In this document: positions 1 through 39,167 of the stretch, piece by piece
How positions within the stretch are numbered: the first letter of the stretch is position 1
Layout of the letters: each line of letters begins with the position of its first letter
Assembly (NCBI GenBank): GCA_028698215.1
Contig: JAQVDY010000015.1
Location: forward strand, 1-39,167
Source of the DNA: Actinomycetota bacterium
GTDB taxonomy: Bacteria; Actinomycetota; Humimicrobiia; Humimicrobiales; Humimicrobiaceae
Direction: 5' to 3'
DNA length: 39,167 nucleotides
Made by a program: the position numbers and the translations under genes
Notes under the pieces: model-generated
What the model was told of the DNA's origin: nothing
Seen by the model: only the letters and a program-made list of their open reading frames with translations
The model's database searches: none

Positions 1-1403
1 TAATCGGCGCCTTTAGGGCCCGGCACACTTTCCGGACCCAGGCCAGAATGCTCATATTCTTTTCGGTTATTCCCCTTTTAGCCAATATTGCCTACAATTT
101 TTTCCCCCAGGCATTACAGGGAATAGAAATAACCCCGGTCATGTTTAGCATTACCGGCATACTGATGTTTTTTGCCCTGTTCTATTACAAGCTGCTGGAC
201 ATAACCCCCATAGCCTGGGAGACCTTAATAGACGGGCTAAATGAAGGAATCCTGATATTGGATAAACAGAACCGTGTCGCTGACATAAATAATACTTTTA
301 GGGATATGCTGCACTTGGATAAACCAGCTATTGGCACCCCGGTATGCGATATTTTAGCCGCCTATCCCGATATAAAGAAATTTGTAGGCCGAAAGGACCC
401 TTCGCGCCAGGAAATATCCTTGCTTCAAAAGGGAAAGAAATATTTTTTCCTGTTTGAAAAATCCTATATCTATGACCAGAAAAATGAGTACAGGTTAGGC
501 AGCATCATCATTGCCAGGGATATTACCTTTTATCGAAAGGCCCAGCAGGAAATCCTGCAAAGTGAAGAAAAATTCAGAACCCTGTTTGAGCAATCCCTGG
601 ACGGCATATACATTACCACTACTGAAGGAAAGTTCATAGACTTAAACCAGTCCTTGGTAAATATGCTGGGTTATGGGCAAAAGAAAGACATACTATCCTT
701 AGATAGGGCCTCCCGCTTGTACCTGCACCCCGCCGATTGTCCGGAGCCGGAGCAAAACAACCAGGTGTTTGTTACCCAGCTAAAGAAAAAAAATGGGCGC
801 ATCATTGACGTAGAAATAAGTTTTTCAGTAATCCATGACCAGGATCAGCCCAAATACTGCCAGGGTATAGTAAGGGATATCACTGAACGGAAGAAGATTG
901 AAGACCAGCTAAAATACCTTTCTTTTCACGACCAGCTAACCGGACTGTATAACCGTAACTATTTTGAGCAGGAAATGAAAAGGATTAATAAAGATATAAG
1001 CCGGTTTATGCCGGTAACCGTACTTTCTGTAGATATTAACAACCTTAAGGTTATAAATGACCGGCAGGGCCATCCCCGGGGAGACCAATTGATTAAAAAA
1101 GCAGCTGAAATATTGGCCGGGATGGTAAGAAAAACAGACATACTGGCCCGGGTGGGGGGAGATGAATTTAATGCCATCCTGCCCGATACTTCCAAGGAGA
1201 CAGCCATAGCCCGGCTGGGTAATCTGGAGCAGACACTGAAAGAATATAATCAAAATTCTATTCAAATGCCTTTAAGCATGGCCATAGGGTTGGCTACAAC
1301 CCAGGAAGATGAAAAAAACCTTTTGGAGGTTATAAGAAGATCTGACCGCAGAATGTATGCCCACAAGAGGATGGCTAAATCCAGGGACCTGAATGCTAAT
1401 TAG
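1..1403 (+). CDS. Membrane-bound PAS-PAS-GGDEF diguanylate cyclase (5' end outside window)
   Basis: Predicted to make c-di-GMP from two GTP. The frame is open to the window edge, so the gene starts upstream; the first in-window Met is at 48 (451 residues from there). Numbering from that Met: two hydrophobic segments (about 1-20 and 30-48) look like the end of a histidine-kinase-type 7TM sensor region, followed by PAS domains at about 56-160 and 170-285 and a GGDEF domain at about 290-445. The catalytic motif GGDEF is intact at 370-374. An inhibitory I-site RxxD (R361, D364) lies five residues before it, so product inhibition is likely. There is no EAL or HD-GYP domain. The 3' end overlaps the convergent sugar-transferase gene by 8 bp. 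Family assignment is firm; the signal sensed is unknown. Confidence 0.9.
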   Translation, partial: IGAFRARHTFRTQARMLIFFSVIPLLANIAYNFFPQALQGIEITPVMFSITGILMFFALFYYKLLDITPIAWETLIDGLNEGILILDKQNRVADINNTFRDMLHLDKPAIGTPVCDILAAYPDIKKFVGRKDPSRQEISLLQKGKKYFFLFEKSYIYDQKNEYRLGSIIIARDITFYRKAQQEILQSEEKFRTLFEQSLDGIYITTTEGKFIDLNQSLVNMLGYGQKKDILSLDRASRLYLHPADCPEPEQNNQVFVTQLKKKNGRIIDVEISFSVIHDQDQPKYCQGIVRDITERKKIEDQLKYLSFHDQLTGLYNRNYFEQEMKRINKDISRFMPVTVLSVDINNLKVINDRQGHPRGDQLIKKAAEILAGMVRKTDILARVGGDEFNAILPDTSKETAIARLGNLEQTLKEYNQNSIQMPLSMAIGLATTQEDEKNLLEVIRRSDRRMYAHKRMAKSRDLNAN

Positions 1404-1968
1404 CCCCTTTTCCGGTAAGCACCGCTTTTACCGTAACCAGCACTATCTTGGTGTCCAGCCATAAACCCATATCCCTTACATAAGCAGCATCGTATTCTAC
1501 CTTGTCCGGTATACTCAAGCTGTCCCTGCCAGAGATCTGGGCCAGTCCGGTAACCCCCGGCCTTACCCGGTCCACCCCTTTTTCTTTCCTGAGCTTAATT
1601 AATAGGTCCTGGTTGTAAAGGGCGGGACGGGGACCCACAAAACTCATATCTCCCTTTACTATATTAACCAGCTGGGGAATTTCATCCAGGCTTACCCGGC
1701 GCAAAAAAGTTCCCAGCCTGGTATTGTATTTTTCCTGCTCCTTCATCTGGTCGGTAGGTATATCAGGTGTGCCTTCCTTCATGGTGCGGAACTTAAAAAT
1801 AGTAAAATAGGCGCTTCCCAGTCCCACCCTTTTCTGGGTAAAAATAATTTTACCCTTGGAATCCGTAGCAATGGCTATTGGAATTATTACCCACAGGGGT
1901 ATAAAAATTATAAGAAGTAAAACGGAACCGATGATATCTAGAAAACGCTTAAAAAATTTGTAAACCAT
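1396..1968 (-). CDS. Bacterial sugar transferase (polyprenyl-phosphate hexose-1-phosphate transferase)
   Basis: Transfers a sugar-1-phosphate from a nucleotide sugar to undecaprenyl phosphate, the first membrane step of a surface glycan. The 190 residues match the small PglC-like class: a hydrophobic membrane element at about 10-33, the catalytic Asp-Glu pair in SLDEIPQL (D95, E96), and the conserved VGPRP and RPGVTGLAQ segments. The ATG at 1968 is preferred because it forms a TAATG overlap with the upstream dehydratase stop; a GTG at 1983 is in frame but extends into that gene. It is last in the murA-lcp-capD operon. The adjacent UDP-GlcNAc 4,6-dehydratase suggests a UDP-diNAcBac-like or related deoxysugar substrate (inference). 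Confidence 0.9.
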   Translation of the reverse strand: MVYKFFKRFLDIIGSVLLLIIFIPLWVIIPIAIATDSKGKIIFTQKRVGLGSAYFTIFKFRTMKEGTPDIPTDQMKEQEKYNTRLGTFLRRVSLDEIPQLVNIVKGDMSFVGPRPALYNQDLLIKLRKEKGVDRVRPGVTGLAQISGRDSLSIPDKVEYDAAYVRDMGLWLDTKIVLVTVKAVLTGKGAN

Positions 1969-3836
1969 TACTGCTTGTACCACATCTTGTTTTGGTCAAA
2001 TTCAGGTATAACCTTCTTTAAATCCTTAAACAGGTTATCATAATCATACAGGGTGATTTCCTTTTCAATATTAAACAGGATATTAATCATCTCATCTTTG
2101 TTGGCCAGCCCATTATTCTGGGCCATAAAAATAGAAGGAAAATCAGTAGTAACCAGCTCTTCGTCATGGCAGGTAAGCTCCTCATCCAGCTTTTCCCCGC
2201 TCCTTATGCCCGAATAGGAAATCTTTATATCCCTATCCGGTATAAGGCCGTATAGCCTTATCATATTCTTGGCCAGGTCCAGTATATTTATAGGCTCGCC
2301 CATATCCAGGACATAGATTTCTCCTCCCTGGCCCATGACACAGGCCTGTATTACCAGCTGGGAGGCCTCTGATATGGTCATAAAGAAACGGTTCATATTG
2401 GGATGGGTGACCATCACCGGACCGCCTTTTTCTATCTGGTTTTTAAATATGGGAACCACGCTGCCCTGGCTGCCCAGGACATTTCCGAACCTAACTATGA
2501 TATAGGCGGTATCGCCTGCCTTGGACTTAGACACCAAATATTTTTCAGCCAGGGTTTTAGACAGGCCCATTACACTGTTAGGGTTAACCGCCTTATCAGT
2601 AGACAGCATCACAAATTTTTTAACTCCGAATTCCGAACATATCTTGGATAAGGATTTAGTGCCTACAAAATTGTTTTGCAAAGCTGCCTCAGGATTAAGC
2701 TGCATCAAGGGAACATGCTTGTAAGCTGCAGCATGAAAAACATAATCAGGCTTGTATTTTTTAAACACCCCCCGGATGCTGTCCTTGTGCCGTATATCAG
2801 TAACAATGGGTATGGCACTGAAGAAATTATGCTCATTGGTCAGTTCCTGCTCTATTAAAAACATGTTGTTCTCTGAATGGTCCACCATAATCAGCCTGGC
2901 CGGCTTGAACCTGATGACCTGCCTGCAGATTTCGGAGCCGATGGACCCCCCTGCCCCGGTAATCAGGATGGATTTACCTTCAAACTCGGAAAAGATGGCT
3001 GAATAATCAATCTTGACCGGCTTTCTGCCCAGGATATCTTCAATCTGTATATCCCTTACCTGGTACAGGTGGGCCTTGCCGTCAATTATCTCATACAGGC
3101 TGGGTAAAGTTTTGCACACTGCCCCTTCTTCCCGGGCTTTGAAAGCTATCTCTTTACGTATCTCACCTGAAGCAGAAGGCATGGCGATAATTACCTCGTC
3201 TACTGAAAGCTTCTTTATAAATTTCTTAATTTCCTGGGTTTTTCCCACTACCTTAATGCCATGTATCTGCTGTCCCAGCTTGGCCTTGTCATCATCCAGG
3301 AAACCTACCGGCTGATACTGGGTATTTTTCTGCCTTATCATTTCCCTGGCAATCATTTCTCCCGCATCCCCGGCCCCGATGATAAGGGCCCTCTTTTTCC
3401 GGGTATATATACTTCCAAACTTAAGCTCATTAAAAAGCCGGGCTGAATAGCGGGAAGTGGCAACCATAATCAGGGTAAGCAGAAAATCAATAATAAGGAT
3501 ACTTTTGGGAAAATAGGGAGTTTCAAAAATATAGAAGACAAAAATCATAATAGCCGCACTTAAGGCCAGGCACTCTATTATGGTGATAAATTCCCTGAAG
3601 CTGGCATACTTCCATATTTTCCTGTACATGCCAAATATGGCAAATATCAGCAGCTTGACCCCGATAATAATTAGGGTATATTCCCATACATAAGCAGAAT
3701 ATTGGGGTGGCAAAGACTCCAGACCGGCCAGTGTAATCTGTCCCCTTAAATAAAAAGACAGGGTAAAGGCGGAAAAGAATATTAATATATCCAGGAAAAC
3801 CTGGATCACTATATTTTTTATCTTAGAAAAATTCAT
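1968..3836 (-). CDS. Membrane nucleoside-diphosphate-sugar 4,6-dehydratase (CapD/PglF family)
   Basis: Likely UDP-GlcNAc (or related) 4,6-dehydratase that makes a keto-deoxysugar for surface glycan synthesis. At 622 residues it is typical of the long membrane form: four hydrophobic segments in about 1-135, a first Rossmann domain with GAGDAGE (154-160), and the catalytic SDR domain with GAGGSIGSE (294-302). The catalytic region reads STDKA (412-416), then M423 and K427. Met in place of the usual SDR tyrosine is known from PglF-type dehydratases, so this is a family feature and not a defect. It lies 4 bp after lcp and overlaps the sugar-transferase start by 1 bp. The exact product cannot be read from sequence. 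Confidence 0.93.
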   Translation of the reverse strand: MNFSKIKNIVIQVFLDILIFFSAFTLSFYLRGQITLAGLESLPPQYSAYVWEYTLIIIGVKLLIFAIFGMYRKIWKYASFREFITIIECLALSAAIMIFVFYIFETPYFPKSILIIDFLLTLIMVATSRYSARLFNELKFGSIYTRKKRALIIGAGDAGEMIAREMIRQKNTQYQPVGFLDDDKAKLGQQIHGIKVVGKTQEIKKFIKKLSVDEVIIAMPSASGEIRKEIAFKAREEGAVCKTLPSLYEIIDGKAHLYQVRDIQIEDILGRKPVKIDYSAIFSEFEGKSILITGAGGSIGSEICRQVIRFKPARLIMVDHSENNMFLIEQELTNEHNFFSAIPIVTDIRHKDSIRGVFKKYKPDYVFHAAAYKHVPLMQLNPEAALQNNFVGTKSLSKICSEFGVKKFVMLSTDKAVNPNSVMGLSKTLAEKYLVSKSKAGDTAYIIVRFGNVLGSQGSVVPIFKNQIEKGGPVMVTHPNMNRFFMTISEASQLVIQACVMGQGGEIYVLDMGEPINILDLAKNMIRLYGLIPDRDIKISYSGIRSGEKLDEELTCHDEELVTTDFPSIFMAQNNGLANKDEMINILFNIEKEITLYDYDNLFKDLKKVIPEFDQNKMWYKQ

Positions 3837-3840
3837 GAAA

Positions 3841-5853
3841 TCAGTTAATATTATCCAAATAATCCTGGCCTACCACTATGGCAATATCAGAATCGGCGCC
3901 ATATTCAGATTCAAACTTATCCTGCTGGATCTGTATTTTTTCATAGCTGTCCAAAACCAAAGCCACCTGGTCGGCCTGCTCCTTGTTCTCCTGGGTATAA
4001 TATATAACAGTTTTTTCATAATTGAAACTATCAGCATTGGCCATCTCTGAAATCTTAAACCCATACACTCTCAAATAAGAGCTCATCCTGGAAGCTACCC
4101 CGGAAATGCCATTACCATTGGCTATAAATATCCTGGTTTCAGCAGCAATTGATTTGTCCACCGTCTGGCCTACATCCACATTGATCTCCAGGGGGGTTAC
4201 CCCTTCCGCCGAAAACCAGGACACCCGCTCATGCACCAGGTCATACTGGAGAACGTATCTGCCCGGCTCCTCCGGAGAATACACCATTATGTCCTGCTCC
4301 AGCTCCTGGCCGGGTTCCAACTGTTGTATATGGAGCCTGCGGCCGTTATCCCACATAACCGGCTCCCTGGTATCCCGGTCTATCCAGTGATACCCTAAAT
4401 TAATCTCCAGGTCGGGGTTGTTTTCCCAAACCATGGAGCCTGTATTTTTTACCCATATGGTAACCGGATACTTCTCCCCCGGCTTCATATAGGAAGGAGT
4501 GGTATTAAAGTCATCATACAGGGCAGCATAATCCACATCCACTGCTACCAGTTTCTCATAAGGAGGTACGCCCTGGTAGGAAAACCAGGTTACATTTTCC
4601 TGCACCATATCTACCTGAAGCATATAGCGGCCGGAATCGGAAGGGGCCTGTATATTAAGCTCAAAAGTCGCTTCCTGGCCGGGCTCCACTGTTTCTAAAG
4701 GCAGAAAAGCCCTTTCCCCGTCAAACACCACCATCTGCCTGTTTTCAAAATCTATCCAGTGGTAGCCCAAAAAGAATGCTTCCTGTTTACCGTTTCTCTC
4801 CCAGGTCACTGCCCCCGTATTTTTTACTTTTACCTTAAACTTATAGGTAAGATTAGCCGACATGGAATCGGGCAATGCAGTTACTTCACTGTAAGCAGCA
4901 TTATATTTAGAAGCCGGCTCCCCGGCCAAAACCCTTTTCCACATGGCCCGGGCTTCTTCAATATCCGGTATCTGCACTGATATGGTACCGTCCTCTATCC
5001 AGTCAGCGTGGGAAGGTATGATGGCGGTCTGGAACTTTTCCCCATTAAAAGAAAGGGCGGCCTTGGAATACCGCAGTATAGTCATGACATCCAAATCGGT
5101 CCTGGTGTTGGAAGCCAGTATGTTAAAGTAATAGGGTACATCGGTTACATACTTTAAATTAAGTTTCTGCTCCACCAAAGCCTTAAATATCTGCTGCTGC
5201 CTTTGTATACGGCCGATATCCCCCAGCTCGGTAGAGCGGTCCCGGGTATAGGCTAAAGCCTGTTCCCCGGTAAGATGATGGGTTCCGGGAGAAAGAAAGG
5301 TTCCGCTTTTTTCATCCTCCAGAGGCCTTTCCACAGTTATATCTATTCCATCTACCGCATCCAGTATCTCTACAAAACCGTTAAAATCCAAGGTTATGTA
5401 ATGATTTATATTGGTATCCAAAAAATCTGATACAGTCTTTATCATAAGCTCTTCCTGCCCGTAAGCATAAGCAGCATTAATCTTGTCTTCCCCATAACCC
5501 GGTATCTCCACTAAAGTATCCCGGGGGATGGAAAGAAGCGTTCCTTCCACCTTGACCGGATCCAGGTAAAGCAGCATGATGGTATCCGCCCTGCCTGCCT
5601 CCTGGTCGCTATCCCTGCTGTCCCTTCCCAAGATAAGCACAGTTATAGGTTCCTGGGGGGATTCAATAGGGGTAAGTATGCTTTCCACCTCTGAAGTAGT
5701 GCCTTCATTTATGGTCTGGTTTAAGGAATTTATATAATAGAAAAATACCCCCGTTGCCGCTCCCGCCAGCACTATCAGGCTGGCAAATACAATAATTAAC
5801 ACTCTCCCGTAGCGGGGGATTCTAAAAAACCATCTTTTTTTTATTTGCTCCAT
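3841..5853 (-). CDS. LytR-CpsA-Psr (LCP) wall-polymer ligase with two Ig-like domains
   Basis: LCP enzymes move glycan polymers from undecaprenyl pyrophosphate onto peptidoglycan outside the cell. There are 670 residues: a basic N-terminus, one transmembrane segment (about 17-40), and an LCP domain (about 65-300) with the expected acidic and arginine residues (GRADT with D90, SIPRD with R111, YTRDR with R204/R206, GRIQRQQ with R215 and R218). Two tandem Ig-like repeats follow (about 316-440 and 441-562); they share GYHWID, EPGQE, GRYxLQ and WFS motifs. A LytR C-terminal domain (about 571-665) ends the protein. LCP and LytR-C are usually joined by a short linker, so the two inserted domains are unusual. 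It sits between murA (5-bp gap) and the dehydratase (4-bp gap), which fits a role in wall-glycan assembly. Confidence 0.93.
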   Translation of the reverse strand: MEQIKKRWFFRIPRYGRVLIIVFASLIVLAGAATGVFFYYINSLNQTINEGTTSEVESILTPIESPQEPITVLILGRDSRDSDQEAGRADTIMLLYLDPVKVEGTLLSIPRDTLVEIPGYGEDKINAAYAYGQEELMIKTVSDFLDTNINHYITLDFNGFVEILDAVDGIDITVERPLEDEKSGTFLSPGTHHLTGEQALAYTRDRSTELGDIGRIQRQQQIFKALVEQKLNLKYVTDVPYYFNILASNTRTDLDVMTILRYSKAALSFNGEKFQTAIIPSHADWIEDGTISVQIPDIEEARAMWKRVLAGEPASKYNAAYSEVTALPDSMSANLTYKFKVKVKNTGAVTWERNGKQEAFFLGYHWIDFENRQMVVFDGERAFLPLETVEPGQEATFELNIQAPSDSGRYMLQVDMVQENVTWFSYQGVPPYEKLVAVDVDYAALYDDFNTTPSYMKPGEKYPVTIWVKNTGSMVWENNPDLEINLGYHWIDRDTREPVMWDNGRRLHIQQLEPGQELEQDIMVYSPEEPGRYVLQYDLVHERVSWFSAEGVTPLEINVDVGQTVDKSIAAETRIFIANGNGISGVASRMSSYLRVYGFKISEMANADSFNYEKTVIYYTQENKEQADQVALVLDSYEKIQIQQDKFESEYGADSDIAIVVGQDYLDNIN

Positions 5854-5858
5854 ATCAC

Positions 5859-7127
5859 CTATACCTTTTTAATATCTGCTCCCAGGCCCTGTAATTTTTT
5901 ATCTATTCTCTCATATCCCCTCTCAATATGGTATATATCCATAACCTCGGTTATGCCTTCTGCCGCCAGACCAGCCAGCACCATAGCCGCCCCTGCCCTC
6001 AAATCGCAGGCTGTGACCGGGGCCCCCGAAAGTTTTTCTGAGCCCCTGATAATAGCATGGTGGCCGTCAATCTTTATATCCGCTCCCATCCGGTTCAGTT
6101 CATCCACATACATAAAACGGTTTTCAAATACATTCTCAGTTATAACCGATACCCCGGGAACGGTAGCCAGCAGTACCGCAATGATAGGCTGCAGGTCAGT
6201 AGGAAAACCGGGATAAGGCAGGGTGCTTATATGCACCGGCTTTAATTGCTGGCCCGGGCTTACCCTTATCCTGTTCTCAGCTGCTACCTCTATATCTATG
6301 CCAATTTCTTTTAATTTAAGTAAAAATATTTCCAGGTTGCGGGCTGATGCTCCCACCACTTCCACCTGCTGGCCGCATAAGGCGGCCGCAGTAATAAAGG
6401 TGCCGGCCTCTATGCTGTCCGGCATAACCTCATAGGCAGTACCTTTAAGCTGGTCTACCCCCCTTATGGTAATGCTGTCAAACCCGGCTCCTTCAATATC
6501 AGCTCCCATGGATTTTAGAAACCGGGCCAGGTCCACTATTTCCGGCTCCCGGGCGGCATTATTGATTACGGTTTCCCCTTCTGCCAAACAGGCCGCCATC
6601 ATAATATTTTCAGTAGCTCCCCGGGAAGGGAAATCCAAATCTATTAAGGCCCCTTTAAGCTTTCCGGAACCATTGCTGACCTTAGCATGCACATAACCGT
6701 GCTCCATATAGTTTTCAGTGCCCATAAACTCAAATCCCTTTAGATGAAGATCGATTTGCCGGGACCCTATATTGCACCCCCCGGGTATGGCCACTTTCAC
6801 CTTCCCAAAACGGGACAGCAAGGGCCCTGCTACCAGTATGGAAGCCCTCATCTTTTTTACCAGCTCATAGGGTGCTTCTACGCTGTCTACAGAGTCCGGA
6901 CCGATGGTCATGACACCCCGGGCCTGATCGAAGTCCACCTGGGCCCCCAGGGTGCGCAGCACCAAAGCCATAGTATTAACATCTTCTATCTGGGGGACTT
7001 TTTTTAAGGTAGTTTTACCGGTAGCCAGCAGTGCCGCTGCCATAAGTTTTAAGGCGGAGTTTTTAGCGCCGCCTACTTCTACTATACCGCTAAGTTTTTT
7101 TCCGCCATTTATTACAAATTTTCCCAT
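5859..7127 (-). CDS. murA: UDP-N-acetylglucosamine 1-carboxyvinyltransferase
   Basis: First committed step of peptidoglycan synthesis: transfers enolpyruvate from PEP to UDP-GlcNAc in the cytoplasm. The 422 residues are full family length. K22 sits in the N-terminal AKNS motif. The catalytic cysteine is C118, in PGGCNIGSR. A Cys at this position is the fosfomycin target, so sensitivity is expected (inference). It leads the operon murA-lcp-capD-sugar transferase. An SD-like AGGA lies 5 nt before the ATG, and an extended -10 promoter lies 31 bp upstream. Confidence 0.97.
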   Translation of the reverse strand: MGKFVINGGKKLSGIVEVGGAKNSALKLMAAALLATGKTTLKKVPQIEDVNTMALVLRTLGAQVDFDQARGVMTIGPDSVDSVEAPYELVKKMRASILVAGPLLSRFGKVKVAIPGGCNIGSRQIDLHLKGFEFMGTENYMEHGYVHAKVSNGSGKLKGALIDLDFPSRGATENIMMAACLAEGETVINNAAREPEIVDLARFLKSMGADIEGAGFDSITIRGVDQLKGTAYEVMPDSIEAGTFITAAALCGQQVEVVGASARNLEIFLLKLKEIGIDIEVAAENRIRVSPGQQLKPVHISTLPYPGFPTDLQPIIAVLLATVPGVSVITENVFENRFMYVDELNRMGADIKIDGHHAIIRGSEKLSGAPVTACDLRAGAAMVLAGLAAEGITEVMDIYHIERGYERIDKKLQGLGADIKKV

Positions 7128-7157
7128 ATATATCCTGTCATATTTAAAGTATTGGAT

Positions 7158-7166
7158 ATTATAGCA
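7158..7166 (-). promoter_or_regulatory. Extended -10 promoter of the murA operon
   Basis: On the minus strand TGC-TATAAT reads from 7166 to 7158: a perfect -10 hexamer with the TGn extension. Transcription would start near 7151, giving a leader of about 24 nt. The -35 region is only T-rich, as extended -10 promoters tolerate. Confidence 0.55.
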
Positions 7167-7223
7167 AATTAGAGGCCTAAAAAAAATAAAAGGTACCTTA
7201 AATCCGCCAAGGGGCCCGGCAGT

Positions 7224-7252
7224 TTGCCTGTATGACTCATTTGGTATATATT
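7224..7252 (+). promoter_or_regulatory. Promoter of mgtE
   Basis: TTGCCT (7224-7229) and TATATT (7247-7252) are separated by 17 bp, 31 bp before the mgtE ATG. The predicted leader of about 24 nt is too short for an M-box magnesium riboswitch. An AAGGA SD site precedes the start. Confidence 0.45.
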
Positions 7253-7282
7253 TAACTAAAATAATTTCAAGGAAATTAAGTA

Positions 7283-8638
7283 ATGCTAACCCTGGAATAT
7301 TATAACCTGGTAGAAAAATTAAACCAACTTATAGAAACAAAACAGTGGAGGGAAATAAAGGAGCTTTTGGCTGACATTCCCCCTGCCGATTTTGTACACC
7401 TGCTGGATGATTTTGACCATGAGACCGGGCTGGTGCTGTTCAGGCTGCTCCCCAAGGAGGAGGCGGTAAAAGTATTTGCCCAGCTGGAAGCAGCCGACCA
7501 GGAACAGCTGCTGGCCAACCTGGGAAGCCAGAGGGCCAAGCAGATAGTATTAGACCTTCCCCCCGATGACCGCACCGAGCTGTTTGGGGATCTTCCCGGA
7601 AATGTTACCCAGAAACTGCTAAACATCCTTCCTGCCCCGGAAAGAAGGGAAGCCCTGGCCCTTCTCTGCTATCCGGAAAGAAGCGTGGGCCGGCTAATGA
7701 CTCCCGATTACGTGGCAGTAAAATCCTTCTGGACCGTGGACCAGGCCTTGAAGCATATAAGGAGGATGGGCAAAGACGCAGAAACCATTGATATTATCTA
7801 TGTAGTGGACGGCGGCTGGCACCTGGCTGACAGCATCCCTTTAAGGAAGCTGATACTGGCTGATCCCCACCAGAAGATAGAAGAGGTTATGGATTACAAA
7901 TATATTTCCCTTCATGCCGACCAGGACCAGGAAGAAGCAGTAAAGATCATGAGGGACTCCGATCTTACCGCCCTGCCCGTAACCGACCACCAGCAGGTGC
8001 TGATGGGTATAGTTACCGTAGATGATATACTGGATATCCTGGAAGAAGAAACCACTGAAGACTTCCAGAAGGTAGCCGGTGTATCCCCGGTGGGAATCAA
8101 ATATACTTCCGCCTCTTCGGTCACCCTGTATGTAAAAAGGATAGGGTGGCTGGCCATACTTATGGTAGCCGGCTTTATATCCTCTACCATAATATCGCAT
8201 TTTGAGGCCTCCCTGAACTCGGTAATTGCCCTGGCCTTTTTTATACCGGTATTAATCGGTACCGGAGGTAATACTTCCACCCAGTCTTCCACCCTGATTA
8301 TCAGGGCCTTATCCACCGGTGAACTTACGGTAAGGAAATGGTTCTATGTGGTAAAAAAAGAACTGCTAACCGGACTGCTTCTGGGAATATCCATGGGAAC
8401 AGTATTTTTGCTGAGGGTTGTTATTTTAAGGGAAGGCCTGCTGCTGGGCATAACCCTGGGGCTGGCCGTGGTAGCTATTATAATGATAGCCAACCTGCTG
8501 GGAGCCCTGCTGCCCATACTGCTTACCAAACTAAGGCTGGACCCAGCCGTAATCAGCAGCCCCCTGCTCACCACCGTAGTGGATGCCCTGGGACTGCTAA
8601 TCTATTTCTCCATAGCCGCCCTGATATTCAGCCTTTAG
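7283..8638 (+). CDS. mgtE: Magnesium transporter MgtE
   Basis: Homodimeric Mg2+ channel/transporter of the cytoplasmic membrane. The 451 residues show the full architecture: a superhelical MgtE-N domain (about 20-125), a tandem CBS pair (about 130-255) that gates the pore by binding Mg2+, and five transmembrane helices (about 270-450). The pore-lining aspartate is conserved in the last helices (motif LTTVVDALG). The gene is divergent from murA and followed after 37 bp by a small unknown gene. Confidence 0.95.
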   Translation: MLTLEYYNLVEKLNQLIETKQWREIKELLADIPPADFVHLLDDFDHETGLVLFRLLPKEEAVKVFAQLEAADQEQLLANLGSQRAKQIVLDLPPDDRTELFGDLPGNVTQKLLNILPAPERREALALLCYPERSVGRLMTPDYVAVKSFWTVDQALKHIRRMGKDAETIDIIYVVDGGWHLADSIPLRKLILADPHQKIEEVMDYKYISLHADQDQEEAVKIMRDSDLTALPVTDHQQVLMGIVTVDDILDILEEETTEDFQKVAGVSPVGIKYTSASSVTLYVKRIGWLAILMVAGFISSTIISHFEASLNSVIALAFFIPVLIGTGGNTSTQSSTLIIRALSTGELTVRKWFYVVKKELLTGLLLGISMGTVFLLRVVILREGLLLGITLGLAVVAIIMIANLLGALLPILLTKLRLDPAVISSPLLTTVVDALGLLIYFSIAALIFSL

Positions 8639-8647
8639 CCGGCTTTT

Positions 8648-8655
8648 GCTATAAT
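8648..8655 (+). promoter_or_regulatory. Extended -10 promoter before the small gene at 8676
   Basis: TGC-TATAAT lies just after the mgtE stop codon. Start of transcription near 8662 would leave about 14 nt containing the GGGG SD site before the ATG at 8676. The same TGC-TATAAT string occurs before murA. Confidence 0.4.
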
Positions 8656-8675
8656 AAAATAAAAAAGGGGAAACC

Positions 8676-9104
8676 ATGCAGATCAAACTGGAAAAAAATC
8701 AAACCCACATAAACCAGCTGGTAGAAAAATTTATAACACCTGCTGAAAAGATTAAGGCAGTATATGAGCAATCCTACACCATGGACGGCTCAGTTCAGAC
8801 CAAGGTTCACCTGCTTACCACCAAAAAAATTATATATGTGGAGTTTTTAAAAAATGATGCCTTCATCAAATGCTATCCCCTGCACAATCAAATCTCCTAC
8901 CAGATAGAAAGACAGGCAGAAAAAGACCTTCTTAATGTAGATAATATAATAAGCATAAAAATAAGGGTGTCCCCTGATGCCAGCATAATATTCAGGTTTG
9001 ACCATCAGCTGGACCGCTCCCACTATATCACCACCCTGTCCCAGGAAAAACAGGAGGCATACCAGTTTTTGCTTAAGCTAAACCAGCTGCTGGCAGAAAT
9101 CTAG
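8676..9104 (+). CDS. Uncharacterised 142-residue cytoplasmic protein
   Basis: I do not recognise the family. The protein is soluble, with no signal peptide, membrane helix or cysteine pair. The central part (about 45-115) alternates short hydrophobic beta-like stretches, and a final amphipathic helix (about 125-141) closes the sequence. That pattern loosely resembles bacterial PH/GRAM-like folds, but this is a weak guess. An SD site (GGGG, 5 nt spacing) supports the ATG. It follows mgtE and its stop codon directly abuts that of the convergent atpC. Confidence 0.7.
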   Translation: MQIKLEKNQTHINQLVEKFITPAEKIKAVYEQSYTMDGSVQTKVHLLTTKKIIYVEFLKNDAFIKCYPLHNQISYQIERQAEKDLLNVDNIISIKIRVSPDASIIFRFDHQLDRSHYITTLSQEKQEAYQFLLKLNQLLAEI

Positions 9105-11846
<2,742 letters not shown>

Positions 11847-11847
11847 A

Positions 11848-13371
11848 TTAGTCCTGGGGTCGGGCAAAGGTTGACACAAACTTATCCAAAGACTCCCTTA
11901 TCAGGCCCTCGGTCTTTTTATCCATATCCCCGGTCTGGTGCAGCTGCTCTATTACCTGGGGGTAGGAATGGTGCACATAGGCAATATAGTCTTTTTCAAA
12001 CCTTTCTATATCTTGCAGGCCTACCTCATCCAGGTAGCCCCTGGTTAAGGCAAAAAGTATTAACACCTGGTCTTCGGTTTCCAGGGGCTGGTACTGTTTC
12101 TGCTTCAGTACTTCCTCTATCCTTTTACCCCTTTCTACCTGCTTTTTGGTTTCGGCGTGAAGCTCGGTACCAAACTTGGCAAAAGTCTCTATATCCCGGT
12201 ATTGGGCCAAATCAAGCCGGAGCTGGGCAGCCACCTTTCTCATGGCCGGGGTCTGGGCATCACTGCCCACCCGGGATACCGATATGCTGGGATTTACCGC
12301 AGGCCTGATCCCGGCATTAAACATATCCGTATCCAGGTAAAACTGGCCGTCGGTAATGGAAATCAGATTGGTAGGGATATAGCCTGATATGTCTCCCCCC
12401 TTAACTTCCACCACCGGAATAGCAGTAAGGGATCCTGCCCCCAATTTATCAGAGAGCTTGGCCGACCGCTCCAGCAGGCGGGAATGCAAATAAAATATAT
12501 CCCCTGGATACGCTTCCCGGCCCGGAGGCCTCCTTAGCAACAGCGATATTTCCCGGTAAGCTACCGCATGCTTGGAAAGATCATCATACATTATGACCGC
12601 ATGCTGGCCGTTATACATGAAATATTCACCCATAGCACAACCGGCATAGGGAGCCAGGTACTGTATGGCTGCCGTTTCCTGGGCTCCTGCCAACACTATG
12701 GTGGTGTAGTCCATGGAGTCATACTGATGAAGCTTTTCAGCAATTTTGGCTACAGTGGAGGTCTTCTGGCCAATGATTACCAATATGCAATATATTCCCT
12801 TATGCCTCTGGTTAAGTATGGTATCCACTAAAATAGCAGTCTTTCCGATCCTGCGGTCCGACACTACCAGTTCCCTCTGCCCCCTTCCCAGGGGCACCAG
12901 GGCATCAATAGCCTTAATGCCGGTAGGCAAAGGCTCCTTTACCGGCTGCCGGTCCACTACTTCGGGGGCCTCAAATTCCAGGGGCCTGTACTCTTTAGCT
13001 TCTATGGGGCCCTGCCCGTCCAGGGGCCGGCCCAAAGGGTCTACGATCCTGCCCGCCAGTCCTTCCCCTACCGGGACCTGCAGGATCCTGCCGGTTCGGG
13101 TTGCCATATCCCCTTCCAGCACGCAGGTAGCATCCCCCAGCACTATGGCTCCAATATGGTCCTCCTCCAGGTTTAAAGCCAGGGCATAGGTGCCTTTTCC
13201 AATTTCAAGCATCTCTCCTGCCACCGCATGGGGCAGGCCGGAAATCCTGACAATTCCGTCTCCCGAAGAAAGGACCTGGCCTACCTCGGTAATCTGGGGC
13301 CGGGGCCGGTAATCAGACAGCTTGGAAAATATTTCTTCTGATATTTTTCCCGCTTCCATATCAGGAGCCAC
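11848..13371 (-). CDS. atpA: F-type ATP synthase alpha subunit, atypical P-loop
   Basis: Non-catalytic hexamer partner of beta that supplies the arginine finger to the catalytic site (VSRVG motif present). There are 507 residues. The Walker A segment reads SDRRIGKT (171-178) where the family usually has GDRQTGKT, so the first glycine is replaced by serine and QT by RI; the Lys-Thr pair is intact. GQKTSTVA stands where GQKRSTVA is usual. The GTG at 13371 is preferred as start because AAGGAG lies 6 nt before it; an ATG at 13359 is the alternative. It overlaps the atpH 3' end by 11 bp. Confidence 0.97.
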   Translation of the reverse strand: MAPDMEAGKISEEIFSKLSDYRPRPQITEVGQVLSSGDGIVRISGLPHAVAGEMLEIGKGTYALALNLEEDHIGAIVLGDATCVLEGDMATRTGRILQVPVGEGLAGRIVDPLGRPLDGQGPIEAKEYRPLEFEAPEVVDRQPVKEPLPTGIKAIDALVPLGRGQRELVVSDRRIGKTAILVDTILNQRHKGIYCILVIIGQKTSTVAKIAEKLHQYDSMDYTTIVLAGAQETAAIQYLAPYAGCAMGEYFMYNGQHAVIMYDDLSKHAVAYREISLLLRRPPGREAYPGDIFYLHSRLLERSAKLSDKLGAGSLTAIPVVEVKGGDISGYIPTNLISITDGQFYLDTDMFNAGIRPAVNPSISVSRVGSDAQTPAMRKVAAQLRLDLAQYRDIETFAKFGTELHAETKKQVERGKRIEEVLKQKQYQPLETEDQVLILFALTRGYLDEVGLQDIERFEKDYIAYVHHSYPQVIEQLHQTGDMDKKTEGLIRESLDKFVSTFARPQD

Positions 13372-13615
13372 TGTCTTCTCCTTTTAACTTATCAGCCAGG
13401 CGTTCCAGCCTGGTCCTGAGGCTAAAATCATATCTGGTATGCCCTATGTTCAAAATCATCCCTCCCAAAATAGAAGGGTCTATGACTATTTTTATGTCCC
13501 CTGATGCTCCTTTCCTGCGGGCTGCTTCTGCTACCTTCTTTTCCAGGTCCCCGTCCAAGCCGGCAGCTACAGTGATATTAGCATCAATAGCTTGTTCATT
13601 CATGGTGTTCTTCAT
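13361..13615 (-). CDS. atpH: F-type ATP synthase delta subunit, C-terminal domain only
   Basis: Its place between atpF and atpA, and its C-terminal sequence (IDPSILGGMILNIG, then RTRLERLADKL), identify it as the delta/OSCP subunit joining the peripheral stalk to F1. It has only 84 residues; the family norm is about 180. The missing part is the N-terminal six-helix domain that binds the N-termini of the alpha subunits. Overlaps with atpF (20 bp) and atpA (11 bp) leave no space for it, and atpF has ordinary length, so no fusion holds it. The start could also be the ATG at 13603. Either a minimal delta or a decayed one; the tight overlaps favour a functional short protein. Confidence 0.8.
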   Translation of the reverse strand: MKNTMNEQAIDANITVAAGLDGDLEKKVAEAARRKGASGDIKIVIDPSILGGMILNIGHTRYDFSLRTRLERLADKLKGEDSGS

Positions 13616-14108
13616 CCAGTTCTTTTAAGCTGTCTTCTATCAGCCTCACATGATCTTCCCGGGACACTTCCCTTTCTAAAACCCTGGACGCTGCCTGTAT
13701 GGCCATATCCACCGCTTTCTGCCTGACTTCAGACCAGGCTGCCTCTTTCTGCTGCCCTATTTGCTCTTGGGCATCCTCCAGCAGTGCTGCCGCTTTTTTT
13801 TGGGCCTGCTGCTGCAGCTCCTCTTTTATCTGCAGGGCTTCCTGCTCCCCCTTCTCTATTATCTGCAGGGATTGTTCCCGGGCCTTATCCAGCATCCTCT
13901 TTTGTTCTTCCAGCATGGCCTGGGCCTGCTGTTTCTGGCGGTCTGCTTCCTGCAGCGAGCCCTCTATTTCCTTTTGCCTGGCTTCCATGGCACGGTTAAC
14001 CGGTTTGAGCACAAACCTCCACACCACCAGGGCCAGTATCCCGAAAACGATGATAGACCAGAATATGGTGCTGGACATGGGATTTAATATATTTAATAAC
14101 TGATCCAC
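13596..14108 (-). CDS. atpF: F-type ATP synthase b subunit
   Basis: Peripheral-stalk subunit: one transmembrane helix (about 12-32) followed by a long, Gln/Glu/Lys/Ala-rich coiled coil to about residue 160. The 170 residues are normal length. A GTG start at 14108 with a G-rich SD (AGGGGTGG) 7 nt upstream is preferred; an ATG at 14078 would remove the start of the membrane segment. No delta-like extension is seen at its C-terminus. Confidence 0.94.
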   Translation of the reverse strand: MDQLLNILNPMSSTIFWSIIVFGILALVVWRFVLKPVNRAMEARQKEIEGSLQEADRQKQQAQAMLEEQKRMLDKAREQSLQIIEKGEQEALQIKEELQQQAQKKAAALLEDAQEQIGQQKEAAWSEVRQKAVDMAIQAASRVLEREVSREDHVRLIEDSLKELDEEHHE

Positions 14109-14133
14109 TTTTGTTCCACCCCTTAACTAAATG

Positions 14134-14376
<243 letters not shown>

Positions 14377-15129
14377 TTAATGTTTTTTACTCACCGCTTC
14401 ACCGATATACATCGATGACAATATGGCAAAAATATAGGCCTGTATAGCCCCCATAAAAATCTCCAGCATGCTCATGGCTGCCGCAAAGGGTACCGCAGCC
14501 ACAGCTACCAGGTAATTCTTAAAGTAGATTACCAGGCCCAGCAGTACATAAATAATGGTATGCCCCGCCAATATATTGGCAGTAAGACGGATGAACAGGG
14601 AAAAGGGTTTGGCCAGGGCGCTGATAACTTCAATAGGAAATACAATTACATACATCCATCCAGGAACATAGGAAGGGGCAAAGGTCCGGATATAGCCCCT
14701 GATCCCATTTTTAGCCAGGTTGGACACCTGCACGGTTAAAAACACCCCCACCGCCAGGGTTAAAGGCACCAGGGGGTTGGAAGTAGGCACATAAGCCCCT
14801 GGAATGATGCCAATCATGTTATTGGCCAGCACAAATAGGAAAATGCTGAATATAAAAGGCCACCACCGGTCCCCGTCCTGCTTGCCCATAAAATTGTATA
14901 CCATGTTCTTTTTGACCAGGCCGATCAGCATCTCCATAGCTGCCTGCCTTCTGCCCGGAACCCTTTTGGGCCTGGCTCCCAGCCATAAAAGCAGCCCTAT
15001 AAATAGGGCGGCTGCAGCAAACATGGACAAGGTTAAATTGGTAATGGATATATCCAGGCTGCCCAGCTTCAGCGGAATAACCACTTTCTGGTAAAAATGC
15101 TCCAGAACCTCCAAGCTTCTTTGTTCCAT
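14377..15129 (-). CDS. atpB: F-type ATP synthase a subunit
   Basis: Stator membrane subunit forming the ion half-channels next to the c-ring. The 250 residues contain about five or six transmembrane helices. The essential arginine is R181 in FIRLTANILAGH. It lies 12 bp before atpE and 8 bp after the atpI-like gene. Confidence 0.96.
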   Translation of the reverse strand: MEQRSLEVLEHFYQKVVIPLKLGSLDISITNLTLSMFAAAALFIGLLLWLGARPKRVPGRRQAAMEMLIGLVKKNMVYNFMGKQDGDRWWPFIFSIFLFVLANNMIGIIPGAYVPTSNPLVPLTLAVGVFLTVQVSNLAKNGIRGYIRTFAPSYVPGWMYVIVFPIEVISALAKPFSLFIRLTANILAGHTIIYVLLGLVIYFKNYLVAVAAVPFAAAMSMLEIFMGAIQAYIFAILSSMYIGEAVSKKH

Positions 15130-15137
15130 ACTTCCCT

Positions 15138-15509
15138 CTAGGGTTTAAACATGGCATTCTTGTATAACAGAAACAGCTCCAGAAACAGAAACAGGGTAAA
15201 CAGCACTATAAAGGAAATAAACAGGGCAAAAATATTTATAAAGCCCAGCCTGGTAAAACCAAAGAACACGCCGGCCAGGATTATAAGTTTGCCCCAAAAG
15301 GCCAGAAACATAAATTTTAGCTTGCCTGCATCACCGTAAAGATAGGAATAAAGAAAAATATTGATAACAAACAGCCCAAACACCAGCACTGAACTTAACA
15401 ACACGGACCAAAAGATCTCCAGCCCTGCAGCCAGCCCTACTGCCAGCAAAGCAGCTGCCAGGACCAAGCCGCTTACAATTAGTGTTCTCTTTACCAGGAT
15501 GTTGTTCAA
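15138..15509 (-). CDS. atpI: AtpI-like ATP synthase accessory membrane protein
   Basis: A 123-residue protein with four predicted transmembrane helices. Position directly upstream of atpB is the usual place of atpI, whose product assists c-ring assembly or ion supply in other bacteria. Sequence conservation in this family is low, so the name rests on topology and position. The TTG start at 15509 is supported by AAAGGAGG 7 nt upstream. Confidence 0.75.
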   Translation of the reverse strand: MNNILVKRTLIVSGLVLAAALLAVGLAAGLEIFWSVLLSSVLVFGLFVINIFLYSYLYGDAGKLKFMFLAFWGKLIILAGVFFGFTRLGFINIFALFISFIVLFTLFLFLELFLLYKNAMFKP

Positions 15510-15529
15510 CCTTAGTCCTCCTTTAGAGC

Positions 15530-15988
15530 TCAGCTAAAATCCAGCTTGATAAGTTTTACTCCTGCTTCCTTGAGCATCTCCAAAGACAGGGGATCGGCAT
15601 AATCTTCCAGGTGGTATACACAGGTTATGCCGGTATTAATAATCATCTTGGCGCACATCACACAGGGCTGGGTGGTGCAGTATATTACTCCCCCCTTAAT
15701 CTGTACCCCGTGGTAGGCTGCCTGCAGCAGGGCATTCTGCTCTGCATGAAGGCCCCGGCAGATTTCATGCCTCTGCCCGCTGGGTACCCCCAGCTCTTCT
15801 CTCAGGCAGGTGCCAATCTCCAGGCAGTTTTTATTTCCCTTGGGTGCTCCATTGTAACCGGTAGTCAATATACGCTTATCCTTGACTACAATAGCTCCTA
15901 CTTTTCTTCTAAGGCAGGTAGACCGGGTAGCTACCTGTTTGGTGATAGCCATAAAATATTGGTCCCAGCTGGGCCTTTGGTCTGCCAT
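15530..15988 (-). CDS. dCMP deaminase (ComEB/Dcd-type cytidine deaminase family)
   Basis: Converts dCMP to dUMP, feeding thymidylate synthesis (the window also encodes ThyX). The 152 residues show the zinc-dependent deaminase site: H81-A-E83 with E83 as proton shuttle, and P108-C109-V-M-C112 as the other zinc ligands. Extra cysteines (C25, C55, C61, C77) may bind a structural zinc, as in some dCMP deaminases. An AAGGA SD site precedes the ATG. It lies 20 bp upstream of atpI on the same strand and is probably co-transcribed with the F-ATPase genes. Confidence 0.9.
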
Positions 15989-16102
15989 ATGGTTTCCTTC
16001 TATTAATTATTTAACTCATTTTATAATAATATGCTATTTTTTTAAAATAACCATAGCCTTAATTTTCTGGCTAAAGACCAGCCCCCTGTGATATCTTATA
16101 GT

Positions 16103-17284
16103 ATGGCCATGGACCCAAAGCAAAACCAGAAAATTTTAACTCTTGCCGCCAGCAGCCATTTTGTGCTGGACCTTTACCAGAGCTTCTACATCGGCCTCAT
16201 ACCGCTGCTGGTCAGCAAATTTGGGCTGTCCCTGTTTCAGGTCAGCCTGCTGGGGGCTACCAGCATTATTGCCAACAGCCTTTTTTCTCCCGCCTTTGGG
16301 CTTCTCTCTGACCGCTATGGCTTAAAAAAGTTCATGATAGGGGGGATGTTTGTCACCTCTGTGTTTTTAAGCATACTGGGCATACTACCCCATTATTTAG
16401 CCATAATCCTTTTTTTGTTTATAGGAAACCTGGGCATAGCCAGTTTCCATCCTCCCTCTGCCGCTATGGCCGGCCATTATGGAGGGCATAAAAAGACCTT
16501 AAGCACTTCCCTTATAAATTTCGGGGGTAACTTCGGCTTTGCCCTGGGCTCTTTGCTGGTAATACTGATACTGGAAAAGATAGGCATAAATTATACTCCC
16601 CTGGCTATGGTACCCGGCCTGGTGATGGGAGTATTGCTGATTAGGAATTTACCTAAAGACCGCATAACTTTAACCGCTTTGCCCCGGCAGCCTCATACCC
16701 GGCTGGGAGCCAAGAAACTGTTTCTGATTATAAGCCTGGTCTTTGCTGTATATTCCCTGTACATATTCTGGATAAGCCTTACCAATTACATGCCTGTATA
16801 TTATTCGCAGGCCGGCATATCCCTTATTCCCATAGGCATAATACTGTTTCTATTTGGAGCCCTGGGAGGGGCGGCAGGATTTATAACCGGTTATTTAAAT
16901 GACCGGTTTAAAAAGGGCCATTTAATAGTCCAGATAAGCCTGGCCCTTTCCCTGCCCTGCCTGTACTTTATATTTATACCCTCTATTTCCATAAGCATTA
17001 TCCTGCTGGTGCTGGCCGGCATTTTTTTAATTCCCATACAGCCGGTCTGCATCAGGATCGCCCAGCACCTTCTCCCTAAAAATATGGGGCTGGCCTCTTC
17101 CCTGATACTGGGCTTATCTTCCGGGCTGGCCGGCATAACCTTGATACCTTTGGGAAAACTGGCCGACCGGATAGGCATAGCCGCCCTTATAAGGGGGGAA
17201 ATGGTTTTCTTGATCCTATCCATCGCCCTGCTGTTTTTCTACCCGCTGGTAGCCAAAAAGACAGGAGCTAAAAACAGTAAATAA
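16103..17284 (+). CDS. MFS transporter, fosmidomycin-resistance (Fsr) like
   Basis: About 393 residues and 12 predicted transmembrane helices. The first helix motif SSHFVLDLYQSFYIGLIPLL and the loop LSDRYGLKK are typical of the Fsr-like branch of the major facilitator superfamily, which exports small drugs; the true substrate is unknown. The ATG at 16103 is chosen over an in-frame GTG at 16088; neither has a clear SD site. It stands alone between the two ATPase operons, divergent from the dCMP deaminase. Confidence 0.85.
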   Translation: MAMDPKQNQKILTLAASSHFVLDLYQSFYIGLIPLLVSKFGLSLFQVSLLGATSIIANSLFSPAFGLLSDRYGLKKFMIGGMFVTSVFLSILGILPHYLAIILFLFIGNLGIASFHPPSAAMAGHYGGHKKTLSTSLINFGGNFGFALGSLLVILILEKIGINYTPLAMVPGLVMGVLLIRNLPKDRITLTALPRQPHTRLGAKKLFLIISLVFAVYSLYIFWISLTNYMPVYYSQAGISLIPIGIILFLFGALGGAAGFITGYLNDRFKKGHLIVQISLALSLPCLYFIFIPSISISIILLVLAGIFLIPIQPVCIRIAQHLLPKNMGLASSLILGLSSGLAGITLIPLGKLADRIGIAALIRGEMVFLILSIALLFFYPLVAKKTGAKNSK

Positions 17285-17357
17285 TTACCATATATATGCC
17301 CTGAATAATGAACTTTTACCGCCTTAATCTAGCTTTTTTAAAACTTGGATTTTCTTG

Positions 17358-17386
17358 TTGAACATAAGATATTTTATTGTTATTAT
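17358..17386 (+). promoter_or_regulatory. Promoter of the V-type ATPase operon
   Basis: TTGAAC (17358-17363) and TATTAT (17381-17386) are 17 bp apart, in an AT-rich gap. Transcription would start near 17393, about 38 nt before the first ATG. Confidence 0.5.
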
Positions 17387-17430
17387 GTACCATATTATTA
17401 AATTAGAAAAAAATTGCATTAGCCAAAAAA

Positions 17431-17747
17431 ATGGTAGTAGTAGACAATATCATAGGGCAAATTAAGGAATCTGAACAACAATCAGACCAAATCATTTCCG
17501 AAGCTAAAAGGCAGGCATCGGCTATAGTGGAAAAAGCTTACCAGGACAGCAAACAGCTGCAGAAAGAAGCAGAAACCAAGGCTAAAGACATGCTGCAGGA
17601 AGCAGAAACCAAGGCTAAACAGGATGCCCAAGGCGAATTAGCTAAGCTGGAAAAAGATTATGAAGGAAAGTTAGCCCAGATTCAAAAAATTGCCTCAGAA
17701 AATCAAAAACAAGCATTAGACTTAATCATCAAAAAGGTTTTTAACTA

Positions 17748-17748
<1 letters not shown>
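17431..17748 (+). CDS. ntpF: V/A-type ATPase peripheral-stalk subunit (G/H type)
   Basis: A 105-residue protein that is almost wholly charged alpha-helical coiled coil, with an internal near-repeat (KEAETKAKDMLQ / QEAETKAKQDAQ). With subunit E it forms the peripheral stalks of V/A-type ATPases. First gene of the operon, the same place as ntpF in Enterococcus hirae (called subunit H or G elsewhere). No clear SD site precedes the ATG. Its TAA overlaps the next ATG by 1 bp. Confidence 0.88.
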
Positions 17749-20212
<2,464 letters not shown>

Positions 20213-20221
20213 TAGGGGAAT

Positions 20222-20806
20222 ATGATGTCTGATATAAACAATGTATCCAAAAAGATACTTGGAGACGCTGAACAAAAGAAGCAGGAAATATTAGCAGAAG
20301 CTCAAAATAAAGCTAACCAGATTCTAGCTGAGGCTGAAAAAAAGAAAAAGCGCCACCTGGAGATAGCAGAACAGGGTGCTGAATATAAATACAAGCAGAC
20401 CTATGATCTGGAATTACTAAAGGCTAGAACGGGATTGGAACAGAAGCTGCTTCTTCAAAAGCTGGAGCTGGTAGACGGCATAATTTCAGAGGCCAAACAT
20501 AAACTGACCGAGTCTGATAAAAAAACCTATCTGGGGTTTATTAAAAAAAGTTTAGATAACCTTAATTTAAGCCAGGCTTCCTATATTATAGGCAGTAAGG
20601 AAAAGAATATAAGTGAAAAGGATATAAAGGATTTGGCTTCTTCAGCCAATATGAAGGCGGCTGTGCAGGAACCGGATTTTGAGTATGGGCTTAAGCTGGT
20701 AAGCGGGAATGCCGAATACCTTATATCCCCCCAAAGTACTATTGATTCAGCAGCAGAGGATTTAAAAATGGAAATAGCGGACTTTCTATTTAGCAAGGAG
20801 AGCTAA
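20222..20806 (+). CDS. ntpE: V/A-type ATPase subunit E (peripheral stalk)
   Basis: A 194-residue protein: an N-terminal coiled coil (about 1-90, rich in Lys, Glu, Ala and Gln) and a globular C-terminal domain that anchors the stalk to the A/B head. Tandem ATG codons at the start follow GGGG. Four identical bases of context separate it from ntpC, which starts immediately after its stop. Confidence 0.9.
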   Translation: MMSDINNVSKKILGDAEQKKQEILAEAQNKANQILAEAEKKKKRHLEIAEQGAEYKYKQTYDLELLKARTGLEQKLLLQKLELVDGIISEAKHKLTESDKKTYLGFIKKSLDNLNLSQASYIIGSKEKNISEKDIKDLASSANMKAAVQEPDFEYGLKLVSGNAEYLISPQSTIDSAAEDLKMEIADFLFSKES

Positions 20807-21847
20807 TTGCAGGCAATAGACTTCGAATTAAAAGATGACAGTTATTACTTGTTTGCTACCGCTGAACTTGTTTCCAGGGAAAAGGAATTTATTGATGATA
20901 ACAAGTTAAAAAGGCTTGTTTTTAGCCCCAACGTGGTGGAGCTATCCAAGATTTTACGGGAGACCTATTATTCCAAATATGCTGAACAGCTGGAAGAAGG
21001 TACTGGTTTTGACCGGGTGGCAACCCAGGAATTTGAGCAAATGGCTTCATACCTGTCTTCACGTTTAAAACCCCAGCATACCGAAACCATAGATCTTTTA
21101 CTAATAAAGGAGCAGATACACAACTACAAAGTCATCCTGAAGGCCCTGTCTGCAGGGACCAGCCTGGAAGACCTGTTTATAACCATAGGCGCTTCCTACC
21201 AGCAGCTGCTGGCAGCAGCTAAAACTGGAAAGGGCACAGAAACGGGATCCCTGGAACAATACATGGTAGATAAAATCAGGCAGCTGCAGCAGGAAGGTCA
21301 ACGGGAAGCTGAGCTTGATTTGGAAAAATTTTTTTTGGAAGAATTAGCCTCAAGGGTAAAGCAGATGAATAACCGGATGCTTACCCGCTACCTGGAGCAC
21401 AGTATTGATATGTACAATATTAAAAATATTTACCGCCACTGGCTTACCGGTGATAAATCAGAAATAGACCGTATCCTTATAGATGAAGGACTGCTGGATA
21501 AAAAGTTTTACCTGCAGGTAAAAAAGGAAGGCATTGAGGGTTTATTTAAGCAGCTGGAAAAAACTTTTTATGCGCCTTTGGTCACTAAAGGAAGCCAGCT
21601 GCTGTTAGAACATAAGGATTATTCCATAACTGAAAAGAATGAAGACATATTTTACCGGATATTTTTTGACCCGGTAAAATATACGGTATCCAACCTGGAA
21701 AAGATTTTTGATTTTTTCCTAAGAAAAAAAATTGAAATAAAGACATTGAATTTAATTTATTCCGGTGTACTTTTTGATATGGATAAAGACCAGATAAGAC
21801 ATGAGGTATTGATTCTAGATGAAGACCAAAATCGCAGCAATTGGTGA
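20807..21847 (+). CDS. ntpC: V/A-type ATPase subunit C (rotor-stalk socket, V-type d)
   Basis: Funnel-shaped subunit that docks the central stalk on the K ring. The 346 residues match the family in length and in repeated helical character (KLKRLVFSPNVVEL-like segments). It starts with TTG directly after the ntpE stop; AAGGAG 6 nt upstream supports this start. The 3' end overlaps the next gene by 29 bp. Confidence 0.9.
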   Translation: MQAIDFELKDDSYYLFATAELVSREKEFIDDNKLKRLVFSPNVVELSKILRETYYSKYAEQLEEGTGFDRVATQEFEQMASYLSSRLKPQHTETIDLLLIKEQIHNYKVILKALSAGTSLEDLFITIGASYQQLLAAAKTGKGTETGSLEQYMVDKIRQLQQEGQREAELDLEKFFLEELASRVKQMNNRMLTRYLEHSIDMYNIKNIYRHWLTGDKSEIDRILIDEGLLDKKFYLQVKKEGIEGLFKQLEKTFYAPLVTKGSQLLLEHKDYSITEKNEDIFYRIFFDPVKYTVSNLEKIFDFFLRKKIEIKTLNLIYSGVLFDMDKDQIRHEVLILDEDQNRSNW

Positions 21848-22139
21848 AAATGACATAATGCTCATATTCAAGGCCATAGGAGCGGATGTATTTCCGGTAT
21901 CCAGCTACAGCCAGGCAGCCCCTAAAATAAAGCAGGCTGCCCAGGAAGGGTACGGGGTCATCTTTATAACCGAGACCATGGCTGCCCAGCTGGATGACAT
22001 TATCAGGGAGTACTCGGATAAGTTTCTGCCCTCTATCGTGGTGATACCCGGATTGGGCAAGAGAAATAATTATGCAATACAAAGATTAAGGCAGGCCATC
22101 ATCAAGGCTGTGGGAATAGATGTAATGCCTGAAAAATAG
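21819..22139 (+). CDS. ntpG: V/A-type ATPase subunit F (central stalk)
   Basis: A 106-residue Rossmann-like protein; KIAAIGENDIMLIFKAIGAD and the later GYGVIFITE are typical of subunit F, which binds subunit D in the rotor. The E. hirae name for this subunit is NtpG. The ATG lies inside ntpC, so translation is probably coupled. Confidence 0.92.
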   Translation: MKTKIAAIGENDIMLIFKAIGADVFPVSSYSQAAPKIKQAAQEGYGVIFITETMAAQLDDIIREYSDKFLPSIVVIPGLGKRNNYAIQRLRQAIIKAVGIDVMPEK

Positions 22140-22149
22140 GAGTAGGTGT

Positions 22150-23916
22150 ATGGATAATAATAATATTGGCAGGATAGTAAAAGTGGCCGGTCCGCTGGTA
22201 ATAGCGGAAAATATGTCCGGCTCCAAAATGTATGACGTGGTGTATGTTTCAGAACACAGGCTGATGGGAGAAATCATTGAGCTTAAAGGAGACCAGGCTT
22301 CTATACAGGTATATGAAGAAACCGGAGGCGTAGGGGTGGGAGAACCGGTATATCTTACCGGGGAACCCCTGACCGTAGAGCTGGGCCCTGGTATAATGGA
22401 AGCTATCTATGACGGAATCCAGCGGCCCCTGGATGTCATTTACAAGCAGGCAGGAGACTTTATTACCAGGGGCCTGCAGGTAAAAGCATTGGACCGCAAA
22501 AAGAAATGGGATTTTATCCCCCTGGCCAAAGAGGGAGATAAGGCCAGCTACGGCCAGTTTTTAGGGTATGTCCAGGAGACTCCCCTAATCAAGCACTATA
22601 TTATGGTACCGGCAGGCGTAGAGGGCCAGGTAAAAGAAATAAAAGCAGGAAGCTTTACCATTGAGGAAACGGTAGCGGTGCTAGATACCAAGGAAGGCAA
22701 AGCAGAGCTTACCATGATGCAGCGTTGGCCGGTAAGGCAATCCAGGCCTTTCTGCCAGAAGCTGGCTCCTGAAGAACCCTTGTACACCGGCCAGAGGGTA
22801 ATTGATACCTTCTTCCCTATAGCCAAGGGAGGAACCGCCTGCGTGCCGGGGCCATTTGGATCAGGCAAGACAGTTATACAGCACCAGCTGGCTAAATGGG
22901 CGCATGCTGAAGTAATTGTATATATAGGCTGCGGTGAGCGGGGCAACGAGATGACTGACGTATTGCTGGAATTCCCCGAACTAAAAGATCCGGCCAGCGG
23001 CCAGCCTTTGATGAAACGAACCGTACTTATAGCCAATACCTCCAATATGCCGGTAGCAGCCAGGGAGGCCTCAGTTTATACCGGTATCACCATCGCCGAA
23101 TACTTCCGTGATATGGGCTACTCGGTAGCCCTGATGGCTGATTCCACTTCCCGATGGGCGGAAGCCATGAGGGAAATATCAGGAAGGCTGGAAGAGATGC
23201 CCGGTGAAGAGGGCTATCCTGCTTACCTGGGTTCCAAGATTGCGTCCTTTTATGAAAGGGCAGGACGGGTAAGATGCCTGTCTAATGATAGAGACAGGGT
23301 GGGAGCCCTATCGGTTATAGGGGCAGTATCACCTCCGGGGGGAGATTTATCAGACCCGGTAGTGCAGGCTACTTTAAGGGTGGTAAAGGTGTTCTGGTCT
23401 TTGGAGGCAGGACTGGCCTATGCCCGGCATTTTCCCGCCATATCCTGGCTTAACTCCTATTCCTTGTACCTGGATAATTTAAAAGACCATATTGACCAGG
23501 AGGTAGGGGAAGACTTCTTGAACTTGCAGGCGGAAGCCATGAGAATACTGGAAGAAGAGTCAGAGCTGGAAGAGGTAGTTAGGCTGGTAGGAGTGGACGC
23601 CCTTTCCGCAGGGGACCGGCTGACCTTGCTGGTAGCCAGGATATTCAGGGAAGATTTCCTCCACCAGAATGCTTTCCACGATATTGATTCCTCCGCTTCC
23701 ATAGAGAAACAGTACAAGATGCTGAAAGCCATAGATTACTTCCATAACCAGGCCCGTGATTATATTGGGAGAGGCGCGGAAATAGATGCTGTAGAAGGCA
23801 TGGAAGTTTTGGACAAAATTGCCAGAATGAGGTATCTAAAAGAAGAAGATATCCAGAATATCGATCAGATAAATAATGAAATTGACACTGAATTCTCATC
23901 TTTGATAGGGGAGTAA
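22150..23916 (+). CDS. ntpA: V/A-type ATPase subunit A (catalytic)
   Basis: Catalytic subunit of the V1/A1 head. The 588 residues include the family-typical non-homologous insert (about 115-190), the Walker A GPFGSGKT (234-241), and GCGERGNEM. All are canonical, so ATP turnover is expected. AGGAG lies upstream of the ATG. Confidence 0.98.
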   Translation: MDNNNIGRIVKVAGPLVIAENMSGSKMYDVVYVSEHRLMGEIIELKGDQASIQVYEETGGVGVGEPVYLTGEPLTVELGPGIMEAIYDGIQRPLDVIYKQAGDFITRGLQVKALDRKKKWDFIPLAKEGDKASYGQFLGYVQETPLIKHYIMVPAGVEGQVKEIKAGSFTIEETVAVLDTKEGKAELTMMQRWPVRQSRPFCQKLAPEEPLYTGQRVIDTFFPIAKGGTACVPGPFGSGKTVIQHQLAKWAHAEVIVYIGCGERGNEMTDVLLEFPELKDPASGQPLMKRTVLIANTSNMPVAAREASVYTGITIAEYFRDMGYSVALMADSTSRWAEAMREISGRLEEMPGEEGYPAYLGSKIASFYERAGRVRCLSNDRDRVGALSVIGAVSPPGGDLSDPVVQATLRVVKVFWSLEAGLAYARHFPAISWLNSYSLYLDNLKDHIDQEVGEDFLNLQAEAMRILEEESELEEVVRLVGVDALSAGDRLTLLVARIFREDFLHQNAFHDIDSSASIEKQYKMLKAIDYFHNQARDYIGRGAEIDAVEGMEVLDKIARMRYLKEEDIQNIDQINNEIDTEFSSLIGE

Positions 23917-23919
23917 AAC

Positions 23920-25323
23920 ATGCAAAAAGATTATAAAGGGATTTCAAATATTTCCGGCCCGCTGATGCTGGTAGAAGGAGTAGAAGGCGTTAAATACGGG
24001 GAGCTGGCAGAAATCAGGCTGGCTGACGGCAGCGTTAGGAACGGGCAGGTATTGGAAGTAGAATATGACAAAGCACTGGTTCAGGTATTTGAGGGAACCA
24101 CCGGCATTGATGCCAAGAACACCAAGACCAGATTTTTAGGCAGGGGAATTGAGATGTATCTTTCCCCAGATATATTGGGCAAGATATTTACCGGGCTGGG
24201 CAAACCTAAAACTGACAGCGACCGAATAATACCGGAGAAAAAACTGGACATAAACGGTTCCCCCATAAACCCTTATGCCCGTGATTACCCGGACGAGTTT
24301 ATTCAGACCGGTATTTCTGCCATAGATGGGCTTAACACCTTGGTAAGGGGACAAAAACTGCCTATCTTCTCAGGCTCAGGACTGCCCCATAACAAGATGG
24401 CAGCCCAGATAGCCAGGCAGGCTACAGTTTTGGGCAAACAGGAGGCTTTTGCTGTAGTATTTGTAGCCATGGGAATAACCTTTGAGGAATCAGAATTCTT
24501 CATCCAGGACTTTAAAAAGACAGGCGCCCTTTCCCGTTCAGTGCTGATATTGAACCTGGCTGATGACCCCGCTATTGAAAGACTGGCTACTCCCAAGGTA
24601 GGGCTAACCTGCGCAGAATATTTGGCCTTTGAGAAAAATATGCACGTACTGGTAATCCTTACCGACATGACCAACTATTGTGAAGCCTTAAGGGAAGTAT
24701 CTGCTTCCCGTAAGGAGATACCGGGAAGGCGTGGTTATCCTGGATACCTCTACACTGACCTTTCCACCATTTATGAAAGGGCTGGAAAAATAAAGGGCAA
24801 GGAAGGCTCTATAACCATGATCCCTATCCTTACCATGCCTGAAGATGATAAAACCCATCCCATACCTGACCTGACCGGCTATATTACTGAAGGCCAGATA
24901 ATTCTTTCCCGTTCACTTAACAAGAAAAAAGTATCACCTCCCGTAGATGCCCTCCCCTCCCTTTCCAGGTTAAAAGATAAGGGTATCGGCGAAGGCAAGA
25001 CCAGGGAAGATCATGCTGACATGTTCAACCAGCTGTATGCAGCTTATGCCCGGGGCAAAGAAGTACAGGAACTGGCAGTAATACTGGGAGAGGCAGCCCT
25101 TACTGATATTGATAAGATCTACTATAAATTTGCTGATGAATTTGAGAAAAAATATATCTCTCAGGGAGAATACGATAACAGGACCATAGAGCAGACTTTG
25201 GATTTAGGCTGGCAGCTGCTGTCCATATTCCCCCGGGACAGGCTGAAGAGAATCAGGGATGAATACCTGGATAAATACCTGCCGCGATTTAAAAAAGAAA
25301 AGCAAAAAGAAGAGGTAAGCTGA
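23920..25323 (+). CDS. ntpB: V/A-type ATPase subunit B (regulatory nucleotide-binding)
   Basis: Non-catalytic head subunit. At 467 residues it is family length, with the characteristic degenerate P-loop region [10 protein letters not shown] and the [22 protein letters not shown] signature that lies at the A/B interface. It follows ntpA by 3 bp and shares TGATG with ntpD. Confidence 0.97.
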
Positions 25324-25943
25324 TGCTGGCTAATGTAAGTGCCACCCGGATGGAACTGCTGAGGCTCAAGAATAGGCTAAACCTGGCCCGTAGAGGCCAT
25401 AAACTGCTAAAAGACAAGCAGGATGAGCTTATGCGCCAGCTTTTAGAGATCATAGATGAAGTTAAGGAATCCAGGCTTACCATTGAAAGAGAATTTCAGT
25501 CAATCCTGGCCAGTTTTACCCTGGCTAAAGCCAAAATGGGACCGGGGCAGGCTGAAGAAGCACTGCATTCACCCACTAAAAAAATATCTCTGTCAGTAGA
25601 AAAAAAGAACTTGATGAGCGTAAAGGTTCCCATTTACCAAAGAGAGGTAGAAGGCCAGATTATTCCCTATGGATACCTCAATACCTCAGGGTCCATGGAC
25701 CAGGCCTTGATTAATTTTGACAAATTCCTAGATCAGCTGTTAAACCTGGCTGAAAAAGAAAAAACAGTACAGCTTATGGCAGATGAGATAGAAGAAACCA
25801 GAAGAAGAGTAAACGCCCTGGAATACAAGATGATCCCTGAACTGGCAGAAAGCATTAAATACATAACCATGAAACTGGCTGAAAATGAGCTATCCAACAC
25901 AGTAAGGCTGATGAAACTAAAAGATATTGTTAGAAGCCATTAA
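25323..25943 (+). CDS. ntpD: V/A-type ATPase subunit D (central rotor shaft)
   Basis: Rotor shaft analogous to F-type gamma. The 206 residues form two long helices at the ends (the N-terminal one with LLRLKNRLNLARRGHKLLKDK, the C-terminal one with RRRVNALEYKMIPEL), which pack as the antiparallel coiled coil in the A3B3 head. Last gene of the operon; the E. hirae genes ntpH and ntpJ (a K+ transporter) are absent after it. Confidence 0.95.
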   Translation: MLANVSATRMELLRLKNRLNLARRGHKLLKDKQDELMRQLLEIIDEVKESRLTIEREFQSILASFTLAKAKMGPGQAEEALHSPTKKISLSVEKKNLMSVKVPIYQREVEGQIIPYGYLNTSGSMDQALINFDKFLDQLLNLAEKEKTVQLMADEIEETRRRVNALEYKMIPELAESIKYITMKLAENELSNTVRLMKLKDIVRSH

Positions 25944-26196
25944 GACTGAATACGTTTACTGCTAAAAACCTTTAATTTAACCTTAGGGCACTTCTCTTGC
26001 TTTTAAAAAGCAGCACCAAAACCCTTTTTTAAAACCTTAATAACTTCATATTTTTGGCTAAATCAATCATGTTTATATTGCCAGCCCATTAGGATAGATT
26101 ATTTTTTATAAATGAATGTAGAAGAAAATATGTGGGATAAAAGGGCTGCCAGTTATTTAGAAAACAACACTTAAAAAAGAACTTAAGCAATAAACA

Positions 26197-26228
26197 ATTA
26201 TGCCAAGGGCGAATGCCCTTGGCATAAT
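26197..26228. repeat. 14-bp perfect inverted repeat with GAAT loop
   Basis: ATTATGCCAAGGGC (26197-26210) pairs without mismatch with 26215-26228 around a four-base loop. It is a very stable hairpin in either RNA. No T-run follows on either strand, so it is at most an atypical terminator for ntpD; it could also be a processing or stability element. Confidence 0.7.
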
Positions 26229-26235
26229 AATGTAA

Positions 26236-26263
26236 GTAAGCCTGGTATTAAGAGGCCGCTTAC
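26236..26263. repeat. 6-bp inverted repeat GTAAGC/GCTTAC
   Basis: The arms 26236-26241 and 26258-26263 flank 16 bases. It lies 7 bp after the first hairpin and is weaker than its neighbours. Confidence 0.4.
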
Positions 26264-26264
26264 C

Positions 26265-26296
26265 ATCAACTAGTGAGCAATAACTAACTAGTTGAT
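26265..26296. terminator. 10-bp perfect inverted repeat, possible bidirectional terminator
   Basis: ATCAACTAGT (26265-26274) pairs with 26287-26296 around a 12-base loop. It lies 18 bp downstream of the surface-protein stop. On the plus strand a loosely T-rich stretch follows (26298-26314). The stem is AT-rich, so terminator function is uncertain. Confidence 0.4.
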
Positions 26297-26313
26297 ATCT
26301 TCATAATTTTATT

Positions 26314-27513
26314 CTATACCTTACTTCTTCTTACCAGCTTATAGGTCAATAACGATGCACCCAAGGCTAGGGCTGCAAAGCCTAATAATAAAAAGGCTGT
26401 ATCCATTCCGGTATAAGGCAGCTCTTCACTTACTCCCAGGACTTCTACTGCTGCCTCTTCAGTTATACCTGCCACCTCAGTCTGGCCAATGATACCAAAG
26501 TCAACATATATGGTATGATCGGCTTTTACATTAGTGAAGGCAAAGCTTTCTACTGCCCCTACCGATACTCCATCTACCATTACGTCAGATATTTCATAAC
26601 CATCATCGGGGTCCATCATATAGGTTTTACTGGCCCCTTCTGCTACTGTAGTTACTCCTTCATCAGTGATGGAGCCGCCGCTGCCCCTGGAAGCAGTAAT
26701 ATTGTAGTCCATTATTCCAGCTACGGTAACTACTGTGGTAGTAGTAGTAGTAGTTGGAGCGGTTACCACTACCTTAGCACTATCTTCATCTGTAACATAG
26801 TTCCCATTAGAGCCATTGACAACTTTAAATGCCAAAGTGTTGATACAGTAAAATCCCTTGACAGATACAGTGTTGGTAAGCTCGCCTATATCTTCTGTTT
26901 TTACCACATAGGTTGGTTTAGGGTCCAAAGTCATTGAAGCCCCTTGGGCAAGTGGGCCTACACTTTGATCTACCAACCCTAACATAAGGTCAGTTAAAGT
27001 CACATCATTAAAATCAACATTTCCCGTATTCTCAACAGTTATAGTATAGGAAATAGTATTGCCAGGATTAGCTGCAGTGGGATCAGCGGTTTTAGTAACA
27101 TTTATAGCCGGTGCCTTTATAAAAACTTCCGCAGTGACAGAATCTGATACTTCATGAGGTTCTGCAGACCGGGTCCCGGTTACAGTAGCTTCATTAACCA
27201 AATTACCCGCATAGTCATTAGGTACAATATAAGTATATTGATTTGTCCAAAATCCACCGGCGCTAATGTTAGGTAGGGCTACTTCACTAAGCCCAAGCAT
27301 TGTATCTGTAAGCTTTACGTTAGTAAGAGGATAAAACCCAGCCCAATCAATTCTAATTGTATAGGTTATAGTGTCGCCAGGGTAAGCTTCAGATAAATCT
27401 GCCGTCTTGGTAATAACAGGTTCTGCTGGCCCTGATGTCGCAAACACCGCTGTAGGCAAGCTAAACATAACCACTACCGCCACCATTAAGCCTATAATTA
27501 ATAACTTTTTCAC
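26314..27513 (-). CDS. LPYTG-anchored DUF11-repeat surface protein
   Basis: A 399-residue secreted wall-anchored protein. It has a signal peptide (about 1-26, likely cut near VFA), two DUF11 repeats (about 31-134 and 135-255, each starting with a xTKTAD motif and a PGxTIxYTI core), and a six-residue Thr linker. A divergent InlB/Flg_new-type beta repeat follows (about 274-343, GGSITDEG ... GYEISDVMVDG). The C-terminus is a sortase signal: LPYTG (365-369), a hydrophobic segment and RRSKV. The function is probably adhesive or structural. No sortase gene is in the window. The GTG start at 27513 has AGGGAG 6 nt upstream. It is expressed behind an unusual leader, listed separately. Confidence 0.92.
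   Translation of the reverse strand: MKKLLIIGLMVAVVVMFSLPTAVFATSGPAEPVITKTADLSEAYPGDTITYTIRIDWAGFYPLTNVKLTDTMLGLSEVALPNISAGGFWTNQYTYIVPNDYAGNLVNEATVTGTRSAEPHEVSDSVTAEVFIKAPAINVTKTADPTAANPGNTISYTITVENTGNVDFNDVTLTDLMLGLVDQSVGPLAQGASMTLDPKPTYVVKTEDIGELTNTVSVKGFYCINTLAFKVVNGSNGNYVTDEDSAKVVVTAPTTTTTTTVVTVAGIMDYNITASRGSGGSITDEGVTTVAEGASKTYMMDPDDGYEISDVMVDGVSVGAVESFAFTNVKADHTIYVDFGIIGQTEVAGITEEAAVEVLGVSEELPYTGMDTAFLLLGFAALALGASLLTYKLVRRSKV
26738..26752 (+). repeat. Five GTA triplets (poly-Thr codon tract)
   Basis: On the coding (minus) strand this is an ACT/TAC-phase triplet run encoding part of the Thr linker of the surface protein. Changes in copy number would stay in frame and only alter linker length. 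Confidence 0.6.
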
Positions 27514-27689
27514 AATTCACTCCCTCTCTCTTGTATGATTATTATCTATATAAATAAAAAACCGTCCAATTTCGTTCGAAATTAGCCGGTTTCGCCATTA
27601 GCTCCACTTTCCCTAGCGCCCACTTGTGAGGGATAAGCTTCTCCGCTACTGCCTACATATTTAATTTTCCAAGATTATTAAACTTATAT
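27514..27689 (-). ncRNA. Structured leader or small RNA upstream of the surface-protein gene
   Basis: Between the predicted transcription start (about 27689) and the GTG at 27513 lies a ~175-nt leader containing a strong intrinsic terminator (27555-27591). About 100 nt precede that terminator. They contain TAGCG, which can pair with CGCTA inside the leader or, with one bulged base, with CCGGCTA in the terminator's 5' arm; that would be the mutually exclusive pairing of an attenuator. Alternatively the terminated ~130-nt transcript is an independent small RNA, and the gene uses a weak promoter at about 27574-27546 (TTGGAC, 17 bp, GATAAT). I could not match it to any riboswitch class I know. 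Confidence 0.5.
27555..27591 (-). terminator. Intrinsic terminator inside the leader
   Basis: On the minus strand AACCG-gct-AATTTC-gaac-GAAATT-gga-CGGTT (27591 to 27560) forms an 11-bp stem with one 3x3 internal loop, and a run of T residues follows through 27556. It lies 47 nt before the GTG start, so it must be bypassed for the surface protein to be made from the upstream promoter. Confidence 0.7.
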
Positions 27690-27695
27690 AAGACA

Positions 27696-27723
27696 ATTAT
27701 AATAAATTTAATCATTTAGTCAA
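27696..27723 (-). promoter_or_regulatory. Strong sigma70-type promoter for the leader and surface protein
   Basis: TTGACT (27723-27718) and a perfect TATAAT (27701-27696) with a 16-bp spacer, reading on the minus strand. It is the best consensus match in the window. Confidence 0.7.
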
Positions 27724-27815
27724 CTATTTTTAATTTAATGCAAAAATTCTTCCCAACCCTGCCCTTTTATCCCCATAATTTACTCCCAGCCCTATAACCC
27801 CTTCCCCATTACTGA

Positions 27816-27821
27816 TATAAT
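27816..27821 (+). promoter_or_regulatory. -10 element giving a possibly leaderless tsaC transcript
   Basis: A perfect TATAAT ends 7 bp before the ATG at 27829, so transcription would begin at or next to the start codon. There is no SD site between them and no good -35 hexamer. Confidence 0.4.
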
Positions 27822-27828
27822 CTTATGC

Positions 27829-28479
27829 ATGGAAATATTAACCATTAAAAGCTTAGATGATGCTAATCAACTAGCAATTAACCAGGCCGCTAATGCCTTA
27901 TGTCATGGCCAGGTAATAATACTTCCCACCGCCACCCTGTACGGCCTTAGCTGCCTCTATGATAACCAGGCAGCCCTAAACCAAATCTATAAGCTCAAGC
28001 AAAGGAAAACATCAATGCCCCTTATCATATTGTTTTCCAAACCTAAACAGCTAGAGGTCCTAATTCAGCCTCCTCTGCCTGCTGTCAAAAAGCTTATGGA
28101 CCAATTCTGGTTTTCATCCCATCCGCAGCCGTTAACCATGATACTTAACAAAAAAAGCGGCCTACCGGATTATATTACTGCCTCCAGTCCCCATATCGCC
28201 CTGCGCTATGCCGGATCCAGGTTCTTAAACCAGCTTATCAGCCTTACTGGTCCCCTAACCTCTACCAGCGCCACCCTGTCCGGGCAAAAAGCCTATCCTG
28301 ATTTGCCGGCTAAGATTCCGAAACAAATAAGGGAGGAAGTAAGTCTTATTATAGAATCCCAACAAAAACTGGGGGGCAGGGAATCTACCATTATAGACCT
28401 GACCGGTACCCATCCCTCCTTGGTAAGGGAAGGGGCATTAGACTATAATGCTATAATAAAGGCTATAGGTAAGAGCTAA
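27829..28479 (+). CDS. tsaC: L-threonylcarbamoyladenylate synthase (Sua5/YrdC/YwlC family)
   Basis: Makes threonylcarbamoyl-AMP from threonine, bicarbonate and ATP, the first step of the t6A37 modification of tRNAs reading ANN codons. The 216 residues contain the YrdC fold with the PTATLYGLSC motif (usual PTETVYGL; here Ala for Glu), KLKQRKTSMPL and the SATLSG segment. It lacks the extra Sua5 C-terminal domain. First gene of tsaC-ywlE-rpiB-glyA, an order close to the Bacillus ywlC-ywlG-glyA region. It ends in TAATG with the next gene. Confidence 0.9.
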   Translation: MEILTIKSLDDANQLAINQAANALCHGQVIILPTATLYGLSCLYDNQAALNQIYKLKQRKTSMPLIILFSKPKQLEVLIQPPLPAVKKLMDQFWFSSHPQPLTMILNKKSGLPDYITASSPHIALRYAGSRFLNQLISLTGPLTSTSATLSGQKAYPDLPAKIPKQIREEVSLIIESQQKLGGRESTIIDLTGTHPSLVREGALDYNAIIKAIGKS

Positions 28480-29138
28480 TGGGATTAAAAGGTCAATTAA
28501 ATATTACTTATGTATGCAGCGGTAATACCTGCAGAAGCTATATGGCCGAAGCCATTAGCAAACACCTGTTAGAAAGCGAATACCTAAAGAACCGCAAAAC
28601 AACCCTGTCTAAAATCAACATAAGCAGCTCCGGCACCTTTACCATTTTAAAAACAATACCAAAAAGCTCTAAGATAGCCCTGGACAAGATAGGAGTACCG
28701 GCCATAGAATCCAACCCTTCCCCTGTAGACGGCAACCAGCTTAGAAACTCCGACCTGGTGCTAACCATGGCTGATACCCATAGGAGCGCTATCATTAAAA
28801 ATTTTAAAAATATTGACCAGAAAAAAATCTACACCCTGCTGGAACTGTCCAACTTAATCCTTTACCTGGAATCAGAAAAGATATACAGGGTAAGGCCCAA
28901 GTACCAGTTAAATACCCCCAAGCCCAGAACCCTGCAGGACCTAAAAAACAAAATATACGTGCTCAAACATATAAACCGGGAGATCCTGCTTACTACCGAC
29001 CAACTGGATATACAGGATCCCTTCGGCAGATCAGCAGCCACATACTTGCAGGTTGCAAAAAAAATAAAGGATAATATAATTATTGTTTTTAATTATCTTT
29101 TTGATACTAAATTAAACAGGGGGAAACAAGACGGGTGA
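28479..29138 (+). CDS. Low-molecular-weight phosphatase, YwlE-like (protein-arginine phosphatase candidate)
   Basis: The active site CX5R reads C13-S-G-N-T17-C-R19-S, and the general acid lies in DPFG (D180). Most low-molecular-weight tyrosine phosphatases have Ile or Leu where T17 sits; Thr is the residue that gives Bacillus YwlE its phosphoarginine preference. The gene order next to tsaC and rpiB is also that of ywlE. At 219 residues it is longer than the usual 150, with an extra basic segment at about 125-170 before the acid loop and a hydrophobic C-terminal helix. No McsB-type arginine kinase is in the window, so the substrate is inferred. Confidence 0.82.
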   Translation: MGLKGQLNITYVCSGNTCRSYMAEAISKHLLESEYLKNRKTTLSKINISSSGTFTILKTIPKSSKIALDKIGVPAIESNPSPVDGNQLRNSDLVLTMADTHRSAIIKNFKNIDQKKIYTLLELSNLILYLESEKIYRVRPKYQLNTPKPRTLQDLKNKIYVLKHINREILLTTDQLDIQDPFGRSAATYLQVAKKIKDNIIIVFNYLFDTKLNRGKQDG

Positions 29139-29599
29139 AAATAGTTATTGGGTCTGATCATGCTGGCACTCAACTAAAATCATACCTGGTGGATATAGCC
29201 CAAAAGCTGGGACATCAGGTAAATGATATCGGTACTTTCGGAAGCCAGAGTGCAGATTATCCAGATATTGCCTATACCGCGGCCTGCCAGGTAACCACAG
29301 GACTGGCAGATACAGCCGTCCTTATATGCGGCACCGGTATAGGAATGAGCCTGGCTGCCAATAAGGTAAAAGGCATAAGGGCTGCTGTATGCTGGAATCA
29401 GCAGACGGCAGAGCTGGCCAGGAAACATAATGATGCCAACATATTATGCCTGGGAGCCAGAATAATGGGCAAACAGGCCTGTAAAAAAATAATGGAAACC
29501 TTCCTTTCTGCTGTACCCAGCAGCCAGGACAGGCACGGCCGGAGGGTAGCCAAAATAATGAATATTGAAGAAAGGATTTGCACTGGTGAAGACAAATAA
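29135..29599 (+). CDS. rpiB: Ribose-5-phosphate isomerase B
   Basis: Interconverts ribose-5-phosphate and ribulose-5-phosphate. The 154 residues have the RpiB/LacAB signatures: SDHAG (7-11), the catalytic C65 in ICGTGIGMSLAANK, and the CWNQQTAELARKHNDANILCLGAR block. The GTG start overlaps the preceding stop by 4 bp; a G-rich SD lies upstream. The conserved cysteine favours RpiB over the galactose isomerase subunits. Confidence 0.95.
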   Translation: MKIVIGSDHAGTQLKSYLVDIAQKLGHQVNDIGTFGSQSADYPDIAYTAACQVTTGLADTAVLICGTGIGMSLAANKVKGIRAAVCWNQQTAELARKHNDANILCLGARIMGKQACKKIMETFLSAVPSSQDRHGRRVAKIMNIEERICTGEDK

Positions 29600-30842
29600 C
29601 CATACTACAAACCAACAAGCCGATGAAGAGATTAGGGCCATAATAGCCAAAGAGCTAAAAAGGCAGCAATCCAAACTGCTGCTCATTGCTTCTGAAAACT
29701 TTGCCTCCCAGGAGGTAATTAAGACCATGGGTTCCGTGCTTACCAACAAATACGCGGAAGGATACCCCCAGAAGAGGTATTATGGCGGATGTGAATATGT
29801 AGACGAAGCTGAACAGCTGGCCATAGACCGGGGGATGGAACTGTTTGGGTCTGAATACATTAATGTACAGCCCCATAGCGGGGTTAACGCCAATACCGCT
29901 GTTTTTTTAGCCATACTGAAACCGGGAGACAAGATATTGAGCATGAACCTGATGGACGGGGGCCATCTTTCCCATGGCCAGAGCCACAACCTGTCCGGTA
30001 AATACTTTGACATATACAACTACAGCCTGGATCCCGAAACAGAATTAATAGACTACGACCAGGTAATGGAGACCGCCCAGAAAGTAAAGCCCAAACTTAT
30101 AATATGCGGGGCCAGCTCCTATTCCCGGATCATAGATTTTAAAAAGTTTAGAAATATTGCCGACCAGGTAGGGGCTTATCTCATGGCAGATATAGCCCAT
30201 ATTGCCGGGTTAATAGTTGGAGGGGTACACCCCACCTCAGTAGGCCTGGCCGACTTTACAACCGGTACCACCCATAAGACCCTCAGAGGGCCCCGGGGAG
30301 GCATGATTATATCCAGCCAAGAATATGCTTCCATGTTAAACTCTGCCGTATTTCCCGGTATACAGGGAGGGCCCCTGATGCATGTAATAGCAGCAAAAGC
30401 GGTGTGCTTTAGGGAAGCATTGTCTGATTCTTTTAAGCAGTATGCCCAAAACATAGTAAATAACTGTAAAACCCTGTGCAGCCACCTGCAGGAAGAGGGA
30501 TTCAGGATAGTATCCGGCGGTACTGACAACCACCTGTTTTTAGTAGACCTCTCTGATAAGGGCATCACCGGTTTTGATGCTACCGGAGCCCTGGGGTCCT
30601 GCGGTATTGTTATTAACAAGAACCTCATACCCTATGATAAAAAGAGCCCGGTTATAACCAGCGGTATCAGGATTGGCACCGCCGCTGTTACCACCCAGGG
30701 AATGGGCCCGGAACAGATGCATCAAATAGGAGATATAATATCCTATATACTGCATAATATGGATAATCAGGCCAAGCTGGCCCAGGCTAAGAAAAAAGTG
30801 GAAGACTTAATCAGCCAGTTTCCCATATACCAGGATTTTTAA
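29586..30842 (+). CDS. glyA: Serine hydroxymethyltransferase
   Basis: PLP enzyme converting serine plus tetrahydrofolate to glycine plus methylene-THF, the donor used by ThyX in this window. About 418 residues, full length. The PLP lysine is in TTGTTHKTLRGPRGG, and ENFAS and the YAEGYP(Q)KRYYGG segment are conserved. I choose the GTG at 29586, 9 nt after AAGGA; a TTG at 29565 would add seven residues. The start overlaps rpiB by 14 bp. The stop overlaps the convergent transporter gene by 4 bp. Confidence 0.97.
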   Translation: MKTNNHTTNQQADEEIRAIIAKELKRQQSKLLLIASENFASQEVIKTMGSVLTNKYAEGYPQKRYYGGCEYVDEAEQLAIDRGMELFGSEYINVQPHSGVNANTAVFLAILKPGDKILSMNLMDGGHLSHGQSHNLSGKYFDIYNYSLDPETELIDYDQVMETAQKVKPKLIICGASSYSRIIDFKKFRNIADQVGAYLMADIAHIAGLIVGGVHPTSVGLADFTTGTTHKTLRGPRGGMIISSQEYASMLNSAVFPGIQGGPLMHVIAAKAVCFREALSDSFKQYAQNIVNNCKTLCSHLQEEGFRIVSGGTDNHLFLVDLSDKGITGFDATGALGSCGIVINKNLIPYDKKSPVITSGIRIGTAAVTTQGMGPEQMHQIGDIISYILHNMDNQAKLAQAKKKVEDLISQFPIYQDF

Positions 30843-32143
30843 TAGAAGCCTATTAAAAACTTAACAAAGATGCCCAGGTTGGTTATGACCAGGGATATGA
30901 TAGTGGCCGGTACCGCCAGTTTAAGCCATTTTTTCCAGCCGATGGAAAGACCTCTTTTTTCCATGGAAGTATAAGCCACCACATTAGCTGAAGCCCCTAT
31001 AGGGGTAAAATTGCCCCCTATGTCTGCACCCAGTGATACTGCCCACACCAATATGGACAGGGCAGGAACCCCGGCAAATTTTACCAGGTTTTCCAAAACA
31101 TAAGCCATGGACAGGGCAAAAGGAACATTGTCAATAACCCCGCTGGCTACCCCTGAACCCCAGACCAGTGCTGCCAGCAGCCCTAAGTCCTTGCCCCCAA
31201 ACATATCTATAAGGCCGCTGGCCACTCTTTCTATTACCCCTGTAGCCTCCAAACCACCCACCACTATGAACAAGCCCATAAAGAACAATATAATGTCATA
31301 ATCCACCTTCTCGATTACCCTTTCAGCCCTGTCTCCCAGGGCAATAAGCATAATAAAGGCAGGAATCATGGCGGCTAGGGGCACAGTAAGGGGGATATGA
31401 AGATAAGTTTCAATATAGGTGTGGGTAATAAGGAAAAATATGGCGGTAAAGAAAGCAGCCAGGGATATCTTTAACTGTTTGATATCTTCTATGGCCTCCC
31501 GGGGATCCATCTGGGCTATTTCGCTTATGGCCACCTCTTCAGTAGGAACCAGTTCTTTCCTGCTTACCAGATAACAGAACAGCAGGGTTGCCCCGCCGGC
31601 TAGAATGGCTATAGGCCCGTTATTTATGACAAAATCATTGAAATAGAATCCCAGCTTCAGGCCCAGTATAACATTGGGCGGATCCCCTACCAGGGTAGCC
31701 GAACCCCCAATATTGGCCAATAGCACTTCGGTGATAATCATGGAAGTAGGGTTTATCTTAAGCATCTTACACAACTCATAGGTAAGGGCAGCAAAAAACA
31801 GCATTACTGTTATGGAATCCATAAAGGCAGAGAGCACGCCGGTCAGGATCGGAAAGAAAATAAATATCTTGGTGGGTGAGTACTGGAGCAATTTAGCCAA
31901 TTTTAAGGCCAGCACATTAAAGAAACCGGCATCAGATAAGGCAGCTACAATAAGAAACATTCCAAACAGCAGCCCCAATGTTTCCCAGCTGATAAAATCA
32001 ATAGCCTGGCTTAAATCAAAAACTTTAAACAGAAGCAGAAAAAGAGCTCCCAAAAAAGCTACTACTGTACGGTTTACTTTCTCGGAAGCTATGGCAATAT
32101 AGGTCAGGATAAATATTACTACTGCTACTACAGTGATGTTCAC
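30839..32143 (-). CDS. ArsB/NhaD-superfamily transporter (SLC13-like permease)
   Basis: A 434-residue membrane protein with about 11-12 helices and the ion-transporter-superfamily signatures: SWETLGLLFGMFLIV near the N-terminus, the NIGGSATLVGDPPN hairpin, and a related late motif, SLGADIGGNFTPIGASANV. This twofold repeat is typical of ArsB, NhaD and the citrate/dicarboxylate carriers. Substrate (arsenite, Na+/H+ or an organic anion) cannot be decided; no arsR or arsC is nearby, and a Na+/H+ antiporter would fit a cell with H+ and Na+ ATPases (inference). GTG start with a GGGAGG SD. It overlaps prmC by 4 bp. Confidence 0.85.
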   Translation of the reverse strand: MNITVVAVVIFILTYIAIASEKVNRTVVAFLGALFLLLFKVFDLSQAIDFISWETLGLLFGMFLIVAALSDAGFFNVLALKLAKLLQYSPTKIFIFFPILTGVLSAFMDSITVMLFFAALTYELCKMLKINPTSMIITEVLLANIGGSATLVGDPPNVILGLKLGFYFNDFVINNGPIAILAGGATLLFCYLVSRKELVPTEEVAISEIAQMDPREAIEDIKQLKISLAAFFTAIFFLITHTYIETYLHIPLTVPLAAMIPAFIMLIALGDRAERVIEKVDYDIILFFMGLFIVVGGLEATGVIERVASGLIDMFGGKDLGLLAALVWGSGVASGVIDNVPFALSMAYVLENLVKFAGVPALSILVWAVSLGADIGGNFTPIGASANVVAYTSMEKRGLSIGWKKWLKLAVPATIISLVITNLGIFVKFLIGFY

Positions 32144-33057
32144 TTTTCCTCCCGCGGCTGCATTCTGGCTATAAGTACCCTGTCTTTTTGATTATAATCC
32201 TTTTTTATCTCTATCGAAACCGGGTTTATTGCCTGTTGGCATAACTCTGCTGCCTTTTCTGATACCAAAGGATCCACCTCCAGCAACAGAAAGCAGTCTC
32301 CAGGAGCCAAAAAAGGCTTAACCTTTTCAAAAATTTCTGCATAAGCTTCACTGCCCGTAGGTCCTCCCACCAGTGCCTGGCGGGGCTCATAATCCCTTAT
32401 CTCCCGGTCCAGGTTCTGGTAATTCTGTTCCGAAACATAGGGGGGATTGGATATTACCATATTTATGTCCTGCTTGTATTTATCCACAAACTGTTTCTCC
32501 TGGGGAATTACATCAGCCGCCATAATTTCAATTTTAGCCAGGCTTTCCGGGCCAAGTAAGGCCCGGGCATTGGCCCTGGCTATTTCTATTGCCTGGCTGC
32601 TGCAATCAGTAGCCAGTATGTGAAAAGGTATATCTTTGGGAATCTCGGCAGCCAGGCTTAAAGCTATTGCGCCGCTGCCGGTACCAATATCAATTATATT
32701 TAACAGCCGGGGGCCCCTACCTGCTATAATTCCTAAAGCCTGGTCTACTAACACCTCGGTTTCCGGCCGGGGTATCAGCACTTCCGGCCCCACTTTTAGC
32801 TCCATCTTCCTAAAACCAGCCAGCCCTAATATATATTGTATGGGCATATGCTCCAGCCTTTTTAAAATAAGGCGCTTAAATTGAGCCAGCTCCTTTTCTG
32901 TAGGCCTATAATCATAATTTAGGTATAACTTCATCCGGGACAGCTTAAGAGCCGAACTTAAAAGAAGTTCTGCAGACAGCCTGGCTTGCGGCACCTGTTT
33001 GCGGTTAAAATATTCAATGCCCCATTCCAATAGCCTTTTTACAGTCCAAGCCTGCAA
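32140..33057 (-). CDS. prmC: Peptide chain release factor N5-glutamine methyltransferase
   Basis: Methylates the Gln of the GGQ motif of release factors using S-adenosylmethionine. The 305 residues include the N-terminal helical RF-binding part (about 1-75), the SAM-binding DIGTGSGAI (123-131) and the catalytic NPPY (204-207). It directly follows its substrate gene prfA, as in many bacteria. TTG start at 33057 with AGGGG 9-10 nt upstream; no ATG lies near the conserved N-terminus. Confidence 0.96.
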   Translation of the reverse strand: MQAWTVKRLLEWGIEYFNRKQVPQARLSAELLLSSALKLSRMKLYLNYDYRPTEKELAQFKRLILKRLEHMPIQYILGLAGFRKMELKVGPEVLIPRPETEVLVDQALGIIAGRGPRLLNIIDIGTGSGAIALSLAAEIPKDIPFHILATDCSSQAIEIARANARALLGPESLAKIEIMAADVIPQEKQFVDKYKQDINMVISNPPYVSEQNYQNLDREIRDYEPRQALVGGPTGSEAYAEIFEKVKPFLAPGDCFLLLEVDPLVSEKAAELCQQAINPVSIEIKKDYNQKDRVLIARMQPREEK

Positions 33058-33060
33058 GGT

Positions 33061-34140
33061 CTATGCCCCTATTTTTTCAATTTTTTTGGCTTCGTCCTCT
33101 GCCTTCAGAGAATCTATAAGCTCGGACAAATCACCATTTAGGACATCTTCCAGCTTATAAAGGGTAAGGTTTATGCGATGGTCGGTAATCCTGCCCTGGG
33201 GAAAATTGTAGGTCCTGATTCTTTCACTGCGGTCCCCGCTGCCGATCTGCATACGGCGGTTCTTAGTCTGCTCGTCTACCTGTTTCTGCTCTTCAATTTC
33301 ACGTATGCGGGCCCTCAGTATCCGGAAAGCTTTTTCCTTGTTCTGCAGCTGGGATTTTTCATCCTGGCAGCTCACTACTATCCCCGTAGGAACATGGGTT
33401 AGCCTTACCGCAGAATCTGTGGTATTTACTGATTGGCCCCCGGGTCCGCTGGACCGGTAGACATCCACCCTTACGTCCTGGGGATCCAGGCTTACTTCTA
33501 TATCCTCGGCCTCAGGCATGACTGCCACAGTAGCAGTTGAAGTGTGGATCCTTCCTCCGGATTCTGTAACCGGAATCCTCTGTACCCGGTGAACCCCGGA
33601 TTCATATTTCATGGTGCCGTATACCTGCTTGCCTTCCACACTGAAAATAATTTCCTTAAATCCGCCTATGCCCAGGGAATTTGAACTTAAAAGTTCGTGC
33701 TTCCATCCCCGGCCGTCCGCGTATTTGGTATACATGCGGTACAAATCTCCAGCAAACAAAGCTGCTTCATCCCCTCCGGCTCCAGCCCTTATTTCAATAA
33801 TAACGTTCTTCTGGTCATTGGGGTCCTGGGGAGACAGCAGCAATTTTATATTTTTTTCCAAAGCCTCTTTTTCCTTCAGGTTCTTGCTTAGCTCTTCTTC
33901 TAAATACACCTTCATATCCTCATCTTCTTCTGCTGCCTGCATCTCTTTTATGTCCTGGATAGAAGACAGCACCTTACGGTAAGACCGGGCAGCTTTTACC
34001 GTGCCCTCCAGCTCAGATATCTGTTTTCCGTACTCTTTAATCCTTGCCGGATCAGAGCTTACTTCTGGATCAGACATCTTTTGCATGAACTGCTTGTATT
34101 TTTGTTCATAGGTCTCTAGCTTCTTTAGCAGCTCCGGCAT
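33061..34140 (-). CDS. prfA: Peptide chain release factor 1
   Basis: Terminates translation at UAG and UAA. The 359 residues contain the codon-recognition tripeptide PVT (190-192, the PxT class of RF1) and the catalytic GGQ (234-236) in [16 protein letters not shown]. Overlaps the DUF1385 gene by 16 bp and lies 3 bp before prmC. Confidence 0.98.
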
Positions 34141-35033
34141 TTTTGCTCACTCTCCTTACCTAAAGCCTGCTCTGCTTCCAGCACCTTTTTAAAGGACTGG
34201 ATAGCAACTTCCAGCTGCTGGTCATCAGGCTCCCTGGTGGTCATCCTCTGCAGCAGAAGACCAGGGTAGAATATCATGTTTACCCATTTGTTCTGGCTGA
34301 ATTTACCAGCCAGCTTTATAAGCTCATAAGACACCCCGGCAATAACCGGAATAAGCAGTACCCGGTATACAATTCTCATCAGCATGGTCTGCTTGCCCAG
34401 CAATGCAAATACAAAAATAGCTACAAACATCACTATCAGCAAAAAGCTGGTGCCGCATCTTACATGCAGCCGGCTGTAGTTTTTAATAGAAGCCGGAACC
34501 AAATCTTCCCCGCCTTCATAGCCCTGGATAGTTTTATGTTCCGCTCCGTGGTACTGAAACAGCCTTTTTATGTCTTTAATGGAAGATATAATGGCAATAT
34601 AGCCTACAAAGAATCCAATCCTGATTAAACCTTCCAGCAGGTTATACAGGAAAGCATTGGAAAAATTTTCACTAAAGGTCCTTCCAATCAAGGTAGGCAA
34701 TACAAAAAATATACCTACCGAAAATATGACGGCGATGATAATGGAAATAGCCATCTCTTTTTTAGAAAACTGAATCTCTTCTTCAGTGGCTTCATTAACC
34801 GAAACGCTGATGGCCCTAAAGCCCAAGATCATGGTTTCTAACAGGGTGACTATTCCCCTGATAAAAGGCCAGCCTAAAAAAGGATATTTTTCCTGCAAAG
34901 GTTTTAACCGGTAGACAGAGGTGGCAATGCTCTTATCGGGCCTTCTTACCGCCAGTGCCCAGAAATGGCGGCTCTTCATCATTACTCCCTCTATGACTGC
35001 CTGACCCCCTATCTGGCAATTGTGGTTAGGCAT
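34125..35033 (-). CDS. DUF1385 (YqhQ-like) membrane protein
   Basis: About 302 residues and four or five transmembrane helices. Conserved family features: [11 protein letters not shown] at the N-terminus, YHGAEHKTI in the middle and HVRCGTSFL (usual HPRCGTSF). The paired His and Cys residues suggest metal binding. Function is not established; the gene is regularly next to prfA in Gram-positive bacteria. ATG at 35033 is chosen over an in-frame GTG at 35042. It overlaps thyX by 8 bp. Confidence 0.9.
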
Positions 35034-35709
35034 TAAAATCACTGGCTTTCGGAGGATGGTCGCACTGGTATTTGCCTTCCGGACAGGGCATCCTCAGGCA
35101 ATTGGGCCCGGCTTTTTCAAACACTACCGGGCTTACTTTTTTTACCAGCTTGAGCATAGCGGTAGCCAGGTCCCGAATTTCCCACTGGGCCCGGTTACAG
35201 CAGCGAACGGTAAAGAAATGAAGCAGTTCTCTGCCATTCATGGTAACCACTATTTTGGTTTCGGAAGCATTGGGAAGTATGTACCTGGCATCCTCAGCCT
35301 CAATTCCTGAATCCAGCATTTTCTTATAAAGCTGATGGCTTGAATCCACCATTTCCTCGAACCAGGCTTTAGCCTGGGCATCCTTTTTAATGCTGGGAGG
35401 CAATATATAGTCAAACCCCTCTTTAAATTTTACATATCTCTGGGACTGCTGGTTATAGGAAGCTACCCTATGCCTTACCAACTGATGGGTAAGCGCCCTG
35501 GATACTCCTTCAATAGCAAAGGTAAAGCTTATATGCTCGGTAGTAGAAAGATGTCCGCTTTTTACTACAAACCTGACCAGCTTGTTTACCTCTTCCCCGC
35601 TTAACTTTTCATCCAGCTCTTCTATCCCTACCGGGGAATAGCAAAGCCTGGCCGCCAGTGCCACCATTCTTTCTGGTTGAGGGGTATGCCTCAATAGTTT
35701 TAATTTCAT
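35026..35709 (-). CDS. thyX: Flavin-dependent thymidylate synthase
   Basis: Makes dTMP from dUMP using methylene-THF and FADH2. The 227 residues carry the ThyX signature RHRxxSxNxxSxRY, intact at 79-92. No thyA is in the window. It works downstream of the dCMP deaminase (dUMP supply) and glyA (methylene-THF supply). It begins 9 bp after rpmE. Confidence 0.97.
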   Translation of the reverse strand: MKLKLLRHTPQPERMVALAARLCYSPVGIEELDEKLSGEEVNKLVRFVVKSGHLSTTEHISFTFAIEGVSRALTHQLVRHRVASYNQQSQRYVKFKEGFDYILPPSIKKDAQAKAWFEEMVDSSHQLYKKMLDSGIEAEDARYILPNASETKIVVTMNGRELLHFFTVRCCNRAQWEIRDLATAMLKLVKKVSPVVFEKAGPNCLRMPCPEGKYQCDHPPKASDFNA

Positions 35710-35718
35710 AAAAGGACC

Positions 35719-35925
35719 TTAATTCTTTTTTTTATTAAGTCTCTTCTTAAACCTCTCTACCCTTCCCCCCGAATCTACCAGTTTTTGCTTACCGGTATAG
35801 AAAGGATGGCAGCTGGAGCAAATCTCCACTTTTAGTTCCTTCTGGGTTGACCTGGTCTGGAAGGTATTTCCACAAGAACAGGTAACCGCACAATCAAAAT
35901 ATTCTGGATGTATTCCGCTTTTCAT
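35719..35925 (-). CDS. rpmE: 50S ribosomal protein L31 (zinc-binding type)
   Basis: The 68 residues start MKSGIHPEY and keep the four zinc cysteines (in [12 protein letters not shown] and [13 protein letters not shown]). This is the C+ form, usually replaced by a C- paralog under zinc limitation. The ATG at 35925 is chosen over one 24 nt upstream because GAGGTG lies 7 nt before it and all homologues start there. Confidence 0.96.
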
Positions 35926-36012
35926 AAATAAACACCTCTTGTTTTTCAAACAAATTATTCAAATCAAACATGATATCATAAAAAGACAACTAAGTCACTA
36001 ATAATCAAAAGC

Positions 36013-37392
36013 TTAAAGAGATTTATTGTTCTGGAAACTAGCCCTCAGGGCATTTAGGAAATCCAGGTTGGATTTGGTTTTCCTTACATAACCTATCAGC
36101 TGCTCTATAGCCACTTCCGGCTCCTTCTCATGTATGATCCTCCTGAGCCTCCAAACCATTGAAGCTTCTTCATCATCCATGAGCAGCTCTTCTTTTCTGG
36201 TACCGGATTTAGTGATATCGATAGCCGGGAAAATCCTCTTGTCTGCCAGGGTCCTATCCAGCTTTATTTCCATATTGCCGGTGCCTTTAAACTCTTCAAA
36301 TATAACATCATCCATACGGCTTCCGGTTTCTATCAGGGCGGTGGCCAGTATAGTCAAACTGCCCCCGTCCTCTATATTTCTGGCCGCCCCAAAAAAGCTT
36401 TTGGGCGGGAACAGGGCAGTGGAATCTACACCACCGGAAAGCACCCTGCCGCTGGCTGGAATGGAAAGGTTATAAGCTCTGGCCAGCCTGGTGATACTAT
36501 CCAGCAGTATCAGCACATCCTTGCCGTGCTCTACCAGCCTTTTGGCCCTCTGCAATACCAATTCAGCCACCTGTATATGATTCTCGGAAGGCTGGTCAAA
36601 GGTAGAAGATATTACTTCCCCTTTTACCGACCTCTCCATATCTGTTACCTCTTCCGGTCTCTCATCTACCAGCAGCACTATGATATGCACCTCAGGGTTA
36701 TTTATGGAAACACTGTTGGCTATATCTTTAAGTATGGTAGTTTTTCCCGCTTTGGGAGGAGATACAATAAGGCCTCTCTGGCCTTTCCCTATAGGGGCTA
36801 TGAGGTCAATTACCCTTGCCGCCAGCCCTTCCGACCTGGTTTCCAGCCTCAGCCGCTCCAAAGGATAGATAGGGGTTAATGTTTCAAAAGGAGCCCTCCT
36901 CCTTATAAACTCGGGATCCCCTCCATTTACTTTCTCTATCCTGATTAAGGCATTGTACTTCTCATTATCTTTAGGAGGCCTTACCTGCCCAAAAACATCA
37001 TCCCCCTGCCTGAGCTTAAATCTTCTGATCTGGGATTGAGAAACATATATATCCTTGGCTCCAGGAAGATAACCGCTTACCCTTAAAAACCCATAACCAT
37101 CAGCCAGGATATCCAAAATGCCCATCATGCGCTCTTCATATACTTCCAGCTCTTTGGTCCTGCCTTCACTTTTAATATAGGTTTTTTCCGTAGCTGCCTT
37201 ATTTTTAATTTCCTCTTTCGGTTTTTCCTCCGCTTCCACCACCGGTCCGTCCCCGGCTGCAGCCTCCAATATTTTTTCTATCAGTTCATCCTTCTTGAAT
37301 TTGGAAAAACCGTTAATATCAAGCCCCTTGGCTATTTCCCTCAAATCCAGTAATTTCTTGGAGCTTAACATTTTCTTATTATATTCGTTCAT
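36013..37392 (-). CDS. rho: Transcription termination factor Rho
   Basis: Hexameric RNA helicase that ends transcription. The 459 residues comprise a SAP-like N-terminal domain (about 8-45), a short charged linker (about 46-85), the RNA-binding cold-shock-like domain ([14 protein letters not shown], from about 91), and the RecA-type motor with Walker A PPKAGKTT (212-219). All core motifs are intact. Rho may do much of the termination here, since several convergent gene ends leave no room for hairpins. Confidence 0.97.
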
Positions 37393-37630
37393 GCTAAAAC
37401 ATACCTCGCCTTTCTAATATAAAAGTTTTTGATGTATTTATTTTGTGTATTTATTTAAAAATTGTTTAAATAGGATAATTAGATATTAATTGGGTTAATG
37501 CAAAAAATGCAAAACTATCACCACTTTTTGAAAAAAAACAGTCAAGGACGAAGAAAGCCCGTTAATAATGGTTAATTTAATTGATAATATATGCAAATAA
37601 TAAAAAAAGCAAGAGCTAATTTTGTTCCCA

Positions 37631-37665
37631 TTCCGGGGCTGATCCAGCTTAAACCAGCCCCGGAA
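37631..37665 (-). terminator. Inverted repeat, probable trpB terminator
   Basis: TTCCGGGGCTG (37631-37641) pairs perfectly with 37655-37665 around 13 bases, 14 bp after the trpB stop. The stem is GC-rich. On the minus strand the T-run comes only about 22 nt later (37602-37608), so it is not a textbook intrinsic terminator. The rest of the gap to rho (37393-37630) is AT-rich without a clear promoter; TTGACT at 37545-37540 lacks a well-placed -10. Confidence 0.5.
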
Positions 37666-37678
37666 TTATTTAAGACAG

Positions 37679-39031
37679 CTAAAACTTGGGTAATCTTTCT
37701 AAGGATTTCTTAATCAGTTCGTCAGGATACTCATAGTCCTCCAGCTTGCCGTCCATGTAGTTCTGGTAAGATGCTAAATCAAAGTGGCCGTGGCCGCTGA
37801 AATTAAAGGCAATAACCTTTTCTTCTCCCGTTTCCTTGCATTTTAAGGCTTCATCAATCGCAGCCTTTATAGCGTGAGCGGTTTCCGGCGCCGGAAGGAC
37901 GCCTTCTGTCTTGGCAAAGATCATGGAAGCCTCAAATACCGGGTTTTGATGGTAGGATACTGCGTCAATTATGCCTTCCTTATGCAGCAGGCTGATCTGG
38001 GGAGCCATGCCGTGATACCTTAATCCTCCGGAATGGATAGGGGCAGGCACAAAATCATGGCCTAAAGTATACATTTTTACTATAGGCGCCATTTTAGCCG
38101 TATCCCCGTAATCATAGGCAAAAGGCCCCTTAGTCAGGGTAGGGCAGGCAATGGGCTCTACTGCAATAATCTTGATATCCTTGCCAGCCATTTTATCCGG
38201 GATAAAAGGAAAAGCAAAACCGGCAAAATTACTGCCGCCGCCTACGCAACCTATCAGCACATCGGGGAAAAGCCCTACTTTCTCAAACTGTTTCTTGGTT
38301 TCCAGCCCGATAACTGTCTGGTGAAGCAGAACGTGGTTGAGCACACTTCCCAGGGAATAATGGGTATTTTCATCCTTTGCTGCATCCTCTACCGCTTCGC
38401 TGATAGCCATACCCAAGCTGCCTGAAGTATCAGGATCCTGGGCCAAAATCCTCCTGCCCGCTTCGGTTTGGTTGGAGGGGGAAGCAAACACATTTGCACC
38501 CCATACCCTCATCATGATTTTCCTATAAGGTTTCTGCTCATAGCTTACCTTTACCATGTATACTACCAGCTCCATGTCCAGCATATTGCAGGCAAAAGCT
38601 AAAGCGCTGCCCCACTGTCCGGCCCCGGTCTCCGTGGTAAGCCTGTTTATGCCCTCTTTCTTATTATAATAGGCCTGGGCTACAGCCGTATTGGGTTTAT
38701 GGCTGCCGGCAGGGCTTACGCTTTCATTCTTGTAGAAAATTTTGGCCGGTGTACCCAGGTACTGCTCCAGCCTTTCAGCCCTTACCAAGGGGCTGGGCCT
38801 CCAGATAGAGTAAATCTTAAGAAGCTCTTCCGGTATGTCTATGAACCTTTCCTGGCTCATCTCCTGCTCTATGAGCTCCATGGGAAACAGAACCGATAAA
38901 TCCTCCGGGGTAAGGAGTTCACCCGTCTGGGGATTTAGGGGAGGATCCAGCGGTTTTGGCAGATCCGGATTAATATTGTACCACTGCCTGGGCATTTCAC
39001 TTTCTGATAGTAATATTTTTTTATCACTCAT
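37679..39031 (-). CDS. trpB: Tryptophan synthase beta chain, TrpB2 type
   Basis: PLP enzyme joining indole and serine to tryptophan. The 450 residues belong to the longer TrpB2 class: the PLP lysine K112 is in GSHKPN (TrpB1 has GAHKTN), followed by [13 protein letters not shown] and the glycine-rich CVGGGSN phosphate loop. No trpA is adjacent, as is usual for TrpB2, which may salvage indole on its own. AAGGAG lies 6 nt before the ATG. Regulated by the T-box upstream. Confidence 0.95.
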
Positions 39032-39049
39032 TGTTTTCTCCTTTCTTTA

Positions 39050-39167
39050 AGTAAAATAAAAAAACCTCTCATATCTCTACTAACGGTAGAGACGAGAGGT
39101 TAATTCTCGCGGTGCCACTCTACTTCACTTCAGGCTCACGGCTGAAGTGCTCTCATCAGGTACATTA
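39050..39167 (-). promoter_or_regulatory. T-box leader of trpB (5' part outside window), probably tRNA-Trp responsive
   Basis: Reading the minus strand: an 8-bp stem (39149-39142 with 39133-39126), probably stem III; then AGAGTGGCACCGCGAGAA, the T-box consensus; then a terminator of arms 39101-39094/39070-39063 and inner arms CTCTAC/GTAGAG, ending in a T-run (39062 down). AGAG before the T-box can pair with CTCT in the terminator's 5' arm to form the antiterminator. The T-box UGGC pairs with GCCA, meaning discriminator base G73, which bacterial tRNA-Trp has. The specifier loop lies beyond the window. Confidence 0.9.

Follow-up and report, generated by a model that had tools for sequence, protein, structure and literature searches.

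A slightly divergent c-di-GMP class II aptamer in the leader of a sortase-type surface-protein gene and its probable role as a transcriptional ON switch

The window studied here is a stretch of 39,167 nucleotides from an Actinomycetota bacterium. On its minus strand, a gene for a surface protein is preceded by a promoter, a structured leader and an intrinsic terminator, a layout that a first-pass annotation of the same DNA had taken for that of a riboswitch or attenuator. The elements at this locus, and one further gene of the window that is not part of the switch, are as follows.

27696 to 27723, minus strand: leader promoter (-35 TTGACT at 27723-27718, 16-nt spacer, -10 TATAAT at 27701-27696)
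27575 to 27659, minus strand: full-length c-di-GMP-II aptamer, identified by Rfam family RF01786, by our model R1 and by a syntenic ortholog in the sister species G002
27560 to 27591, minus strand: intrinsic terminator AACCGGCUAAUUUC-GAAC-GAAAUUGGACGGUU, with a 13-pair stem of -13 kcal/mol
27552 to 27559, minus strand: U-rich tail UUUUAUUU, directly after the terminator stem
27520 to 27525, minus strand: Shine-Dalgarno sequence AGGGAG, 6 nt ahead of the GTG (AGGAAG is the G002 equivalent)
26314 to 27513, minus strand: regulated surface-protein gene, with a GTG start at 27513 and 399 codons for amino acids
48 to 1403, plus strand: PAS-GGDEF protein, a probable c-di-GMP synthase

The overall layout was borne out. 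The promoter matches the consensus at 11 of 12 positions and is the best of five promoter-like sites in 700 bases, where shuffled sequence gave 2.5 +/- 1.7 sites scoring 9 or more; the transcript start is expected near 27689. In G002 the corresponding promoter consists of TTGACT and a TATACT -10 element, also spaced by 16 nt. A structured leader of about 100 nt follows on the same strand, and the terminator, which ends at 27560, lies 47 nt ahead of the GTG at 27513, both as the annotation had described. The fold of the entire 135-nt leader is only moderately more stable than those of its shuffles (z -2.07), and a simple terminator scan returned 0 sites, probably owing to the long, interrupted stem. 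The annotation had also pointed to a TAGCG segment with two alternative partners. As complementarity this holds (CGCTA at 27618-27614 and CGgCTA at 27588-27583), but complements of 5 nt are weak evidence; within the aptamer, this segment contributes its AGC to P2, and the strand that forms the pseudoknot is CGCU.

An Rfam scan at gathering thresholds reported nothing in the whole window, ribozymes included. When the Rfam comparison that the annotation had proposed was run without cut-offs on 361 bases, it gave one strong match, to c-di-GMP-II (RF01786), on the minus strand at 27659-27575, covering model positions 1-84 of 84 with 42.8 bits and an E-value of 3.2e-8 over 4227 families. This score lies under the curated gathering cut-off of 53.5 bits, and a routine Rfam scan therefore misses the element; in this lineage, the cut-off hides real members of RF01786. 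A whole-genome search with RF01786 returned the leader at E 3.6e-8 and seven other places that reach the cut-off, and at E<=0.001 the same model had no match in any of 14 control genomes. The next-best Rfam match in the 361-base region, mir-6128, had an E-value of 9.4, as expected by chance. Two families of the same clan, c-di-GMP-II-GAG (RF03169) and c-di-GMP-II-GCG (RF03170), weakly match the same place as the parent model. We rejected both as labels: each scores 35.8 bits, under the parent's 42.8 bits and under cut-offs of 40 and 47.9 bits, respectively.

A second model, R1, was made from an alignment of 42 aptamers of the family and genus from which the window element and its ortholog were left out; these aptamers were picked by RF01786 matches, so that the model owes nothing to the window element itself but still depends on how the family is defined. 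Its sole hit in the 39 kb was the window element (45.5 bits, E 1e-10). The annotation had proposed looking for conserved pairing in relatives, and this was found: among the 42 aptamers, both partners vary in 23 of 28 pairs, a number that includes four of the five pseudoknot pairs, and 88% of the alignment cells are able to pair, compared with 33-45% when the partners are slid. The window element keeps 27 of the 30 positions that are conserved at >=90% in its relatives, every AACCG position included. It shares with RF01786 a full-length match, the P1-P2-P3-pseudoknot plan and the conserved AACCG strand, and differs from it in its sub-cut-off score, the deletion of one U, a G.A in the pseudoknot and a mismatched P1. 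Altogether, the sequence indicates that the leader is a slightly divergent copy of a known sensor class, c-di-GMP-II, and not a new riboswitch class. The first-pass annotation was thus right in kind, in that it read a riboswitch with a transcription-terminator platform, but wrong in its statement that the leader could not be matched to c-di-GMP. The parts of the aptamer are these.

27649 to 27659, minus strand: P1 5' strand, partner 27585-27575; G8.A78, C9.A77, U5.U81 and A2.A84 are unpaired
27600 to 27647, minus strand: P2, AGC at 27647-27645 with GCU at 27602-27600
27606 to 27638, minus strand: P3, GCUU(A)UCCCU at 27638-27629 with AGGGAAAGU at 27614-27606, one A bulged
27592 to 27619, minus strand: pseudoknot, GCGCU at 27619-27615 with GGCGA at 27596-27592

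The ligand contacts listed for the structure 3Q3Z include A69, A70, C71, C72 and G73 (PMC7288161), and we placed these on the leader by matching the sequence AACCG. This strand and the conserved A after P2 are identical to the consensus of 44 aptamers. The pseudoknot joins the P3 loop to the strand after P2 through four standard pairs (U45-G64, C44-G65, G43-C66 and C42-G67) plus G41.A68, and its middle pair is changed from A-U to G-C relative to the Rfam consensus.

In the sister species G002, an element occupies the corresponding position: it is divergently oriented from the shared neighbour gene and precedes a gene for a related surface protein. The adjoining Sua5/YrdC proteins of the two species are 59% identical; in a scan of named genomes, this protein had only distant matches (29-34%). 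The syntenic aptamer scores 49.0 bits against RF01786. Between the two species the aptamer core is identical at 62 of 66 positions (94%) and the rest of the terminator at 18 of 20 (90%), compared locally with 47% for the upstream intergenic DNA and 61% for the neighbouring coding DNA. All stem positions of the terminator are identical in G002, where three of the four loop bases differ, and the promoter, aptamer, terminator and start codon are all kept. The surface proteins (window 26314-27513 and L016:60-1229) are 76% identical over their C-terminal 133 aa, anchor included, and dissimilar in their exposed N-terminal parts. From these sequences, the switch and the anchor appear to have stayed fixed while the exposed part between them was exchanged, a case of module exchange.

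Folded in the consensus register, the P1 of the window element reaches only -0.9 kcal/mol and is among the weakest of its class. The only pairs stacked on the core are G11-C75 and A10-U76, where G002 has five continuous pairs, and the U9-A pair is replaced by C.A. These observations could mean that the leader is a decaying or de-tuned c-di-GMP-II aptamer, a homologous RNA with a poor P1 whose gene would be mostly off or weakly responsive. U9 is invariant in the 44 relatives, neither C9.A77 nor G8.A78 is found in G002, and some copies of c-di-GMP riboswitches in C. difficile have been reported to be nonfunctional (PMC6366702), all of which would fit such decay. The identity of core and terminator between the two species argues against it, as does the sequence AAAUUA farther upstream (27667-27662), which G002 has as well. 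Base-pairing of AAAUUA with UAAUUU (27584-27579) could take over part of the role of P1, and the best duplex with the upstream 30 nt reaches -3.2 kcal/mol. We regard decay as unlikely, and infer both that c-di-GMP is the ligand of the leader and that this weak-P1 copy is in working state. With so weak a P1 set against a terminator of -13 kcal/mol, the ON state would depend on ligand binding and kinetics.

The pseudoknot edge raises a different question, that of the ligand. The linker beside the pseudoknot reads CGCUAGGG in the window and in G002, one U short of the CGCUU of their relatives, and this loss and the terminal G.A are both common to the two species. The lost feature would be either the fifth pseudoknot pair or a conserved pocket-side U, possibly U37 of 3Q3Z; the one U that remains would fit either place. 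A lineage-specific variant aptamer with a changed ligand preference, for instance for another cyclic dinucleotide, as in other riboswitch classes, could look like this: the missing U and the outer G.A are fixed in both species, the published list of ligand contacts has U37 and C68 near the altered edge (PMC7288161), and among 397 genomes sampled in the phylum, a zero-mismatch search for the edge pattern found it only in the window species and G002. However, the parent model outscores the GAG and GCG models (42.8 bits versus 35.8 and 35.8), the aptamer retains the AACCG strand along with most of the other conserved positions, and relatives with otherwise ordinary aptamers (L078, L077 and L085) have the G.A pair too. 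The target is of the type found behind ordinary class II switches, and GGDEF genes are many. We therefore find a changed ligand improbable, and give as little credence to the narrower claim that the edge marks a shift away from c-di-GMP while siblings in the same genome still sense it.

Taking the leader as a c-di-GMP-II aptamer, we computed how it overlaps the terminator. The terminator 5' arm consists of the ligand-contacting AACCG strand and the P1 3' strand, such that the AACCGGC strand both bears ligand-contacting nucleotides and serves as a terminator arm. Because they have this strand in common, the aptamer and the terminator are mutually exclusive, and ligand binding should prevent termination. 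In the proposed mechanism, the RNA would start near 27689, and once the polymerase had passed 27575 the aptamer, with P1, P2, P3 and the pseudoknot, would be able to bind c-di-GMP. Binding would lock the strand AACCGGCUAA into the ligand pocket and P1; as AACCGGCUAA is also the terminator 5' arm, no terminator would then form and transcription would continue into the gene. When c-di-GMP is absent, the terminator would form and an RNA of about 130 nt would be released as the OFF-state product.

The first-pass annotation had also raised a competing idea, that of a free small RNA of about 130 nt, with the gene transcribed from a weak promoter of its own that overlaps the terminator. A promoter-like site matching at 9 of 12 positions, TGGACG-16-GATAAT, does lie at 27568-27541, and the OFF state would yield large amounts of terminated RNA. 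Such a site is at chance level, however, and G002 has AGAAAA at the -10 position, so that the weak promoter is not kept there, whereas the leader elements are. The leader is moreover a full aptamer whose pocket strand is common with the terminator, and we consider a free small RNA highly improbable.

The design of the riboswitch recurs in the family. A terminator overlapping the AACCG strand was found for 24 of 49 family aptamers; two more script hits, L084 and L054, are distal terminators and are not counted among the 24. Under a strict rule for overlap, 23 of the 24 pass, compared with 2.4% when the downstream sequence is shuffled and 0 of 25 in the other platform class described below. In this genome, five of the seven above-cut-off aptamers have the overlapping-terminator platform, mostly before LPYTG proteins. 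Aptamers that score under the RF01786 cut-off and keep the overlapping terminator lie in G002:C3, G008:C54, G024:C169, G026:C33 and the window.

Class II riboswitches of C. difficile are ON switches (PMC6366702, PMC11477304). Control of pilA1 by its class II riboswitch works through termination and read-through, and sortase-dependent adhesins are also under class II control (PMC6366702, PMC11477304). The leader resembles Cdi2_4, which precedes pilA1, in combining a class II aptamer with a leader terminator that is read through at high c-di-GMP (PMC6366702). It differs in that the Cdi2_4 target is a type IV pilin and here a single LPYTG surface protein, and in its weaker P1 and lineage-specific pseudoknot edge. 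With Cdi2_1 and Cdi2_3, which precede CD3246 and CD2831, it shares a c-di-GMP-positive, sortase-dependent adhesin type of target (PMC6366702), but Cdi2_1 works through a group I ribozyme that lies some 600 nt away from its gene (PMC12564702), and no ribozyme was matched here. From the anatomy of the leader and the C. difficile precedent, we infer that the direction of regulation is ON at high c-di-GMP; the gene is most likely transcribed only when this 'settle down and stick' signal is high. The full reading, of a c-di-GMP class II riboswitch that would turn on transcription of the gene for a sortase-type surface protein, is one that we hold to be highly probable. Under it, a leader that had no assigned class becomes a testable adhesin switch under c-di-GMP control, and the known working mode of class II switches is left unchanged.

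The 399-aa protein appears to have a signal peptide, carries DUF7507/DUF11 repeats and ends in a sortase-type anchor composed of LPYTG, a hydrophobic segment and RRSKV. The genome has 13 GGDEF matches, one of them in the window (48-1403), and this PAS-GGDEF protein supports c-di-GMP signalling in the organism. No sortase (PF04203) was found in the whole genome (G000), despite the several LPYTG proteins that it encodes. G002 does have a sortase, encoded on the same contig as its matching CAP gene, and an N gap on contig C34 (L010:1138-1237) suggests that the sortase gene was perhaps lost from the assembly; given these two points, we set aside the missing sortase as an objection to the LPXTG reading.

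The groups for which class II switches are described as typical are clostridia and Deinococcus (PMC9495176), whereas the roughly eight class II switches of this genome would make up a regulon in a small-genome family that probably belongs to the Actinomycetota. This placement follows from WhiB, which 13 of the 21 genomes assigned to the same phylum carry and which, among the 14 control genomes, occurs only in Corynebacterium. A second platform class comprises 25 aptamers, including L009:1830-1990 (G000:C9) and L010:3160-3244 (G000:C34). In 22 of the 25, a GCCUC complementary to the aptamer 5' GAGGC lies in the downstream terminator or ribosome-site region. From sequence, this class is predicted to turn CAP-domain secreted proteins OFF, and it shares its genome with the ON switches of LPXTG proteins. 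On G000:C6, two tandem class II aptamers (L012:5405-5488 and 5007-5090), each with its own overlapping terminator, precede a gene for a 1211-aa SpaA/DUF5979 LPYTG protein. A very divergent class II-like aptamer with an overlapping terminator (L013:2248-2340, G000:C29:12247-12339; 28.3 bits) is followed by a gene for a 95-aa protein that is not surface-protein-like. In two other genomes, the ON-type platform stands before TadE/TadG pilus-assembly-like genes (L078:1767-1849 in G002:C36 and L085:2455-2538 in G007:C240).
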